Below are positions 1 to 64,000 of a DNA stretch of 64,000 nucleotides, one piece after another. Within the stretch, counting starts at the first letter, position 1. Each line of letters opens with the position of its first letter. The DNA is taken from the NCBI GenBank assembly GCA_020861185.1, contig JAJBSV010000009.1:79077-143076 (forward strand). The letters are read 5' to 3'. This DNA is from Ruminococcus sp. (lineage in GTDB: Bacteria; Bacillota; Clostridia; Oscillospirales; Ruminococcaceae). The notes below the pieces were generated by a model. That model saw only the letters and a list, made by a program, of their open reading frames with translations. It searched no databases and was not told where the DNA came from. Position numbers and translations under genes: made by a program.

Positions 1-92
1 GCATTGACGCTCAGTCCGCAATTCGGGCAGACATCCTGACCCTCGCTCAAAGGCTCCATACAGCCCATGCACAGCATTTTATATTCACTCAT
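1..92 (-). CDS. Zinc-ribbon N-terminus of an unidentified protein (partial)
   Basis: Only the first 30 codons are inside the window; the gene continues past position 1. The start ATG (complement of 90-92) has an AAAGGAA ribosome binding site about 10 nt upstream. The visible residues hold two CxxC pairs, CMGC and CPNC, about 11 residues apart, which is a zinc-ribbon knuckle. In related Clostridia such ribbons often open serine/threonine kinase-like or membrane proteins, but the fragment is too short to say which this is. Confidence 0.6.
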   Translation of the reverse strand, partial: MSEYKMLCMGCMEPLSEGQDVCPNCGLSVN

Positions 93-271
93 CAACTGAT
101 TCGTTCCTTTCAGATTTCCATATAGAATCTACATAGAAATCCACAATGATACATGATATTATTTTACCAACAGAACCCCGACTTGTCAATGAGGTTTTTT
201 AAACTGTCACTCAGTTGTAACCGAGTTGTAACTATTTCACCACCCTTGAGACATCGTCCCTTCCCATGGGG

Positions 272-300
272 TTGAAATTGATAATATTTTGGTGTATAAT
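272..300 (+). promoter_or_regulatory. Sigma-A promoter of the cardiolipin synthase gene
   Basis: TTGAAA at 272-277 and a perfect TATAAT at 295-300 are separated by 17 bp. The start codon of the cardiolipin synthase gene lies about 30 nt downstream, preceded by AAAGGGGTG. Confidence 0.6.
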
Positions 301-332
301 GATGGGTAAGCTTTTTACAAAGGGGTGAACTC

Positions 333-1859
333 ATGCGGAAGTTCGCAAAACTATTTCAATCAAAGATATTCGTTGCCGGATTCCTGGTGCTCCTGCAATT
401 AGCTGTCATACTCTTCTTCGTAAACTACCTTGCGAATAAGTTTGTGTGGTACTACGCGCTGTCGATTGTGATTGCTGTCATAGCGGCTCTTGACATCACA
501 AACTCAAATATGAACACGTCATTCAAACTGGCTTGGATGATAACTGTGCTCATCTTCCCTATCTTTGGGACGCCGCTTTATCTCATATTCTCAAAGTCGA
601 GAAACAGCCGGCGGATTGAAAAACGGTTCAAGAACTACCGGGAAATGATGCGGCACACAATGCCGTCTGATAATGACAATATTGCCGAAATTGCCGAGGA
701 TGACCCCGAGATTGCGAAAAACTTAAGATATATAGAGAAGACGGCTTTTGCACCTGTATACAAAAACACATCTACGAAGTACTTCTCCGTCGGTGAGGAA
801 TATTACGCTCAGCTACTTCGGGAGCTCAACCGTGCGGAGAAATTCATATTTATAGAGTACTTCATCATCGAGCCCGGGAAGATGCTGAATTCGGTCATCG
901 ACATCCTGAAAGAAAAAGTCTCCGAGGGCGTCGAAGTGAGATTCATGTATGACGACTTCGGTGCGGCTTCGAAGATTCCGAAGGACTATGAGAAGTATCT
1001 CCAGTCGCTCGGGTTCAGCGTTTCGGTCTTCAATCGTATAAGACCGTCGCCGGACACGTTCCTTAACTACAGAGATCACCGCAAGATTGTCGTCATCGAC
1101 GGAAACACCGCCTTCACCGGCGGCATCAACCTTGCAGACGAGTATATAAACGAGGTTCAGCGCTTCGGGCACTGGAAGGACACCGGCATCATGATTAAGG
1201 GCGACGCCGTCACCAAGATGACCGAGACTTTCCTACAACTCTGGCACTACTCAAGAGGCGAATCCTGTGTCGACTATGCCGACTATCAGAGCACCGAGAA
1301 ATGCGAATCGGACGGCTATGTCCAGCCGTTTGCGGGCGGACCGTCGTCGGACGACCTGACGGTTGAGCTCTGCTACATGGGTATGATTAACTGCGCTACG
1401 AAGAACCTCTATGTCATGACGCCTTATCTCATCCTTGACGGCGAGATGACGACGGCGCTGTGCCATGCCGCAAAGAGCGGAGTCGACGTGAGAATCATAA
1501 CGCCAAAGATTCCCGACAAGAAGCTTGTATTTGCTGTAACACGTTCGAACTACCGAACCCTTCTCGATTCGGGCGTCAGAATCTATGAATACACTCCCGG
1601 CTTCATCCATGCCAAAACCGTTTGCGCCGACGGCAAAATGTGCGTCGTAGGCACCGCCAACTTCGACTTCCGGAGCTTCTATCTCCACTTTGAGAACTGC
1701 GTCCTGACCTACAAATCGAGCTGTGTCAAAGACGCCGAGGCGGACTTCATCGAGACGATGAACAAGAGCGAAGAGGTCACCGTAGAATGGCTTAATAAAC
1801 GCGGTGCGCCGTATAAGTTGCTTCAAGCAGTACTCAAAGTTTTTTCACCCCTAATGTGA
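333..1859 (+). CDS. cls: Cardiolipin synthase (phospholipase D family)
   Basis: A 508-residue membrane enzyme that condenses two phosphatidylglycerols into cardiolipin and glycerol. Two hydrophobic N-terminal segments (about 12-35 and 38-85, PLDc_N type) precede two PLD domains. Both catalytic HKD motifs are complete: HRKIVVID at 249-256 and HAKTVCAD at 426-433. Length matches the Gram-positive Cls family (about 480-510). The ATG start follows AAAGGGGTGAAC. The next gene starts 8 nt after the stop, so the two may be co-transcribed. The family call is firm; the lipid product is inferred from homology. Confidence 0.93.
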   Translation: MRKFAKLFQSKIFVAGFLVLLQLAVILFFVNYLANKFVWYYALSIVIAVIAALDITNSNMNTSFKLAWMITVLIFPIFGTPLYLIFSKSRNSRRIEKRFKNYREMMRHTMPSDNDNIAEIAEDDPEIAKNLRYIEKTAFAPVYKNTSTKYFSVGEEYYAQLLRELNRAEKFIFIEYFIIEPGKMLNSVIDILKEKVSEGVEVRFMYDDFGAASKIPKDYEKYLQSLGFSVSVFNRIRPSPDTFLNYRDHRKIVVIDGNTAFTGGINLADEYINEVQRFGHWKDTGIMIKGDAVTKMTETFLQLWHYSRGESCVDYADYQSTEKCESDGYVQPFAGGPSSDDLTVELCYMGMINCATKNLYVMTPYLILDGEMTTALCHAAKSGVDVRIITPKIPDKKLVFAVTRSNYRTLLDSGVRIYEYTPGFIHAKTVCADGKMCVVGTANFDFRSFYLHFENCVLTYKSSCVKDAEADFIETMNKSEEVTVEWLNKRGAPYKLLQAVLKVFSPLM

Positions 1860-1866
1860 GGCATAT

Positions 1867-2311
1867 ATGGACATTATTTTCAGAGCAATGGAATACAGCG
1901 ACAGGGACGAAGTGCTTTCGATGATGCGGGTGTTCTACCGGTCGGCGGCGGTCTATACAAACGGCTCGGAGGAGATTTTCGCGAACGATTTCGACAACTG
2001 CGTCAGCGACTGCCCGTATCTTGAGGGATACATCTTTTTGTCAGACGGAGAAGTCTGCGGCTATTCCATGATAGCAAAGAGCTTTTCAACTGAGTTCGGC
2101 AAACCGTGCATCTGGGTCGAGGATTTGTACCTGAAAGAACTCCAAAGAGGCTTGGGCATCGGCAGTCGGTTCTTTGACTATCTTGAAGAGCAGTATGCAA
2201 ACCAAGGCGTCATCTTCCGGCTGGAAGTGGAGAAAGAGAACGAGGCGGCTGTGCATCTGTATAGGAAAAAAGGGGTATGGGGAACTGCCTTATCTTGAGA
2301 TGAAGAAATAA
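1867..2311 (+). CDS. GNAT-family N-acetyltransferase with a frameshift near its end
   Basis: A GNAT acetyltransferase that would move an acetyl group from acetyl-CoA to an unknown amine. The acetyl-CoA loop is visible as RGLGIGSRFFDYL near residues 97-109, and a typical C-terminal segment ends HLYRKKG. The reading frame as given ends at 2298 with an odd tail (VWGTALS). If one G of the run at 2272-2275 is removed, the frame continues YGELPYLEMKK and stops at 2311, the usual GNAT ending. I therefore annotate the gene to 2311 with a +1 frameshift in the homopolymer. It follows cls by 8 nt. Confidence 0.8.
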
Positions 2312-2314
2312 TGT

Positions 2315-2345
2315 AAGAGCAACATTTGGTGGGTCGCTCTTTTCA
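2315..2345. terminator. Intrinsic terminator, GCTCTT-type hairpin
   Basis: AAGAGC at 2315-2320 pairs with GCTCTT at 2336-2341, followed by a short T run. It lies between two convergent genes and belongs to a recurring hairpin family in this window. Confidence 0.55.
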
Positions 2346-2666
2346 CTGCTCATTATATTCGATTGCCCACGTTTCAAGGGCTTCTAAAACGGGGATGAAC
2401 TTCTTGCCTATCGGGGTAAGGGAGTATTCCACTCTCGGTGGAACTTCACGATATATCTCTCGGTGAACAAGACCATAATTCTCAAGCGCTCGTAGCTCTT
2501 TTGTCAGATTCGCCTCGGTGACGTTCGGAAGCCTGCGTTTAAGCTCGCTGAAACGCAAAGTCTTCTGACTCAGAAAATAGATAATGACCATTGTCCATTT
2601 GCCGTGAACTATCTTCTGAACCCCGGCAAGCGGGCAGTTTTCTATTGTCTCGCTGTAATCCTGCAT
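2343..2666 (-). CDS. HxlR-family winged-helix transcriptional regulator
   Basis: A 107-residue HxlR-type regulator. The winged helix runs through most of the protein, with the family hallmarks GKWTMVIIYFL, FSELKRRLP and LTKELRALE, and the conserved single Cys (NCPLAGVQK) near the N-terminus, which in characterised relatives senses electrophiles or redox state. I choose the ATG at 2666 because AAAGGAG sits 7 nt upstream; the longer frame to 2687 would start inside a palindrome that looks like the operator. It is divergent from the EFR1 flavodoxin/ferredoxin gene and probably regulates it and itself. Confidence 0.87.
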   Translation of the reverse strand: MQDYSETIENCPLAGVQKIVHGKWTMVIIYFLSQKTLRFSELKRRLPNVTEANLTKELRALENYGLVHREIYREVPPRVEYSLTPIGKKFIPVLEALETWAIEYNEQ

Positions 2667-2678
2667 AAAAATCTCCTT

Positions 2679-2698
2679 TACTATCATATTTGATAGTA
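2679..2698. promoter_or_regulatory. Perfect palindromic operator between hxlR-type gene and EFR1 gene
   Basis: TACTATCATATTTGATAGTA is a perfect inverted repeat with 8-bp arms and a 4-bp centre. It lies just upstream of the regulator's ribosome binding site and about 20 bp upstream of the -35 box of the divergent gene. HxlR proteins bind such AT-rich palindromes, so autoregulation and control of the neighbour is the natural inference. Confidence 0.6.
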
Positions 2699-2718
2699 TC
2701 TATTAAAAAATAACGTAC

Positions 2719-2748
2719 TTGCAATATCAGTATTATAGCATGTATAAT
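2719..2748 (+). promoter_or_regulatory. Promoter of the EFR1-family gene
   Basis: TTGCAA at 2719-2724 and TATAAT at 2743-2748 with an 18-bp spacer. The downstream gene starts at 2791. Confidence 0.6.
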
Positions 2749-2790
2749 AGGATTTGTAAAGAAGATTTTCTTAGAAAGCGAGGTCTGATT

Positions 2791-3561
2791 ATGATATTAT
2801 ACTTTTCGGGAACGGGCAACAGCAAGTATTGCGCGGAGAAAATTGCTTCGGAAATCGACTGTGAACTGCGTTCTATCAACGATATGATGAAGAATCAGGT
2901 TACTGAGATAGACGTGGGAGAAAGCCCTGTTTTCGGGATTGTATGCCCTACCTATGATATGGACATGGCATATGCGGTGGCAGAATTTCTGGATGAACTC
3001 AACATTAAGAATTTGCCTGGGAACTGCTACGTTTTCGCTATTTTCACCTGTGGAAAGAGCTGTGGGACGGCAGAAGAAACTATACGGGATTTATTATCCA
3101 AGAAAGGCATCACACTTAATGCCGCCCACAAGATTGAAATGCCGGACAACTATATTCCGATGTTCCCACTGATGGGTGAAGATGAACAGATGAAGATGCT
3201 TGAGCGTGCTGAAACAACATTGAACAGCGTTATCGGAAGCATTAAGCAAAGAAATCCTGCAACAATCGAAGTTCAGAAGATACCCGCTCCGATAAAGTTC
3301 ATGATTAAAAAAGTTGCAGTTCCGAACCAGCGGAAAGCCACAAAGAATTTCTGGGTAAACGGAGACTGCATCGGGTGCGGATTGTGCGAAACAATATGCC
3401 CTAAAAACCTGATTAAGATGCAGAACGGCAAGCCTGTCTGGACTAAAGACGACTGCGCCTGTTGCCTCGGATGCCTCCACCGTTGCCCGAAGCAGGCAAT
3501 TCAGTATGGCAAGAAAACGGAGAAGACAGGGAGATATGTTAATCCGAATGTGAAGCTATAA
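2791..3561 (+). CDS. EFR1-family flavodoxin/ferredoxin fusion protein
   Basis: A 256-residue electron-transfer protein. An N-terminal flavodoxin-like domain begins with the FMN phosphate loop YFSGTGNSKYCA. Two C-terminal [4Fe-4S] ferredoxin motifs follow: CIGCGLCETICP from about residue 193 and CACCLGCLHRCP from about residue 222. EFR1 proteins are widespread in anaerobic Clostridia; their partners are mostly unknown. The ATG at 2791 follows AAAGCGAGG and starts directly at the flavodoxin strand, so it is preferred over an in-frame ATG 24 codons upstream that lies over the promoter. Divergent from the HxlR regulator, suggesting redox- or stress-dependent expression. Confidence 0.87.
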   Translation: MILYFSGTGNSKYCAEKIASEIDCELRSINDMMKNQVTEIDVGESPVFGIVCPTYDMDMAYAVAEFLDELNIKNLPGNCYVFAIFTCGKSCGTAEETIRDLLSKKGITLNAAHKIEMPDNYIPMFPLMGEDEQMKMLERAETTLNSVIGSIKQRNPATIEVQKIPAPIKFMIKKVAVPNQRKATKNFWVNGDCIGCGLCETICPKNLIKMQNGKPVWTKDDCACCLGCLHRCPKQAIQYGKKTEKTGRYVNPNVKL

Positions 3562-3567
3562 GTTGAG

Positions 3568-3599
3568 AAGAGCGACCTCTCCAAGTGTCGCTCTTTTAT
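3568..3599. terminator. Intrinsic terminator with AAGAGCGAC/GTCGCTCTT stem
   Basis: A perfect 9-bp stem (AAGAGCGAC at 3568-3576, GTCGCTCTT at 3587-3595) followed by TTTT, six nt after the EFR1 stop codon. Confidence 0.8.
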
Positions 3600-3609
3600 G
3601 GCTGGTTGC

Positions 3610-3638
3610 TTGCTTTTCTTGTTCTGATATGATATACT
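3610..3638 (+). promoter_or_regulatory. Promoter of a GNAT gene
   Basis: TTGCTT at 3610-3615 and TATACT at 3633-3638 with 17 bp between. Similar TTGCTTTT...TATACT promoters precede genes at 37988 and 39531. Confidence 0.5.
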
Positions 3639-3666
3639 GTCTCTTGGAAGGGGGCGAAGAGTTGCA

Positions 3667-4122
3667 ATGGCTGAAATAAGGCAGGCACAGAAAAAAGATG
3701 TATCAAGAATTGCAGAAATCCTTGTTTATTCTAAAAGATTAAATTACCGTCCAATTTTTCAGGATGACAGCTACTATTTTGGCGAATTGCAGGTGTTATC
3801 TGTTGCAAACGAATATCTTGCAAATAAAAATCCTCTTGAAGAAACGTGGGTGTATGAGGATGGCTTTGTTAAAGGGCTTATCCAAATCTGCGGTCAAGAG
3901 GTTAAAACACTATATGTAGACAGCTTCTTTACAAATGAGGGAATAGGCGGAAAGCTTTTAGATTTTGCAATAGAAAAATTTGATGTCCGATATTTGTGGG
4001 TCTTGGAGAAAAATATGCGAGCGATTGCTTTCTACAGTCGTCACGGCTTTGAACTTACAGACATCTGGCAGTTCGAGGAAGGAACAACGGAGCGTCTACT
4101 GAGAATGGAACGCCGAGCTTAA
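3667..4122 (+). CDS. GNAT-family N-acetyltransferase
   Basis: A 151-residue acetyltransferase of the GNAT fold; substrate unknown. The acetyl-CoA-binding loop is NEGIGGKLLDFA (about 93-104), followed by the family's C-terminal motif NMRAIAFYSRHGFEL. The ATG follows GGAAGGGGGCG. It has its own promoter and terminator, so it is monocistronic. It is richer in A+T than the flanking housekeeping genes, consistent with a recently exchanged accessory gene. Confidence 0.87.
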   Translation: MAEIRQAQKKDVSRIAEILVYSKRLNYRPIFQDDSYYFGELQVLSVANEYLANKNPLEETWVYEDGFVKGLIQICGQEVKTLYVDSFFTNEGIGGKLLDFAIEKFDVRYLWVLEKNMRAIAFYSRHGFELTDIWQFEEGTTERLLRMERRA

Positions 4123-4136
4123 CATAGTAATATCCG

Positions 4137-4166
4137 AGAGCGACTCTTTTGTGGTCGCTCTTTTCC
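4137..4166. terminator. Intrinsic terminator with AGAGCGAC/GTCGCTCT stem
   Basis: AGAGCGAC at 4137-4144 pairs with GTCGCTCT, followed by TTTT, 14 nt after the GNAT stop. Same stem sequence as the terminator at 3568. Confidence 0.8.
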
Positions 4167-4284
4167 TCCCCACCCCTGCTTTCATCCTTGAAGTTTCAAC
4201 CCCTCCGCTTTAGTCAAATCATCTAAAAGATTCCTCAAAAATCGGGGCTGTGATGATTTATTTTGAAATTTCTGAAATCTGGAC

Positions 4285-4312
4285 TTGCAAAATCCGCATA
4301 ATGTGGTATACT
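4285..4312 (+). promoter_or_regulatory. Promoter of gdhA
   Basis: TTGCAA at 4285-4290 and TATACT at 4307-4312 with a 16-bp spacer. The gdhA ATG at 4354 follows a strong AGGAGG. Confidence 0.55.
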
Positions 4313-4353
4313 GTAACTTGTGCAAATTTAATTACCGTCAGGAGGCATATTTA

Positions 4354-5693
<1,340 letters not shown>

Positions 5694-5712
5694 TTAAGCT
5701 AAATAGAAATAA

Positions 5713-5752
5713 TAAAAGGGCGGTTCCACGGGTGTGGGACTGCCTTTTTTGT
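5713..5752 (+). terminator. Terminator of gdhA
   Basis: AAAGGGCGGTTCCAC and GTGGGACTGCCTTT form an imperfect stem with G-U pairs, followed by TTTTTT, about 20 nt after the gdhA stop. Confidence 0.7.
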
Positions 5753-5756
5753 TTGC

Positions 5757-5786
5757 TTGACTTCCCTGCCCTGTTCATGCTATAAT
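5757..5786 (+). promoter_or_regulatory. Promoter of dtd
   Basis: TTGACT at 5757-5762 and TATAAT at 5781-5786, spacer 18 bp, directly after the gdhA terminator. Confidence 0.6.
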
Positions 5787-5816
5787 CGTCTCAGCAAATT
5801 GGGTGGAGGAAGTACT

Positions 5817-6248
5817 ATGAAAGTTGTTATACAGAGAGTGAATCACGCATCAGTGACGGTTGATGGCGAGATTAAGGGGAACATCGGGAAAGGATTCCTG
5901 ATACTTTTCGGGGCGGAGCCGACGGATACGGACGAAGATTGTGCGAAGCTTGCCGAGAAGATTTCGAAGCTTCGGATTTTCGAGGACGAGAACGGCAAGA
6001 CGAATCTTTCAATCAAAGATGTCGGCGGAGATATTCTCTCGGTGTCGCAGTTCACGCTTCTCGCGGACTGCTCCCACGGGAATCGTCCGAGCTTCATAGG
6101 AGCCGCCAAACCCGACGAGGCGAACAGGCTTTACGAGAAGTTCAACTCGGAGCTTCGGGCTCGGGGCATCAAAGTCGAGACGGGAGTTTTCGGGGCGCAT
6201 ATGACCGTGGATCTCGAGAACGATGGTCCGTTCACGATTGTTTTGTAG
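5817..6248 (+). CDS. dtd: D-aminoacyl-tRNA deacylase
   Basis: A 143-residue cytoplasmic proofreading enzyme that hydrolyses D-aminoacyl-tRNA (and glycyl-tRNA-Ala). It begins [17 protein letters not shown] as the family does, has the conserved [17 protein letters not shown] segment and the C-terminal GPFT motif (the cis Gly-Pro of DTD; usually GPVT). ATG 5817 follows GGTGGAGGAAG; an in-frame ATG upstream overlaps the promoter and is rejected. The next gene starts 12 nt after the stop, so the two form an operon. Confidence 0.93.
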
Positions 6249-6259
6249 GGGGTATAAGC

Positions 6260-6601
6260 ATGAATATTCAGATTTTCTATAAATCCAAGTGCTTCGACTC
6301 AAAGAAAGCGGAGCGATGGTTCAAGGAGCGCGGCATCAAGGCGCAGATGATTGATTTAAATAGTAAAGGCATGAGTCGGGGCGAGCTTACGAACGTCCTG
6401 AAGGCAGTAGGCTCTCTCGACGCCATCATAGACGACAAGAACAAGTCGCAGGATGCGGTTTTGCTCAAGTATCTTGCCAGAGACGAGGACAAGATTGAGA
6501 AGTTGCTTGAGAACCCCTCACTGATTAAGAGCCCAGTTGTCAGGAATGGAAAACAAGCCACAGTTGGGTACTGCCCTGAAATTTGGGCTAAATGGGAATA
6601 A
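6260..6601 (+). CDS. ArsC/Spx-like thioredoxin-fold protein
   Basis: A 113-residue protein of the arsenate reductase (ArsC/Spx/YffB) family. The N-terminal strand reads NIQIFYKSKCFDSKKAERWF, giving a single active-site Cys (about residue 11) in place of the CxxC of glutaredoxins. The C-terminal KSPVVRNGKQATVGY has the cis-proline and the loop typical of the fold, but not the RP residues of classical arsenate reductases, so arsenate reduction is not supported. Downstream of dtd with a shared promoter; perfect terminator after it. Confidence 0.8.
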   Translation: MNIQIFYKSKCFDSKKAERWFKERGIKAQMIDLNSKGMSRGELTNVLKAVGSLDAIIDDKNKSQDAVLLKYLARDEDKIEKLLENPSLIKSPVVRNGKQATVGYCPEIWAKWE

Positions 6602-6602
6602 A

Positions 6603-6630
6603 AATGTCGGCATAAAGCCGACATTTTTTA
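6603..6630. terminator. Bidirectional terminator
   Basis: AAATGTCGGC and GCCGACATTT form a perfect 10-bp stem around ATAAA, with T or A runs on both sides; it serves the ArsC-like gene and the convergent DUF2752 gene. Confidence 0.85.
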
Positions 6631-7056
6631 TGCTATCCAAATGCCATTATAAATCAAAATATTCTTTATTATGAAGTTTCCTAAGATCAAAGCTATAGAT
6701 ATATAAAAATATATCGGGCGGAGTCTGAAGTAGCCGATTTTGCCTTTTGAGATCAGCGAGACAGTATAGCTCACTATGAATATTGCGGCGATTATGGCGA
6801 CGTATGGGACGAAGGGGTGGTAGATGAAGCTCTGGATTATGTTCAGGTGCAGGAGGCTTATCACCGCCCTTGTGCCGCCGCAACCGGGGCAATAGTAGCC
6901 GGTGAGCTGATTGAAGATGCAGGGACGGATGAAGTCGGTGGGGCTTACTCCCCCAAAAAAACATACTAAACAGACTGCCGCAGACAGCAGGATTGCCGCC
7001 AGCGACAGGATGTAAAATATCTTCTGATATTTATGGGCAAACGGGGTCATCATCAA
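6628..7056 (-). CDS. DUF2752 membrane protein
   Basis: A 142-residue membrane protein with the DUF2752 signature CPGCGGTRAV after the first hydrophobic segment and about three to four transmembrane helices in total. Function is unknown. The GTRA region with its paired cysteines is conserved and faces the membrane surface. Its start overlaps the stop of the upstream zinc-ribbon gene by 4 nt (ATGA type), so the two are translationally coupled; the same gene pair occurs together in many Clostridia. Confidence 0.85.
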   Translation of the reverse strand: MMMTPFAHKYQKIFYILSLAAILLSAAVCLVCFFGGVSPTDFIRPCIFNQLTGYYCPGCGGTRAVISLLHLNIIQSFIYHPFVPYVAIIAAIFIVSYTVSLISKGKIGYFRLRPIYFYISIALILGNFIIKNILIYNGIWIA

Positions 7057-7484
7057 TACCAGCCGTAGCCCATTTCAGCCATTCCCCAAAGGCCATAGAG
7101 AACGCCGTACAAGATGGACGATATAATAGCCACAAGAATCGCCACGCCGGAGCAAGCGATACCTGCGATTGCCATTGCCCTATTGCCCTTGTGCTTGACT
7201 ATGACATAAATGCCCAGAACACAGCTTACTATTGCAAGAATAAACGAAAATGTGCCGGCACAGCAGGAAAGCACGAGCGAGCAGATACCGGTTACCATCG
7301 AAGCGATAGCCAGACCGTTGCCGGCTCCGAGCAGGTCGCCGCTATTCGGGTTGCCCGCATGTTCGCCCTTGTAGCCGCCATTCTCTTCGTCCTGAACTAC
7401 ATATTCATTATGAACCTTTTCCCCGCAAGCCGAGCAGAAGGACGCTCCCTCGGGGATTTCATTTCCACAATTTGTACATTTCAT
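7053..7484 (-). CDS. Zinc-ribbon DUF4190-type membrane protein
   Basis: A 143-residue protein that starts with a zinc ribbon (CTNCGNEIPEG then CSACG, residues 3-21), has an acidic, Gly/Asn-rich linker, then two hydrophobic segments (about 55-95 and 97-130) of the DUF4190 type, and ends with an aromatic Gly/Tyr tail (GMAEMGYGWY). Function unknown; members are often found beside DUF2752 genes as here. Start supported by AAGGAGAT upstream. Confidence 0.82.
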   Translation of the reverse strand: MKCTNCGNEIPEGASFCSACGEKVHNEYVVQDEENGGYKGEHAGNPNSGDLLGAGNGLAIASMVTGICSLVLSCCAGTFSFILAIVSCVLGIYVIVKHKGNRAMAIAGIACSGVAILVAIISSILYGVLYGLWGMAEMGYGWY

Positions 7485-7587
7485 AATTCTATCTCCTTAT
7501 CGTGAAACCAAAATGCCGATTGCCTTTTAGATTATTATACCCTTAAACTCGGATTCTGTCAATACTCATAAGTCAACATTTGTGGAA

Positions 7588-7620
7588 AGCTTGTCCTCCG
7601 TGCCATGGAAGCACGGAGGG
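7588..7620. terminator. Hairpin downstream of the Fn3 protein gene
   Basis: CCTCCGTGC and GCACGGAGG form a perfect 9-bp stem. It lies about 40 nt beyond the end of the leftward Fn3 gene; the T run is weak, so it may be a terminator or a transcript-stabilising hairpin. Confidence 0.5.
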
Positions 7621-7659
7621 CAAATGTGTATAGATATTTCTCCTTCTGTCTGGCTTTGA

Positions 7660-8373
7660 TTATGGTGCCGTTATAGTGGCAACCTCGGAATCCTCGCCGC
7701 AGATTTCAACCTTAAAGTCGTAGCTCACTCCGGACTTAAGACCGATAATGTTTACTTTATTCTTGGTGACGGTGCCGGCAACCTTCCAGGTGTCGGAAGA
7801 TGAACGCTTCCAGTAAACTGTGTAGGTTTCGTCAGAGGTGTTCGTCCAAGAAAGCTTTACTTTACCGTCGGAGACAGTGGCATCGAGGTTTTGGGGAAGA
7901 CCGGCGAAGACATTCCATGAAGGAAAATATTTGCCGTAGTTGGCATAATTGTCGGGAAGAAGAGACTCAATTTCTCCGAGAGTGTCAACATGGTCTACAA
8001 CGTAAACTCTCGTTGTGTCCTCAATTATACCCGGATAGACTTCCTGAACATCGCCGGTGTAGGTCAGGGCAATTATATCTCCCATAGAAATATCATCAGC
8101 AGTAATGGCACCGCCGGCGTTCAGAAGTTCAGTGTCTGCACTGATAAAAGCACTTTCAAGACCGCCACGATTGGCATCGCTCAGGTTAATCTTGCAAAGG
8201 TCAAGACTCCAGTAACTGTTTTCCTCTCTTATGTCTATAACGAGAGCATAGATAGTTCTTCCCTCTTCGGGTACGATTTCCGAAATGTCGGGCAAATCAA
8301 CTCCGAAAGCCGCGACCGACATCAACGACGCGAGAATAAGTCCTGCCAAAAGCATTGCAAGTAATTTTTTCAT
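7660..8373 (-). CDS. Secreted protein with a fibronectin type III domain
   Basis: A 237-residue exported protein. It has a signal peptide (MKKLLAMLLAG through AAFG, cleavage near residue 24), a central domain of about 110 residues that I do not recognise, and a C-terminal Fn3 domain (about 160-237: LPQNLDATVSDGKVKLSW ... YTVYWKRS ... GLKSGVSYDFKV). Fn3 in such proteins usually serves binding or spacing at the cell surface. The start has AAGGAGG 7 nt upstream. Its upstream region carries a promoter-like motif shared with the lipoprotein gene at 44982, suggesting control by an ECF sigma factor. Confidence 0.78.
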   Translation of the reverse strand: MKKLLAMLLAGLILASLMSVAAFGVDLPDISEIVPEEGRTIYALVIDIREENSYWSLDLCKINLSDANRGGLESAFISADTELLNAGGAITADDISMGDIIALTYTGDVQEVYPGIIEDTTRVYVVDHVDTLGEIESLLPDNYANYGKYFPSWNVFAGLPQNLDATVSDGKVKLSWTNTSDETYTVYWKRSSSDTWKVAGTVTKNKVNIIGLKSGVSYDFKVEICGEDSEVATITAP

Positions 8374-8417
8374 TGTAATTCCTCCTTAAATTCTGCAATA
8401 TAAATTGCTTGATACTT

Positions 8418-8448
8418 GTAATACACATCAGAGTGGCGAATTATTGCA
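8418..8448 (-). promoter_or_regulatory. Candidate ECF-sigma promoter
   Basis: On the minus strand TGCAATAATT, 14 bp, GTATTAC. The same two boxes at exactly the same spacing occur at 45393-45423 upstream of a lipoprotein gene. An A/T-rich AAAAATTTTT block lies just upstream in both. Confidence 0.5.
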
Positions 8449-8587
8449 CTCCTCCAAAAAAATTTTTGAGAAATTTTAAGCGTGGCATGAAAACGAAACA
8501 AGCTGAATATGATATAGCAAACGTACGAGTTACGCACTTTTCAATTTGCGGGTTCGTGGGAAAACGGTGCCCGCTCAGGAGGAGATT

Positions 8588-10122
8588 ATGGATTACAAAG
8601 TTACAAAAGAAAACTTCACCGTACCGAGTCGCTTAGGCGGCGGGGTCAGTCAGCAGTCGGTGGAGCTTGACTACATACTGCCCGACTATTATCCCGAGAT
8701 TTTCAAGGTCCTGAACCTTAGAATCCTGCCGAGCATTTCCGCAAGGACTCTGAACGGCACAAGGCTTGAATATGAGCTGTCGGCAAAGATAAGGCTCACC
8801 TATGTTTCCGAGTCGGGAGAGATGTGTGCGGCGGAGCAGGTGCTCACCTATAATCGCTCGGCGGAGCTTTCGGGGGGGCGGCAAAGTCGCCGAAGATAAG
8901 CATCATGCCCTATACCGAGAGCGCAAGCTGCAGGGTCTCGGGCAAGAGAAGAGCCGACATCAGAGGGATTATTTCCGTTTCCGTCACGGCAACCGCAGAC
9001 GAAGCAAGGCAGGCGGTGTCGGAGGCTTCGGGCGACGGATTACAGCTCAGGAAATCGCTCGTAACTTATCCGTCAAAGAGAATCGCCGTTACGAAGAGAA
9101 TCACGGTTGTGGACGAAGTGGACCTTGGGCAGTCAAAACCGGCGGTAAAAACGGTAATACGAGCCGATGCCGCAGTCATCACTGCAGACAAGAAGATTCT
9201 CTCAGGGAAGCTTCTGACGAAAGGCGAAGCGGAGGTCTCGCTTCTCTATGTTCCGGAGGATAGCTCAAACAAAGCCGAAAGCATACGGTTTGCTGTCCCC
9301 TTCTCGCAGATTTCGGATGTCGAAGGGCTGGACGAGAGATACGACGTGATGATTTCGGCGAACGTTTCTGACTGCGAAATCAAACCGTCGGGAAAGAGTG
9401 GCAACAACACGGTCAGCTGTGAGCTCAATATCGAAATAAGCTGTCTTGCGATGAGGTTCGAGAGCATTCTGATTGCGATGGATGCCTATTCGACCGTGTA
9501 TGAGTCGAGCCTTGAGATGAGCGAGGAGGATATCGAATGTGTCCCGCAGGAGATTTCGGAAAGCTGTAAAACAAAGGCATCGCTCACCTACTACGATGGT
9601 GAAATAGTTTCCGTAATGTGTGCCGGTGCGGAGGTCGGGAAGCTTGATGCGGTGACAAATGCGGACGGGAGCGTTTCAGTTCGAGGTCGGATTACCTATT
9701 TCGCCTATGCCGAGAACGAATCGGGAAAGCCGATTTATCTTGAAGGGACGGACGAATTTGAGAAGAAACTCCCGGAAGAGGCTTCGAGCTGTTCGATTGA
9801 CGCTCATGCGACGGTCGCTCAGACGGCTTTTAAACTGACTTCTTCGAATGCGATGGAGATTACCGCCGACATAAGACTCAAGGGCTATCTCTTCGGGTGC
9901 AAGTCCCACAGGTTCATAAGCGGCATAACCGTCGACGAGGCGAGCCCGCTCGAAAAAGACTGCGACATCGCGATGAAGCTCTACTATGCCGAGAAGGGCG
10001 AGGAGCCCTGGGACATTGCGAAAAGGACGCACACAACCTTGTCGGCTATTACCGAAGAAAACGACCTCGGCGAGGAAGTCCTTACGGAACCGAAGATGAT
10101 ACTCATACCGATTGTAGATTAG
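8588..10122 (+). CDS. DUF3794/LysM spore-associated protein, frameshifted
   Basis: Encodes a protein of about 510 residues with repeated DUF3794 domains and a C-terminal LysM (about the last 45 residues: GEEPWDIAKRTHTTLSAITE). Such proteins sit beside spoIVA in Clostridia and are thought to be coat or exosporium morphogenetic proteins. ATG 8588 follows CAGGAGGAG. The first frame stops at 8899; the second runs from before 8905 to 10122. Adding one G to the seven-G run at 8872-8878 joins them as LSGGAAKSPKISIMPYTES, so a one-base deletion in a homopolymer is the likely lesion. The spoIVA start lies 6 nt after the stop. Confidence 0.82.
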
Positions 10123-10128
10123 GAGAAT

Positions 10129-11610
10129 ATGATGACTACCGATAAACTTTATCAAAGTATTTCAGAAAGAACCGGCGGCGACATCTACATCGGTGTCGTC
10201 GGACCGGTGAGAAGCGGAAAATCGACCTTCATACGGCGGTTCATGGAGAGCCTCGTCATCCCGAACATAAAAGAGGGATATCTCAAGGACCGCACTGTCG
10301 ACGAGCTCCCGCAGGCTTCCCGAGGAAAGATGATCATGACCACCGAACCGAAATTCATCCCGGAGGAAGCTGTGCAGGTTACGCTCGGGGACGTGGCAAG
10401 CGTGAGCCTTCGGATGATAGACTGCGTCGGGTATGTGATTCCGAGCGCCGTCGGGTATATCGAGAACGACTCGCCGAGAATGGTGCGGACGCCGTGGTTT
10501 GAGTCGGAGATTCCATTCAATATGGCGGCGGAAATCGGGACGCAGAAGGTCATCACCGAGCATTCGACTGTCGGGATTGTTATAACCTCCGACGGAAGCG
10601 TATCTGATCTTCCGAGGGACGAATACGAGGAGTGCGAAGAGAGGGTTATAAGCGAGCTTAACGACCTTGGGAAGCCGTTTGTCGTGCTGATGAACACTCA
10701 GAACGAGCAAAGCGTTGAGGCTCTGACGCTTTGTTCCGAGATGAGTGAGAAATACGGCGTGCCGGTGTTGCCGATTAACGTCCTGACGATGACTAAGGAA
10801 GACATCGAGAGCATTCTCACCGAGCTTCTGTATGCCTTCCCTGTCAAGGAGATAAACGTCGTAATGCCGAAATGGGTCAGTTCTCTTAAAAAGGGGCACT
10901 GGCTCAAGGCGGAGCTTTACGACTCGATAAGAAAAGCCGCCCCGGAGCTCAGGTATATCAGGGATATAAAGAAGCTTTCGGAGACGGTCGGGTGCTGTGA
11001 GGACGTGTTGAGCTCCGAGATTACGAAAGTCGACCTTGGCAACGGCACCGCCCGGCTCGGGGTGACGCTTGACAACAGGCTGTTCTATCAGATTCTGAAT
11101 GAAGAGACAGGTTTGGAGCTGAACTCGGAAGACGAGCTGATGCCGAAAATCTTGGAGCTTGTGAATTTCAGGCAAAGGCTCGAGAAGTTCTCGGAGGCGC
11201 TCGAGCAGGTCGAGCAGACGGGCTATGGAATCGTGATGCCGACGGAAAGTGAGCTCACTGCGTTCGAGCCGGAGATAATCAGACAGGGCGGAAAGTACGG
11301 CGTTCGGTTTACTGCAAGTGCGCCGTCGATCCACCTCATCAAGGCGGACATCGCCGCAGAGGTCACGCCCATTGTCGGGACGGAGAAGCAGTCAGAGGAG
11401 CTGATACAGTACCTCATGACCGACTACGAGACCGACCCGCTCAAGATATGGGAAACTAACATCTTCGGGAAATCCGTGAGCGAGCTCGTCGAGGAAGGGC
11501 TTGAGCAGAAGCTGGCAAGGCTTCCCGACGACGCAAGAGAAAAGCTCCGAGAAGCAGTTGAGCGGATAGTCAACGAAGGCTGTTCAGGACTGATATGCTT
11601 GCTCGTCTGA
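10129..11610 (+). CDS. spoIVA: Stage IV sporulation protein A
   Basis: A 493-residue ATPase that polymerises on the forespore outer membrane and forms the basement layer of the spore coat. The Walker A motif GPVRSGKS is near residues 25-32, with the SpoIVA-specific TEPKFIPEEAV, DCVGYVIPSA and EIGTQKVITEHSTVGI segments after it; the C-terminal region ending EGCSGLICLLV matches the family's membrane-association end. Length equals B. subtilis SpoIVA (492). Two adjacent ATGs (10129, 10132) follow AGGAGAAT; either can be used. It is in an operon with the DUF3794/LysM gene. Sigma-E control is expected from the family but I cannot point to a convincing sigma-E promoter. Confidence 0.96.
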   Translation: MMTTDKLYQSISERTGGDIYIGVVGPVRSGKSTFIRRFMESLVIPNIKEGYLKDRTVDELPQASRGKMIMTTEPKFIPEEAVQVTLGDVASVSLRMIDCVGYVIPSAVGYIENDSPRMVRTPWFESEIPFNMAAEIGTQKVITEHSTVGIVITSDGSVSDLPRDEYEECEERVISELNDLGKPFVVLMNTQNEQSVEALTLCSEMSEKYGVPVLPINVLTMTKEDIESILTELLYAFPVKEINVVMPKWVSSLKKGHWLKAELYDSIRKAAPELRYIRDIKKLSETVGCCEDVLSSEITKVDLGNGTARLGVTLDNRLFYQILNEETGLELNSEDELMPKILELVNFRQRLEKFSEALEQVEQTGYGIVMPTESELTAFEPEIIRQGGKYGVRFTASAPSIHLIKADIAAEVTPIVGTEKQSEELIQYLMTDYETDPLKIWETNIFGKSVSELVEEGLEQKLARLPDDAREKLREAVERIVNEGCSGLICLLV

Positions 11611-11616
11611 GCATAA

Positions 11617-11652
11617 AAATACCCACCGAGTGAAATCGGTGGGTTTTGTTTT
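11617..11652. terminator. Bidirectional terminator after spoIVA
   Basis: CCCACCGA at 11622-11629 pairs with TCGGTGGG at 11636-11643, followed by TTTTGTTTT and preceded by AAAAA; it separates convergent spoIVA and the DUF4015 gene. Confidence 0.85.
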
Positions 11653-11659
11653 ATGCCGT

Positions 11660-12889
11660 TTATTCTTCTATCATTGCCATGTCGTAACCCATAAGCTCGA
11701 TTGCCGAAAGCAGGTCGTCGGTTATCTCACAGCCGGTTATCTTCGGGATTATTGTTACTCCCGTGCCGTCGAGGGATTCTTCAACGAGATTGAAAACTGT
11801 TCGGAAGAGATAGGCGGTGTTGAGTCCTTCAAACGATACTTCCGTGCCGTCGGCTTTTGATATTCTGGTGCCGATGCTGTCGGGATTGAAATTGACGTAG
11901 ATAACGCTTGTGCAGAGAGAGCCTGTGTCCGTTAAGATTTCGGCGTCGCCGGAGATGATGTCCTCGGCGTCGACCTCGATATAAAATTCTTTTGCGGAGC
12001 CGAAGCTGTTATAGACCGTCTCGGCAAACGAGACGAGAGTCTCATATCTCGTCGATGACGCCACGTCGGTGCCGGAGAAGTAGTTGCGGATATCGGAATT
12101 TCTGAACGGTGGGAACTCAATCTCTCCCGCAACGAGCCCGACAAAGCCGGCATCGGAAATCTCCGAGACGAGGCTTTCGATATACTCCGTAGCCGTCGAG
12201 CTGTATGGCGAAATCCACGGCTTGCCGCCGTTGGCGATGTTGTCGTCGTACCAACGGGTATCGGTGCCGTTTATCATGTAGGCGAGGGTCTTGTCATAGG
12301 TCGAAGCGATGTTGTCCGAAAGAGTCGAAATTCGGGCATATGCCGTGAGCCCAGAGTCTGTGATAGTCGAGACCAATGCGGACAAATCGGATATGCCACC
12401 TGTTACCACTGCACCCGCTTCAATAGCAGTGGTGTTGGCGGACGAATAGGTTACCGCTCCGCCCTCGGCGATAAGCTCGACGCAGACGCCGCTATAGCCG
12501 TTCTCCGAGGCGTATTCAACAGCCGAATAAACATAGCTCTCATAGTCGGCGATATCGCTTGAGTAAGAGATATAGTAGATGTTGTTTGTAACGGAAACGG
12601 TCGGCTCCGGCTCCTCGGTCGTGGCTTCGGTGGTCGCGGAGGTTGCGGCGGTTGTGGTGTTTTCCGTCGTTTCGGATGTGTCGCTCGAGGATTCCGTGCC
12701 GGAATTCACGGGCGTGTCACGTTCCCCCGACAGGAACTCAACAATCGGCTTGCCGACGCTGTAGCCGACGAAGACGAGCGCCGCAAGAAGTATAACCATA
12801 AATACGATACCCAGAACCGAATTGCCCTTTTTGCGCTTCTGCTTGAACATCGGCTTGGAAGAATGTTTTACCTTATATTTTTTTGCCAT
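11660..12889 (-). CDS. Membrane-anchored DUF4015-type putative glycoside hydrolase
   Basis: A 409-residue protein with a basic cytoplasmic start (MAKKYKVKHSSKPMF), one transmembrane helix (about 26-46), a Ser/Thr-rich linker (about 60-95) and a (beta/alpha)-barrel-like domain of the DUF4015/GHL type (from about 100: YYISYSSDIADYESYVYSAV, YARISTLSDNIA, ending GYDMAMIEE). DUF4015 proteins are predicted glycosidases, but I do not see an unambiguous catalytic pair, so activity is uncertain. It is the last gene of the rpe-rnfD-rnfE-rnfA unit, 9 nt downstream of the rnfA-like gene, which is an unusual partnership. Confidence 0.72.
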   Translation of the reverse strand: MAKKYKVKHSSKPMFKQKRKKGNSVLGIVFMVILLAALVFVGYSVGKPIVEFLSGERDTPVNSGTESSSDTSETTENTTTAATSATTEATTEEPEPTVSVTNNIYYISYSSDIADYESYVYSAVEYASENGYSGVCVELIAEGGAVTYSSANTTAIEAGAVVTGGISDLSALVSTITDSGLTAYARISTLSDNIASTYDKTLAYMINGTDTRWYDDNIANGGKPWISPYSSTATEYIESLVSEISDAGFVGLVAGEIEFPPFRNSDIRNYFSGTDVASSTRYETLVSFAETVYNSFGSAKEFYIEVDAEDIISGDAEILTDTGSLCTSVIYVNFNPDSIGTRISKADGTEVSFEGLNTAYLFRTVFNLVEESLDGTGVTIIPKITGCEITDDLLSAIELMGYDMAMIEE

Positions 12890-12898
12890 GATATGCTC

Positions 12899-13477
12899 CT
12901 ATCTTCCCAGTGCATAGACCACCATGGAGACGATACCTATATACAGTACATGTATCGGAAAGCCCGAAAACGAGGCGGGAACCTCATCGGAGTTGAGCTT
13001 TTCGTAATTTACGGAAAGAATATATGCGGCGAGTGCGAAGCCGATTCCGACTTCGAGTCCGAAAAGGACTCTCTCCCCCAGACCGCCGCCGATGAGGGTG
13101 TCGTTGAAAAGCACGCTTAAGACAGTGCAGTTGAATGCCGATAGATGGATATATCTTTTGACTTTATTGAACGCCTTTTTTGAGACGAACCAGATAACAA
13201 GAAGCGTGGCGATATAAACCAGTCCAAGTGATATTATATACAGTGTCGGCAAAAATCTTGCCGAAATATCGCTCTTGAGCATCAATCCCTCGAAGACGTA
13301 TGCTATCATACTCGATAAAACCGAGAATTCGGTTATAAAGAGACCACAGAAGAAAATCTGACCGTCGCGCTTGGAAAGGCTGATTAATGTGCTCGTTCCG
13401 AACGCTGTTGTGAATATTACGTTTTCGACGATTATGGCGAGCAATGCCGCTCCGATTGTCTCGAAGAAGACAGCCAT
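12899..13477 (-). CDS. RnfA-like membrane protein with a lost iron-sulfur cysteine
   Basis: A 192-residue protein with six predicted transmembrane helices and clear RnfA/NqrE homology, such as DEVPASFSGFPI near the C-terminus. In genuine RnfA/NqrE, two Cys residues in half-helices (motifs like LGICPFLGVSKK and TNCAVLG) bind a [2Fe-2S] cluster with RnfE/NqrD. Here the first motif reads FGTSTLISLSKR (Ser29 in place of Cys); the second, FNCTVLS, keeps Cys117. So half of its cluster ligands are gone. It lies 33 nt after the RnfE-like gene. Function as a redox pump subunit is doubtful; homology is certain. Confidence 0.83.
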   Translation of the reverse strand: MAVFFETIGAALLAIIVENVIFTTAFGTSTLISLSKRDGQIFFCGLFITEFSVLSSMIAYVFEGLMLKSDISARFLPTLYIISLGLVYIATLLVIWFVSKKAFNKVKRYIHLSAFNCTVLSVLFNDTLIGGGLGERVLFGLEVGIGFALAAYILSVNYEKLNSDEVPASFSGFPIHVLYIGIVSMVVYALGR

Positions 13478-13510
13478 TCATATACACACCCTTTCCTTTG
13501 ATTTCCGAAG

Positions 13511-14191
13511 TCAGCTATCCTTGTTTTTGGCGGAAAGCCTGAGAATCCACCTGTATGCGGCGGACGTGAGCGCAAGAAGGATAAATCCGCCATAGACCGT
13601 CCCGGCAGAGGGAATACTTAGCGGCAGGAACTGCACTCCGAAAAGACCACCGTTTGTAAGAAGCTCACGCATGAAGCCGAGGAACAATAATGCTAAATCA
13701 TAGCCGATGATATAGAAGCCGCAGAGCTCCGCCATAAAGCCTCGTTTGAGACGGTAGAACTTCGATTCGGTCTTCATCGTGATGAATGAGTTTGTGATTA
13801 AGAGCGGCGCATATACTCCGAGTGCCGAGAACTGAGCCGGCATAATGTTCTCCATAAGTATCGCGACGGGGACATATACCAAAGACGCCACGAAAGTATA
13901 AACTATTATTCTGACGGTATAGACGAGCTTTCTCGGGACGAAGGAGCAGATTAAAACCGTTATGAACGTTACGAGACTGAACACGATGCAGAGCGCCAGT
14001 GCGTTCTGAAAGCTTGTTGCGACAACTACCGCCGGAGCGATTATCGAGCCGGTTGAAAGAAGGGCGTTCGAAGTTAAGACCGCTTCCTTGCCTGCGGTGC
14101 TCGCCTGAGAAGGAACAAGACCGTGGAGGTCGCTTATGTCGGAAACGGAAGCGCTTTCGTGTCCCGAAGACCTGAAGCCGTTAAACTTCAT
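13511..14191 (-). CDS. RnfE-like membrane protein lacking the cluster cysteines
   Basis: A 226-residue RnfE/NqrD-like protein with about 35 polar N-terminal residues and six membrane helices. The two conserved cysteine motifs of RnfE (LGLCPLLAVS and VTNC) appear here as LLSTGSIIAPAVVVATS and ITNSFITMKTE, so both cysteines are absent (Ser135 replaces the second). Start at ATG 14191 overlaps the rnfD-like stop by 11 nt; a longer frame to 14230 lies inside rnfD. With the RnfA- and RnfD-like neighbours it probably forms a membrane complex, but the known Rnf iron-sulfur centre cannot form normally. Confidence 0.8.
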   Translation of the reverse strand: MKFNGFRSSGHESASVSDISDLHGLVPSQASTAGKEAVLTSNALLSTGSIIAPAVVVATSFQNALALCIVFSLVTFITVLICSFVPRKLVYTVRIIVYTFVASLVYVPVAILMENIMPAQFSALGVYAPLLITNSFITMKTESKFYRLKRGFMAELCGFYIIGYDLALLFLGFMRELLTNGGLFGVQFLPLSIPSAGTVYGGFILLALTSAAYRWILRLSAKNKDS

Positions 14192-15185
14192 CGGAGTCAC
14201 CGTCCTTTCCGGTATTCTCTTCCGTTTCATAGTTATCGGGAAGATTCTCGTATTTCTTGAATCTGCGATAGATATAATAGTCTTCGATTTTTGTTACGGC
14301 ATAATTGCGGAACTTATCGAGACTGTCGGTAACAAAGATTGCGAACCGGTCGAACTCGGACGGGAAGATTGATACTACCATAAGAGCCAGGACAGAGCTG
14401 TCCTCGTAGCCGGAGAATTTACGCAGAAGAAACGCCGTCAGTCCGTAGGCAAAACCATAGAGCACCTGCCCGAAGCCGTTCGACGGCGTGAAGCACGGGT
14501 CGCAGACCATGAACGCGAGGACGTACATATATGAGCCGGCAACTATCGAATAGAGCGCCGCCTGCCATCCGGTTGCGGAAATCGGGAACAGGATGAACAG
14601 AAGCACTTCGGTCGCGATTCCCGAGAAGAGCAACGGTGCGGGAATGTCCCTGAAGCAATAAAGAGCGATCGTGACGATAAGAATCAGTATAACACAACTC
14701 GTGCCCATCGGTCCGGCGAGCTTGCCCCAGAGGATGTCGAGCCAGCTTGATGAGCTGAGAGAAACGTCGACATAGTGTGTAAACGAGCGGTCCAATGCGT
14801 CCGTCAGGCTCTCGGAAAGAGAAATATTGCCGAAAATCGAGGGCGTCGGGTATCTTAATACGCTTGAAGGCCAGCAAAGCGCCGACAGGAGATATGCCGT
14901 TGCGACGGGGTGGAAAATCCGGTTATGATGCCCGCCAAAGGCATACTTCATGACAGACGACATGAAAGCGCTTGCGAAAATCATGACGCCATACGGAACG
15001 GATGCGGGCATAAGAAGTGCAAGCATGATTCCGTTTGCATAGGGCGACGGGTCGCGCCAGTCGTACTTTCTTCTCGTAAGAGAATTGCATAGATATTCGG
15101 TCAGGAGGCTTGTGGTGACGGAAATGGCAACAACAATCAAAGCCCTCAGACCATAGTAATAGTATGGCAGGACGCAAAGTGTCAA
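14181..15185 (-). CDS. RnfD-like membrane protein without the FMN-attachment motif
   Basis: RnfD/NqrB-family protein with about nine membrane helices; GGHHNRIFHPVATAYLLS corresponds to the family GG..NPFNPA signature. Genuine RnfD carries covalent FMN on the Thr of an SGAT motif; the equivalent loop here (SFTHYVDVSLSSSSWLDILW) lacks it. The C-terminus has a charged tail of about 60 residues. The given end uses a TTG codon inside the first helix. The open frame continues to 15257 without ATG/GTG/TTG, adding TERHRYGRLCCFLLTLC, which looks like a real N-terminus; an ATT at 15257 with AAGGACGG upstream is the best candidate start. It follows rpe by 22 nt. Confidence 0.8.
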   Translation of the reverse strand: MTLCVLPYYYYGLRALIVVAISVTTSLLTEYLCNSLTRRKYDWRDPSPYANGIMLALLMPASVPYGVMIFASAFMSSVMKYAFGGHHNRIFHPVATAYLLSALCWPSSVLRYPTPSIFGNISLSESLTDALDRSFTHYVDVSLSSSSWLDILWGKLAGPMGTSCVILILIVTIALYCFRDIPAPLLFSGIATEVLLFILFPISATGWQAALYSIVAGSYMYVLAFMVCDPCFTPSNGFGQVLYGFAYGLTAFLLRKFSGYEDSSVLALMVVSIFPSEFDRFAIFVTDSLDKFRNYAVTKIEDYYIYRRFKKYENLPDNYETEENTGKDGDSDEV

Positions 15186-15278
15186 TAAGAAGCAACAGAG
15201 ACGACCGTATCTGTGCCTTTCAGTTTTTCCGATTGATATTACGACTGTGTCTGAAATGGTGGTTTACCGTCCTTGTGT

Positions 15279-15914
15279 TTAGTCTTTCAGGAGCTTGCAG
15301 TTTGAAGCCATGTCGGCGGCTCGGAACAGGTATGAGCCGGAAACCAGGACATTCGCTCCCGCTTCTTTTACGAGGTGAGCCGTTTTGTCGGAGATGCCGC
15401 CATCAACCTCAATATCCAAGTCAGAAGAATATTCCCGAAGAGCCTTTATCTTGTCAAGGGTTTCATAGATGAAGCCCTGACCGCCGAACCCGGGCTCGAC
15501 CGTCATAATTAAAGCCATGTCCATTATTCCGACGAGAGGATATAAAAGGCTCACATCGGTTTTCGGCTTGACGGAAACGCCCGTCTTCAAGCCAAGAGAG
15601 TGGATTTTATCTATAATCCCGACGGGATTCGCGGCTGCTTCGAGATGAAACGTGATTCCGTCGGCACCGGCTTTTGCGAACGGCTCGATATAGGCATTCG
15701 GGTCGCTTATCATAAGATGAACGTCGAACGGCAATCCGGAATACTTCCTGATTGATTTAAGAACCGGCACGCCGTAGCTGATATTCGGGACGAAGTGACC
15801 GTCCATAACGTCGAAATGTATCATATCGCATCCGGATTCTTCGGCTCGCAACAGCTCGTCCGAAAGGTGACCGAAATCCGCCGAAAGAATTGATGCTGAA
15901 ACTAAAGTCTTCAT
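15279..15914 (-). CDS. rpe: Ribulose-phosphate 3-epimerase
   Basis: A 211-residue TIM-barrel enzyme interconverting ribulose 5-phosphate and xylulose 5-phosphate in the pentose phosphate pathway. Family motifs: SASILSADFGHL, HFDVMDGHFVPNIS with the metal-binding His and Asp, HLMISDP, MTVEPGFGGQGF and DGGI. Start ATG 15914 follows GGGAGGAAAG; the frame extends 13 codons further but without support. First gene of the operon with the Rnf-like trio; promoter TTGACA at 15976-15981 and TATAAT at 15952-15957 (minus strand). Confidence 0.95.
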   Translation of the reverse strand: MKTLVSASILSADFGHLSDELLRAEESGCDMIHFDVMDGHFVPNISYGVPVLKSIRKYSGLPFDVHLMISDPNAYIEPFAKAGADGITFHLEAAANPVGIIDKIHSLGLKTGVSVKPKTDVSLLYPLVGIMDMALIMTVEPGFGGQGFIYETLDKIKALREYSSDLDIEVDGGISDKTAHLVKEAGANVLVSGSYLFRAADMASNCKLLKD

Positions 15915-15951
15915 TTCTTTCCTCCCTGATAGTACCTGACTATCCACCATC

Positions 15952-15981
15952 ATTATACAGCAAGTACACGTCGGTTGTCAA
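15952..15981 (-). promoter_or_regulatory. Promoter of the rpe operon
   Basis: On the minus strand TTGACA, 18-bp spacer, TATAAT, ending about 37 nt upstream of the rpe ATG. Confidence 0.65.
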
Positions 15982-16076
15982 ACAATCTTTGGTTACAAAA
16001 CGGTTACTAAAAAGCAAAATATTGCCGACTATTCAGCGCCGATATCGGTCAAATTGACAAAGGCAGAACTTCAAAT

Positions 16077-16102
16077 CCGAAAAGCCGCCATTTCCGGCGG
16101 CT
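16077..16102 (-). terminator. GC-rich hairpin with T run (leftward)
   Basis: GCCGCC and GGCGGC flank a 6-nt loop; on the minus strand the stem is followed by TTTTC. A second stop point after the terminator at 16222-16250 for leftward transcription. Confidence 0.55.
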
Positions 16103-16112
16103 GTTATATAAT

Positions 16113-16172
16113 CGGCAGGGATTCATGGCTCTTCTCTCCCCTTCTGAAATCAATTTTGTGAGCCTCCTGCCG
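16113..16172. repeat. 60-bp imperfect inverted repeat (structured RNA candidate)
   Basis: CGGCAGG pairs with CCTGCCG and, inside these, GGCTC pairs with GAGCC, leaving a loop of about 28 nt. It sits between two leftward terminators. It could be a small RNA or a relic of a mobile hairpin element; nothing coding is evident in it. Confidence 0.4.
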
Positions 16173-16221
16173 TTAGTTTATATTATTCGGGAGTCGTCCG
16201 AACGGTTACAAAAACCGCAAA

Positions 16222-16250
16222 CCAAAAAGGGAGCGGATAACCGCTCCCTC
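16222..16250 (-). terminator. Intrinsic terminator of the large non-coding transcript
   Basis: On the minus strand GGGAGCGG, loop TTAT, CCGCTCCC, then TTTTTGG: a perfect 8-bp GC-rich stem with a T run. Confidence 0.9.
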
Positions 16251-16920
16251 ATTATATCAATTTATCACCATATGCTGTGAATCTTTCGATTCTGCGTCTT
16301 CGACGCTTTGTCGCTTTTGGTATCAGGTTTTAACTTAGCTTACTTCATCACGCTTCGGCTCTAAAATAAACCTCACGCATGAACTATGTTATCGTCAAAG
16401 CTTGGTATCGTCAGATATTATCACTGATGCGACTACAGCCAATTTAAAGTCTTTGTTGGACTCACCCTCTCACTGCTGAATTTTGATTTCCTTCTTGTGA
16501 AACAGTTTCATGGTGCATCAAATCCTTTCGGGCTTTAAACCTTTTTGATTGGATTTTCTTGATTTATGTTGGGCAAGATATTTTCTTGCTGTTACAGAAT
16601 CAATTTCATAGCTTGTATCTTTTATCTTGAGAAATTGGTTTCGTACCTAAGAGAACATCTCGTAATGTGTCAAGTAAAGATTCTATTACTTTTGAATCTG
16701 TGAGTCGGTAAGAGTTATGCTGAGAATGCCGGACTCACCTCTTTCGTTTTATTTCAGTCGTAAATTCCGCTTCTTGCTACTCTTAATACTTTCATAACAA
16801 TCGCTCCTTTGCTTTTAAGACGCGGTGTTATTGGTTTGTGATTCTGAAGATTTGTTACCTCTTCATCGGAACCCTCTCCCTTTTAGATTTCAGTGACTTT
16901 TTATTTATCTCTCTTCTGTG
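16222..16920 (-). ncRNA. Candidate large non-coding RNA of about 700 nt
   Basis: A leftward transcription unit with a consensus promoter (16926-16954) and a perfect terminator (16222-16250), yet no ORF longer than about 30 codons on that strand. Near the 3' end are a GAATC/GATTC hairpin closed by a GAAA tetraloop (16279-16292) and a GCGTC/GACGC hairpin (16294-16306). A GTGAGTC/GACTCAC stem spans 16700-16738. The motif GGTGAGTCC occurs twice, near 16462-16470 and 16731-16739. Two 13-codon ORFs (16754-16795 with AAAGGAG, and 16470-16511) end 14 and 2-3 nt before these motifs. It could be a large ornate RNA such as the ROOL/GOLLD/OLE types, or a badly decayed gene; the promoter, terminator and tetraloop favour RNA. 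Confidence 0.55.
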
Positions 16921-16925
16921 ATTGT

Positions 16926-16954
16926 ATTATAACACACCCGAATTCAAATGTCAA
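16926..16954 (-). promoter_or_regulatory. Consensus promoter of the large non-coding transcript
   Basis: On the minus strand a perfect TTGACA (16949-16954), 17 bp, perfect TATAAT (16926-16931). It is among the strongest-looking promoters in the window. Confidence 0.85.
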
Positions 16955-17056
16955 TAGGTTTTTCAAACTTTTTTCAAATTTTTTTGTGGAATTTTTCTGA
17001 AGAGCTCGTGTTATCTTTTGAATATAAATTTGAGCGGTTTCTACACAAAAGTACCA

Positions 17057-17085
17057 TTGACAAACCCGCAAGTTTTCACTATAAT
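17057..17085 (+). promoter_or_regulatory. Consensus promoter of the DUF1292 gene
   Basis: Perfect TTGACA at 17057-17062 and perfect TATAAT at 17080-17085 with a 17-bp spacer, divergent from the promoter of the large RNA. Confidence 0.8.
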
Positions 17086-17119
17086 AGAATCAAACCTATT
17101 TATAAAGGAGATTACCACC

Positions 17120-17482
17120 ATGGATGAAAACGAATATATGCCCGAAATCTATACCCTTGAGGACGAAGAGGGCAATGTCGGCAACTATGAGCTTATAGAT
17201 GTTTATGATGAAGGCGACAGCACCTATTATGCACTCGCCCCCTATTATGAGAATTCCGAGGATCTCGTGAACGACAACGGCGAGTTCATCATTCTGAAAG
17301 TAGAAGACACCGGCGACGAAATCACTCTGGTTTCCATCGAGAGCGAAGAAGAGTATGGCAGAATCGGTCAGATCTTCATCGACAGATTTGATAACTGGGA
17401 CGATGAGTGTGAGTGCGAATGCGAAGATGACGACTGCGACTGCAACGACGAGGATTGCTGCTGCCACCATCACGAAGAATAA
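17120..17482 (+). CDS. DUF1292 protein with a Cys/His-rich acidic tail
   Basis: A 120-residue acidic protein. Residues about 5-90 form the DUF1292 domain (YTLEDEEGNVGNYELIDVYD, YYALAPYYENSEDL, EFIILKVEDT), a small beta domain of unknown role common in Bacillota. After residue 92 there is a tail of Asp/Glu, eight or so Cys and three His, ending DEDCCCHHHEE, which looks able to bind metal ions. ATG 17120 follows AAAGGAG; the longer frame upstream overlaps the promoter. Transcribed alone from a consensus promoter, suggesting high expression. Confidence 0.87.
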   Translation: MDENEYMPEIYTLEDEEGNVGNYELIDVYDEGDSTYYALAPYYENSEDLVNDNGEFIILKVEDTGDEITLVSIESEEEYGRIGQIFIDRFDNWDDECECECEDDDCDCNDEDCCCHHHEE

Positions 17483-17538
17483 AAACTTCGCATAGAATAG
17501 CTCATGTGAGTTATACTAACCTTAGAATCCATTCTGCC

Positions 17539-17566
17539 TTGCTCGATTAAGCATGGTTTTTATAAT
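17539..17566 (+). promoter_or_regulatory. Promoter of the 6S-like RNA
   Basis: TTGCTC at 17539-17544 and TATAAT at 17561-17566 with a 16-bp spacer. Confidence 0.5.
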
Positions 17567-17570
17567 CCAA

Positions 17571-17740
17571 CACATATATTTAGGGAATCTCGCTCCGGGC
17601 GCGGGGATGCAGACCTCCCAAAGTACGCACGGTTGATGCCCCCGCACGACCCTGTTCAAGTACCGAGGACGAAGGGAGCACGAAACGTCAGGGCTGATAC
17701 CCACCTGCTTCGTGCGGGTTTTATGTATCATGTGGCGACA
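17571..17740 (+). ncRNA. ssrS: Structured RNA, possibly 6S RNA
   Basis: A non-coding stretch with a promoter just upstream and a terminator at 17762-17797. The ends can pair (CACATATAT at 17571-17579 with the TGTATCATGTG at 17724-17734, one bulge). Inside, GCGGGG pairs with CCCCGC and GCACGAA pairs with TTCGTGC around CAGGGCTGATACCCACCTGC. A closing helix, an open middle and a long arm over about 170 nt fit 6S RNA, the RNA polymerase-binding regulator of stationary phase. The match is from general architecture only; another structured RNA is possible. Confidence 0.5.
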
Positions 17741-17761
17741 AGGCGGAAGCCCCCAAAAATT

Positions 17762-17797
17762 AACGGCTGATACTCAAACAGTACCAGCCGCTTTTTT
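17762..17797 (+). terminator. Terminator of the 6S-like RNA
   Basis: CGGCTGATACT (17764-17774) pairs with AGTACCAGCCG (17780-17790) with one mismatch, followed by CTTTTTT. Confidence 0.75.
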
Positions 17798-17807
17798 CAT
17801 GCTTATT

Positions 17808-18385
17808 CTAAACAGATGCGAATATCGCCGCTATGAAGCATCCGAGAACAACAATAGCGCTGATTGTGATAATGATTGCCGCCATCTTCTTCGAGAGCTT
17901 GCCGCTTTGCTTCGCTTTTGAAAGAATATCTATTGTGTAGAGGAACGACACCAGCAGAGCGCTGAACGCCAAGCCCATCGAAGCTCCCATGAGGAAGTCT
18001 ACGACCGGAAGATAGTCTGAGTCGTCGGTCACCATAACTATGAAGCACAGCACAACCGCAATAATGCCACTATACTCGTTGTTCTGACCCGTTTTAAGAG
18101 TGTTGCCTTGTCCTCTTCGGCATATTCGGCAACCGCCTTGAGGTTTTTCTTTTCTTCTTCGTTCATATTCTCGCTTTTCCTTTCTCCGTTGATAATTTCA
18201 CGGATGTCGCAGTTATAAAAGTCCGCAAGCTCGATAAGTGTACTTATGTCCGGCAGGTTGCTTCCCGTCTCCCAACGTGAAACCGTCCTGTTCGAAACAT
18301 AGAACTTCTCGGCAAGCTGTTCCTGTGTGAGCCCCTTTTCTTTCCGGAGCTCTTTTAAAAATTCACCAATTTTCTTCTGATTCAT
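17808..18385 (-). CDS. XRE-family regulator with C-terminal membrane helices, frameshifted
   Basis: The N-terminal half (18385 down to about 18085) is a Cro/C1-type helix-turn-helix (LRKEKGLTQEQLAEKFYVSNRTVSRWE) followed by a linker. The frame is then lost after KRVRT. In the next frame the sequence continues NNEYSGIIAVVLCFIVMV and on through two or three hydrophobic segments to the stop at 17808. A one-base deletion near 18083-18087 joins both into a protein of about 191 residues, a common clostridial layout of HTH plus membrane domain. ATG 18385 follows AAAGGAGGG. Target genes unknown. Confidence 0.78.
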
Positions 18386-18487
18386 GTTTTCCCTCCTTTC
18401 CTGCCATTAAGAATAGCACTTCGGGCAGAAAAATAACACGACATAAAGCGAGAAATGCCGTGCTATTCGATAACTTTTCAGTGTCTG

Positions 18488-19060
18488 TTAATCCGCTGTT
18501 TGAGTCTTATTTGCCTTTTTCGTGAACCTGACAAGTTTTGCCCTGTCCAAAGCGACCATGATGGCGGGGATGAGAATAAGCTGAATTATGATGCCGGGGA
18601 TTGCTTCGAGGACTGCACCTGAAATAAAGGCACTCCATGTGAATCTGTTGCCCCTGATGCCGAGAAGGATTATTTCGGCGACGCCCCAGACAAGTCTTCC
18701 GGCAATCATGGCGGCTATCAGACTGCGATAAAGCGAAACTATGCACTTCCATTTGGACGCGGCATAAAGAATGCCGATTACTGCGCCGTAGGTCGCAAGC
18801 TCGAACGCCATAGCAATAGCCGAAGGATAGAGCACCGGTCTGCCGAAAAGCAAGCTTCGAAGGAGCGGGGTTATAAAGCCAACGGCAAGCCCGTGCTTCC
18901 AGCCGCAGATGAGCCCGCAGAGAAGCACCGGGATGTGCATCGGAAGAAGCATGTTGCCGATTTCGGGAATCTGCCCCGTCAGGAACGGGAGAAGTAGTCC
19001 TATTGCTAAGAACACTGCGGATAGGGTGAGGTTGATGAGACTTTTGCGGGATTTTGTCAT
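18488..19060 (-). CDS. ECF transporter S component
   Basis: A 190-residue integral membrane protein with about five to six helices. LSAVFLAIGLLLPFLTGQIPEIGNMLLPMHIPVLLCGLICG is typical of the substrate-capture (S) subunit of energy-coupling-factor vitamin transporters; the MLLPMH..V.L stretch is a family hallmark (kept here in pieces: GNMLLPMHIPVLLCG). S components share a common energising module encoded elsewhere. The substrate cannot be told from sequence; pantothenate or another vitamin is likely. It lies 8 nt downstream of a GNAT gene in the same direction. Confidence 0.8.
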   Translation of the reverse strand: MTKSRKSLINLTLSAVFLAIGLLLPFLTGQIPEIGNMLLPMHIPVLLCGLICGWKHGLAVGFITPLLRSLLFGRPVLYPSAIAMAFELATYGAVIGILYAASKWKCIVSLYRSLIAAMIAGRLVWGVAEIILLGIRGNRFTWSAFISGAVLEAIPGIIIQLILIPAIMVALDRAKLVRFTKKANKTQTAD

Positions 19061-19068
19061 TGGTGGGG

Positions 19069-19845
19069 TTACTCCTTATTCATATTATTCACAATTTCTG
19101 AAGGTTTGGCGGTCATTTCGACCCATGACGGGGCGAAGCCGCTTCGGATGGCGTTCCTTGCCGACGGGATATTTGACCACGCACAGCAGTAGAACGGGAC
19201 TTTGCCTCTTTGCAGAATTTTGACTGCGAGCCTCGAAGTCAGTGCTGAGGCGACACCTTGACGGCGATATTCAGGGAGAACATCAATGCCTATCTGCCAC
19301 ATGCTGTCGCAGTCGGTGGAACAGCCTGCCAGAGCGATTAGCTCGCCTTTATCATAGGCTCCGACTCCCAGAACATCGAGCTCACGCCTCTTCTCACATA
19401 AGGCATTACGCCACTTATCAATGTAAAGGCTTCGAAAATCCTCAGAAGTGAGAATTCTTGTCTTGAACTTGCAAGGCAAAGCTTTGAGCCTCTGTATATC
19501 AGGGAGAAAATACTCCGCCATAAAGCAGATTTTGGCCCCAAGAGGTTTCAGGCTGTCGCTCAGAATGTGCATGTTGGGCGTTTCAAAGCAACTGTGGAAA
19601 TTGTCCCGACTCCTGACATAATTGCTGACGACTTCTCTGCTTTCCGGCTTGACCATTGCGACGACGTTGTTGCCGTAAGAAACGAGATTGCAGACGATGG
19701 GTTCGCTGTAATATTTTCTCGCCTGCTCGCTCACACTTGATTCAGTTATAATCGGCTCGGCTTTAAGAAAATCGTCTGGTTCACAGCCGATGTCCATAGC
19801 CGATTGTCGCATGGCGATATTCAGGATTTCTTCGGTGGTGAACAT
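19069..19845 (-). CDS. GNAT-family N-acetyltransferase (two-domain)
   Basis: A 258-residue protein with an N-terminal half unlike standard GNATs and a C-terminal GNAT domain (about 140-258) holding the acetyl-CoA loop YRRQGVASALTSRLAVKIL and a final NIPSARNAIRSGF motif. Related proteins in Clostridia have this layout; substrates are unknown. Its start codon directly follows the ruvX stop and the ECF S-component follows after 8 nt, so it is mid-operon. Confidence 0.82.
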   Translation of the reverse strand: MFTTEEILNIAMRQSAMDIGCEPDDFLKAEPIITESSVSEQARKYYSEPIVCNLVSYGNNVVAMVKPESREVVSNYVRSRDNFHSCFETPNMHILSDSLKPLGAKICFMAEYFLPDIQRLKALPCKFKTRILTSEDFRSLYIDKWRNALCEKRRELDVLGVGAYDKGELIALAGCSTDCDSMWQIGIDVLPEYRRQGVASALTSRLAVKILQRGKVPFYCCAWSNIPSARNAIRSGFAPSWVEMTAKPSEIVNNMNKE

Positions 19846-20271
19846 TCACACTAGTCCTTTCTTCTTCCTATACTCAAGATAGTTCTCAAGAATAAGGGTG
19901 GCGGCGACGGTGTCGATGACGGCTTTGCGCTTTTTGCCGCGGACGTTGGTTTCGTTCAGGATGCCGATGGCTTCGACGGTGGTGATGCGCTCGTCCCAGA
20001 GGGTGGTTTCGATTCCCGACAGTTCGGAAAGCTCCGAAGCGAATTCCTTGCACTTCTCCGCACGTTCGCCCTCCGAGCCGTCCATGTTTTTAGGCAATCC
20101 GACGACTATAAGCTCGGTGCCGAGTTCATGCGCCTTGTCGGAAATCTTTTGAAGCAGGCGCTCACGGTTCCATTCTGAGATAGTTCCGACGGGGGAGGCG
20201 ATGGATTCGCTCTTATCGCAGGAGGCAAGACCGGTTCTGGCGTCTCCATAGTCAACGGCTAAAATTTTCAT
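19846..20271 (-). CDS. ruvX: RuvX/YqgF Holliday-junction resolvase-like nuclease
   Basis: A 141-residue RNase H-fold nuclease. MKILAVDYGDARTG has the first catalytic Asp, IVVGLPKNMDGSEG is the family signature, and WDERITTVEA and IDTVAATLILENYL carry the further acidic residues. Family members process the 5' end of pre-16S rRNA and may act on Holliday junctions. Starts 12 nt after the ROK kinase stop. Confidence 0.92.
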   Translation of the reverse strand: MKILAVDYGDARTGLASCDKSESIASPVGTISEWNRERLLQKISDKAHELGTELIVVGLPKNMDGSEGERAEKCKEFASELSELSGIETTLWDERITTVEAIGILNETNVRGKKRKAVIDTVAATLILENYLEYRKKKGLV

Positions 20272-20282
20272 CCTGAGCAGTC

Positions 20283-21233
20283 CTACTTTCTGCTTCTGCC
20301 GAGGAATGCCGCACCGATGATTCCGGCGTCGTTGCCGAGAGATGCACGGACGATTTCGGTATTGCGGGAGCCACGCTTGGTGTAGACCTCGTTTGCTACA
20401 CGTTCTTTTAGCGGAACAAGAAGAGCGTCGCCCTCATTGCAGACGCCTCCGCCGATGCAGAGAACCTCCGGCTGGAAGATGTTTATAACGTTTGCAATTC
20501 CCGTCGCAAGATATTTGATATACTTGTCGACGACTTCCTTCGCCGCCTCGTCGCCTGCTCGCATTGCGTTGAAGGCAAGGCGTCCGGAGACGTGGTCGCC
20601 CATCATTTCGTGCATTTTCGATTCGGGGTGCTCAGCCATTGCCTCTTTCGTCATACGGATAAGACCCGTTGCGGACGAGTAAACCTCGAAGCAACCGTGT
20701 CTGCCGCAGGTGCAAAGAGGTCCGTCGACCTCGATTACGGTGTGACCGAGCTCGGCGCCGGCATAATTGAAGCCGGAATAGATTTTGCCGTCGATTACGA
20801 CTCCTCCGCCTACGCCCGTTCCGAGAGTTATGCAGACTGCGCTGTTTGCGTTCTTTGCGCTTCCGGCAACATATTCGCCGTATGCCGCCGCGTTGGCGTC
20901 GTTTTCAGCATAAATCGGCTTTCCGAGCTCGTTATAAAGAAGTTCGCCGACGGGGATGTCGTAGAAGTCGAGGTTGTTCGAATATTCGATATATCCCCTG
21001 TCGCTGTCGATGGTTCCGGGAGAACCCAAGCCCACCGATTCGATGTCGTCCATAGTGAGACCGGCGTTCTCGACAGCCTCGCGTGAGACCTTCGCCATGT
21101 CTTTTATAATCTCTTCGGCAGGTCGTGGGCAGTTGGTGCGGGTCGAAGCCCTCGCTACAATTTCATAGTTTTCGTTGACGACGCCGGCGACGATGTTGGT
21201 GCCACCGAGGTCGATTCCAATATAGTATTTCAT
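20283..21233 (-). CDS. ROK-family glucokinase
   Basis: A 316-residue sugar kinase, most likely phosphorylating glucose. The ATP-binding DLGGTNIVAGVV is at the N-terminus and the ROK zinc motif CTCGRHGCFE lies near residue 178; the catalytic Asp is in YAENDANAAAYGE. ATG 21233 follows AGGAGC; the frame extends 18 codons upstream without support. It lies 25 nt after pepF in the same direction. Glucokinase is favoured over a ROK repressor because there is no N-terminal HTH. Confidence 0.9.
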   Translation of the reverse strand: MKYYIGIDLGGTNIVAGVVNENYEIVARASTRTNCPRPAEEIIKDMAKVSREAVENAGLTMDDIESVGLGSPGTIDSDRGYIEYSNNLDFYDIPVGELLYNELGKPIYAENDANAAAYGEYVAGSAKNANSAVCITLGTGVGGGVVIDGKIYSGFNYAGAELGHTVIEVDGPLCTCGRHGCFEVYSSATGLIRMTKEAMAEHPESKMHEMMGDHVSGRLAFNAMRAGDEAAKEVVDKYIKYLATGIANVINIFQPEVLCIGGGVCNEGDALLVPLKERVANEVYTKRGSRNTEIVRASLGNDAGIIGAAFLGRSRK

Positions 21234-21258
21234 TCTTAGATTGCTCCTGTTAAAATAG

Positions 21259-23061
21259 TTATCCCAAAAGCTCGTCGAGCTCGTCAATCAGGTCGCCGAA
21301 CATCTTAAGAGCGTCGTTAATCGGCTCGGGAGAGTTCATGTCGACTCCGGCAATCTTCAAGAGACTGATTGGGTCAGTGATTGAACCACTGGATAAGAAC
21401 TTCAGGTAGTTCTTGACGGCAGGCTCACCTTCCTTGATTATCTTCTGCGAAAGAGCGATTGCGGCGGAGAAGCCGGTTGCGTACTGATAGACATAATAAT
21501 TATAGTAGAAGTGAGGGATCCTCTCCCACTCAAAGGCGATTTCGGGGTCGACGGTGATGTCGTCGCCGTAGTACTGCTTGTTGAGCTTGTAGTAGAGGTC
21601 GCAGAGGTAGTCGGCGTTGAGGGTTTCTCCCCTTTCGGCGGCTTCCTTCGTCAGAAGCTCGAATTCGGCAAACATTGTCTGACGGTAAAGTGTCGTTCTG
21701 AACTGCTCCAAGAAGTAGTTAATCAGGTATGCCCGCTCTTTCTTGTCGGTTGTCTTCGAGAGAAGGTACTGCATCAGAAGCGCTTCGTTGCAGGTCGAGG
21801 CGACTTCTGCTACAAATATGACATAGTCGCTATAACAGACGGGCTGGTTCTTCTGGGACAGATATGAGTGGAGCGAGTGACCCATCTCGTGGACGAGGGT
21901 AAACTCGCTGTCGAGGTTCTCCTTGTGGTTCATGAGGACGTAAGGATGGGGTCTTGCGCCGGCGGAATATGCGCCCGAGCGCTTGCCCTCGTTCTCGTAG
22001 ACGTCAACCCAACGGTTATCGAAACCTTCCTTAAGCATCGAGACGTAATCGTCGCCCAGAATCTGCATTGCATCGAGGATATCCCTCTTCGAGTCCTCAT
22101 AGGTGACCTTTGAATCGGCGTCGGGGACGAGAGTTGTATACAAATCGTACATGTGAAGCTCGTCAACGCCCATGAGCTTCTTGCGGAGGCTCATGTACTT
22201 GTGCATATAGCCCATATTCGAGTGGACGGCGTCGATGAGATTATGATATACAGATGTCGGGACCTCGTTTCCCGAAAGCGCCATCTCAAGGGTGGAATTG
22301 TACTTCTTTGCCCTGCACATGAACATCGACTGCTTGACCTCGCCGAAGTAGAGGGAGGCAAACGTGTTCTTGAACTGCTCGTAGGTGCCGTAGAGTTTCT
22401 GGAAGGCGTCTTTACGGAGCTCCCTGTCGGGATTCTCGACAAGTGCGACATAGGAGCCGTTTGTCAGAGGATGCTCGTTGCCCTCGGAATCCATAGCATT
22501 CGGGAATTTCAAATCCGTGCTCTCGAGGGTGCCATAAACGTCGTCCGGGACTCCCCTTACCTGCTGGCTCATGGCAAGGATTGCCTCCTCAGCCGCTGAG
22601 AGAACGTGGTCCTTTTCGATTCTGATTCTGTTTATCGAGATTCTGTAGAGCTCAAGGTCGGGGCAGGTCTTGTAGAAGCCTTCAAGGGTCTCATCCGGAA
22701 TCGAGATAATTTCAGGAACTGCATAGGCGCAGGAAGCTCCGATGTCCTGATAGAGCATCATTATCTTCGAGTAGAAGTCCTGATACTTCGGCTCGGCAGT
22801 GTCCTGGTCGTATTTGCGCATTGCGTAGTTGGCGAGACGGTTAAGCTCAAGAGTTATTTCGTCGTCGAGTCTGAAATACTCGAGTAATGTTTCGGCGCTT
22901 GCGGCGAGCTTGCCCTCGTAAGAGGCTAACTTCTCGGGGATGGACTTCGCCTTCTCCAAAGCTTCAAGCCACTTGTCGTCGGTTTCATATAAATCGCAGA
23001 GATTCCATGTGAATTCCTCCGGAACCTCGCTTCTTTTCGGCACGCTTCTTACTTCTGCCAT
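21259..23061 (-). CDS. pepF: Oligoendopeptidase F
   Basis: A 600-residue zinc metallopeptidase of family M3 that degrades medium-length peptides in the cytoplasm. The zinc motif HEMGH is at residues 391-395 with the downstream Glu in ASTCNEALL. ATG 23061 follows AGGAGGAATGCACC, so the 12 extra upstream codons of the open frame are not used. Length equals PepF of other Bacillota (about 600). Confidence 0.95.
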   Translation of the reverse strand: MAEVRSVPKRSEVPEEFTWNLCDLYETDDKWLEALEKAKSIPEKLASYEGKLAASAETLLEYFRLDDEITLELNRLANYAMRKYDQDTAEPKYQDFYSKIMMLYQDIGASCAYAVPEIISIPDETLEGFYKTCPDLELYRISINRIRIEKDHVLSAAEEAILAMSQQVRGVPDDVYGTLESTDLKFPNAMDSEGNEHPLTNGSYVALVENPDRELRKDAFQKLYGTYEQFKNTFASLYFGEVKQSMFMCRAKKYNSTLEMALSGNEVPTSVYHNLIDAVHSNMGYMHKYMSLRKKLMGVDELHMYDLYTTLVPDADSKVTYEDSKRDILDAMQILGDDYVSMLKEGFDNRWVDVYENEGKRSGAYSAGARPHPYVLMNHKENLDSEFTLVHEMGHSLHSYLSQKNQPVCYSDYVIFVAEVASTCNEALLMQYLLSKTTDKKERAYLINYFLEQFRTTLYRQTMFAEFELLTKEAAERGETLNADYLCDLYYKLNKQYYGDDITVDPEIAFEWERIPHFYYNYYVYQYATGFSAAIALSQKIIKEGEPAVKNYLKFLSSGSITDPISLLKIAGVDMNSPEPINDALKMFGDLIDELDELLG

Positions 23062-23174
23062 GGTGCATTCCTCCTGAAAAAATATTATTTCGCCCAAGGG
23101 CGGTTAATGTCCGAAGGATATTTTACCACATATGCGATAAAAAATCAACTGTTGAAACGGGAGTCTTCAAAATT

Positions 23175-23236
23175 GAAATGAAAATCGAGAATCGAAGAAA
23201 TATCGAAAGAAATCAAGAGAAATCGAAAGAAAACGG
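23175..23236. repeat. Purine-rich degenerate repeats upstream of the rplM promoter
   Basis: The 62-bp stretch contains at least five degenerate copies of an AATCGAAAGAA-like unit. It lies about 30-90 bp upstream of the rplM -35 box. It may act as an UP element or be simple low-complexity sequence. The rest of the 315-bp gap holds the pepF leader and the rplM promoter. Confidence 0.4.
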
Positions 23237-23267
23237 GATATATTTAAAAAAAAGTTCTCAAAAGGGC

Positions 23268-23296
23268 TTGACAATCGGAAATCTGGGGTTTATAAT
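23268..23296 (+). promoter_or_regulatory. Promoter of rplM-rpsI
   Basis: Perfect TTGACA (23268-23273), 17-bp spacer, perfect TATAAT (23291-23296). Confidence 0.85.
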
Positions 23297-23299
23297 ACG

Positions 23300-23365
23300 A
23301 AACGTCGCTTGAAAAGCAAGGCTTTGTGCCCCGTTTCAAGGCGCAGAGTTTATTAATTCCAATAG
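23300..23365 (+). promoter_or_regulatory. Candidate ribosomal L13 leader
   Basis: The 5' leader of rplM folds with GAAACG near 23300 pairing to CGTTTC near 23334, and TGTGCC pairing to GGCGCA around it. Bacillota carry an L13 leader RNA at this position, thought to let L13 repress its own operon. The call rests on position and hairpins, not a covariance search. Confidence 0.45.
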
Positions 23366-23376
23366 GAGGAAATTAA

Positions 23377-23805
23377 ATGTCAACATTTATGGAAAAGCCG
23401 CAGAATGTTGAGCGTAAGTGGTATGTTATCGATGCCGCCGGCAAGCCTCTCGGAAGAGTCGCCGCCGCAGCCGCTACCATTCTTAATGGTAAGAACAAGC
23501 CCACTTATACCCCTCACGTTGATTGCGGAGACCACGTTATCATCATCAACTGCGCACAGGCAGTTCTCACAGGAAACAAGATCAACAAGAAGGTCCTCAG
23601 ATGGCACACCGGTTGGATCGGACACCTCAAGGAATACAAGTATTCCGACATGATGGAGAAGGAGCCGGAGAGAGCTATGAAGATAGCTGTCGAGGGTATG
23701 CTCCCCCACAACACCATCGGTGCCAACTCCGCAAAGAGACTTCGCGTTTATAAGGGTTCGGAGCATCCTCATGCCGCTCAGCAGCCCGAAACCATCGAGC
23801 TTTAA
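23377..23805 (+). CDS. rplM: 50S ribosomal protein L13
   Basis: A 142-residue L13. ERKWYVIDAAGKPLGRVAA at the N-terminus, DHVIIINC, the basic RWHTGWIGHLKEY segment, and EGMLPHNTIGANSAKRLRVYKGSEHPHAAQ at the C-terminus are all diagnostic. L13 is an early assembly protein of the large subunit. ATG follows TAGGAGG; rpsI starts 15 nt downstream. Confidence 0.98.
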   Translation: MSTFMEKPQNVERKWYVIDAAGKPLGRVAAAAATILNGKNKPTYTPHVDCGDHVIIINCAQAVLTGNKINKKVLRWHTGWIGHLKEYKYSDMMEKEPERAMKIAVEGMLPHNTIGANSAKRLRVYKGSEHPHAAQQPETIEL

Positions 23806-23820
23806 GAAGGAGGATGAAAC

Positions 23821-24222
23821 ATGTACGAATCTAAATCAGCATACTTCTATGGAACCGGCAGAAGAAAGAGTTCTGTCGCCAGAGTAAGACTTTATCAGGG
23901 TACCGGCAAGGTTACCATCAATGGTAGAGACATCGACGATTACTTCGGTCTTGAGACTTTGAAGCTCATCGTCCGTCAGCCTCTTAAGCTTGTCGGAGTT
24001 GACAGCACCTTTGACGTTGTCTGCACAGTTGCAGGCGGCGGAGTTACCGGTCAGGCAGGCGCCATCAGACACGGTATCTCAAGAGCCTTGCTCCAGTATA
24101 ACAACGAGCTCCGTCCTCAGCTCAAGGCTGCTGGCTTCCTTACAAGAGATCCTCGTATGAAGGAAAGAAAGAAGTACGGTCTCAAAGCCGCAAGACGCGC
24201 ACCGCAGTTCTCGAAGAGATAA
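23821..24222 (+). CDS. rpsI: 30S ribosomal protein S9
   Basis: A 133-residue S9 with [22 protein letters not shown], the [19 protein letters not shown] core, and the basic C-terminal [11 protein letters not shown]-like tail (here [10 protein letters not shown]) that contacts P-site tRNA. ATG follows AAGGAGG. The last 17 nt (24206-24222, ending with the stop codon) are duplicated at 33146-33162, so the gene is the integration site of a mobile element, which restores an intact 3' end on insertion. Confidence 0.98.
24206..24222. repeat. attL: 17-bp direct repeat at the 3' end of rpsI
   Basis: AGTTCTCGAAGAGATAA, covering the last codons and stop of rpsI, is repeated exactly at 33146-33162. Sequences diverge on both sides of the 17 bp. 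With the integrase gene near this end, it marks the left end of the element. Confidence 0.9.
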
Positions 24223-24246
24223 GAAAATCAAATACTGCAAACTGTC

Positions 24247-24281
24247 AAACCCTCGAAAAAAGCCCTTTTTCGGGGTTTTTC
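24247..24281 (+). terminator. Terminator after rpsI, inside the element
   Basis: AACCCTCGAAAAA and TTTTTCGGGGTT form a stem with one mismatch, followed by TTTTT. As it lies inside the element, it supplies the terminator for rplM-rpsI in the integrated state. Confidence 0.75.
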
Positions 24282-24295
24282 AATGTTGTTCAACC

Positions 24296-24411
24296 CGTGA
24301 GACGGTGTGAGACGATGTGAAACGGCGTGAGGTATGACACACATATGACACGGGTATGACACATGAGATTAGGTGTCTTCCGTAAGACTTTTGCAATCTT
24401 CCGTAAGACAC
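24296..24411. repeat. Short tandem repeats at the left element end (likely integrase/excisionase arm sites)
   Basis: Three copies of GTGAGAC/GTGAAAC-like units (24297-24331) are followed by three TATGACAC units (24333-24362) and then two copies of CTTCCGTAAGAC (around 24377-24408). Clustered short direct repeats next to attL are typical of arm-type recombinase or excisionase binding sites. Confidence 0.5.
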
Positions 24412-24434
24412 GAAAACCAAAGAAAAGAGCGCAT

Positions 24435-24782
24435 TTAAACGCCCTTTTCCTTGCAGTATTCGATTATCGCAGTTCTGACTTCCTTTTTGGTTTTGCAGTG
24501 TACCATGTAACCGTCTTTGAAAACCACGTTATACCCATCATGCAGATTTCCTTGAATGCCTGATAGCATTTCCCGGTTCTTTTCTGCAATCTGCATTGTA
24601 TCAAACATCCCATCCTGATCTTTGGTTATCAAGTCCTGAATGTATGAGTTGACGGAAAGCCCCTTATCTGAAGCAAGGCTTTTTATAACCGCTTTCATGC
24701 CTTTTGGTACAGCTAATTCTATTCGGTCATAGTGTTTTGCTTTGTGTTTGTTCTTGTATTCCGTTCTATCCAAGAAAAGCAC
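24435..24782 (-). CDS. Ribbon-helix-helix (Arc-like) protein
   Basis: About 112-115 residues. The middle, RIELAVPKGMKAVIKSLASDKGLSVNSYIQDLI, matches an Arc/MetJ-type ribbon-helix-helix DNA-binding fold; the C-terminal 50 residues are not recognised. It starts just after the integrase stop. The start is either GTG 24782 or, with better spacing from AAGGCGG, TTG 24773. Position next to int and attL suggests a role in excision or recombination control, but this is inference. Confidence 0.68.
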   Translation of the reverse strand: MLFLDRTEYKNKHKAKHYDRIELAVPKGMKAVIKSLASDKGLSVNSYIQDLITKDQDGMFDTMQIAEKNREMLSGIQGNLHDGYNVVFKDGYMVHCKTKKEVRTAIIEYCKEKGV

Positions 24783-24787
24783 CCGCC

Positions 24788-25840
24788 TTATATTTTGTTG
24801 ATGGCTTCGATAAGTTCCTGAATTTCAAAGTGGGTATAAACAACTTCCGTTACTGATTGCCCTTTATGCCCTACAATCTTCTTGATTATCTTATCTTGCA
24901 CTCCGGCAACGGTCAGAAGAGAAATGCAGGTGTGGCGGGTATCGTGTGGGTAGTGTTGCATTCCCATTTGTTCAATGAGCGGTAGCCAATAGGAATCGTA
25001 AAAATTGCGATATTCAAAACGCTTTCCCTCCGGCGTTGAAAGAACATACTCGCAGTCGTTTTTGTTCATCCAGTACTCAAAGAACGGTACAATCTTTTCT
25101 GCAATCGGTACTTTGCGGATTCCGGCTTCTGTTTTGGAAGCGGTCACGTCAAACCACCTTTCCGAAAGATTCACATCTTCTTTCTTCAGATTAAGCAGTT
25201 CACCGATACGAAGCCCGGAATAAATCAACATGAGGATAACAGAAAAGTATTCGTTTGTGTCTTTCCAGTTCCAGACCGTTTGAACTTCTGCTTTGCTGAA
25301 TGGCTTTCGGTTTAGTGCGTTTGGATTCTTATCCCGGTATTGCTCTATGTCCACATACTTTGAATAATCTTTACTACATAGATCATTCTGCATTGCGAAC
25401 TTGTAAAGCTGATTGAAAAGGCTTTTTATTTTCTTCATAGTGGGATAGTTCTTCCCGGAATTGTCAATCACGCCTTGCAGGTGCGCTCTCTTTATATCCA
25501 CAAATCGCATATTCTCCAAAATCTCACATGAGCGATAAGCGGCATTGTAGCCCTTGATATTGGAATCTGATATTTTGTGATACTTTTCGGCAGACCACTT
25601 TTCAAAGACTTCCTTAAACGTGATTTTGGTGCTATCCATATCATACGGGTTTTGATGATACCGTGAAAGAGCAATCAGACCTTCCTGTTTAGTTTCGTAA
25701 TAGCCTATAGTTTTGAATTGTTGTCTCACCTTCCCGGTGCTTTCGTCCACTTCCCAACTAACAGTTATTCTCGCCCGGTATGGCTTCCGCCGATTTCCGG
25801 GGAGCTTTGACACATTGCCGAATCCGTTAGGTAAACGCAT
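24788..25840 (-). CDS. int: Tyrosine recombinase / integrase
   Basis: A 350-residue phage-type integrase. An N-terminal arm-binding region and SAM-like core-binding domain (about 70-160) precede the catalytic domain. All catalytic residues are visible: R211 (SGLRIGELL), K236, H299 and R302 (HDTRH), H325 (GHKG) and nucleophile Y335 (VVYTH). It should catalyse integration at, and excision from, the rpsI 3' end. Encoded leftward, 566 nt from attL. The 5' region overlaps a candidate small RNA promoter on the other strand. Confidence 0.95.
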   Translation of the reverse strand: MRLPNGFGNVSKLPGNRRKPYRARITVSWEVDESTGKVRQQFKTIGYYETKQEGLIALSRYHQNPYDMDSTKITFKEVFEKWSAEKYHKISDSNIKGYNAAYRSCEILENMRFVDIKRAHLQGVIDNSGKNYPTMKKIKSLFNQLYKFAMQNDLCSKDYSKYVDIEQYRDKNPNALNRKPFSKAEVQTVWNWKDTNEYFSVILMLIYSGLRIGELLNLKKEDVNLSERWFDVTASKTEAGIRKVPIAEKIVPFFEYWMNKNDCEYVLSTPEGKRFEYRNFYDSYWLPLIEQMGMQHYPHDTRHTCISLLTVAGVQDKIIKKIVGHKGQSVTEVVYTHFEIQELIEAINKI

Positions 25841-25859
25841 AATATTACCATTCCTTTCG

Positions 25860-25888
25860 TTGACTTTTGAATCACGGAATGGTATAAT
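25860..25888 (+). promoter_or_regulatory. Promoter of a candidate small RNA in the element
   Basis: TTGACT at 25860-25865 and TATAAT at 25883-25888 with 17 bp between, pointing away from int. GAATCACGGAATGG (25869-25882) is nearly the reverse complement of CCACTTCGTGATTC (25898-25911), an inverted repeat around the -10 box that could be an operator. Confidence 0.55.
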
Positions 25889-25894
25889 AAGATA

Positions 25895-25979
25895 TAACCA
25901 CTTCGTGATTCTTGCAGGTTTCTTGATTTGGTTGCTTCGGAATTCCTATCTATTGCAGTAGATAGGAATTTCTTTTTTT
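25895..25979 (+). ncRNA. Candidate small RNA, about 85 nt
   Basis: Between the promoter at 25860-25888 and the perfect hairpin AATTCCTATCTA / TAGATAGGAATT (25941-25970) with a T run there is no ORF with a ribosome binding site. The transcript would be divergent from int and overlap its 5' leader region. Small RNAs near int in satellites could control integrase expression; no target is evident. Confidence 0.45.
25939..25979 (+). terminator. Terminator of the candidate small RNA
   Basis: Perfect 12-bp stem AATTCCTATCTA/TAGATAGGAATT with a 6-nt loop, then TCTTTTTTT. Confidence 0.8.
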
Positions 25980-26096
25980 GATTTTGTGCAGACGTTACCC
26001 CCTACAAATTCAAATTTATCAAAATTGCCGGTGTGTGCATAATTGGTTAGTAAAACTTAGCTTTTTTGCAATTACGCACACACCCCCCGCTCTGAA

Positions 26097-26282
26097 TCAG
26101 AGACCAGCTGAGAAATACTTTTCGTTTTCGTTGAGATAGTCAAGAGCCGATTCTACCAAATCAAGGACATCAATATTCTCTCCGCTACCCATTGCAAAAA
26201 TTTCCGTGATACCTTTAAGAATTGACCTTGCTTTCTTCTCTCTATCGCTTATCTCACGAATTTCCCGCTCTGTAAGTGTCAT
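26097..26282 (-). CDS. Small hypothetical protein of the element
   Basis: A 61-residue charged, mostly helical protein; begins MTLTEREIREISDREKKARS and ends LNENEKYFSAGL. No family recognised. Its ATG overlaps the stop of the upstream small gene by 4 nt, so translation is coupled. The upstream 250 bp towards int contain the small RNA unit and no other gene. Confidence 0.6.
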   Translation of the reverse strand: MTLTEREIREISDREKKARSILKGITEIFAMGSGENIDVLDLVESALDYLNENEKYFSAGL

Positions 26283-26638
26283 ATCGTTTCACCACCTTTC
26301 GCTTCGGAATCACCATAAAATATTTCGACATACTCCTTAAACGCCTGTCGAATACTGCTATCATCATCTTCTGGAGCGCACTCCCAAACAGTATCACTTC
26401 CTTTATCTCTGGCTGACCGATTCAACACCGAAAAAGCATAAATTACGTTTACAAAAGACTTATCATACTCTTCTTTCGTGTGTGGAAGCGGCAATGTAAC
26501 CGTTTCATTATCGCCTTTAATCTCAATATCTGTGACATAAAGGCACTTCCCCGGAAAATCGGGGTTAGGAACGCCTAAAAGCAAAAAATCAATGTTTTTC
26601 TGCCTGTGTAGCCATTCCGAAAAATTAGTATCTGCCAT
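26279..26638 (-). CDS. Hypothetical protein of the element
   Basis: A 119-residue acidic protein (FLLLGVPNPDFPGKCLYVTDIEIKG opens a likely beta-rich part; a helical C-terminus follows). Not recognised as a named family. Start ATG 26638 follows GGAAAGGAAAAT. It lies downstream of the RepA-like ATPase gene and overlaps the next small gene by 4 nt, so it belongs to the leftward element operon. Confidence 0.6.
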   Translation of the reverse strand: MADTNFSEWLHRQKNIDFLLLGVPNPDFPGKCLYVTDIEIKGDNETVTLPLPHTKEEYDKSFVNVIYAFSVLNRSARDKGSDTVWECAPEDDDSSIRQAFKEYVEIFYGDSEAKGGETI

Positions 26639-26758
26639 TTTCTATTTTCCTTTCCGTGTGATGTGTTTAAAGTGTACTGTGTATTCCGTGTATTTTGTAC
26701 ATATCCTGAATAACTCCAAATACAAAATACACAAAAAACACAGTGGGGATATATTACA

Positions 26759-28498
26759 TCACACTATTTTTTCGATTTTTTCAAACTTATGCTTGACTGT
26801 CATACCTTTGCCACGGCTGATTTCGGTGTGTGCAATACCGTCTTCATCCAAAAAGCCGTTGATTTCCGCTAATTCCTTACCTAACTTTTGGGAAGTAAGG
26901 GTTATCGGTATCCCATATTCCTTGCTTTTTTCGATGATTTCTTTGCAGAATCCGCTCCATACACCGCCGTTATCTTCAAGAAGCTTAACAATGGTTTTTC
27001 GGGTATTTCCTACATGATATTCCATCCGTATTCTTTCGATTTCGGCTCTTACCATAAAATTATCGTATGAATCATCTTGCAGTATCCACATTCCGTGTTT
27101 TTTATCGAATGTCAAGGCTTTTTCATCGGGTTCGACATCACGCCCGGTCAAGCTCATTTTTGTGGTTTTATCACTTCTTTTCTGCCTCGATAAAACTATC
27201 GAGTTATCAGCTACGCCTACAATACCGTAAGTACCAGTGATATTAGCGACTGGATCATCTGGATCAATGCCCTTCCGGGTATGTGTTACCAGTACAACCG
27301 CAATGTTATGATCATCTGCAAATTTCTTGATTACACCGGCTTCACGGGAATCCGCTGCATATGCCGATTCATTCCGTTTTGTTTCACCCCTGACTTTCAC
27401 GAAAGTATCAACGATAATTAGCTTTGTGTTTGGTTTTATTGTTAAAAAATCTTCTAACTGCTCAATAAAGCCATTACCGAGTGTTGCACTCTCAATAGAA
27501 ACGCATAAGTTTGATGGTAGATTCTCATCGCCGAGAATTTGCATTTCTCTTTGTTTCAGACGGTCAAGGCGGTCTTCCAGTGATAAATGCAGAACATCGC
27601 ATTTATTTGTTTTGAATCCGAGAAAATCCCGCCCGTTTGCTACTGAAATACTCATATCAAGGCAAAACCACGATTTTCCGTATTTCGGCGGACTGGCTAA
27701 AATCTGCAATCCGACCGGAATCAGACCTTCAACGATAAATTCAACGGGTTTTATCTCCATTTGGGAAAGCTCAACACCGCTCCAAAATTTCAGCTTTGGT
27801 ACTTTATCTATTCCGTCGAAGGTCTCATCTCGCAGAATGTTTTTAAGCTCCTGCTCTTCAAGCGGTTCTGCAAGCACAAACTTATTCGTGTTTCTCAGGA
27901 TTCGCCGGATAGTGTCTTTGTCGAAATACCCGCTCTTATCGTGTACCAATCGTTTTGCCATTCGTGAAAGCCCGTCGTTTCGTCCACCCTCATCCTGCTT
28001 CCATAAGTTAATTTGCGTATTGACCGGCAACAGTTCTTCCGGCACTTCCTGATATTCTTCACCGGGTATAATGTCATAGACCGGCGGGAATCGGTCAACG
28101 CCGTGTACACGAAGCGGGATATATGTAGCCCCACCGTGAACATCCGCAATGAATCCAACGGCTAACTTAGTATCTATAATAGATTTCTTATTGACACTCC
28201 CCTGCTCATTCTTCCAGTAACTATGAACATGGTTACTATCGGGATTTTTCAGTACAAGACATTTCCAGTTATTAGCCTTTGCCATTGCAAGGAATCTTTC
28301 GCTCATTTCTGAATCATCGAAGCTTATATCAATATAACCATCCCGCAGAACTCCACCGAAACAGTCGCTTTTTTCAGCTTCTTCAAAAGTCGCAATGTGT
28401 TCCCTACCTTTGATTTTCTCAATCGGTGCTTTTCCATCATTTTTTGGATTTCCCTTGACATATGTCTTGAATACCTTATCGTTTCCGCTCCAGTCCAT
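26759..28498 (-). CDS. RepA-like AAA/RecA-fold replication ATPase with N-terminal primase-type domain
   Basis: A 579-residue protein. The N-terminal 210 residues resemble the primase-polymerase-associated region seen in plasmid/satellite replication proteins; then comes a RecA-like ATPase (Walker A SPPKYGKSW, about residue 265; Walker B LIIVDTF, about 355; sensor region VVLVTHTRKG). The C-terminal part from about 490 is a winged-helix-like region. This is the usual replication initiator/helicase of phage satellites and IMEs, and probably lets the element replicate after excision. ATG 28498 follows GGGGTGGAG. Confidence 0.83.
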   Translation of the reverse strand: MDWSGNDKVFKTYVKGNPKNDGKAPIEKIKGREHIATFEEAEKSDCFGGVLRDGYIDISFDDSEMSERFLAMAKANNWKCLVLKNPDSNHVHSYWKNEQGSVNKKSIIDTKLAVGFIADVHGGATYIPLRVHGVDRFPPVYDIIPGEEYQEVPEELLPVNTQINLWKQDEGGRNDGLSRMAKRLVHDKSGYFDKDTIRRILRNTNKFVLAEPLEEQELKNILRDETFDGIDKVPKLKFWSGVELSQMEIKPVEFIVEGLIPVGLQILASPPKYGKSWFCLDMSISVANGRDFLGFKTNKCDVLHLSLEDRLDRLKQREMQILGDENLPSNLCVSIESATLGNGFIEQLEDFLTIKPNTKLIIVDTFVKVRGETKRNESAYAADSREAGVIKKFADDHNIAVVLVTHTRKGIDPDDPVANITGTYGIVGVADNSIVLSRQKRSDKTTKMSLTGRDVEPDEKALTFDKKHGMWILQDDSYDNFMVRAEIERIRMEYHVGNTRKTIVKLLEDNGGVWSGFCKEIIEKSKEYGIPITLTSQKLGKELAEINGFLDEDGIAHTEISRGKGMTVKHKFEKIEKIV

Positions 28499-28582
28499 TA
28501 TTCTCCACCCCTTTCTCATTTCTAAATTTGTACATCATGATTTAACCTACCTTTCTTGATAATTTGGTTTGCTTCTGAATCA

Positions 28583-28789
28583 CTACTCTTCGATAATATC
28601 CGTAACAGGGACATCAAGAGCCTTTGCAATTTTGCCGATGGTTTTTGTGGAAGGGTTACGTTTGCCGGAAAAATATTTACCGATTGATATTCTCGATATT
28701 CCAGCAGCTTCCGCTAATTCGCCTTTGTTCATGCAAGCGTTTGCCATTGCTATTTGAAGATTCTGAAAGTTAATCTGCATTTGTTTCAC
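28583..28789 (-). CDS. Small XRE-family DNA-binding protein
   Basis: A 68-residue Cro-like protein. ACMNKGELAEAAGISRISIGKYFSGKRNPSTKTIGKIAKAL is a complete helix-turn-helix core. In this position of satellites the first leftward gene is often a Cro-like or excisionase-like regulator. Start ATG 28789 follows AGAAAGAAGGTG. Confidence 0.82.
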   Translation of the reverse strand: MKQMQINFQNLQIAMANACMNKGELAEAAGISRISIGKYFSGKRNPSTKTIGKIAKALDVPVTDIIEE

Positions 28790-28869
28790 CTTCTTTCTGC
28801 TTTGAATTTACCCAATCACTTCATCCTTATAGCCCTGTGTCAGTATTGCAGTACCGACCGGGGAGCGGG

Positions 28870-29139
28870 TTAATTGTTCTTCATTTCGAGAAGCTCATTG
28901 ATTCCATAAATCAACATTGCATATTGTCCGTAATCCTCGAAAAGCACTTCATCGCAGAAGCTGAATCCCCTGAGAAATTCGTTGCAATGGAAGATGTCAA
29001 TGCCCCTTGTCGAGGTATATATGAATATACCTTCTTCTGATAAGATAAAGATAGCCGGTTTACCCTCTTCTGTCTTTATCAATTCGATGTCGTAGACCGT
29101 CTCATGTTTTGGGAAGGTCATTTTGTTTGTTGTGTGCAT
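28870..29139 (-). CDS. Hypothetical protein of the element
   Basis: An 89-residue protein, mainly beta (HETVYDIELIKTEEGKPAIFILSEEG) with an acidic helical end. Not recognised. ATG 29139 has AAGGGAG 8 nt upstream and is preferred over a GTG three codons earlier. First gene of the leftward arm, divergent from the XRE repressor, hence likely an early regulated gene. Confidence 0.65.
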   Translation of the reverse strand: MHTTNKMTFPKHETVYDIELIKTEEGKPAIFILSEEGIFIYTSTRGIDIFHCNEFLRGFSFCDEVLFEDYGQYAMLIYGINELLEMKNN

Positions 29140-29243
29140 AGTACGCACTCCCTTCTTTTATTTGGTATATGTACATTATAGTCCTTTTTATAAACTCTGT
29201 CAAGAGGTAATGAAGACTTTTTGAAAACTTTTTGAGATTTATG

Positions 29244-29272
29244 TTGACATTCGGGCTGGTTAGGGGTATACT
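29244..29272 (+). promoter_or_regulatory. Promoter of the element repressor
   Basis: Perfect TTGACA at 29244-29249 and TATACT at 29267-29272 with a 17-bp spacer. Confidence 0.7.
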
Positions 29273-29275
29273 GAA

Positions 29276-29294
29276 TGTAGACTGTAAATCTACA
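29276..29294. promoter_or_regulatory. Operator-like palindrome in the repressor leader
   Basis: TGTAGA, 7 bp, TCTACA directly downstream of the -10 box and upstream of the repressor's ribosome binding site. Likely autoregulatory operator of the XRE protein. Confidence 0.55.
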
Positions 29295-29311
29295 AAGAAA
29301 GAGGGCTCTAA

Positions 29312-29749
29312 ATGAACTCTGATACAGGTATAAATGAACGATTCAAACAGGTTCGCTTACTTCTCAATATGTCACAAGAGGAATTCGGAAGGGCTATCGG
29401 TCTATCAAAATCTGCTATCTCCAATATTGAAAAAGGTGTAAGAGGATTAAGAGACGCCTATATAAGCACAATTTGCAGTACTTTCAATATCAATGCTTAT
29501 TGGTTGCGAACGGGTAAGGGCGAAATACTGCTTGCTGATTCTGTATCTTCTTACGAGGCGTTTGAAGGTTATCTGAAATCAATAGGTTATACCGTTCAGA
29601 TTTTCACTTCCAGCGATGGTGAAAACTCATTACTGGAGCTATCCAAAGACGGGAACAGAATCATTTATACTGACAGCGAATTTGAGGATTTTGAGAATAG
29701 TATTAAGGAATCTATCGAGTATCAAATTTGGAAAAAGCAACAAAAATAA
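29312..29749 (+). CDS. XRE-family repressor of the element
   Basis: A 145-residue regulator: helix-turn-helix (FKQVRLLLNMSQEEFGRAIGLSKSAISNIEKG, residues 8-40) and a C-terminal domain of about 70 residues with no protease motif, so it is not a LexA/CI-type self-cleaving repressor. In phage satellites such a repressor is lifted by a helper-phage protein; that is inference here. It is divergent from the leftward arm with an operator in between. ATG follows AAAGAGGG. Confidence 0.86.
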   Translation: MNSDTGINERFKQVRLLLNMSQEEFGRAIGLSKSAISNIEKGVRGLRDAYISTICSTFNINAYWLRTGKGEILLADSVSSYEAFEGYLKSIGYTVQIFTSSDGENSLLELSKDGNRIIYTDSEFEDFENSIKESIEYQIWKKQQK

Positions 29750-29797
29750 ATCGCTCCCGGTGTAGCGGGAAGCGAAGTTATGCCTTAGATAACTACA

Positions 29798-29832
29798 AAT
29801 CGCCGTGGATAATGCTTTCACGGCGATTCTTG
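29798..29832 (+). terminator. Terminator after the repressor gene
   Basis: AATCGCCGTG (29798-29807) pairs perfectly with CACGGCGATT (29819-29828), followed by CTTGTG; the T run is weak. Confidence 0.55.
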
Positions 29833-29881
29833 TGTCATATGGGTGTAATTATCCAGATTCAGAATTGAAGATAAACTTTCA

Positions 29882-29913
29882 AAAATAAGGGGTTGTATGC
29901 CCCTTATTTTTTA
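29882..29913 (+). terminator. Second terminator before the right arm
   Basis: AAATAAGGGG and CCCCTTATTT form a perfect stem followed by TTTT. It isolates the terminase operon from the repressor. Confidence 0.8.
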
Positions 29914-29943
29914 TGTAAAACTACTATATATAGTATTTTCTTG

Positions 29944-29971
29944 TTGACTTTAGCACAATATATGGTATAAT
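29944..29971 (+). promoter_or_regulatory. Promoter of the right-arm operon
   Basis: TTGACT at 29944-29949 and TATAAT at 29966-29971, spacer 16 bp, upstream of the terminase small-subunit gene. Confidence 0.6.
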
Positions 29972-30006
29972 AGAAGTAACAAATACATTAGAATTGAAAG
30001 GGGTTG

Positions 30007-30432
30007 ATGAATTTGTTGACAGTGAAGCAGAAACGTTTTGCAGATGAATATCTGATTGATTGCAACGCAACGAAAGCCGCAATCAGAGCGGGGTATTCTC
30101 CAAAAACAGCGAATGAACAGGGTGCAAAACTGCTTGATAACCAAAAGATAGCAGCTTATATCGATGAACAGCTTAACGAAATACACACTGAAAAGACAGC
30201 TGAGATACAAGAGATTATGGAGTATCTGACCTCTGTAATGAGAGGCGAACAGACAGAGCAGGTTTTAATATTCGTTGGCAAAGGTATTCAGGAAGTTATC
30301 GAGATCCAGACTTCGGCAAAAGACAGAATCAGGTGTGCAGAATTGCTTGGGAAGAGATACGGGATTTTCAGAAAATCGTTGAGTATAGATAATCCAGTTG
30401 TGATTATAGGTGAATCAGATTTAGAAGAATAG
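30007..30432 (+). CDS. Terminase small subunit
   Basis: A 141-residue TerS. LTVKQKRFADEYLIDCNATKAAIRAGYSPKTANEQGAKLL is the diagnostic DNA-binding N-terminus of the terminase_2 family; the rest is the oligomerisation domain. TerS chooses the DNA packaged into phage heads. No large terminase or structural genes are present, so, as in SaPI-like islands, it may redirect a helper phage's packaging. ATG 30007 follows AAAGGGGTTG. Confidence 0.87.
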   Translation: MNLLTVKQKRFADEYLIDCNATKAAIRAGYSPKTANEQGAKLLDNQKIAAYIDEQLNEIHTEKTAEIQEIMEYLTSVMRGEQTEQVLIFVGKGIQEVIEIQTSAKDRIRCAELLGKRYGIFRKSLSIDNPVVIIGESDLEE

Positions 30433-30502
30433 TTTGCAAACCACTTTGAAATGAGGCGGGAGCATGGAGAAAAGGCGCATTTGAAAAGGGCGGTGCTGGA
30501 AG

Positions 30503-31447
30503 GTGGACAATGAAGCGTTGGTTTTGCAGGTCAAAACCGGGGACAATCCAAGAGAGGCTATGCAACAGCTTTTTCTCCAGAATCAACGCTTTATATATGG
30601 GATTGCAAACAGATATACCGCCTATGCAGAAATTGATGACTTAATGCAGGAATCCTATTTTGGCTTGCTGAAAGCAGTTGAAGCCTTTGAGCCGGAAATG
30701 GGAAACAAATTTATAACCTTCCTATCCCCGTGTCTGAATCACGCCTTGCAACACTATATAACCGATACCAAAAGTACAAGGCGTATACCGAAATATCTAC
30801 AGATACGGATAGCAAAATACAAGAGATTTCTTTCGGAATGTTCTGCAAACGGTAGAGAGCCCGCCGATTCCGAAATATGCGAGGCGTTAGAAATCAACGA
30901 TAAACAGCTTTCTAATTTACGAAAAGCTATGCAGGAATCAGAGTGCGTGAGCTTAAATGACATTGTAGCCGGGACGGATGACTTCACAATAGAAGAATGC
31001 CTTGCTGATCCAGTAGACATGGAAGACGAAATTACAGAAACGATTGCGAAAGAACAGCTTTCCGCTCAACTTTGGAAAATCGTTGATGAATTGGACGGCA
31101 AACAGGGAGAAGTTATTTCTGAAAGATACCACTATTCAAAAACGCTGGAAGAAGTCGGAAAGCGGATGAATCTGACCTCTGAGCGTGTCCGGCAAATTGA
31201 GGTGAAAGCCTTAGAGATATTACACCAAAAAGAAAGCCTTAAAACCGTTGCTGAGAATTACGGTTATTGCGGTTATTTGGAAGGAAGCAAGGCTTATCAC
31301 GGCAGTTTTCAGAATTTCAAAAATTATAGAAGCTCAATCGTTGAATTTCTGGCACTCCGAAACATTGAACGCTCCGAACTGGAGCAATCAAAACGGGAAA
31401 GCATTGATAAACTTTTCGATGATATTATGAGCCTTGCAACAAATTAA
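30503..31447 (+). CDS. Sigma-70 family RNA polymerase sigma factor
   Basis: A 314-residue sigma factor. Region 2 (NQRFIYGIANRYTAYAEIDDLMQESYFGLLKAVEAFEPEMGNKFITF), region 3 (GREPADSEICEALEINDKQLSNL) and region 4 (EERYHYSKTLEEVGKRMNLTSERVRQIEVKALEIL-like; here SERYHYSKTLEEVG) are all present, followed by about 65 unrecognised residues. Start is GTG 30503; no ATG is better placed. It is rare for a satellite-sized element to encode its own full sigma factor. It might switch on element late genes, or helper-phage genes. Confidence 0.86.
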   Translation: MDNEALVLQVKTGDNPREAMQQLFLQNQRFIYGIANRYTAYAEIDDLMQESYFGLLKAVEAFEPEMGNKFITFLSPCLNHALQHYITDTKSTRRIPKYLQIRIAKYKRFLSECSANGREPADSEICEALEINDKQLSNLRKAMQESECVSLNDIVAGTDDFTIEECLADPVDMEDEITETIAKEQLSAQLWKIVDELDGKQGEVISERYHYSKTLEEVGKRMNLTSERVRQIEVKALEILHQKESLKTVAENYGYCGYLEGSKAYHGSFQNFKNYRSSIVEFLALRNIERSELEQSKRESIDKLFDDIMSLATN

Positions 31448-31542
31448 GGAAAAGGGATGATTTTATGATATGGAAGCCGGACGGATGAAAATGTAAAGGT
31501 AAAAACCATTACAAACACTTAATACAGAAAGGATAAACTAAA

Positions 31543-32286
31543 ATGAATTATTCACAGAAATTGATGTCTCATATGAGAGCATACGCTTCAGATTGGGATA
31601 AGGCAGAAAAGACCCGTAAAAGCGAAATGGAGAAAATCAAGCATTGGATTAAGGAAAGCAAGCAGTATACAGAGCAGTACAACAAGATAATGAAGCAGTT
31701 TCACGATGCCGTTGCTCCGTCTTACAAGGAACATCTTAACGCTTGCGTTGACGTTATGAGAGAGGCGTACAGCGAACTGAAAAAGATTGCTTGCGGTGAT
31801 GTCCCGGAAAGCTTCAATACTGATATTGCCTTGATTACGGCGGGACAGGATAGAATGACAGAATTAGAGTATCTTCTTTATCTTGAAAAGTATGCAACTT
31901 CCTATCCTTGCATTAGATCTATTCTTAACATTGCAAAGACCAATAAAAAGTGTGAAGGGTTGTACCTACGTTTTATTGACACTTTCAAAAGATACGTTGA
32001 TGAATGCGTAAGTATTATAAGCAATTTCTTCAATGGATATGGACAGCCTACCGGCGACATAAACGCAAAAATGGCAATCAATACAGACGATGACGGAAAC
32101 GAAAAGAATCGTATCTGTAAGATTTTCAGAGACTATCTCGACCCGTTCTATTCCGGCGACTACTACACTGGAAACATTGTAGCAAGTAAAAAGCAGACCG
32201 AAATACTCCCCGTTCTGGAAGAGGGAAGCATATATACGCCCTCTGGAGATATAATAAGGGCATTTACAACGGGCAATAAGATCTAA
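31543..32286 (+). CDS. Hypothetical coiled-coil protein of the element
   Basis: A 247-residue, mostly helical protein; the first 60 residues (AEKTRKSEMEKIKHWIKESK) are strongly charged and likely coiled coil. I do not recognise a family. ATG follows AGAAAGGATAAACTAAA. In satellites the gene after terS and regulators often encodes a helper-interference or capsid-size function, but nothing in the sequence proves this. Confidence 0.7.
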   Translation: MNYSQKLMSHMRAYASDWDKAEKTRKSEMEKIKHWIKESKQYTEQYNKIMKQFHDAVAPSYKEHLNACVDVMREAYSELKKIACGDVPESFNTDIALITAGQDRMTELEYLLYLEKYATSYPCIRSILNIAKTNKKCEGLYLRFIDTFKRYVDECVSIISNFFNGYGQPTGDINAKMAINTDDDGNEKNRICKIFRDYLDPFYSGDYYTGNIVASKKQTEILPVLEEGSIYTPSGDIIRAFTTGNKI

Positions 32287-32337
32287 TTAAACTGCTCCGG
32301 CGGTGTGGGTGTCATGATACCACCTCATCCCTTTCTT

Positions 32338-32380
32338 AATCGGGCTATACAGGCTTCCGGGCTTATATAGCCTGATTTCT
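32338..32380 (+). terminator. Terminator after the coiled-coil gene
   Basis: GGCTATA (32343-32349) pairs with TATAGCC (32366-32372), extended by AATC/GATT, then TTCTT. Confidence 0.55.
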
Positions 32381-32401
32381 TGCTTATTTAGTCAGAAACG
32401 C

Positions 32402-32430
32402 TTGCAATAATCAGTTGACGGCGATATAAT
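32402..32430 (+). promoter_or_regulatory. Promoter of the last two element genes
   Basis: TTGCAA at 32402-32407 and TATAAT at 32425-32430, spacer 17 bp. Confidence 0.6.
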
Positions 32431-32464
32431 GTATATAGAAGCCAAAAGAAGGGAGCGGGCGATT

Positions 32465-32683
32465 ATGCCAAATGATGAATACATCTTCTATAAAGAGAAT
32501 CCAGATGATAGAATTTGGTGGGTTGCTGTCCCTGATAGAATCGGCGAATGGCTATTTTCTTTTGATAAAAAGACGGTTTACAATATGTTTGCGGACTATC
32601 CGTATAAGCTAACCAAAGAAGAAAAAGCAATCTTTGATGAAGAAAATCCCTATTGGGCGGATTTCTTTAAAGACCGAAAGTGA
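32465..32683 (+). CDS. Small hypothetical protein of the element
   Basis: A 72-residue acidic, aromatic-rich protein (IWWVAVPDRIGEWLFSFDKK). No family recognised. ATG 32465 follows AAGGGAG; an in-frame ATG 12 codons upstream lies in the -10 region. It overlaps the next start by 4 nt. Confidence 0.62.
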   Translation: MPNDEYIFYKENPDDRIWWVAVPDRIGEWLFSFDKKTVYNMFADYPYKLTKEEKAIFDEENPYWADFFKDRK

Positions 32684-32892
32684 AATTAGGGTATTTAATC
32701 ATGAAAACAAAGCCTACTATGTTAAAGCCTATTTGGTGGGATTATGTCATTTGGTATCCGTGCGATGATGATCCGAATTATGACGGTATTCATGACGGCG
32801 GAATAAAAGGGTTACGGGACGATGCACCCGAAGAGGTAAAAGAAGAGTTCAACAGGGATATGAAATTAGAACGCAGTGGGATTAAACTTTAA
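32680..32892 (+). CDS. Small hypothetical protein of the element
   Basis: A 70-residue acidic protein with PIWWDYVIWYPCDDDPNYDG. Unrecognised. Either GTG 32680, which overlaps the upstream stop by 4 nt, or ATG 32701 is the start. Its aromatic/acidic make-up resembles the upstream gene product; the pair could be anti-repressor or inhibitor peptides, which is a guess. Confidence 0.55.
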   Translation: MKLGYLIMKTKPTMLKPIWWDYVIWYPCDDDPNYDGIHDGGIKGLRDDAPEEVKEEFNRDMKLERSGIKL

Positions 32893-33145
32893 AAGCGCAC
32901 ATACAGCCCGATTTCCGGCTTTTTAAGCGACTTCCCCGCTACAAGTGAAGAGTTTATCGTGTGAGCCGGTAAAACGCCTTAGAGAGCGTTATATTAGCTC
33001 TGATAGGCAATGTGAGCGATGATTAAAGCTATATTGCAGATAATTGCTTCTGGAAGCGTTGAACTCTCCCAATATTTCAGATAACTTTGAACATTGCACC
33101 TGAATGACACAAACGGGCGGAAAGCCTTTATTTTAAAGGATTCGG
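32893..33145. other. Right-end non-coding region of the element
   Basis: About 250 bp with no convincing gene between the last element ORF and attR. It starts with a weak GCC..GGC hairpin and T run (about 32903-32925) and contains short palindromic stretches; recombinase arm sites are expected here but I cannot define them. Confidence 0.4.
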
Positions 33146-33162
33146 AGTTCTCGAAGAGATAA
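33146..33162. repeat. attR: 17-bp direct repeat of the rpsI 3' end
   Basis: Exact copy of 24206-24222 (AGTTCTCGAAGAGATAA). The sequence after it (terminator at 33181-33217) would directly follow rpsI in the empty site, which fits a normal rpsI terminator. Confidence 0.9.
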
Positions 33163-33180
33163 TTTGCAAATTTTCGCTTC

Positions 33181-33217
33181 AAAAATCCCGCAACCGGTTT
33201 TCGGATGCGGGATTTTG
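33181..33217. terminator. Terminator, original rpsI terminator in the empty site
   Basis: ATCCCGCA (33185-33192) pairs with TGCGGGAT (33206-33213), with A and T runs on the two sides. Serves the leftward HEPN gene now, and rpsI if the element excises. Confidence 0.75.
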
Positions 33218-33220
33218 TTA

Positions 33221-33636
33221 TCAATCACCTTCATTTGAAATGTTTAAAATTTCTTTTGCCCATTTCAAAATTTCATTTGCCATGAGAATAGCTTTTTCTG
33301 CATGCCTTTCTTCCAAAAAGAGTTCATTTGGATAGCGCACCGACACACCATAGGGTGTCAGAGTATCTGCATAGTCATAATATTTCTCATCAATTTCGAC
33401 TATATCCGCAAGCTGATTCAACAGGTAGGACAGGTCATGAACCTTTGGAGCTTCGCCGGAAGCTCCGACCGCAATTATAATTGCCTTTATTGCTTTCTCG
33501 ACACACTGCTGCAATGGTAACAGATAATTTCGCAGGGCTTCGGGTGGTAGGTTTTAAAAAGATGTTCAGCAACGCCGAAATCCATATCAGCCATATGAAG
33601 CCATCTTTTGCACTCATTCGGATTTTTAATCTCCAT
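33221..33636 (-). CDS. HEPN-domain protein (toxin of a HEPN/MNT pair), frameshifted
   Basis: The gene starts at ATG 33636 (AAGGGGATATTGCTGT upstream) as MEIKNPNECKRWLHMADMDF and reads to HLFKTYHPKPCEIICYHC, then loses frame. The next frame resumes as QQCVEKAIKAIIIAVG and ends at 33221. A single missing base near 33511-33515 joins them into a roughly 138-residue HEPN protein of the COG1895/2250 type, all-helical, with KVHDLSYLL in the second half. HEPN partners of MNT proteins are RNase-like toxins or substrates of AMPylation. I do not see a clear R-x4-6-H catalytic motif. Overlaps the MNT stop by 11 nt. Confidence 0.75.
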
Positions 33637-33940
33637 ACAGCAATATCCCCTTGTTATAAACTTCGTTTTCTACCGACGGGATGGTTTTGCGGGTGTTGAA
33701 GCTTGATTGACTGCCAACAATGATGTCGACGGGGCGACGTTTGATATGACGGATAGAGCGATAAGCTTGGGACGTAAGAGAAGCGAGGTCAGCTGAGTCA
33801 TCGTCCACTACTATATAGAAGTCGAAATCGCTGTCTTCGTTGAAATTGCCGACGGCATAAGAGCCGAACAGATAAATACTCACCGGGTTCAGCTGGTTCA
33901 CAAAGCTTCTTTTCAATTCTTCAATTTCCTGCAACGGCAT
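33626..33940 (-). CDS. MNT-family minimal nucleotidyltransferase (antitoxin)
   Basis: A 104-residue nucleotidyltransferase. YLFGSYAVGNFNEDSDFDFYIVV holds the GSx(10)DxD catalytic signature of the pol-beta fold. In the HepT/MntA module this protein neutralises the HEPN toxin by adding AMP to it. ATG 33940 with AAAGGCGGTGG upstream is used; a further start six codons earlier lacks support. It is the first gene of the pair, just outside the right end of the rpsI element. Confidence 0.83.
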   Translation of the reverse strand: MPLQEIEELKRSFVNQLNPVSIYLFGSYAVGNFNEDSDFDFYIVVDDDSADLASLTSQAYRSIRHIKRRPVDIIVGSQSSFNTRKTIPSVENEVYNKGILLYGD

Positions 33941-34086
33941 ACTGCCACCGCCTTTCAAAATGGATTTCTATATTTATTTTACACTATCATATGCGTGGAT
34001 GTCAAGCATGTAATTTTGGGTCTTGCAGTTCCCTCCGAAAAGTGCTATTATAAGACGTACAAAATTGAGATTCGGGAGACAATAAG

Positions 34087-34995
34087 ATGGCTAATATTAT
34101 TGCGGTTATATGGGATTTTGACAAGACGCTTGTGAGCGAGTATATGCAAACGCCGATTTTTGAAGACAATGGGGTTGACGGGAGCGAGTTCTGGAAGGAA
34201 GTCGATGCGTTCGCTGAGAATATCAAGAACACCGGCGTTCGGGTCAATGCGGACACATGCTACTTAAACTTTCTTATAAAGTATGCCCAGAGTGGGAAGT
34301 TCAAGGATTTATCGAACGCAAAGCTCAGAGAGTATGGACAGAGACTTCGCTTCTACAACGGTGTGCCGGAGATTTTCGACAACATCAAGAACGTCGTCGC
34401 AAAGGACCCGAAATATCAGGAGTACGGCATCAAGGTCGAGCACTACATCGTCAGCACCGGCACCGCCGAGACTATTCGGGGCTCGGTTGTGAACGACTAT
34501 GTTGAGGATATCTGGGGCTGTGAGCTTTTGGAGGCTCCGAATGCCGAGGGCAAGCCGGTTATAAGCGAGGTTATCTGTGCCCTCGATAACACCTCCAAGA
34601 CCCGGGCTCTCTTTGAGATTAACAAGGGTGTCGGGAAGCAGGATGGAGTCGAGGTCAACAGCACTCTCGCCGAAGAATACCGCAGGGTCAAGTTCAAGAA
34701 CATGATTTACATTGCCGACGGTCCGAGCGACATTCCGGCGTTCTCACTCGTCAACAAAAACGGCGGCTCAACCTTCGCAATCTATCCGAAGGGCAACATC
34801 ACTGCCTTCAATCAGGTCGAAAAGATGCGCCACGACGGTAGAATCAACATGTATGCCGAGGCAGACTATTCGGAAGGCACGACGGCTTATATGTGGATTT
34901 GCAACAAGGTTCGCGAGTACGCCGACAGAATCTATCTTGAAGAAAAGGAGCACATCGGCAAGCAGGTTTCCGCCGCGCCGAAGCATCTGGATTAA
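34087..34995 (+). CDS. HAD-superfamily hydrolase
   Basis: A 302-residue HAD phosphatase-like protein. Motif I is VIWDFDKTLVS (nucleophile Asp10, Asp12), motif II is HYIVSTGTAE, and the acidic motif IV is YIADGPSDIPAFS. The large insert between them is a cap domain. The substrate is unknown. ATG follows GGGAGAC. Monocistronic with a perfect terminator. Confidence 0.87.
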   Translation: MANIIAVIWDFDKTLVSEYMQTPIFEDNGVDGSEFWKEVDAFAENIKNTGVRVNADTCYLNFLIKYAQSGKFKDLSNAKLREYGQRLRFYNGVPEIFDNIKNVVAKDPKYQEYGIKVEHYIVSTGTAETIRGSVVNDYVEDIWGCELLEAPNAEGKPVISEVICALDNTSKTRALFEINKGVGKQDGVEVNSTLAEEYRRVKFKNMIYIADGPSDIPAFSLVNKNGGSTFAIYPKGNITAFNQVEKMRHDGRINMYAEADYSEGTTAYMWICNKVREYADRIYLEEKEHIGKQVSAAPKHLD

Positions 34996-34999
34996 AAAA

Positions 35000-35034
35000 A
35001 GCAATCCCGCAGAAAGAATCTGCGGGATTTTTTG
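35000..35034. terminator. Bidirectional terminator
   Basis: AATCCCGCAG (35003-35012) pairs with CTGCGGGATT (35020-35029), with A7 before and T6 after, between the convergent HAD and alcohol dehydrogenase genes. Confidence 0.85.
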
Positions 35035-35051
35035 TGCTTGTCCTATTTAAA

Positions 35052-36269
35052 TCAGAAGTCAACTTCGGTGTCGTAGTAGCAGCACTTGAGGAGCTTCTCC
35101 ATCTCTTCCTGAGTAGGAATACGAGGATTGGAACCGGTGCAAGCGTCGCCGATAGCGTTCTTAGCGATCTCAGGGAGTCTCTCAAGGAATACTTCCTCGG
35201 GAACGAAGCCCTGCTCGCAAGGATAGCTGTCAGCACCATAGTTCTTGATGCAGTGAGGAATGTTGAGCTCGTCGTTCATGCCACGGAGGTAGTCGATGAG
35301 GAGCTTGACCTTCTCGTCGTCATTCGAGCCACCGAGACCCATGTAATCAACGATTACGCCATAGCGCTTCTTGGCGGTAGGATCCTTTGCGTTGTAAGTG
35401 ATGACCTTGGGAAGGTACATAGCGTTTGCGGCACCATGGATGATGTGAGCGCCATAGTCAGCAAATGCGGCTCCAGTCTTGTGAGCCATCGAATGTACGA
35501 TACCGAGAAGAGCATTGGAGAACGCCATACCAGCGAGGCACTGAGCGTTGTGCATCTTGGCACGAGCGTCCATGTCGCCGTTGTAGGAAGGAATGAGTTC
35601 CTTCATAATCATCTCGATTGCATGGATAGCAAGCGGGTCGGTGTAGTCGCAGTTAGCGGTGGAAACATAAGCCTCGATAGCGTGAGTCATAGCGTCCATA
35701 CCGGTGTGAGCCACAAGCTTCTTGGGCATAGTCTCAGCGAGGTCGGGGTCTACGATTGCGACATCGGGAGTGATTTCGAAGTCAGCGATAGGATACTTGA
35801 TACCCTTGTCATAGTCTGTGATGATGGAGAATGCAGTGACTTCGGTTGCGGTACCGGAAGTGGAAGGAATAGCACAGAAGTGAGCCTTCTTGCGGAGCTC
35901 GGGAATACCGAAGACCTTGCACATATCCTCGAAGGTGCACTCGGGATACTCATACTTGATCCACATTGCCTTTGCCGCGTCGATAGGCGAACCGCCGCCC
36001 ATTGCAACAATCCAGTCGGGCTCGAAGTCGAGCATAACCTGTGCGCCGTTCATAACGGTGGTGACGGAAGGATCCGGCTCAACGCCTTCAAGAATCTTGA
36101 CTTCCATTCCTGCTTCCTTGAGGTAATCCTCAGCTCTCTGCAAGAATCCGTTACGTTTCATTGCGCCGCCGCCGACAACAATGATTGCCTTTTTGCCCTT
36201 GAGGGTCTTAAGGGTCTCAAGGGAGCCTTTTCCGTGATACAAATCACGGGGTAAAGTAAATCTTGCCAT
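35052..36269 (-). CDS. Iron-containing alcohol dehydrogenase
   Basis: A 405-residue group III alcohol dehydrogenase using NAD(P)H, probably making ethanol or butanol from the aldehyde during fermentation. VAMGGGSPIDAAKA is the coenzyme loop; IPSTSGTATEVT follows; metal ligands fall in AHTGMDAMTHAIEAYVS and GIVHSMAHKTGAAF...GAHIIHGAANA. ATG 36269 has a purine-rich AAAGGAGG-poor but acceptable leader (ACATGGAGGTCATATATA, GGAGG 9 nt upstream). A minus-strand promoter TTTACA-18-TAGAAT is visible at 36343-36372. Confidence 0.93.
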   Translation of the reverse strand: MARFTLPRDLYHGKGSLETLKTLKGKKAIIVVGGGAMKRNGFLQRAEDYLKEAGMEVKILEGVEPDPSVTTVMNGAQVMLDFEPDWIVAMGGGSPIDAAKAMWIKYEYPECTFEDMCKVFGIPELRKKAHFCAIPSTSGTATEVTAFSIITDYDKGIKYPIADFEITPDVAIVDPDLAETMPKKLVAHTGMDAMTHAIEAYVSTANCDYTDPLAIHAIEMIMKELIPSYNGDMDARAKMHNAQCLAGMAFSNALLGIVHSMAHKTGAAFADYGAHIIHGAANAMYLPKVITYNAKDPTAKKRYGVIVDYMGLGGSNDDEKVKLLIDYLRGMNDELNIPHCIKNYGADSYPCEQGFVPEEVFLERLPEIAKNAIGDACTGSNPRIPTQEEMEKLLKCCYYDTEVDF

Positions 36270-36409
36270 TATATATGACCTCCATGTAATATTGTAATTA
36301 AGCTCTCAGACTCAATAGGGATGAGCCTTTTGAACCATGCTTATTCTACCATAGAGGTACACTTCTTGTAAATAGAAATATGATATAATTCAATGGGACT
36401 ATAGGCAAG

Positions 36410-36446
36410 AAAATAACATATCCCCACCAATTCAGTAGGGATATGC
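36410..36446 (-). terminator. Terminator of the dpaAB operon
   Basis: On the minus strand CATATCCC pairs with GGGATATG around a 13-nt loop, followed by TTATTTTCTT, just after the dpaB stop. Confidence 0.65.
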
Positions 36447-36447
36447 G

Positions 36448-37038
36448 TCACCTGTCGATTCTGTTCTCTATCATCGGCTGTATCTGGATTTCCGAGAGCG
36501 CGAGCTCGATTGTGCGTTGCATTTTTGAAAAGTCGGCGACCATCGAAAACGGTTTCATGATATAGTCGTCCTGACGATACGGGACGAAGTAGTAATGCTT
36601 CATACTTTCGAGTATCCCGATATTTTTTGCGGCGTTTGAGAGGGCGTCGTTTGTCGAAACGGCTATCACAACCGGTCTCTGATTCCTGAGATGGCTCTTC
36701 ACCGCCATGGTGACCGGCGTGTCGTTCACACCTGATGCCAATTTTGCAACAGTGTTCGAAGTGCAGGGGCAGACGGCTATCAGGTCAAACATCCTCTTCG
36801 GTCCTATCGGCTCAGCCGCCTCTATCGTGTGAATGATTTTTTTGCCGGTGATGCTTTCTATTTTCGCCCTGTTCTCCTCGGCACTGCCAAACCTCGTCGA
36901 GAGATTATAGGCATTGAAGGACATTATCGGCGTGAGGTCATAGCCGGCGTCAACAAGCCTCTCGGCTGTCTCAAACGCAGATTTGAAAGTGCAGAAGGAG
37001 CCGGTCATGGCAAAGCCGATTCGGGGTTTATCAGTCAT
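36448..37038 (-). CDS. dpaB: Dipicolinate synthase subunit B
   Basis: A 196-residue flavoprotein-fold protein (SpoVFB). RIGFAMTGSFCTFKSAF and DLIAVCPCTSNTVAKLASG.NDTPVTMAVK are diagnostic. With DpaA it oxidises dihydrodipicolinate to dipicolinic acid in the mother cell, which loads the spore core with calcium dipicolinate. Its ATG overlaps the dpaA stop by 4 nt. Many Clostridium species lack dpaAB and use EtfA, so its presence is informative about lineage. Confidence 0.94.
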   Translation of the reverse strand: MTDKPRIGFAMTGSFCTFKSAFETAERLVDAGYDLTPIMSFNAYNLSTRFGSAEENRAKIESITGKKIIHTIEAAEPIGPKRMFDLIAVCPCTSNTVAKLASGVNDTPVTMAVKSHLRNQRPVVIAVSTNDALSNAAKNIGILESMKHYYFVPYRQDDYIMKPFSMVADFSKMQRTIELALSEIQIQPMIENRIDR

Positions 37039-37844
37039 GAGCCGTCGCCTTCTTTCAGGTGTCTTAAAACAGACTCGGCGAGCGCTCTTCCGGCTTCCTC
37101 GGGGGTATACTTCCCGGGGACGCCCGAAGCCAAAATCGCGGGGATTCCCATCTCCCGGGCTTTGTCGAAGTCGATTCCGTAGGGCTTGGAGGCTAACTCA
37201 AGTATAAAGCTCCCCTTCTTCATGTGCATTAGCTCTTTCTCGCTAAAAATTCTTGCCGGAATTGTGTTCACAATCACATCGGCTTCGGCTATTGCTTTGG
37301 GGTCGATAAAGTCGGTTGGGTGCTCTTTGCTCCTTGCCACAATCGTAACGCCTGCTCCCATATTTCCGAAAAGCTCGGCACAAGCCTTCGCCACTCTCCC
37401 CTTCCCCAAAATAAGAATCTGCGAACCGCTGACCCCGCTCGGGGCGTTCTTTGTGATAATCTGGGAGGCGCCCTCAGCGGTGAGCCTTGCATTTGCAAGA
37501 GTCAGGGCTTCGTCAGAAAACCAGTTGTGGGCGGCGATTTTTCTCGCTTTGAGAGAATTTACAGTCTCATCATCCATCTTTCCCGCAAAGACTGCGCCGC
37601 CGTCTTTAACGCATTTCAGGGCATCGGATAAGTAAACTTCCCCGCCGGTTGCATCCACAGAACCGACAACAGTCTCTCCCTGCACCGGCTTATACGGCAA
37701 AAGGAGAACGTCGCACTGCGGGATTTCTCCCGAAAAAGCATCAGTCCCGAGAGCCGCATGCCGAACGCTCATCCCCGGCTCAAGCGCCAGCCGCCCGGCA
37801 CAATATATCTGGCGGGCATCCCCGCCTATAATCAAAATGTTCAA
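37035..37844 (-). CDS. dpaA: Dipicolinate synthase subunit A
   Basis: A 269-residue SpoVFA, slightly shorter than the B. subtilis protein (297). N-terminal domain starts NILIIGGDARQIYCAGRLA; the NAD(P)-binding ILILGKGRVAKACAELFGNMGA is near residue 143; the C-terminal SFILELASKPYGIDF is the family signature. First gene of the pair; expected under sigma-K control, which I cannot verify from promoter sequence. Confidence 0.94.
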   Translation of the reverse strand: MNILIIGGDARQIYCAGRLALEPGMSVRHAALGTDAFSGEIPQCDVLLLPYKPVQGETVVGSVDATGGEVYLSDALKCVKDGGAVFAGKMDDETVNSLKARKIAAHNWFSDEALTLANARLTAEGASQIITKNAPSGVSGSQILILGKGRVAKACAELFGNMGAGVTIVARSKEHPTDFIDPKAIAEADVIVNTIPARIFSEKELMHMKKGSFILELASKPYGIDFDKAREMGIPAILASGVPGKYTPEEAGRALAESVLRHLKEGDGS

Positions 37845-37922
37845 TCTAAAACAGTCCTTTCGTACTTGATTGGTACCTGTTGCAGTATATGAAGATTTTG
37901 GGAAGGGGGTGAATATCGGTTA

Positions 37923-37951
37923 TTGCTTTTGTTTTCAGAGTATGGTATACT
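37923..37951 (+). promoter_or_regulatory. Promoter of the YjbR-like gene
   Basis: TTGCTT at 37923-37928 and TATACT at 37946-37951, 17-bp spacer. It differs at only 2 of 29 positions from the promoter at 39378-39406. Confidence 0.6.
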
Positions 37952-37987
37952 TATCGCACAAATCATAATTAAAGGGGGAAAACGCTC

Positions 37988-38650
37988 ATGTTTGAAGAAA
38001 TATTCCGGCGCAAAAAAGCAGTTTCCGAAAAGCTTTCAGATTACGGCTTTGAGGAAAACTGCGGCAACTATCTCTATTACACGGGAATTATGAACGGCGA
38101 ATTCTCGCTTTGCGTGACTGTTGACAAAAACGGGCATGTGGAGACCGATTTGACTGAGACAGACAGCGGTGAAGAGTTTACTCTCTACAAAACCAACGCG
38201 GCGAGTTCATACATAGGAGACGTCAGGAACGCCATTTCGGATGTACTTGCGGATATTTCCGCAAAGTGCTATCAACCCTCTGTTTTCAAAAATCCTCAGA
38301 CTCTCAGACTCATTGAGCATGTCTCGGAAACATACGGCGATGAGCTTGAATTTCTTTGGGAGAAGTTTCCCGACAACGCCGTCTGGCGGAGAAAGGACAC
38401 TGGGAAATGGTACGGGGCTGTTCTTACAGTCGCCAAAAACAAGCTCGTTGGTTCCTCGAGCTATATCGCAGAGATAGTAGACCTCCGGGTTCAGCCGGAA
38501 AAACTGAGCGAGCTTCTCGACAAAGAGCACTACTATCCCGGCTGGCACATGAACAAGAAAAGCTGGTACACAGTAATATTAGATGAAAGTGTCAGTGATG
38601 AGGAACTGGCTGCACGGATACAAGACAGCTACGAGCTTGCTGTTAAGTAA
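37988..38650 (+). CDS. MmcQ/YjbR-family protein with an N-terminal extension
   Basis: A 220-residue protein. The C-terminal half (about 105-215) is a YjbR/MmcQ domain (LWEKFPDNAVWRRKDTGKWYGAVL, ending YHYPGWHMNKKSWYTVIL-like), a fold of unknown function sometimes described as DNA-binding; the N-terminal half is a beta domain often fused to it. ATG follows AAAGGGGGAAAAC. Confidence 0.8.
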   Translation: MFEEIFRRKKAVSEKLSDYGFEENCGNYLYYTGIMNGEFSLCVTVDKNGHVETDLTETDSGEEFTLYKTNAASSYIGDVRNAISDVLADISAKCYQPSVFKNPQTLRLIEHVSETYGDELEFLWEKFPDNAVWRRKDTGKWYGAVLTVAKNKLVGSSSYIAEIVDLRVQPEKLSELLDKEHYYPGWHMNKKSWYTVILDESVSDEELAARIQDSYELAVK

Positions 38651-38702
38651 TACAGAACGACGCATCAACGATAAATTGAAATATGCTATAGGAGACATGA
38701 TT

Positions 38703-39311
38703 ATGGATAATGTAGAACGAAAAAAGCAAGGGCTTCCTTATTGTTATGACGATCCGGCTTTGTTAGGAGATCAGCATATTTATCAGAATAAAATGTGTGA
38801 GTATAATCTGACTTTACCAACAGAAACAGAGAAACGACAGAATCTTTTAAAAGAAGTTTTTGCGGAGATAGGTGATGGTTGTACGGTTGAGACGCCATTG
38901 AATGCAAACTGGGGATGTAAACATGTTCATCTCGGAAGGGGTGTCTATCTTAATTCTAATGTGACGTTTGTTGATGATGAGCATATTTTTATTGGGGATA
39001 ACAGCCTGATTGCTCCGAATGTTGTATTCAGCACATCAGGACACCCAATACTGCCCATTTTGAGGGAACATCACTATGTTTATAATCTGCCGATTCATGT
39101 TGGAAAAAATGTGTGGATTGGTTCCGGGGCTCAAATCATGCCTGGAATTACAATAGGCGATAATTCTGTAATCGGAGCCGGTAGTGTAGTTACAAGCGAT
39201 ATTCCTGCGAATGTGGTAGCTTATGGTGTCCCATGTAAAGTGATTCGTGAGATTGGAGATAAAGACAAGGAATTTTACTATAAGAACAGAAAGCTGGATG
39301 TGTGGGAGTAG
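38703..39311 (+). CDS. Sugar O-acetyltransferase (maltose/galactoside type)
   Basis: A 202-residue left-handed beta-helix acetyltransferase (LacA/Maa family). Hexapeptide repeats run from about residue 70 (NSNVTFVDDEHIFIGDNSLI) to IGAGSVVTSDIPANVVAYGVP; the catalytic His is in FSTSGHPI. It acetylates sugars such as maltose or galactosides with acetyl-CoA. I prefer ATG 38703 (8 nt from AGGAGA) over ATG 38697. It is A+T-richer than its neighbours, suggesting recent acquisition. Confidence 0.9.
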   Translation: MDNVERKKQGLPYCYDDPALLGDQHIYQNKMCEYNLTLPTETEKRQNLLKEVFAEIGDGCTVETPLNANWGCKHVHLGRGVYLNSNVTFVDDEHIFIGDNSLIAPNVVFSTSGHPILPILREHHYVYNLPIHVGKNVWIGSGAQIMPGITIGDNSVIGAGSVVTSDIPANVVAYGVPCKVIREIGDKDKEFYYKNRKLDVWE

Positions 39312-39377
39312 TTCAACTTCCAGTTTATCGACCTGAACTTAACACAATAATAGCTAATAGCGGCTTATGGGTCGCTC

Positions 39378-39406
39378 TTGCTTTTGTTTTGGGAGTATGG
39401 TATACT
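39378..39406 (+). promoter_or_regulatory. Promoter upstream of a GNAT gene
   Basis: TTGCTT at 39378-39383 and TATACT at 39401-39406, 17-bp spacer; near copy of the promoter at 37923-37951. It directly follows a half copy of the GTCGCTCTT terminator motif. Confidence 0.55.
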
Positions 39407-39434
39407 GAGTCAAAACAAGTTTGGATGTGATTGG

Positions 39435-39500
39435 ATGGAACTTGTAAAGCCAGAAATCAGGGATTTGAGTGAGAATACAGGACAGATGAGTTTGTTATGA
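39435..39500 (+). pseudogene. 21-codon ORF, possible remnant of a GNAT gene
   Basis: The ORF MELVKPEIRDLSENTGQMSLL sits between the promoter at 39378 and the GTG of the GNAT gene at 39531. Its first ten residues look like the opening of GNAT acetyltransferases. There is no good ribosome binding site. It could be a decayed copy or a leader peptide. Confidence 0.3.
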
Positions 39501-39530
39501 TGGGGAGAGAATTATAAGGGGCGATAATCG

Positions 39531-40340
39531 GTGATAAAACAAGTTTTCGATTTGGATGAGTATCTCGGATTTTGCGAATCTTTCAAGAAGGATTCGGAGT
39601 ACTCCGACCCACATTTCACCTATTCGCCGGATACTTTGTACTCAGCTTTCAGCCGAAGCGACCGCAGTGTTTACGCTGTTTTCGATGAAGGCAAGATTAT
39701 TGGGCTGTTTGTCTTGCTCATTCTCCCCGAAGACAGCTATGCCGAGATGCTGATTGGATTCTCGAAAGAAGAAAAAGCCTATAGTGAATTGATTGAGATG
39801 ATGAAAGAGAAATATGCCGGGTTTACAATGGATTTTGTTTTTAATCCGGCAAATCGGGCAATCAGAGAAGTTCTTGGGGAGAATGGCGCCTTGTTCTATC
39901 CCGAGCAGGTCAGAATGGTGGCAAAAGCTCCGTCGCCCTATCAGCCAAGGCACAGAGTGGAATTGCTCTCGGAGAAGTACGAAGGGCAGTATCGCGCAAT
40001 GCACACTGTGGACACATACTGGACAGCAGAAAGAGTGCTATCCGCCAAGGACAGGTTTCGGGTTTATGTTGCACTTTCGGGCGACGAGGTTGTCGGGTAT
40101 CTCGATGTGACATATTGCTTCCCGAAAAATGAGCCATATGATTTTAAGGTGAAAGAGTCTCACGAAAACGAGATGATTGAGGCGGATTTGCTGTCTTATG
40201 CTCTCAAACAGAATCAACCAAACAAGATGATGTACCTCGTGGATGCCGACAATGAAGCAGAAATTGCGATTCTGGAAGCTGTGGGATTTAAACGGATTGA
40301 AGGGCAGAATAGCGTAACGGGGACGATTGGGTGTCTTTGA
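39531..40340 (+). CDS. GNAT-family N-acetyltransferase (two tandem domains)
   Basis: A 269-residue protein with two GNAT-like halves: the first (about 1-130) lacks a clear acetyl-CoA loop; the second (about 140-269) includes YVALSGDEVVGYLDVTYCF and the C-terminal VDADNEAEIAILEAVGFKRIEG. Substrate unknown. Start is GTG 39531, after AAGGGGCGATAATCG. Confidence 0.8.
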   Translation: MIKQVFDLDEYLGFCESFKKDSEYSDPHFTYSPDTLYSAFSRSDRSVYAVFDEGKIIGLFVLLILPEDSYAEMLIGFSKEEKAYSELIEMMKEKYAGFTMDFVFNPANRAIREVLGENGALFYPEQVRMVAKAPSPYQPRHRVELLSEKYEGQYRAMHTVDTYWTAERVLSAKDRFRVYVALSGDEVVGYLDVTYCFPKNEPYDFKVKESHENEMIEADLLSYALKQNQPNKMMYLVDADNEAEIAILEAVGFKRIEGQNSVTGTIGCL

Positions 40341-40399
40341 GCTTTACCGAAGTCTCTTCCCCAAAAAATCGCAAAAACTGAAAAGGATTCGTAAAAACT

Positions 40400-41065
40400 A
40401 TGATTAACATTTTACTTGAAGGCTACGACATTGCCGTGCCGTGGCTGTATAATGAATTGAAAGCATATATCAAGCCGAACCACAAGGTTACGGTTATCGC
40501 TCTTGCCTACCGGGATAACCGTGTGAAGAGCCCGGAGGATTGGAATGCTCTCTACGGCAAGGACAACGGTAAATATTACAACGGTATCGTTGGTGGCTTG
40601 ACTGCATACGGTATTTCCGAGGATAACATTGATTTCTTAAACTATTTTGCCGACAGTAAAGAGACGGCAAAACAAAAAATCAAAAATGCCGATATTCTGT
40701 ACTTCCTCGGCGGTTTGCCGGACAGAATGTTTGAGCGAATCAAGGAACTTGATTTATATGATACGATTGTGAACCATAAAGACATCATTATGGGATATAG
40801 TGCCGGAGCTCTGATTCAGCTTTCGGAGTATCACCTTTCTCCCGATGATGATTACCCCGAATTTTCCTACTATGAGGGTCTTGGCTATCTCGATGACTTT
40901 TATCTGGAAGTCCACTATGAAGGCACAGATATACAGGATGCTTCTATCCGTAGAGTAATAAAAGAGCGTGGCAAGACAGTTTATGCTACACATCTAGGTA
41001 AGGGAGCGATTGTAGTTGATAACAGGAATATAAAGGTGATTGGGGATGTTGAGATATACAATTAA
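40400..41065 (+). CDS. Peptidase S51-like (PepE/cyanophycinase) protein
   Basis: A 221-residue class I glutamine-amidotransferase-fold protein. ADILYFLGGLPDRMFERI and the nucleophile elbow IMGYSAGALIQL (catalytic Ser) match family S51; the later EVHYEGTD and THLGKGAIVVD fit too. Family members cleave N-terminal Asp dipeptides or cyanophycin-like substrates. The start is ATG 40400 with AAAAGGATTCG upstream. Confidence 0.85.
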   Translation: MINILLEGYDIAVPWLYNELKAYIKPNHKVTVIALAYRDNRVKSPEDWNALYGKDNGKYYNGIVGGLTAYGISEDNIDFLNYFADSKETAKQKIKNADILYFLGGLPDRMFERIKELDLYDTIVNHKDIIMGYSAGALIQLSEYHLSPDDDYPEFSYYEGLGYLDDFYLEVHYEGTDIQDASIRRVIKERGKTVYATHLGKGAIVVDNRNIKVIGDVEIYN

Positions 41066-41159
41066 AATCCCATTTGCAACCAACGGTTGCGGAACTGCTT
41101 ATCAGGATGTATAGAGTTCTACCCACTTTGATGGTATGCTTAGGGTGAAAGGAGGAAAT

Positions 41160-41627
41160 ATGGCTTTATCGGAAAAACTATATACGCTTCGTAAAAAGAG
41201 CGGTCTTTCACAGGAGCAACTTGCAGAGGAGCTCAATGTGTCACGGCAGGCGATTTCAAAATGGGAGTCAGGCAACTCAATCCCCGAAAGCGATAAGCTC
41301 GTCGCCATCAGCAATTACTTCAATGTTTCGCTGGATTATTTGTTGAAAGACGATGAATCGTCTGGAGCCGCTTCGCCAACAGACGAAAAAGTAACCTCTC
41401 CGACGGCAAACCGTACTCAATGGATTCTGGGAATTGTCGCCTGCATAGGCGGGGTTGTCTGCCTGATTGTGTGGGGGTTGTTGTCGATACTCAGCCCGAC
41501 TGCATCGAACCGGATTGGCGAATCGTCAACGATTGCCATAGACGGGAATGGGGCTTTCCTGATTGCTTGTATAGTCGCCATTGTTGTCGGCGAAATACTG
41601 ATCCTGAAGGGCTCGAAGCGGAAATGA
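41160..41627 (+). CDS. XRE-family regulator with C-terminal membrane helices
   Basis: A 155-residue protein: HTH ([29 protein letters not shown], residues 10-38), a linker of about 40 residues and two membrane helices (about 86-110 and 125-147). ATG 41160 follows AAAGGAGG. The next small membrane protein gene starts 14 nt after its stop; the pair is a common clostridial module of unknown input. Confidence 0.87.
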
Positions 41628-41641
41628 AGGGAGTAATTCGC

Positions 41642-41863
41642 ATGAAAAAATTGTCCGTCATCTTTGGCGCTCTGGCAGTTATTCTGTCCGACATCATGTG
41701 CGCCGTCGTGGCATACAACTACTGCGCCATACGCTGGGGAATGGAGTACGCAGGCTATAGCGCCCCTCCAAGCGTCGCGTTTCTGTATGCCGTTCCGTAT
41801 GGGATAGGGATTGCCGCTTGTGTCGGGTTGGCGGTTGTTTTCAAAAAGCAAGAGCGACTGTGA
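41642..41863 (+). CDS. Small membrane protein
   Basis: A 73-residue protein with two hydrophobic segments (about 5-27 and 47-67). No named family recognised, but small partners like this often follow HTH-membrane regulators. ATG 41642 follows GAAGGGAG. Confidence 0.68.
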   Translation: MKKLSVIFGALAVILSDIMCAVVAYNYCAIRWGMEYAGYSAPPSVAFLYAVPYGIGIAACVGLAVVFKKQERL

Positions 41864-41884
41864 CGGTCGCTCTCATCTTATTTT
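41848..41884. terminator. Bidirectional terminator with AGAGCGAC/GTCGCTCT stem
   Basis: AAGAGCGAC at 41850-41858 pairs with GTCGCTCT at 41866-41873 overlapping the 3' end of the small membrane protein gene; A/T runs flank both sides. Confidence 0.7.
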
Positions 41885-42708
41885 CCTATCGCCTTATTTG
41901 CAAAACCATTACAGCCAGAATCCACCGCATCTTTGAGAGCCATATCTCCGCCTTTAAGCCACAGATTTGCGAGATATAGCATTCCGCACATGCAGGCGTA
42001 TTTCTCATAATAATTGCCGCAAAGTGCCTCATACAAAAGGCGATTCTGTTTGTCGGAGTCTTTCTCAGCGATGGCATCTTCGAGCTTTTTTCTGCACTGC
42101 TCGTGCACATTAATAAGCTTTTCGCTTCGCCAATCTACTGCGTCTATTTCCGTAGCATCATATGACAGCAAATGAGCAAATCCCTCGTCGAAAGCTATTG
42201 CATCCAAGTGGGTAAGATAATCAGTATCATCGGTTATCTCCGTCAGTTCGGGACGATAATGATGTAACAAAACGTGGGTGAACTCATGCGTCAGCAGGTT
42301 TCGGGCAGTAGCCCCTATATCACATTTTCCAACATACTTTGTCCAGAGAATCAAATCAAAAATGACGTGGCAATCTCCCTGTTCGTCAAGCTCCACTGTC
42401 GCATCATACGGTTCAGGAAATCCTACTATCAAATCAACACCGGTATTCTTCAGTAAGTTTTGCCAATCAGGAAAAAGCAAATCCCATAACCGTCTGTTTA
42501 CAGGATTAAAGTTATGTGCCGTGGCACTGATTGCGTCATACACCATCTGAGCTTTTTCCAACTGCCCTGCATCTGCACTATGTAGAGTGAAAAACTCACC
42601 TTCATTAAATTTCGAAGTTTCGGTCTTTGTAAAGTACCACTCATCACGATAAGCGCTGATATCCAGACCGTTCAAATAACCTGTTGCTATTCTATCGTAT
42701 ATTATCAT
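41878..42708 (-). CDS. Putative zinc metalloprotease (HExxH)
   Basis: A 276-residue protein with HEFTHVLLHH near residue 145, the zinc and catalytic motif of gluzincin-type peptidases, and an acidic helix with EGFAHLLSYDATE further on that may give the third ligand. No signal peptide, so it is cytoplasmic. Family and substrate are not recognised. ATG 42708 with AGGGGATTC upstream is chosen; 54 codons of open frame before it read across the tRNA promoter region and are rejected. Confidence 0.72.
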   Translation of the reverse strand: MIIYDRIATGYLNGLDISAYRDEWYFTKTETSKFNEGEFFTLHSADAGQLEKAQMVYDAISATAHNFNPVNRRLWDLLFPDWQNLLKNTGVDLIVGFPEPYDATVELDEQGDCHVIFDLILWTKYVGKCDIGATARNLLTHEFTHVLLHHYRPELTEITDDTDYLTHLDAIAFDEGFAHLLSYDATEIDAVDWRSEKLINVHEQCRKKLEDAIAEKDSDKQNRLLYEALCGNYYEKYACMCGMLYLANLWLKGGDMALKDAVDSGCNGFANKAIGK

Positions 42709-42836
42709 GCAAGAATCCCCTATCAGATAAAATTTGCCGATGTTTAAAGTATAGCATAACTTTTGAGGTTTGACAAGACGAATCGGATGCCCGCAAATCC
42801 CTTCCCCAAAAAATCGCAAAAAACTGAAATTAGGGC

Positions 42837-42865
42837 TTGCTTTTTTTGGCGGGGTGTGATATAAT
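42837..42865 (+). promoter_or_regulatory. Promoter of tRNA-Pro
   Basis: TTGCTT at 42837-42842 and TATAAT at 42860-42865, spacer 17 bp; the tRNA starts 17 nt later. Confidence 0.65.
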
Positions 42866-42881
42866 ATCAAGCGTTGTGAAT

Positions 42882-42958
42882 CTGGGTGTAGCTCAGCTTG
42901 GTAGAGCGCTACCTTGGGGTGGTAGAGGCCGTGGGTTCAAGTCCCGTCACTCAGACCA
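42882..42958 (+). tRNA. tRNA-Pro (anticodon GGG)
   Basis: A 77-nt cloverleaf: acceptor CTGGGTG/CACTCAG, D arm with GTAGCTCAGCTTGGTAGAGC, anticodon stem CTACC/GGTAG with loop TTGGGGT (anticodon GGG at 42916-42918), T arm GTGGGTTCAAGTCCCGTC, discriminator A and encoded CCA. It reads CCC (and CCU) proline codons. Confidence 0.95.
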
Positions 42959-42966
42959 ATAATTAT

Positions 42967-43003
42967 AAACCTCGCAGACTGGCTTGTTTGCGAGGTTTCT
43001 TTG
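42967..43003 (+). terminator. Terminator of tRNA-Pro
   Basis: AAACCTCGC pairs with GCGAGGTTT around a 14-nt loop, followed by CTTTG. Confidence 0.7.
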
Positions 43004-43023
43004 TATAAGGAGACAATAAATAG

Positions 43024-43515
43024 TTGAAAGATTCTGAAATTGAAATCAAAAATGTAACACCGAACGACGCCGATTTTTTATACCTTCTCATGAATGATGA
43101 CAGGATTCTTAATAGGTTGAACGAAGTCCCGACGACTGTAGACGACTGGAAAGAAGCGGTTGAGGTCTGGAGCGGCGACCCTGACGAGGAAAACTACTTG
43201 GTTTGGGTGCACGACTGCAGAGCGGGGTGGTTTTCTCTTAACAATCTTGAATCTAATGACAGGGTTGCATATCTGAAGATGGCAGTGCTCCTGCCGGAAT
43301 ATCAGCATCACGGAGTCGGAAGCTTAGTACTACAAAGGCTTCTCAAGGATTTAAAAGACAGAGGATATAGTACTGTGATGCTTTACACCAACGCCGACAA
43401 TGTAAATGCTCAGAAGTGCTATCAAAAATGCAGTTTTGCGGTTGTTGAGGAGTTTCAGGATATGATGACGGATGGAAGTTGTGTGGGGAGATATAAGATG
43501 AGGCGAGAGTTGTGA
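43024..43515 (+). CDS. GNAT-family N-acetyltransferase
   Basis: A 163-residue GNAT protein with the acetyl-CoA loop YQHHGVGSLVLQRLLKDL (about 99-116) and NADNVNAQKCYQKCSF. Substrate unknown. The start is TTG 43024, preceded by AAGGAGAC; no ATG fits before the domain. It lies behind the tRNA terminator and shares no obvious promoter, so read-through from the tRNA unit is possible. Confidence 0.83.
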   Translation: MKDSEIEIKNVTPNDADFLYLLMNDDRILNRLNEVPTTVDDWKEAVEVWSGDPDEENYLVWVHDCRAGWFSLNNLESNDRVAYLKMAVLLPEYQHHGVGSLVLQRLLKDLKDRGYSTVMLYTNADNVNAQKCYQKCSFAVVEEFQDMMTDGSCVGRYKMRREL

Positions 43516-43540
43516 ATCCCTTGCGATTGATAGTATAATA

Positions 43541-43566
43541 AAAAAGGCTCATTATGAGCCTTTTTC
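43541..43566. terminator. Bidirectional terminator
   Basis: AAAAAGGCTCAT and ATGAGCCTTTTT form a perfect 12-bp stem between convergent genes. Confidence 0.85.
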
Positions 43567-43579
43567 TTTTGGTTTAATC

Positions 43580-44314
43580 TCAATAGATTTTCGCGATAAG
43601 TGCCTCTGCGGCTTCGGGGTCGGCGAGGGATTCGTCGAGCGGAATCTCAAACAGGGTTGCGACTCCATCATAGCCTTCAACCACCGAGATGGTGCCGTCA
43701 TCGTTCATAGAGTAGACGTCCGAAGTTGGAGCGAGTGCTCCGCTATAGGCGGCGATGTAGACCGTGTGGTCGGCGAAGATAGTGACGTTTGTCGTCTCCA
43801 CGAGGAAGTACTCGACGCCATCCTGAATGAACTTGTGCCTTGAGCCGTTATTGAGGGTAAAGATGTTCACGAGCCATGGCTCATATCCGGAGATGACAGG
43901 GCTTACCATGATATCGGTGTAATCGGTGATGGCTTCGCCGTCAGCTCTCTCAATCGAACCGACAATGTAGGTCTTGTCGAGACCGATTTCCTCGTCGTAG
44001 GTGCTGAGGTCGTCGCCCGATGCGATTCCCAAAATGGTGATGGTGTAGCCACCACTGGTCTGAGACTCGATGCTCCATGATTCGCTCTCGAAATGCTCTG
44101 CAAGGGTCGTCTCCCCTGCTCTGTTCGCAATATCCGAGGCAGTGAGGAGTCCTCCTGCGGCGAACACCGAGACGGTGAGAATCACTGCCGCTACAACTGC
44201 GGCTATGACTCTTGGGCGGCGGGCTCTGTGAGCTACAGACTGGTAATCCGATGCCTGCTCGACGTAGGCGGGATTTATGTCGGTGATTGCGTCGGAAATC
44301 AAATTTTTCTTCAT
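43580..44314 (-). CDS. Probable anti-sigma factor (membrane protein)
   Basis: A 244-residue protein: about 35 cytoplasmic residues, one membrane helix (about 35-57), and an extracytoplasmic domain of about 185 residues (DUF4179-like layout). It starts 4 nt inside the end of the ECF sigma gene, the usual sigma/anti-sigma coupling. By analogy it holds the sigma factor until an envelope signal arrives. The signal is unknown. Confidence 0.75.
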   Translation of the reverse strand: MKKNLISDAITDINPAYVEQASDYQSVAHRARRPRVIAAVVAAVILTVSVFAAGGLLTASDIANRAGETTLAEHFESESWSIESQTSGGYTITILGIASGDDLSTYDEEIGLDKTYIVGSIERADGEAITDYTDIMVSPVISGYEPWLVNIFTLNNGSRHKFIQDGVEYFLVETTNVTIFADHTVYIAAYSGALAPTSDVYSMNDDGTISVVEGYDGVATLFEIPLDESLADPEAAEALIAKIY

Positions 44315-44874
44315 ACTTTATATCCTTCTTTCTGTAAGTATTTTTTCAGTTTACTCCGTATGCGTGAAAGGCGAACTGACAGGTTGTTCTCGGTTATCCC
44401 GAAGCGCTCAGCGAGGTCCTTTATTCCGTCAGAATACCAGTATCTTCGGACGAAAAGCATTCTCGAGTCCTCGTCAAGGGTCCCGAGGAACCGATCAATC
44501 AGAGTCGACAACTCGCGCGCAGTTATCTCCTGCTCGACCGACGTGATTCCCACAAGGCAGCCCTCGAGCTCGTCGAGCGCCACATCATAGAAGCTGTTGC
44601 GCTTCCCGGCGATGTTCGAGTGATACTTCGATATCGAGATATTGCGGACAACCCGGAAGAGATAAGCCCGAAGGGGGTTCGGCTTCTCCGGCGGAATGGC
44701 GTTCCACAGAGCCAAGAGCGCATCGCTCACGCACTCCTCGGCATCAAGGCTGGTCCCCAGGATGTTCTGGGAGATAGCCAGGCAAGCCGCTCCGTACTTC
44801 TCCCAGGTCTCGGAAATCGCCTGCTCCGAGCGGGAGTTAAACAGCTCGATAATCTCGCTGTCCTCAAGCATCAT
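44311..44874 (-). CDS. ECF-type sigma factor
   Basis: A 187-residue sigma factor with region 2 (AISETWEKYGAACLAISQNILGTSLDAEECVSDALLALWNAIP) and region 4 (LFVRRYWYSDGIKDLAERFGITENNLSVRLSRIRSKL), quoted here only as positions about 14-60 and 130-170; no region 3, as in ECF sigmas. ATG 44874 follows AAAGGAGCTGAT. Its upstream region contains TGTAAGATTC and GTATATA with near the same spacing as the motif before two exported-protein genes in this window, suggesting autoregulation. Confidence 0.88.
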   Translation of the reverse strand: MMLEDSEIIELFNSRSEQAISETWEKYGAACLAISQNILGTSLDAEECVSDALLALWNAIPPEKPNPLRAYLFRVVRNISISKYHSNIAGKRNSFYDVALDELEGCLVGITSVEQEITARELSTLIDRFLGTLDEDSRMLFVRRYWYSDGIKDLAERFGITENNLSVRLSRIRSKLKKYLQKEGYKV

Positions 44875-44981
44875 ATCAGCTCCTTTCACCTATATACTAT
44901 GGATTCGGGCGGGAATCTTACAGAAAGATTTGAAAAAAGCAGTCCTGACGGGCAAGACTGCTGATTTTGCGATTTGCTGGC

Positions 44982-45359
44982 TTAATTCAAGCCATAATAG
45001 ATTTCGCCATCGTGCCTGATAGCGGCGTAATAGATGCCGTCAATCTCTACGATATAGACATTCTCCGTCTCCTGCGGGGCGTAGTTATACACAGGGATGT
45101 CGGTTTCTGATTCAACAACTTCAGAAGCATTGTTGCCGGCGGATTCGAGAAAACCGATAAATTCACCGCAGAGGTCGGCGGTCAGTTCTTCCGGAAGTCC
45201 GCAGGCTTCGAGGACACTCCCCTCGCCCGTATCTCCCGCTCCGCAAATCCAGTACTCGTTGCCGTTATAGTAGACCTTATGGACGACGGCACCGGTGGTG
45301 CAGGCGGTGAAGCAACAAAGCGTTGCCAAAGCTACAAGCACAGATATAATTTTTCTCAT
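44982..45359 (-). CDS. Small lipoprotein
   Basis: A 125-residue exported lipoprotein. The signal peptide ends in a lipobox (CCFTAC, acylated Cys about residue 20). The mature part has two short repeats of a GxxYW/YYAAI type (YYNGNEYWICG and GIYYAAIRHDGEIYYGL). No family recognised. A candidate ECF promoter (45393-45423) lies upstream and the ECF sigma gene is the next gene downstream in the same direction, so it is a likely regulon member. Confidence 0.75.
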   Translation of the reverse strand: MRKIISVLVALATLCCFTACTTGAVVHKVYYNGNEYWICGAGDTGEGSVLEACGLPEELTADLCGEFIGFLESAGNNASEVVESETDIPVYNYAPQETENVYIVEIDGIYYAAIRHDGEIYYGLN

Positions 45360-45392
45360 GGTGATTTCTCCTTTGAAATTGATTTTATATAA

Positions 45393-45423
45393 GTAATACA
45401 AATTGGGAGGTGGAATTATTGCA
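45393..45423 (-). promoter_or_regulatory. Candidate ECF-sigma promoter
   Basis: Minus strand TGCAATAATT (complement of 45414-45423), 14 bp, GTATTAC (complement of 45393-45399). Same boxes and spacing as 8418-8448. Confidence 0.5.
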
Positions 45424-45439
45424 TCCGGGAAAAATTTTT

Positions 45440-46402
45440 TTACTTTTTCACTGCCGAGAGGATGGTGCGGAGGGCGGCGAAGAGGGCTCCGGCGATGGGG
45501 AAGATTATCCAAGAAAATCCCCAACTCAGGGCGCCGGTGAAGCTGACTGCGAGATATATTGTGACGACTATCAGCCAGTATGCCGTACTGAAGGCTTCGA
45601 GGCGCTTTTCCTCCTGCTTTTTTTCAACCGTGAAATCTCCCTGCTGTAGGAGAGTGTCATAGCCTTCCTTGCGGTTGGCGACACGGACAATCATGTACAC
45701 ACCGAGGGCGATAAGTGCCAGCATAAGGGCACATGCAAAGCCATCAATACCTTCAATTACAGCGGTAATAACCACAAACGGCACGACCGAAATCACGCAG
45801 AGAGCTGCTCCGATGGCGATTCCTCTATAGAAAATCGGACGATATTCTTTTAATTCTTTCTCGACTATGCCTGCAACGCCGTAGAAAAGGCGGAATTCCT
45901 CTTTTTCGAGATATTCGTATTCGTCCATCCTTAGACCGTTCGTGATAAAGATAATGACAGCAATAGCTATTATCACGAACAGCGCACCCAACCCGACTGC
46001 ATTTCCGACATCTGAACCATCGGCAACCAGACCATTGGCAACCAGAAGCGGCACGGGAGAGAGGATGCAGAGAGCCACACCGAGGGCGAAACGCTTCGCA
46101 CTGCTCTTCACCAAAGACAGATACTCGGTGGCAGTTTCGAGGGAGATTTCCCTGATGCTGTCCGGCTGATAGGTATCGACAGCGACCTCTGTGGGGAGTT
46201 CTTCAACCTCGTCTTTAAGAAGGTAGTCGGTGCTGACGCCGTAAATCTCGGATATTTTCAAAATCTTGTCGATTTCGGGGATTGAGCTCCCCGATTCCCA
46301 CTTGGAGACCGACTGGCGGGAGACATCAAGCTTCTCCGCAAGGTCTTCCTGACTGAGCCCAGCCTTGGTGCGTAGGGCTAAAAGTTTTTCCGATAAAATC
46401 AT
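45440..46402 (-). CDS. XRE-family regulator with C-terminal multi-helix membrane domain
   Basis: A 320-residue protein: HTH (LRTKAGLSQEDLAEKLDVSRQSVSKWESG, residues 10-38) followed by about 100 linker residues and six or seven membrane helices. Such HTH-membrane proteins are common clostridial regulators, often acting on neighbouring transporters; no transporter is adjacent here. ATG 46402 with AAGAAAGGAAAC upstream is used; the 61 upstream codons are not supported. Confidence 0.83.
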   Translation of the reverse strand: MILSEKLLALRTKAGLSQEDLAEKLDVSRQSVSKWESGSSIPEIDKILKISEIYGVSTDYLLKDEVEELPTEVAVDTYQPDSIREISLETATEYLSLVKSSAKRFALGVALCILSPVPLLVANGLVADGSDVGNAVGLGALFVIIAIAVIIFITNGLRMDEYEYLEKEEFRLFYGVAGIVEKELKEYRPIFYRGIAIGAALCVISVVPFVVITAVIEGIDGFACALMLALIALGVYMIVRVANRKEGYDTLLQQGDFTVEKKQEEKRLEAFSTAYWLIVVTIYLAVSFTGALSWGFSWIIFPIAGALFAALRTILSAVKK

Positions 46403-46680
46403 AATAAGGTTTCCTTTCTTTGCCCGGTTTCTCCCGGGGGTTATGCCCCAATAATAGCAAAAAACCTGGTTGCAGACCACCAATCCGGCTTGGAAATTTG
46501 CAAAAATCACCGCAACTGACGGTTGCAATGGCGATTTTATGCGGTTTCCTGCCGACAGTATACCATAAATACGTTTAAGAAGCAAGATTTTGCGAAGAGT
46601 CTTAATGAAAGATTAATAATTGTAAAGCAAAGCCCGCCACGGGAGCTGAATCCTGCGGCGGGATTTTTATGCAAAAATAA

Positions 46681-48570
46681 TCAGTCAACCCTTGTGGAAG
46701 TATTCCGACAAATCTCGTACACTCCCTTCTTCAGATCAACCGTGACGGTTGTGCCGTCAGAGAATACCGTCCGCTGTTTATTGTAATCTTCGTCCAGAAA
46801 CTCGTGGCGAAGCATTTCGCACTTGGCGACCTGACCCTGCAAATCGGTGACCACCCGACAACGGGCGATTTCCTCGTCAAGGCGCTTTTCGGCTTCGCTG
46901 TCGAAAGCTCCGTCGGTATCGGGGTAGGCTCCGTCCCTGTCAAGATAGGGCACACCGGCATTCAAAAGAGCATAGAGCATGTAGTCCTCCGAGTCCGTCT
47001 TATCCATGAACCACGGAAGAATCATGCAGTCGTGATAGACGAGATTGAAGAGCGGCACGGGGATGCCTCGCCGAGGGCTTCCGGGGCTCTGAAGCATGAA
47101 GTCATACGGTCCATAGTGGCAGAAGACGAGAGATTTCATCGCCCAGTCCGAGCACTCCTCACTGCTCGGGAGAATCCCCTTTGACCAGAGATAATCGAAG
47201 CATGCGCCGCGGTATTCGAGACATTCTTTTCTTGTCATGCGGTGCCTCGGATGGGCGCACTCGTCCGGCTCGTTGCAAGTGAAGACATCGAGGTATGATG
47301 CCTGCAAACGGATGCCGTGACTGAGCACTTCATCGAAATTTCTCTTAACATAATAGGGAGCCTGAGTGGCACAGAGATAGTTCTGCTTCCCTCCCGTCCA
47401 GACGGACATTTCGAAAACGGAGCCGTCGGGCGCATGAAGCGCAAATTCTTTGTCATAGGTGGCGGCGTCCATATAATAGTCGCGATACTGATCGTGAAGC
47501 CCGAAGAGATAGCCGCAGTCCGAGATTGCGTCCGAAAGCTCTTTGAAACCTTCCCAACCGCCGGCTTCGGGGCATGCGGGAAGGTAATCGGGATGCTGAT
47601 TATCATAGCCCGGTGCGCCCCAACCGTCGAGGTGGAGGTAGAGCTTCGGGACACCTTTACTGTGATATCTCTGAATCTCAAGAGCTCGGGCATGGAAAGG
47701 GACGACAGAGTCGTTGTTTTCGGGATTCTCTTTGTCAAAATATCTCGAATCGGGCGAAACATGCTTCTTGATGCCCTTATGGACAATCACCGAGCCGATG
47801 AGCTCGTCGACAAGAGGATTGCGCGCCGCCTTCTCCCGAAGAGTCGTCAGAAGCCCCGTCTCTATGGCGTAGGCACGATATATCTTGCACAGGTCGTTAT
47901 AGTCGCAATTATCACGGAAAATATAGCGGATGCTCCGGCGATAGGAAAGCTCGCCGAGGCTCGGGAGGAAGTAGGCTCCGACATGGGTGTATGAGCCGCC
48001 CGCCGGATGGTCGACATAGTAGCCGCCGTCCCACGGGGTCTCGCAAATGGCGATATAGCCGCATGTGTCCTCAACCTGACCGAACCACGGCATATAGGCT
48101 CCCGAGGAGCAGAGCTGACCGTCGAACGGGAGCTTATTAACCTCGTTTTCCCAGGTGTTCGGAATCAGAAGCCCCTGCAAAACCGGCATCACGGTGTAGG
48201 CGGCATCGCTCTTCTTCTCGAAATCGAAGTAGCCGGGATAGAGAATTTTTTCGAACCCGAGAGCGCCCTCGCCCGGAATCAGCTCGAACCGTACAGCCTG
48301 CGTCGCAGTTTCAATCCACGCAAGGGTTTCGAAAGAGAATCCGAAATCGTGCCACTCATAGTGAGACAGAATCCCCTCTCCCACGCCGCTTTTGTAGGGC
48401 TCGTGGAGGATTTCGTCGGCGGTGAGAAACGGCAAGGCGGTGCCGTCTTTCAAGATAAAGCCCGGTCGGAAGGATTCGGACTGTTGCCAGGTATGCCCCT
48501 GGGTCTCTATCGTGTAGAGCAGAGTTTCGGGATTAAAGGATAATTTAATTGTTGACGCTGTAATCTGCAT
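46681..48570 (-). CDS. Putative glycoside hydrolase ((beta/alpha)8, DUF5696-like)
   Basis: A 629-residue protein with an N-terminal beta-sandwich (1-240) and a catalytic-like barrel (about 260-560). LYLHLDGWGAPGYDNQHPDYLP, YLDVFTCNEPDE and SSEECSDWAMKS hold conserved acidic residues at strand ends; D in YLDVF is a plausible nucleophile. It resembles DUF5696 and GH101/GH129-like enzymes that act on alpha-linked N-acetylgalactosamine, as in mucin, but this is tentative. No signal peptide, so it would act inside the cell. The HPr-kinase-like gene lies just upstream in the same direction. Confidence 0.6.
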   Translation of the reverse strand: MQITASTIKLSFNPETLLYTIETQGHTWQQSESFRPGFILKDGTALPFLTADEILHEPYKSGVGEGILSHYEWHDFGFSFETLAWIETATQAVRFELIPGEGALGFEKILYPGYFDFEKKSDAAYTVMPVLQGLLIPNTWENEVNKLPFDGQLCSSGAYMPWFGQVEDTCGYIAICETPWDGGYYVDHPAGGSYTHVGAYFLPSLGELSYRRSIRYIFRDNCDYNDLCKIYRAYAIETGLLTTLREKAARNPLVDELIGSVIVHKGIKKHVSPDSRYFDKENPENNDSVVPFHARALEIQRYHSKGVPKLYLHLDGWGAPGYDNQHPDYLPACPEAGGWEGFKELSDAISDCGYLFGLHDQYRDYYMDAATYDKEFALHAPDGSVFEMSVWTGGKQNYLCATQAPYYVKRNFDEVLSHGIRLQASYLDVFTCNEPDECAHPRHRMTRKECLEYRGACFDYLWSKGILPSSEECSDWAMKSLVFCHYGPYDFMLQSPGSPRRGIPVPLFNLVYHDCMILPWFMDKTDSEDYMLYALLNAGVPYLDRDGAYPDTDGAFDSEAEKRLDEEIARCRVVTDLQGQVAKCEMLRHEFLDEDYNKQRTVFSDGTTVTVDLKKGVYEICRNTSTRVD

Positions 48571-48586
48571 TTTCGTCCTCCCAAAT

Positions 48587-49307
48587 CTATTTGTATTTCT
48601 CGCCGGTCAGTGCTTCAAAGCTCGTCCTGACGGCGTCCTCGGACATGTCGCACTCAAGAAGATAAGCCGGAATCGCCGAGACAATCCTGTCAAGAAGCCC
48701 GAGCGTCAAAGCCGCCGCTTCCGGCTCCTTCGGAAGAAACATCTGCCGCAGGAGAAACGGCGCCGCATCGTCCGGCTTTGCACGGCGGATTTTGTTCTCA
48801 ATTCCCCTCTTCATGAAGCAGATTCCTGCGAGGTCAGCGGACTCGTTTCGGTTCCAACCCTCTTTTCCGCACCACGGAGTCCCGAACGCGCAAACCGAGC
48901 CGCTCTCCCGGATATAAAAAATCGGCTTATCGCCGTTGATTATCGTCACATTATCGCCGAGGTACCTTTGCCAGAGCCCGACGTGGGTGGATTTGCCCGT
49001 CCCGCTCGGAGCGGTGAAGAGGTACGCCTTGTCTTTATATGAAATGCACGCACCGTGGAGCATCACGCGATTGTATTTGGGAAGCCGTGCCGCGATTTCG
49101 GAGTATATCTCGTCGCGCTCGAGGAACTCGTCGCAGATGTCGGGGCTTGCCGCCCGAAGCTCTGAAAGCCTTTCGTCGCCAACACTGACCAAAAAAATCG
49201 GGCTCATCACTTTCGGAAAGATAGTCGCGGCAGAACCGGCGAAGATAGTCGAAGCGGCTGTGAACCTCGATGCTCAGCCCGGCGAGGGAGATGGCGATGG
49301 TGGGCAT
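48587..49307 (-). CDS. HPr kinase/PEPCK-like P-loop protein, frameshifted
   Basis: The start at ATG 49307 reads MPTIAISLAGLSIEVHSRFDY through ESDEPDF, then the frame is lost at a run of seven A (49191-49197; T on the coding strand). The next frame continues LVSVGDERLSELRAASPDI to 48587. Removing one T joins them into about 239 residues. YLFTAPSGTGKSTHVGLW is the Walker A of HprK/PEPCK-like ATPases. Such proteins in Clostridia are of unknown function and some sit beside PqqD-like or peptide-modification genes; none is near here. Confidence 0.75.
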
Positions 49308-49608
49308 GTAATCACGCTTCTTTCCTGAAAGATTTACTGAAATGATTGTAGCATATTATTTGTGAGGTGTCAAGGGAAGAGATACATATTTCCCATGCTG
49401 TCACTTTCTCTTCTATACGACGGTTTCTCCACCCTATTACACCGTTTTTCGCATTCATTCTCAAATAAAAATTTCCACTAATAACGCCGCACGGTTCGCA
49501 AATAATATCCTTGCAAGCGAGAATTAAGTTTTTGTTTGTAAGAATTGCACGGCATGGTTGGTGGCTGTCGTTACTGACTATGGTGCAACCAAAAAAAGGA
49601 GATATAAT
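49308..49608. other. Intergenic region upstream of the SASP gene
   Basis: About 300 bp with no ORF or clear promoter. It must hold the forespore (sigma-G type) promoter of the SASP gene, but I see no convincing GCATA/CATACTA pair. Confidence 0.4.
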
Positions 49609-49797
49609 ATGAAGGGTATTACAAGCGACCAGGGCAGACAGACTCTTGAAAAGTTCAAGATTGAGGCTGCCAACGAGGTCGGAGTTAATCTTAAGAACGG
49701 TTACAACGGCGACCTTACCTCTCGTGAGGCAGGTTCCGTCGGCGGTCAGATGGTCAAAAAGATGATCGACGCCTACAAGACCGGTTCCGTAAAGTAA
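49609..49797 (+). CDS. Alpha/beta-type small acid-soluble spore protein
   Basis: A 62-residue SASP. KIEAANEVGVNLKNGYNGDLTSREAGSVGGQMVKKMI matches the two conserved SASP blocks, though shortened here to key parts: the GPR cleavage region around EAANEVGV and the GSVGGQMVKKMI helix. SASPs coat spore DNA against UV and heat and are degraded at germination. ATG 49609 follows AAAGGAGAT. Confidence 0.92.
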   Translation: MKGITSDQGRQTLEKFKIEAANEVGVNLKNGYNGDLTSREAGSVGGQMVKKMIDAYKTGSVK

Positions 49798-49847
49798 ACT
49801 TTACGCTTTAACTTTTTCGAACGGGAGAAATAACTCTCTTTAAACAC

Positions 49848-49887
49848 GATTGCCGTGGAGTAAAATCCGCGGCAGTCGATTTTTTGG
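49848..49887 (+). terminator. Terminator of the SASP gene
   Basis: GATTGCCG...TGG pairs with CCGCGGCAGTC, followed by GATTTTTT. Confidence 0.65.
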
Positions 49888-50005
49888 TCGAAAAATCTCG
49901 CAAAGATACGAAAAACATCTTTATTTTTTGCCGAAGATGTGCTATCATATACATAAGCCTTATAGAACTTGTTCCGAATCTTCGGATATGAAAGGACGGC
50001 ACTAC

Positions 50006-51184
50006 ATGAAAAAAGGAAAAAGGATTGGTTACGCATCATTCAAAAAGAAAGCCTCGAGAATAAGGTACGGAAATCTTGCTCTTCTCCTGGCGATAGTTCT
50101 TATCATCATCGCGATTATCTGCGTATCATGCTCCGGCTCAAAAAAGAGCGACGAAAAGGAGAACAGCAATAACGATACGACGGAAAATCAGGACGGCACC
50201 GCAACAGATATTATCGAGGATGGAACCGACACCGAAGGAACCGCCACGTCCGACCCGACACAGCAGAGCTCTTATCTCTTTAAATCCGTGACCGTATCTT
50301 CAAGCGAAGTCGGTTCCGGACATCTGGTTCTCGTCAACAACAATATCGCACTTCTTAATGAAGTCAACGAGGACGAGCTTGTTATCGTGAGAGAATACAA
50401 GAACAGCGCATACTGGGTCAAGGACTACAGCGTTCTTGTTCTTCCCGACACTATGGATGCTCTCAACGAAATGCTTCTTGCTTTCTATAACGCCACCGGC
50501 AACGACAGCGTCATGGTCAGAAGCGGCTATCGTTCGTTTGCATATCAGCAGGAGCTTTATGAAGACGAGCTCTCATCGACAGGCGAGGATTCCTCGACTC
50601 TTGTTGCACAGGCTGGATATAGCGAGCACCACACCGGATATGCAATCGACTTCACCACCTATAACGGCAGTTCCTACAGCAACTTCGACGGAACCGGCGA
50701 CTACGAGTGGATTATGGAGAACTGCTATAAGTACGGCTTCATCAACCGCTATCCCGACGGCAAGGAATCCATTACACTTATCGACAACGAGCCGTGGCAT
50801 TTCAGATATGTCGGAATCCCGCATGCACAGGTTATGTATGAGTATGATATGTGCCTCGAGGAATATATATCCTTCATCAAGAACTATACCATCGACTCGG
50901 GCTTCCTTCTTGTGAACGCTGATGACGGAGCACAGTATATTATCTACTACGTTCCGATGTCCGATTCGGACACCACGACCATCTATGTCCCGCTTACGGA
51001 CGACGGCGTTACGGCTTATCCCTATGAGATTTCCGGAAACAACGTTGACGGATTTATCGTGACCGTAACTCTTCAGGAGGGCACGGGAGTTGTCTCGACG
51101 AATGATACAACCACCGAGGACGAGACTTCTGAAGGCGAAACCGAAGAGGCTGAGGGAACCGAGAACAGCGAAAGCGAAGAATAA
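50006..51184 (+). CDS. D-alanyl-D-alanine carboxypeptidase, VanY type
   Basis: A 392-residue membrane-anchored peptidase. A membrane helix at about 22-42 ends in CVSCS, so it may be a lipoprotein or a signal anchor. After an acidic Thr/Ser linker comes the M15B domain: SGYRSFAYQQELY, SEHHTGYAIDF (zinc ligands around His208/His209 and Asp215) and EPWHFRYVG (His265). It trims D-Ala from peptidoglycan stem peptides. The C-terminal 30 residues are again acidic and Thr/Glu-rich. ATG 50006 follows AAAGGACGG. Confidence 0.92.
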   Translation: MKKGKRIGYASFKKKASRIRYGNLALLLAIVLIIIAIICVSCSGSKKSDEKENSNNDTTENQDGTATDIIEDGTDTEGTATSDPTQQSSYLFKSVTVSSSEVGSGHLVLVNNNIALLNEVNEDELVIVREYKNSAYWVKDYSVLVLPDTMDALNEMLLAFYNATGNDSVMVRSGYRSFAYQQELYEDELSSTGEDSSTLVAQAGYSEHHTGYAIDFTTYNGSSYSNFDGTGDYEWIMENCYKYGFINRYPDGKESITLIDNEPWHFRYVGIPHAQVMYEYDMCLEEYISFIKNYTIDSGFLLVNADDGAQYIIYYVPMSDSDTTTIYVPLTDDGVTAYPYEISGNNVDGFIVTVTLQEGTGVVSTNDTTTEDETSEGETEEAEGTENSESEE

Positions 51185-51219
51185 TATTCAAAAATCATAT
51201 CAATCGGAGGTAATTTGTA

Positions 51220-52053
51220 ATGGCGGAATGCAGTCACGATTGCTCGTCCTGCTCACAGAACTGTTCCTCGAGAACAGCACCGCAGGACATGCACGTTTCG
51301 GCTAACGAATTCTCAAACATTAAAAAAGTAATCGGAGTTGTAAGCGGCAAGGGCGGCGTCGGAAAATCGCTCGTCACTTCCCTTCTGGCATCCGAATCGA
51401 CTAAGAGAGGCAACAAAACCGCAATATTAGATGCGGATATCACCGGTCCCTCGATTCCGAGGGCATTCGGAGTCACACAGCCCATCACAACCGACGGAAA
51501 GTATATAAACCCTTCCGTTTCAAAAGGCGGAATTAAAGTAGTTTCGACCAACCTTCTTCTTGACGATGAGACCCAGCCGGTCGTATGGCGCGGTCCCGTC
51601 ATTGCGGGAGCGGTTAAGCAGTTCTGGAACGAGACCAACTGGGGCGAGGTTGACTATATGTTTGTCGACATGCCTCCGGGAACGGGCGACGTCCCGCTCA
51701 CAGTCTTCCAGTCAATCCGGCTCGACGGAATCGTTATCGTCACTTCCCCGCAGGAACTGGTCAGCATGATAGTCTCGAAGGCTGTCAACATGGCGGAAAT
51801 GATGGGCATCCCGATACTCGGAATCATCGAGAACATGAGCTATGTCAAGTGTCCATGCTGTGGCGAGGAAATCAAGGTCTTCGGCGATAGCCACACGGCT
51901 AAGATTGCCGATGAAAACCACCTTCCGCTTCTTGCAAGGCTCCCCTTCGATTCTGAAATCGCCGCTCTTTGCGACAAGGGCGAAATTGAGAGCTACGAAT
52001 GCGATGATGTCAAGGATGCCGCAGATATGATTTTCAGGGCAGTTGCGGACTGA
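51220..52053 (+). CDS. Mrp/NBP35-type iron-sulfur carrier ATPase
   Basis: A 277-residue P-loop protein that carries and transfers [4Fe-4S] clusters to target proteins. GVVSGKGGVGKSLVTSLLA is the deviant Walker A; DADITGPSIPRAFGV follows; YVKCPCCGEE holds the CxxC that binds the bridging cluster in the dimer. The N-terminus adds a Cys-rich CSHDCSSCSQNCSS stretch, as in many clostridial Mrp proteins. ATG follows CGGAGG, 36 nt after vanY. Confidence 0.93.
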   Translation: MAECSHDCSSCSQNCSSRTAPQDMHVSANEFSNIKKVIGVVSGKGGVGKSLVTSLLASESTKRGNKTAILDADITGPSIPRAFGVTQPITTDGKYINPSVSKGGIKVVSTNLLLDDETQPVVWRGPVIAGAVKQFWNETNWGEVDYMFVDMPPGTGDVPLTVFQSIRLDGIVIVTSPQELVSMIVSKAVNMAEMMGIPILGIIENMSYVKCPCCGEEIKVFGDSHTAKIADENHLPLLARLPFDSEIAALCDKGEIESYECDDVKDAADMIFRAVAD

Positions 52054-52065
52054 TAAAAGCATAAA

Positions 52066-52104
52066 AATAGGCACCGTCTCAAAAAAGGCGGTGCTTTTTC
52101 TATG
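52066..52104. terminator. Bidirectional terminator
   Basis: GCACCGTC..AAAAAAGGCGGTGC forms a stem with one G-T pair followed by TTTTTC, between convergent mrp and HdeD-like genes. Confidence 0.75.
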
Positions 52105-52118
52105 GATGCAAAGATTAA

Positions 52119-52664
52119 TCAGTCTTCGTGCTCTTCGACAACCACGTCGTCGTTCCTCTTTCCCGAGAAGAAAGCGGTTACGATGTCTAAAACAGCCTGA
52201 ACGATAAGCGAGATACCGATTACCATCCAGATAGCGTCGGATGCGGAAATGCTGACGATGATGACAGCGCAGACGAGAGTTACCACAGCGTCAAGAAGCG
52301 CAGGCTTCCAGCCGTCGTCCTTGAGCCTCATAAGGTCGACGGACATTCCGAGCTTGGATACGCCGAGCAAAAGAATCGCCAAAGCGATTACCGTGTCGAA
52401 CACTCCGACAACCCAACCGGTCTTGATAAGGATGAATGCGCCGATGGCGATTTCCATAAGTCCCTTGGTCATGCCCTGACCGAGGACACTTCCGACCGGC
52501 TCGGCTCTGAAGTAGCCGATGAGGGAAATTACACCGAGCACAAGAAGCGCGATTCCGGCGATGATTACGACAGCTTTGGTGAGCGTGTCGGGGCTTATGA
52601 GCAGAAAGAGACCGACAACAATCTCAACCACTGCGAGTCCGATTCCTGATAATTTTTGTTTCAT
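52119..52664 (-). CDS. HdeD/DUF308-family membrane protein
   Basis: A 181-residue protein with six hydrophobic segments and the DUF308 repeat pattern (GLAVVEIVVGLFLLISPD, IVQAVLDIVTAFF). E. coli HdeD is linked to acid resistance; the role here is unknown. ATG 52664 with GGGAGGATT upstream is used. Divergent from the TetR gene, which may regulate it. Confidence 0.83.
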   Translation of the reverse strand: MKQKLSGIGLAVVEIVVGLFLLISPDTLTKAVVIIAGIALLVLGVISLIGYFRAEPVGSVLGQGMTKGLMEIAIGAFILIKTGWVVGVFDTVIALAILLLGVSKLGMSVDLMRLKDDGWKPALLDAVVTLVCAVIIVSISASDAIWMVIGISLIVQAVLDIVTAFFSGKRNDDVVVEEHED

Positions 52665-52863
52665 AAAAAATCCTCCCGTATTTTGATTTTTGTCCAAAGA
52701 AAAGCCGTTGACTTTTCCTTATGTATTATAGTATAATAGACATGTGTTGATTTTTCAAGGGACAGTTCAAGGTGATTTGTCCCAAAACCAACAAATCATA
52801 GGCATAATGTCTTGAATATATACACTTTTATAAAAGTGTTACTCTAAAGAAAGTGAGGATATA

Positions 52864-53430
52864 ATGACCTACAAAACTACTAAAGGCAACCGTCGGGCAT
52901 TGGTTACGAAGAAACTGATAAGTGATGCTCTTCTGAAGCTTCTTGAGACAAAGAACATAGAAAAGGTAACCATAACCGAACTGTGCGAGGTGGCACATGT
53001 CAACCGCTCAACCTTCTATCATCACTACACCAGCCAGTATGATGTGCTTACCGAGATTGAAGACGAAAAGGTCGAGGACATCAAGATGATGCTCGAAAAG
53101 ATAGACCCGAAGAAGAGCTTTACCGTCAGAGAGCAGACCGAGGCTATGCTTAACTACCTCAAAGAGAACAAATCCGCATTTTTACTGTTCATGAACAGCA
53201 AATATATACTCAAAGACTTTTCGGAAAAGCTGTTTGACATAACGATGGAGAAAAGCTTTGCCAAGGAATGTGTGCCGAAGGAGCTTTCCGACGAACAGAA
53301 GGAGCTCTGGAACAACTTCTATCAGGGCGGCTTCTACTATCTTACATACTCGTGGCTTTCGGGCGATTTCTCCGCCGATTCATCCGACGTTGCAGACCTT
53401 ATCTGCAATCTTGTCAAAATCCGAAATTAA
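52864..53430 (+). CDS. TetR/AcrR-family transcriptional regulator
   Basis: A 188-residue regulator. The N-terminal HTH is TKKLISDALLKLLETKNIEKVTITELCEVAHVNRSTFYHHY in outline (residues 15-55); the C-terminal ligand domain ends GDFSADSSDVADLICNLVKI. Ligand unknown. ATG follows AAAGTGAGGAT. Divergent from the HdeD-like gene with a 200-bp promoter region between them. Confidence 0.88.
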   Translation: MTYKTTKGNRRALVTKKLISDALLKLLETKNIEKVTITELCEVAHVNRSTFYHHYTSQYDVLTEIEDEKVEDIKMMLEKIDPKKSFTVREQTEAMLNYLKENKSAFLLFMNSKYILKDFSEKLFDITMEKSFAKECVPKELSDEQKELWNNFYQGGFYYLTYSWLSGDFSADSSDVADLICNLVKIRN

Positions 53431-53431
53431 T

Positions 53432-53468
53432 AAAAAATCCCGACTGCAAGATGTCGGGATTTCTTTAT
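53432..53468. terminator. Bidirectional terminator
   Basis: AAATCCCGAC (53435-53444) pairs with GTCGGGATTT (53453-53462), then CTTT, between convergent tetR-like and dapB genes. Confidence 0.8.
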
Positions 53469-53477
53469 ACTCAGTGT

Positions 53478-54242
53478 TCAGTTATTCGAGGCTTCGATTA
53501 AATCCTGCATCGAGTACATTCCTGCCGGCTTTCCGGAAAGAAATACTGCGGCGTTGACCGCTCCGACGGCGAAGACCTCTTTTGAAGCGGCGGAATGGGA
53601 AAGAGTTATGACCTCATCGCGCCCCGCGAATATTATCTCGTGCTCGCCGACTATTGTCCCGCCTCTGACGGAATGGATTCCGATTTCGGTCTTGTCACGC
53701 TTCTTGCGCTGACTGTGGCGGTCGTATATGTAGTTGTATCTTTCGTCGCGGGCTTCGTTGATGGAATCGGCAAGCATAAGAGCCGTGCCGCTCGGGGCGT
53801 CGATTTTCTGGTTGTGGTGCTTCTCAACGATTTCGATGTCATAGTCGTCGCCAAGGATGGTGGCGGCTTTTTTGGCAAGTGCACTGAGAAGATTTATTCC
53901 TATCGACATGTTCGCCGTGAAGAAAATCGGAATCTGCGAAGACGCGGATTTGATATCGGCGATGTCAGTCCCGCTATAGCCGGTGGTGGCAAGCACAAGA
54001 GCCGTGCCGTTTGTTTTGGCATAATCAAGAAGTGAAGGCAGAGCCGAAGGATGGGAAAAGTCGATTATGACGTCCGGCTTGCAGGTAAGCTTTGAAACGT
54101 CGGTGACCGTCTCGAACGGGAGCTCGCCCGAAACCACTTTATCCACTCCTGCAACGGCTTCGATATCGTCTCTTTTCGAGATTACGTCGCCGACAACCTT
54201 GCCCATTTTTCCGAAGCAACCGCTTATTACCGCATTAACCAT
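53478..54242 (-). CDS. dapB: 4-hydroxy-tetrahydrodipicolinate reductase
   Basis: A 254-residue NAD(P)H-dependent enzyme of the lysine/diaminopimelate pathway. VISGCFGKMGKVVGDVI is the nucleotide-binding loop; VEKHHNQKIDAPSGTALMLA is the active-site signature. It acts after DapA, whose gene is 18 nt upstream. Its substrate is also the source of dipicolinate made by DpaAB elsewhere in the window. Confidence 0.95.
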   Translation of the reverse strand: MVNAVISGCFGKMGKVVGDVISKRDDIEAVAGVDKVVSGELPFETVTDVSKLTCKPDVIIDFSHPSALPSLLDYAKTNGTALVLATTGYSGTDIADIKSASSQIPIFFTANMSIGINLLSALAKKAATILGDDYDIEIVEKHHNQKIDAPSGTALMLADSINEARDERYNYIYDRHSQRKKRDKTEIGIHSVRGGTIVGEHEIIFAGRDEVITLSHSAASKEVFAVGAVNAAVFLSGKPAGMYSMQDLIEASNN

Positions 54243-54260
54243 TTAATCAATCCTCTCTTT

Positions 54261-55148
54261 TCAGACAAGTCCGTGCTTAGCAAGAATCTGTCTTAGCTTT
54301 TCTTTGTTTTCATCGCCCATTTCGCAAAGCGGAAGTCTGCAACCTCCGACATCAAGCCCCATCATGTTCATAGCCGCCTTGACGGGAATCGGGTTGACCT
54401 CGCTGAAGAGGGCATTTGTCAAGTCGAGATACTTGAAAGCAAGCTCGCTCGCCTTATCGAAGTCTTTATCGAGACAAAGTTTACACATATCATGCGTCAG
54501 ATTCGGCAGGATGTTCGAAAGAACGGAGATTACTCCCCTGCCGCCGATTGCCATCATCGGAACTGTCAGGTCGTCGTTGCCACTATAAAGAGGCATGTCG
54601 TCCCCGCACTGAGCTCTTATCTCCATCGCAAGAGCCATATTGCCGCTTGCTTCCTTGGTGCCGACTATCTGCGGGTGCTTCGCAAGTTCTTTGTAAGTTC
54701 CGATACCGATATTGAAGCCGGTTCTTGACGGGACGTTATAGACGATTGCGGGGAGCTTAGTTTTTGAGAGAATCCTCTCGTAGTGCTTGATGAGCCCGCT
54801 TTGGGTGCACTTATTATAATAAGGAGTGACAAGAAGAAGACCGTCGGCGCCCGCCTCTTCGGCGGCTTGGGTCGTGCCGATGCAATATTCTGTATCATTC
54901 GAGCCAGTCGAGCATATTACGGGAACCCTACCCCGAGCAGTCTCGACGGCACACTTCATAAGAGCACGGTGCTCCTCGCCGGAAAGAACGGCATTCTCGC
55001 CGGTTGTTCCGACGGCGACAATGGCATCTATCCCCTCGGAAATCTGGAACTCGATGAGTTCACTATACTTCTCAAGATCTATCTTGCCGTTAGACTTGAA
55101 CGGGGTAACCAAAGCCGTTGCGGCACCGGTGAACAGTAATTGCTTCAT
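54261..55148 (-). CDS. dapA: 4-hydroxy-tetrahydrodipicolinate synthase
   Basis: A 295-residue TIM-barrel aldolase condensing pyruvate and aspartate semialdehyde. VAVGTTGENAVL, the Schiff-base lysine in IVGTKEASGNM and catalytic Tyr in IVYNVPSRTGFN are visible. ATG 55148 follows GAGGAG. Upstream, separated by a TGTAGGGGCGG repeat, lies asd, so the three genes supply diaminopimelate for wall and spore cortex. Confidence 0.96.
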   Translation of the reverse strand: MKQLLFTGAATALVTPFKSNGKIDLEKYSELIEFQISEGIDAIVAVGTTGENAVLSGEEHRALMKCAVETARGRVPVICSTGSNDTEYCIGTTQAAEEAGADGLLLVTPYYNKCTQSGLIKHYERILSKTKLPAIVYNVPSRTGFNIGIGTYKELAKHPQIVGTKEASGNMALAMEIRAQCGDDMPLYSGNDDLTVPMMAIGGRGVISVLSNILPNLTHDMCKLCLDKDFDKASELAFKYLDLTNALFSEVNPIPVKAAMNMMGLDVGGCRLPLCEMGDENKEKLRQILAKHGLV

Positions 55149-55173
55149 TGTATCACACTCCTCGTACAATCAA

Positions 55174-55246
55174 TGTAGGGGCGGATAGTATCCGCCCGTC
55201 CCAATAGAGCAATCGAGCTTTCGGGCAGATGATATCCGCCCCTACA
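55174..55246. repeat. Inverted-repeat element with TGTAGGGGCGG ends
   Basis: A 73-bp element between asd and dapA. It begins TGTAGGGGCGGATA (55174-55187) and ends TATCCGCCCCTACA (55233-55246), perfect inverted ends, with an internal second stem GCCCG/CGGGC. Half of the same sequence occurs at 61364-61393. It looks like a small palindromic (MITE/REP-like) intergenic repeat. Confidence 0.75.
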
Positions 55247-55266
55247 ATTTAATCACGAATTTCGAA

Positions 55267-56346
55267 TTAATCAAAATATCCCTTCGCCGCAAGAAGCTCT
55301 GCCATCAGGACTCCGCCGCCGGCGGCGCCACGGAGGGTGTTGTGGGAGATGCAGACGAACTTGTAGTCGTACTGGTTGTCCTCGCGAAGTCTGCCCATCG
55401 AGATTGCCATGCCGCCTTCACGATCACGGTCAAGCTTGACCTGCGGACGGTCGGGCTCTTCGAAGTAATTTAAGAACTGCTTTGGTGCGGACGGGAGCTC
55501 AAGCTCCTGCGGAACGCCGGAGAAGGTTCTCCACGCCTCAAGGATTTCTTCCTTTGTGGGCTTCTGCTTGAATCTTACGAATACAGCGGCGGTGTGACCG
55601 TCGGAAACAGGGACTCTTAAGCACTGCGTTGTGATAGAAGTATCGTCGGCGCAGACAATCTCGTCGCCCTCGATGTGACCCCAGACCTTGAGGGGCTCCT
55701 GCTCGCTCTTTTCCTCCTCGCCGCCGATATACGGGATGAGATTGTCGACCATTTCCGGCCAGGTGTCAAAGGTCTTGCCGGCGCCTGAGATTGCCTGATA
55801 GGTGCAGGCAAGAACCTCGGTGATGCCGTACTTCCTTAAAGGCGTCAAAGCGGGAACATAGCTCTGGATGGAGCAGTTCGACTTGACGGCGATGAAACCG
55901 CGCTTTGTGCCGAGACGCTTCCTCTGGGCGTCGATAATTTCGATGTGCTCGGGGTTGATTTCCGGGATGACCATCGGGACATCAGGGGTAAATCTGTTTG
56001 CGGAGTTGTTCGAAACTACGGGGCACTCAAGCTTGGCATAAGCCTCCTCAAGAGCCTTGATTTCGTCCTTCCTCATGTCAACGGCGCAGAAAACGAAGTC
56101 GACCATTGACGCAATCTTCTCTTTATCCGCTGTGGCGTCCATCACGATGATGTCCTTGGCACACTCAGGGATGGGCGTGGTCATAAGCCAGCGTGAGCCG
56201 ACAGCTTCGCTATAGGGCTTTCCCGCAGACTTCGGGGACGCCGCAAGCACCTTAATCTCAAACCAAGGGTGGTTTGCAAGAAGGGTGATGAATCTCTGCC
56301 CTACCATGCCCGTTGCGCCGATTACTCCGACTTTATACTTTTTCAT
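55267..56346 (-). CDS. asd: Aspartate-semialdehyde dehydrogenase (archaeal/fungal-type)
   Basis: A 359-residue enzyme reducing aspartyl phosphate to aspartate semialdehyde, the shared precursor of lysine, threonine and methionine. VGVIGATGMVGQRFI binds NADP; the active-site Cys is in KSNCSIQSY; the HNTLRGAAGGGVL end is typical. The length and SNCS motif place it with the archaeal/fungal branch found in many Clostridia. ATG 56346 follows AAGGAGT. Confidence 0.95.
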   Translation of the reverse strand: MKKYKVGVIGATGMVGQRFITLLANHPWFEIKVLAASPKSAGKPYSEAVGSRWLMTTPIPECAKDIIVMDATADKEKIASMVDFVFCAVDMRKDEIKALEEAYAKLECPVVSNNSANRFTPDVPMVIPEINPEHIEIIDAQRKRLGTKRGFIAVKSNCSIQSYVPALTPLRKYGITEVLACTYQAISGAGKTFDTWPEMVDNLIPYIGGEEEKSEQEPLKVWGHIEGDEIVCADDTSITTQCLRVPVSDGHTAAVFVRFKQKPTKEEILEAWRTFSGVPQELELPSAPKQFLNYFEEPDRPQVKLDRDREGGMAISMGRLREDNQYDYKFVCISHNTLRGAAGGGVLMAELLAAKGYFD

Positions 56347-56526
56347 ATGTAAAACTCCTTGCTTTCTGCCGCCGGCTTAAATTGGTATTGAAAAAGTCGC
56401 GCGGTTGTTATATAATGTCAAGTGCGGGATATACACCGCAACCCATTCTTTTATATTATACCGCGACAAAGTGAATACGTCAACCTTAAAATACACCAAA
56501 TTTTATTTGAAAGAAGCGCCATTATC

Positions 56527-57579
56527 ATGACATTTGAAACCGATTTGAAAACAAGCGACTTTAATTACTGTTTGCCGGAGGAGCTTATCGCCCAGACTCC
56601 CGTGGAGCCGAGAAACGCTTCGCGGCTCATGGTCATCGACCGTGAGTCCGGCAACATCACGCACGACCACTTCTATAATCTATGCAAGTACCTTCGAAAG
56701 GGTGACACTCTGATTGTCAACGATTCGAGGGTTCTCCCCGCCAGAATCTACGGCGAGAAGGCGGACAACGGGACATTTATCGAGTTTCTTCTTCTCGAGC
56801 AGAAGGAAAACATGGTCTGGGAGATTCTTTGCCGCCCTGGAAAAAAGGCGAAAATCGGCACGAAGTTTATTTTCGGCGGAGGAAAGCTCACCGCCGAGAT
56901 TATAGATATTTTTGAAGACGGAAACAGGCTCGCTAAGTTCTCCTGCGATGGCAGTATCTACACGGTTCTTGACGAAATCGGGCAGATGCCGCTTCCGCCT
57001 TATATAAAAGAGAAGCTCGAGAACAACGAGAGATACCAGACGGTGTATTCAAACGAGGTCGGCTCAGCCGCCGCTCCGACTGCTGGGCTTCACTTCACGA
57101 CTGAACAGCTTGAGGAGATTCAAGCCGCCGGAATAAACATCGGGAAGGTCACCCTGCACGTCGGCTTGGGCACCTTCCGCCCCGTAAAAGAAAAGAACAT
57201 CTCGGAGCACAAGATGCACTCGGAACACTATGACCTCCCGCCCGAGACCGCCGAGCTTATCAACCACACCAAGGCGAACGGCGGCAGAGTCATCGCCGTC
57301 GGCACAACCTCCTGCCGGACGCTCGAGAGCGTTGCGACGAAATTTGACGGCGAAATCAAGCCGGACGAAGGTAACACCGACATCTTCATCTACCCCGGGT
57401 ATCAATTCAAGGCAATCGACGGTCTAATCACCAACTTCCACCTCCCCGAGAGCACCCTCATAATGCTCGTCTCGGCGTTCTTAGGCAAAGACAAAACCAT
57501 GGCGGCGTATAAGACCGCCGTCGAGGAGAGGTATAGGTTCTTCAGCTTTGGGGATGCGATGATTATTATTGATGAGTGA
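56527..57579 (+). CDS. queA: S-adenosylmethionine:tRNA ribosyltransferase-isomerase
   Basis: A 350-residue enzyme that makes epoxyqueuosine at tRNA wobble position 34. [42 protein letters not shown] and [10 protein letters not shown] are diagnostic. ATG 56527 begins at the conserved N-terminus; the 35 upstream codons are unsupported. Divergent from asd. Confidence 0.96.
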
Positions 57580-57586
57580 TAAAATA

Positions 57587-57620
57587 AAGGACAGCTTTTT
57601 AAGCTGTCCTTTATTATTTG
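57587..57620. terminator. Bidirectional terminator
   Basis: AAAGGACAGCTT and AAGCTGTCCTTT form a perfect stem with A/T runs on both sides, between convergent queA and the cellulase gene. Confidence 0.85.
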
Positions 57621-57621
57621 C

Positions 57622-58773
57622 TTATTCCAACCCCGCCATGAGACCGTTATAGTAGTCGAGGCAGTCGTCGAAGACTTTGAGGTTTGCTCGGTCGAAGAGA
57701 CCGTAGGCTTCCGAGCCGGCGTCGATGTAGTTGTTGTCCCAGACGACACAGACCATGCCGTTCTCCTTCGCTTTTGAGACGAAGTATTCAGCCCACGCTT
57801 CTCGGGCAGACTGGTTGTCCTTGTTGGTGCAACCCATTTCGCCGATGATGACATAGGTGCCGTTCGCGACGAACTTCTCATAGAGGGCATCGATGTAGTA
57901 GTCGATGTCGCTCTCACAGGATTCGTCGAACTGGGTGTAGGCGTAGCTGTCGCTCATAGCGAGGTTATATGGGGTGTACATATGGACTGTCAGAAGAAGC
58001 TTGTCGCTCGGGTCTGTCGGAAGCTCGAAGTCGTCCGAGAGCGCCGCATCGGGAGAAGCGCAATAGGTCGAAACCATCAGGTATCTTGTCTCGTTGTTGC
58101 CGCCCGAGGCTCTGACCGTGTCGACAAATGCCTGATTGCAGTCGATAATTGTCTGCATGGCGTCCTGACACTCGGTCGACCATTCGGAATAGTACCATTC
58201 GTAATCGGTGCCTGCAAGTCTCGGCTCATTCATCGGCTCAAAGATGAGGTGCTGATCGTAGTCCTTGAAGTACTCTGCAATCTGAGTCCATATCTTGGTG
58301 ATATAGTTGACCGCCTCGTCGTGATTTTCGGCTGTGGGATAATAAACTTCGTTGTCGTGATGGGAGTTGAGGATGACGTACATGTCGTTCTCGAGCGCCC
58401 AGTCGACGACCTCCTGAACCCTTTCGAGCCAGTCCTCGTCTATGTTGTAGTCCTCGTCGCAGTGGTAGCTCCATGAAACGGGGATTCGGATAGTCTTGAA
58501 GCCGAGCTCGGCGATTGCGTCAATCATTTCCTCGGTCGTGTAGGGATTGCCCCAAGAGGTTTCCGAGTCGCCGGTAGAATCAAAGCTGTTGCCGAGGTTC
58601 CAGCCGAGCCCCATGTCGGTGATTAAATCCGAAGCAGTAATCGGAGTGGTTTCGGCGTTCTCGCCATAGTGGACATGACCGTCGGCGGTGTTTCCGCAGG
58701 CGGTGAACACTGCAAGGCACATCACAAGAACCGTCATAAGTGCCAGAAGTCTCTTGAATGAAAATCGTTTCAT
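57622..58773 (-). CDS. GH5 endoglucanase (cellulase), lipoprotein
   Basis: A 383-residue glycoside hydrolase family 5 enzyme. A signal peptide with a lipobox (AVFTAC, Cys26) anchors it outside the membrane. The barrel has GLGWNLGNSFD, IRIPVSWSYH, LNSHHDN, the acid/base Glu183 in FEPMNEPR and the nucleophile Glu312 in IIGEMG. It should cut beta-1,4-glucan (cellulose, beta-glucan or similar). No carbohydrate-binding or dockerin domain is present. Next gene upstream is pgsA, 22 nt away. Confidence 0.93.
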   Translation of the reverse strand: MKRFSFKRLLALMTVLVMCLAVFTACGNTADGHVHYGENAETTPITASDLITDMGLGWNLGNSFDSTGDSETSWGNPYTTEEMIDAIAELGFKTIRIPVSWSYHCDEDYNIDEDWLERVQEVVDWALENDMYVILNSHHDNEVYYPTAENHDEAVNYITKIWTQIAEYFKDYDQHLIFEPMNEPRLAGTDYEWYYSEWSTECQDAMQTIIDCNQAFVDTVRASGGNNETRYLMVSTYCASPDAALSDDFELPTDPSDKLLLTVHMYTPYNLAMSDSYAYTQFDESCESDIDYYIDALYEKFVANGTYVIIGEMGCTNKDNQSAREAWAEYFVSKAKENGMVCVVWDNNYIDAGSEAYGLFDRANLKVFDDCLDYYNGLMAGLE

Positions 58774-58795
58774 TTCGGTGTCTCCTTCAAAAATA

Positions 58796-59365
58796 TTATT
58801 CGTTTGTGTCTATTGCACTGCGATATGCCCACAGATATTGAATGCCTGAAATCAGCGTCAGAATCGCCGCAATCCAGACAAGAAGATTGTCGATGATGCT
58901 GAGCGCTGTTGCATCAAGTCCCACTCCGACAGCTACCAGAGCGTGCAGGAAGAGAGTCACAACGATTGCTACCATTGTGAATGCGGTCTTGACCTTGCCG
59001 AGCCAGCCCGCCGCAACGACGATTCCGTCGCCCGACTTTACCACAAGCCGAAGCGCCGAAACCATGAATTCGCGGAAAAGAATTATCATGACCGGAACGG
59101 AGCTGACCCAGTTCTTGTCGACAAACACGAGGAGTGCCGCCGTTACAAGGGCTTTGTCGGCAAGCGGGTCGAGGAACTTGCCGAAGTTGGTGATTAAGTT
59201 ACGCGACCGTGCAATCTTGCCGTCGAGCATGTCGGTGAAGGATGCTATTGCGAAAATCAGAAGTGCGATAAACAGATTCACGCTCGAAAACTCCCACAGT
59301 GCGAACAGAACGAAGAACGGTATCAGTATTACTCTTAAGAGTGTAAGTTTATTCGGTAGATTCAT
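58796..59365 (-). CDS. pgsA: CDP-diacylglycerol-glycerol-3-phosphate 3-phosphatidyltransferase
   Basis: A 189-residue membrane enzyme of phosphatidylglycerol synthesis. The CDP-alcohol phosphotransferase motif DG(x2)AR(x8)G(x3)D(x3)D is complete in DMLDGKIARSRNLI and GKFLDPLADK; about six membrane helices. It provides the substrate for the cardiolipin synthase at 333. Starts 12 nt after rimO. Confidence 0.93.
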   Translation of the reverse strand: MNLPNKLTLLRVILIPFFVLFALWEFSSVNLFIALLIFAIASFTDMLDGKIARSRNLITNFGKFLDPLADKALVTAALLVFVDKNWVSSVPVMIILFREFMVSALRLVVKSGDGIVVAAGWLGKVKTAFTMVAIVVTLFLHALVAVGVGLDATALSIIDNLLVWIAAILTLISGIQYLWAYRSAIDTNE

Positions 59366-59377
59366 TCTTTTATCTCC

Positions 59378-60712
59378 TCATGTTGCCAAAATAACCTCGC
59401 CAATCGGGTCGTAGTCCATCGTGTCGGTAATCTTAACATACTGGTAGTCGCCGACCTTGAGCTGAATCGAAGAAGTAAAGAATATCTTGCCATCGATTTC
59501 GGGGACTTCGTTGGCACTCCGACCGAACCAACATTCGGCATATCTGTCATAGCCTTCGACGACCACCTCATAGACTTTGCCGAGCATTTCAGCGGTCATC
59601 TGGTCGCTCACGAGCATCTGCTCCTGGGTGATGATTTCGGCACGGCGGTTCTTTTCGTCCTCGTCAAGCTGACCGTCAAGCTTGGCGGCGGCTGTCCCCT
59701 CTTCCTGAGAATAGGCGAAGCAACCGAGACGGTCGAAACGCATTTCCTTGACGAACTCGCAGAGCTTGTCGAACTCTTCCTCGGTCTCGCCCGGGAAGCC
59801 GGTCAGAATTGTCGTCCTGATGATTACACCCGGGATTCTTTCGCGAAGCTTCTTGACAAGCTCTCTTATCTCTGCTTCGCTTGAACGGCGGTTCATCCGC
59901 TTCAGGACCCTGTCACAGCAGTGCTGAATCGGGATGTCGAAATACTTGACGCATTTCGGCTCCGAGGCGACGACGTCGATAAGCTCGTCAGTGATGCGCT
60001 CGGGGTAGCAATAAAGGGTTCGAATCCACTTTAAGCCGTCGATTTTGCAAAGCTCACGGAGGAGTTCTGCAAGCTTCTGCGTTCCATATAAACCCTCGCC
60101 GTATCTCGATGTGTCCTGTGCGATTAAAATAATCTCTCGATAACCGACCTTGGCAAGCCATTTTGCCTCGTCGATGATGCTCTCCATCGGGCGGGAGCGG
60201 TATTTGCCGCGAATCTGTGGAATTGCGCAGAATGTGCAATGATTACTGCAACCCTCGGCTATCTTTATGTAGGCATAAGTCTCGGTGGAGACGATTCTTC
60301 TTCCTCCCAAAAGGAGCGAATACTTGTCGCCGTACATCTCAATATCGTTGTTACCCTCGAGAACCTTTCTTATAGTCTCTCCCAAGAGCTCGTTTGCGCC
60401 GATGCCTAAAACCGCATCTACTTCCGGCATTTCTTTTAATATTTCTTCGCGATATCTCTCGGCAAGACAGCCGGTAACGATTATCGCCTTGATTCGCTTT
60501 TCGTTTTTGAGGGCGACAAATTCGAGTATCGTCTCGATTGCTTCCTGCTTTGCCGACTCGATGAAGCCGCAGGTGTTTATTACTGCGACGTCCGCAAGCG
60601 CGGCATCGGGCTCAAGCTCGAACCCCTCTTCTCTTAAATTATACGCCATATGCTCGGCGTCGAGCATATTCTTGGCACAGCCCAAGGACACAATTCCGAC
60701 AGTGACTGCCAT
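59378..60712 (-). CDS. rimO: Ribosomal protein S12 methylthiotransferase
   Basis: A 444-residue radical SAM enzyme that methylthiolates Asp of S12. It has an N-terminal MTTase domain (SLGCAKNMLDAE and the NTCGFI Cys), the radical SAM cluster CSNHCTFCAIP near residue 150, and a C-terminal TRAM domain. Starts directly after the recX stop. Confidence 0.95.
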   Translation of the reverse strand: MAVTVGIVSLGCAKNMLDAEHMAYNLREEGFELEPDAALADVAVINTCGFIESAKQEAIETILEFVALKNEKRIKAIIVTGCLAERYREEILKEMPEVDAVLGIGANELLGETIRKVLEGNNDIEMYGDKYSLLLGGRRIVSTETYAYIKIAEGCSNHCTFCAIPQIRGKYRSRPMESIIDEAKWLAKVGYREIILIAQDTSRYGEGLYGTQKLAELLRELCKIDGLKWIRTLYCYPERITDELIDVVASEPKCVKYFDIPIQHCCDRVLKRMNRRSSEAEIRELVKKLRERIPGVIIRTTILTGFPGETEEEFDKLCEFVKEMRFDRLGCFAYSQEEGTAAAKLDGQLDEDEKNRRAEIITQEQMLVSDQMTAEMLGKVYEVVVEGYDRYAECWFGRSANEVPEIDGKIFFTSSIQLKVGDYQYVKITDTMDYDPIGEVILAT

Positions 60713-61348
60713 TTACTCCTCTCCCTCTTCCGTTTCGTCTTCATATTCAGATAAGTCCGACAAGGCTTTGTTCACTTCCGAAAAAGAGTAGCCCTGACGG
60801 ACAAGCGCCGCCTTGACCTTCTGAACGCCCTTTTCATCAGTAAGATACCTTGCGTATTTTTTGTCTATAAGCTCCGCTATTCGCTCCTGCACCGAGTCCT
60901 CATACGGATAAAGCGCTTCCGTAATAAGCTCGTTCGAGATGCCGCGCTTGCGCATTTCCTCGCGTGCACGCCTGAGCCCGAAGCGCTTTGTGACGCAGTA
61001 ATGCTCGGCGAGGTGCTCTGAGTACCTGCGGTCGTTGATACAGCCGATTTCGCTCAGGCGATTGCAGACCTCGAGGCAGATATCCTCGTCGTAATTATTC
61101 TCAAGTTTTTTATAGAGCTCGATAAATGAGTAGTCCCGCTCGTCAAGTAGATACAAGGCACGCTCCTTGGCACGCCTGAAATCGTTCGAGTGGACTATCT
61201 CTTCTATCGCCGCTTCCGGCATGGTCATGTCCTTCTGGAGATGATACTCGTTAAGGACATCGACGTTTATAAAAAGCGGCTCGCCTTCGTCAAGGTCAAC
61301 ACGCATGGTGTTGCCCTTGTATTTTTCTATTGATGTTATTGTGGGCAT
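60713..61348 (-). CDS. recX: Regulatory protein RecX
   Basis: A 211-residue RecX with three-helix repeats (ALYLLDERDYSFIELYKKLENNY, YCVTKRFGLRRAREEMRKRG, LVRQGYSFSEVNKAL). RecX inhibits RecA filaments. It lies 43 nt downstream of recA, separated by half a TGTAGGGGCGG repeat. The N-terminal 60 residues form the usual DUF-like beta extension. Confidence 0.93.
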   Translation of the reverse strand: MPTITSIEKYKGNTMRVDLDEGEPLFINVDVLNEYHLQKDMTMPEAAIEEIVHSNDFRRAKERALYLLDERDYSFIELYKKLENNYDEDICLEVCNRLSEIGCINDRRYSEHLAEHYCVTKRFGLRRAREEMRKRGISNELITEALYPYEDSVQERIAELIDKKYARYLTDEKGVQKVKAALVRQGYSFSEVNKALSDLSEYEDETEEGEE

Positions 61349-61363
61349 TATTTATCCCTCATC

Positions 61364-61393
61364 AAGCGGGCGGATGATATCCGCCCCTACATT
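61364..61393. repeat. Half copy of the TGTAGGGGCGG repeat
   Basis: GCGGGCGGATGATATCCGCCCCTACA in the 43-bp gap between recA and recX matches the right half of the element at 55174-55246 (quoted here by position: key parts CGGGC and ATCCGCCCCTACA). Confidence 0.7.
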
Positions 61394-62576
61394 ATTCTGC
61401 AGGAGTAAATTCTTCAAAATCTTCCTCGTCGGGCTCGACGATTACAGAAGCAGGCTTCGGGGATGGCGTCTCTACAGCCTGAGCTGTGTCGGCGGCTTCA
61501 CGAAGAGCCGCTTCCTTTTTGTTCTTGCCGGAGAGCATCGAGACCTTCGAGCGCTCTGCCTTGATTTTGTCCTCGACTTCCTGCATTACGTCAGGGTTCG
61601 CAAGGAGATATTCCTTGGTTTTCTCCCTGCCCTGCGCTATCTTCTCGCCGTTATAGCTGAACCAAGCGCCGGCTTTGTGGATAATGTCGAGCTCGACGGC
61701 AACGTCGACGACCTCGCCGATTCGGGAAATTCCCTTGCCGAAAATCATGTCAAACTCGGCTTCCTTGAACGGAGGTGCAACTTTATTCTTTACGACTTTG
61801 CAACGTGTGCGGTTGCCGATAACTTCGGAGCCGTTCTTGATGGCTTCGCCCTTGCGGACATCGATTCTGACGGAAGCGTAGAACTTGAGGGCACGACCGC
61901 CGGGAGTGGTCTCGGGGTTGCCGTATATAACGCCAATCTTTTCACGAATCTGGTTGATGAATATCGCAACGCAGTTTGACTTCGAGATAACGGATGTGAG
62001 CTTTCTCATAGCTTGAGACATAAGGCGGGCAAGCTGTCCGACGTGGGTGTCGCCCATTTCGCCGTCTATTTCTGCCTTGGTGACCATAGCCGCTACCGAG
62101 TCAAGGACGATTACGTCAATAGCTCCCGAGCGGACGAGAGCCTCGGCAATTTCAAGAGCCTGTTCGCCCGAATCCGGCTGGGACACGAGCATCGAATCTA
62201 TATCCACTCCGAGAGCGGAAGCATAGGTCGGATCTAACGCATGCTCGACATCTATAAATGCAACCTCGCCGCCGAGTTTCTGAGCCTCGGCAACTATCGA
62301 GAGCGCAACGGTCGTCTTGCCGGAGCTTTCCGGACCGAAAATCTCGACAATTCTTCCTCTCGGGACACCGCCGATTCCGAGGGCTAAATCGAGGGTCATT
62401 GAACCCGTCGGTATAGCCTCAACGTTGAGAGTGGAGTTCTGCCCGAGGCGCATTACTGCACCCGCACCGTAGGTTTTCTCAATCTGCGCTATTGCGGTTT
62501 CAAGAGCCTTCTTTTTCTCCTCCTGATTCTGCGGATCTGCAACGGTCTTCTTCTCAGCAGTCTTCTTCATTGCCAT
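61392..62576 (-). CDS. recA: Recombinase RecA
   Basis: A 394-residue RecA, longer than E. coli RecA (353) mainly by a C-terminal Ala/Glu-rich tail ([17 protein letters not shown]). Walker A GPESSGKT is at 81-88; the DNA-binding loops ([10 protein letters not shown] and [20 protein letters not shown]) are intact and no intein is present. I see no clear LexA box upstream. Homologous recombination and SOS coprotease. Confidence 0.97.
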
Positions 62577-62690
62577 ATCGTTTTCCTCGTTTCTAATTTA
62601 TATTTTGAATTTGGCACTTTTGTGCCGTTTTTTATATTATACACTATCGAAGTCGTTTTGTAAAGCTTTTTGTGTACGATAAAACGGACT

Positions 62691-63539
62691 TCACAAAATT
62701 TTTGCGATAACCGTTCTGTCCTTCCCGCAAAAATCTTTGATGATTCTTATATCTTCATACCCCGAATCCTCTAAAATCGCTTTCACAGCTTCGCCTTGCG
62801 TTGCGCCGATTTCAAAGGCAATATAGCCGTCTTCTCTGAGTGATTTCTTCCAAAGCGTTGGGATGGCTCTGTAGAAATCAAGACCGTCGTCGCCGCCGAA
62901 AAGTGCGGTTTCGGGCTCGTGCCTGACTTCGGTCTGGAGTCCCTGCATGTCTTCGCTTGTTAAGTAAGGCGGGTTGCAGGTTATCAGGTTGAGATCTGAG
63001 AACAGCTCGGCTGATTCTTCGCTCAAAGCGTCTAACTTATGCGGGATTACCGGGCTATGGTGCTCGGCTATGTTCTTTTCGAGATACGAGTAAGCGTCAT
63101 CATAGAGCTCGACAGCGTGGACTTCGGCTCCTGGCAAGAGCTCAGATAAAGTTATCGCTATACAGCCTGTTCCCGAGCATAAATCCAGTATCTTCGGGGC
63201 TTTGATGTCTTTGACGAGCCCATATGCCGCCTCGACAAGGGTTTCCGTATCCTGACGCGGGATAAGCACTCCCTCGCCGACGGAAAATTCTCCCCGATAA
63301 AAATCCCACCTGCCGACTATATACTGGAGCGGTTCGCCCGAAAGGCGCCTACGAAGCATCTCGCGGAGTCTCGCCGCTTCTGCTTCGGTTTCCGCTCTTT
63401 CGAGCTGTCCTGTCATGAGTTTAAGCTTAAAATCTTTGCCGAAGACTTCTTCAAACATTACGTCTGATTCAAAAGCCGCATCTTCAACTCCGCCGGATTC
63501 GAGGGCGGATAAAATCTCGTTATAGAGCGAGCTTACCAT
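62691..63539 (-). CDS. prmC: Peptide chain release factor glutamine methyltransferase
   Basis: A 282-residue SAM methyltransferase that modifies the GGQ glutamine of RF1/RF2. The N-terminal helical domain is followed by YIVGRWDFYRGEFSVGEGVLIPRQDTE, the SAM loop ILDLCSGTGCIAI and the catalytic NPPY (ITCNPPYL). Its start overlaps the DUF1385 stop by 7 nt. Confidence 0.95.
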   Translation of the reverse strand: MVSSLYNEILSALESGGVEDAAFESDVMFEEVFGKDFKLKLMTGQLERAETEAEAARLREMLRRRLSGEPLQYIVGRWDFYRGEFSVGEGVLIPRQDTETLVEAAYGLVKDIKAPKILDLCSGTGCIAITLSELLPGAEVHAVELYDDAYSYLEKNIAEHHSPVIPHKLDALSEESAELFSDLNLITCNPPYLTSEDMQGLQTEVRHEPETALFGGDDGLDFYRAIPTLWKKSLREDGYIAFEIGATQGEAVKAILEDSGYEDIRIIKDFCGKDRTVIAKIL

Positions 63540-64000
63540 CTGTCGCGTTCTCTGTCCTCAGGAATGCAGGGCTTGAATGCGGCGATTGCGACTTCAATCT
63601 GGGAGTCGTCCGGCTCCTTGGTCGTGAGTCTCTGAATCCAGAGACCGGGTGCGGAGATAATCTTCGTGAAGATATTGTCATACTTTCCGGCGAGCTTTAT
63701 AAGCTCATAAGCGATTGCCACTATTATCGGAAGAAGGATGATGTGGGCGCCGACTCTCAGGAGAAGCGAATCCCACGGGACTTGGAATATCGAGAATACG
63801 AATATCGAAATGAAGAGTACCAGAAAAGTGAACGAAGTGCCGCATCTCGGGTGGAAGCGCTTCTGCTTCCTGACGTTTTCAACGGTGAGGTCGAGCCCGT
63901 GCTCATAGCAGAAGATGGTCTTGTGCTCGGCACCGTGATACTGGTAGGTGCGCTTCATGTCCGAAAGAAGGCTTGTTGCCCAGAGATAGACGACAAAGAT
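63533..64000 (-). CDS. DUF1385 protein (partial, runs off the window)
   Basis: The 3' 156 codons of a DUF1385 membrane protein (YqhQ-like). YHGAEHKTIFCYEHG with conserved His residues and RFHPRCGTSFTFLV are diagnostic; three membrane helices follow. The open frame continues to the window edge (reading IFVVYLWATSLLSD before the first internal Met), so the start lies beyond 64000. It forms a conserved pair with prmC in Clostridia. Confidence 0.9.
   Translation of the reverse strand: MFVVYLWATSLLSDMKRTYQYHGAEHKTIFCYEHGLDLTVENVRKQKRFHPRCGTSFTFLVLFISIFVFSIFQVPWDSLLLRVGAHIILLPIIVAIAYELIKLAGKYDNIFTKIISAPGLWIQRLTTKEPDDSQIEVAIAAFKPCIPEDRERDRW

Follow-up and report, generated by a model that had tools for sequence, protein, structure and literature searches.

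What does a cell make from some 700 nt of DNA that is enclosed by a promoter and an intrinsic terminator and carries no reading frame of ordinary length? The question is raised by a minus-strand unit in the window, the whole 64,000-nt stretch of DNA analysed here. The unit lies between rpe and a divergent gene at 17121..17482 (+), which we take to be of DUF1292 type, and next comes 6S RNA (17528..17753, plus strand), an RNA regulator of transcription. Both serve as syntenic markers; the DUF1292-type gene is the neighbour in the genus, in sister genera and in another family. The 6S sequence of the window scores 38.2 bits against an Rfam cut-off of 46.4 and those of relatives at the equivalent place score above it; the one in the window is likely a true, divergent 6S RNA.

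The promoter, TTGACATTTGAATTCGGGTGTGTTATAAT at 16926..16954 (-), is a 12/12 match to TTGACA-17-TATAAT, with a 17-nt spacer and a TG that extends the -10 element; every genus homologue examined has a promoter resembling TTGAC[AT]/TATAAT upstream of the RNA. The terminator, GAGGGAGCGGTTATCCGCTCCCTTTTTGG at 16222..16250 (-), is kept in the close clade and contains the strong stem GAGGGAGCGGTTATCCGCTCCC and a T-run at 16250-16227. The earlier note on this DNA had described a perfect promoter (16954-16926) and a perfect terminator around this unit, as well as hairpins in series at the 3' end, and both descriptions hold; the hairpins GCGTC-GAA-GACGC and GAATC-GAAA-GATTC precede the terminator. Judged from its sequence, the RNA is a stand-alone product of a near-consensus promoter, ended by its own terminator, and transcription would be strong. 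A leader of rpe was considered and rejected because a perfect promoter at 15981-15952 serves rpe itself (15914-15279, minus strand) and because the downstream genes differ among relatives. Just 3' of the terminator, the stretch at 16211-16081 (-) is conserved in the close clade and contains a second terminator-like hairpin, CCGCCGGAAATGGCGG-CTTTT, together with the inverted repeat GGCAGGAGGCTC...GAGCC...CCTGCC; it may be a separate small RNA.

The unit had been likened to the large ornate RNAs while being assigned to none of them. Searches of Rfam with the window and its relatives, at gathering and at permissive thresholds, returned only 6S, tRNA and weak chance matches, so that the lack of an assignment to ROOL, GOLLD, OLE or HEARO stands. 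The likeness itself fares less well. Phages and prophages are the typical home of ROOL and GOLLD, which often lie near tRNA arrays; the RNA gave zero matches in the viral contigs, phages and plasmids searched, and the window has a single tRNA, at 42882. The models of 6S RNA and tmRNA do not match the RNA either, and the window holds no tmRNA. By minimum free energy, the fold of the RNA outscores those of dinucleotide shuffles (z = -4.8); because its complementary strand also beats them (z = -3.6), a structured RNA cannot be argued from folding energy alone. Covariation among homologues, which the earlier note had named as a check, is modest and confined to the 3' domain of the close clade, and no genus-wide fold was seen. 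This domain, at 16274..16439 (-), is closed by a GCUGU / ACAGC helix with three pairs that show compensatory double changes; in all, double changes occur at 4 of 47 predicted pairs, three of them in one helix. More distant members of the genus have RNAs that stop soon after the last motif, and since the 3' domain is missing there it is an add-on rather than the core.

A ROOL- or GOLLD-like structured RNA in which start sites are incidental would account for the size, the separate promoter and terminator, the low folding energy and the covariation that was seen, and GOLLD itself binds ribosomes in pull-downs (PMC12286853). It is nevertheless very improbable here, given the absence of an Rfam match, a homologue length that ranges from ~430 nt to >1,600 nt, a structured domain that is not genus-wide, and the lack of any phage, viral-contig or plasmid match. 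The RNA does resemble ROOL, GOLLD and OLE in its hundreds of nucleotides, its own transcription unit, its variable insertions and its uncertain function; it differs in being chromosomal, beside 6S RNA, and in being made of start sites and mini-ORFs.

What recurs along the RNA is a motif, GAAAGAGGTGAGTCC / GGNTGATTCC(R)ATG, that is complementary to almost the whole 3' tail of 16S rRNA. The 16S 3' end was taken from relatives, the assembly of the window being without that sequence; the tail reads GGCTGGATCACCTCCTTTCT, and the pairing partner of the motifs is GGAUCACCUCCUUUC. Individual sites pair with it at -10.5 to -18.1 kcal/mol. The mean for sites in the RNA is -15.1 kcal/mol versus -10.9 kcal/mol for gene start sites, a comparison that is biased because the RNA sites were chosen by motif. 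Motif density is 22 times higher within the RNA than in its flanks, and among the 51 gene start sites of the window only one has TCC directly before the start; a less refined count points the same way. GGTGAGTCC, noticed previously as a recurring motif, does recur (second copy at 16466-16458) and is a hyper-extended Shine-Dalgarno (hyper-SD) sequence complementary to the 16S 3' tail. Extended, start-codon-proximal SD pairing with the 16S 3' end is documented for ribosomes of Staphylococcus aureus and Firmicutes (PMC13009471), but there it is found in ordinary mRNAs, whereas here it is repeated several times in one RNA without a long ORF. Elsewhere in the window, a single GGTGACTCC-GATG start site was found close to the start of a gene; it lies at 14199-14195 (-) and precedes a membrane electron-transport-type gene (13511-14191).

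Some copies of the motif lack a start codon. One, GAAAGAGGTGAGTCC at 16731..16745 (-), has no ATG behind it and pairs with the 16S tail at -18.1 kcal/mol; the same AUG-less state is present in nearly all genus homologues. A second, GAGAGGGTGAGTCC at 16458..16471 (-), is invariant in the close clade and pairs at -16.2 kcal/mol. The first is predicted to pair with downstream sequence in a GTGAGTC / GACTCAC hairpin (16700..16738, minus strand) that would hide it; this stem, noticed previously, is located at 16738-16732 / 16706-16700. Over 22 distinct sequences the hairpin averages -8.9 kcal/mol versus -5.7 kcal/mol in shuffles, significant in the close clade and weak or absent in several others.

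Repeated sites of this kind, some without a start codon, bring to mind sponge RNAs such as CsrB and CsrC, which carry a repeated CsrA site. The resemblance lies in an abundant-type RNA with a short binding motif in variable copy number; the difference is that the motif here is not a CsrA site, complements the 16S tail, and is mostly coupled to start codons. The RNA could accordingly be pictured as soaking up, with its SD-like copies, C/U-rich small RNAs that normally block Shine-Dalgarno sites. Such a role seems quite improbable, as it leaves unexplained why start codons, reading frames and stop codons are conserved.

These frames modify the description of the unit as one without an ORF. No ORF of at least 30 codons exists on the transcribed strand between promoter and terminator, and to that extent the description stood; the strand does, however, carry mini-ORFs of 3 and 13 codons with strong SD-ATG starts. 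A scan for ATG codons that follow strong anti-SD pairing and open a frame closed within 25 codons gave four matches in the window RNA (two of them overlapping), versus 0.3 expected in dinucleotide shuffles. Mini-ORF 1, ATGAAGAGGTAA or MKR* (16855..16866, minus strand), has the SD AAAGGGAGAGGGTTCCG immediately upstream, with a duplex of -12.2 kcal/mol. Mini-ORF 2, MKVLRVARSGIYD* (16754..16795, minus strand), comes from the start-site scan and homologue comparison and follows the SD AAAGGAGCG. Mini-ORF 3, MKLFHKKEIKIQQ* (16470..16511, minus strand), follows the SD GAAAGGATTTGATGCACC with a duplex of -13.0 kcal/mol. Most RNAs of the genus contain 2-6 SD+ATG mini-ORFs each versus 0.1-0.6 in the shuffles. 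The two longest, both of 1.5 kb, are less clear: L026 has 5 versus 1.25 (one shuffle reached 5) and L015 has 1 versus 0.4.

The homologues of these mini-ORFs keep their frames. Mini-ORF 1 is MKR* or exactly MKRxxxx* (7 codons in 9 distinct sequences, with TAA, TAG or TGA stops). Mini-ORF 2 appears as MKLARSWI*, MKVARSGI*, MKLARSGTGDSK*, MRAARSGIC* and MKVLAKARNGTCE*; its AR[SN] core is kept across the genus while Arg codons swap among AGA, AGG and CGC and Ser codons between AGC/AGT and TCN. Mini-ORF 3 has the counterparts MKLSYKVEIKI* and MKLSYKVEIRIQQ*. A second clade of the genus has, in this order, MKR* or MKRxxxx*, MKLARSWI*, an AUG-less motif, MNVNKHKIL* and MNRCxTA*. Here MKLARSWI* has 8 distinct DNA versions, with 42 synonymous versus 14 non-synonymous codon differences (column-permutation p = 0.0015), and MNVNKHKIL* has a synonymous excess (p = 0.0005) and, in one species, an in-frame 9-nt insertion. 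All 12 versions of MNRCxTA* have 7 codons, and this fixed length, with exchanged stops, is shared by MKRxxxx*. For ORF 1, for ORF 5 and for ORF 2 of the window clade (U2, 42 nt, p = 0.65) the synonymous test does not reach significance, and the codon evidence therefore comes from relatives. Conservation of start, frame and stop together with synonymous changes thus characterizes two mini-ORFs, and conservation of length and stop two more. For the first two, the comparison indicates selection to be translated, and translation of the mini-ORFs as a group is probable.

Of the 31 genomes of the genus, BLASTN found homologues in 30, the sole miss being an 86% complete genome; the 29 genomes searched from other genera gave none. 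The named carriers are metagenome-assembled genomes of uncultured Oscillospiraceae and Clostridia. The U1-U2 mini-ORF unit stands in three tandem copies in one species (L088, G014) and in two in another (L028, G028), which indicates that the RNA grows by duplication of units. A decayed protein gene, or chance, would fit the missing long ORF and is otherwise scarcely credible: the promoter, start sites, frames and stops are conserved over the genus, units occur in tandem, and no homologue was seen to encode an intact long protein across the region. The RNA is not a decayed gene, and its conserved core consists of arrayed translation-initiation sites and their mini-ORFs. In its composition it is very probably a series of hyper-SD sites, most of them followed by a mini-ORF of 3-13 codons, interspersed with AUG-less copies and structured segments.

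The RNA fits the loose kind of small-ORF coding RNA, and it bears comparison with two better-known sorts. The dual-function RNAs RNAIII, SgrS and SR1 are likewise of regulatory size and have a small ORF, but theirs is a single ORF of tens of codons, whereas this RNA has several mini-ORFs, mostly of 3-13 codons, each with a hyper-SD, plus the AUG-less copies. In the bar RNAs of phage lambda an SD is also followed by very short ORFs, and translation of these minigenes perturbs the translation machinery through tRNA depletion; the present RNA differs in being chromosomal and conserved, in having many units and in not being known as toxic. A limited search of Rfam and open-access papers found no precedent for an array of hyper-SD mini-ORFs with AUG-less copies. 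The RNA is thus provisionally a new class, strongly promoted and matching no known family, provisional because in a search of that scope a description elsewhere is possible.

The best explanation for the whole, held with somewhat less than even confidence, is that the array engages 30S ribosomal subunits and makes tiny peptides. The subunits would dock at the sites by base-pairing along almost the full length of the 16S 3' tail, and the docked ribosomes would make very short peptides and leave quickly. Through such rapid docking, short translation and release, it is proposed, the RNA would engage a disproportionate share of initiating ribosomes, and it would then either titrate or report 30S and initiation capacity, with SD-hiding hairpins setting the threshold. 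Translation in vivo, 30S capture and a sensing or buffering role for the RNA are what we infer, and it is with more reserve that capture is put forward as the main function. One point against this explanation is the conservation of the peptides, which suggests that they matter; simple ribosome titration does not need that.

The leading rival to 30S capture takes up this point. In it, the RNA is a polycistronic mRNA whose products are the micropeptides, mostly short and basic (MKLARSWI, MNVNKHKIL, MNRCLTA, MKLFRR...), acting in trans as regulators or signals. The AR[SN] peptide, with its synonymous bias and its switching between codon families for Ser and Arg, argues for such products, as do related MK[LI]FRR peptides that recur within one RNA and an AARNA* end common to two sister-genus loci with synonymous differences. 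The leader peptide peTrpL, reported to act in trans (PMC7298713), offers a precedent. On the other hand, MKR, MK, MY and MYS are so short that they are not obvious products, the peptide sequences vary from genus to genus whereas the start-site motif is retained, AUG-less copies are conserved, and neither an export signal nor a processing gene was noted next to the RNA. The micropeptide reading is rather unlikely, and it predicts initiation at every site just as 30S capture does. Less likely again is a ribosome-dependent regulatory RNA, in which the mini-ORFs would be leader peptides in cis and ribosome occupancy or stalling would remodel the RNA so that a 3' effector (sRNA) part becomes exposed or hidden. 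The motif-hiding hairpin, and in the close clade the covarying 3' domain downstream of multiple leader-like ORFs, are consistent with it, but distant genus members have no such domain, the downstream genes differ, and an intrinsic terminator stands in between.

An RNA built of 3-13 codon ORFs is overlooked both when non-coding RNAs are searched for and when ORFs are annotated by their length. If confirmed, the array would represent a ribosome-engaging RNA of a new kind, adjoining 6S RNA in dominant gut Clostridia, and it would become testable whether bacteria buffer or sense initiation capacity by a dedicated RNA or broadcast micropeptides from one transcript.

Beyond the genus, the position between 6S RNA and the DUF1292 gene holds a promoter followed by SD/mini-ORF sequence at 12 of 30 sister-genus loci fetched, and like architecture is seen at three further loci of the family and at L090, L151 and L171 in another family. 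The total outside the genus is about 15 family-level and 3 other-family loci, usually divergent from the DUF1292 gene beside 6S RNA. At the sister-genus loci the excess of mini-ORFs over shuffles is modest, with none at L111, and about half of the checked family loci lack the RNA at this position and have another gene there. A scan for the exact 15-mer motif matched 18 of 394 genomes of the order and 5 of 391 of the class, versus 1 for a reversed-motif control. The matches at L033, L041, L053, L058, L090 and Peptacetobacter L037 are promoter-plus-mini-ORF units, look-alikes whose homology is putative. Other matches, such as L109, are start sites of ordinary genes, and because such matches occur the motif alone does not identify the RNA. 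It is a doubtful further proposal that Oscillospirales-like gut Clostridia carry, beside 6S RNA, a widespread class of chromosomal RNA under strong promoters that would be a dedicated buffer or sensor of translation-initiation capacity, capturing 30S subunits at several sites that complement the complete 16S 3' tail and letting them translate nothing but mini-ORFs.

L033, L041, L053 and L058 are compact versions (~250-400 nt) that stand beside other genes and have a first ORF such as MKDTPPESNLK*, then GGTGAGTCCGATG minigenes of 2-5 codons. In another genus of the order, L092-L096 are promoter-driven RNAs, of which those tested do not match Rfam; they carry GAAAGAGGTGAGTCCAATG and a mini-ORF, MVTEE.SY.FAGLAATL*, inside which lies GGACTCGCC, a complement to the motif.
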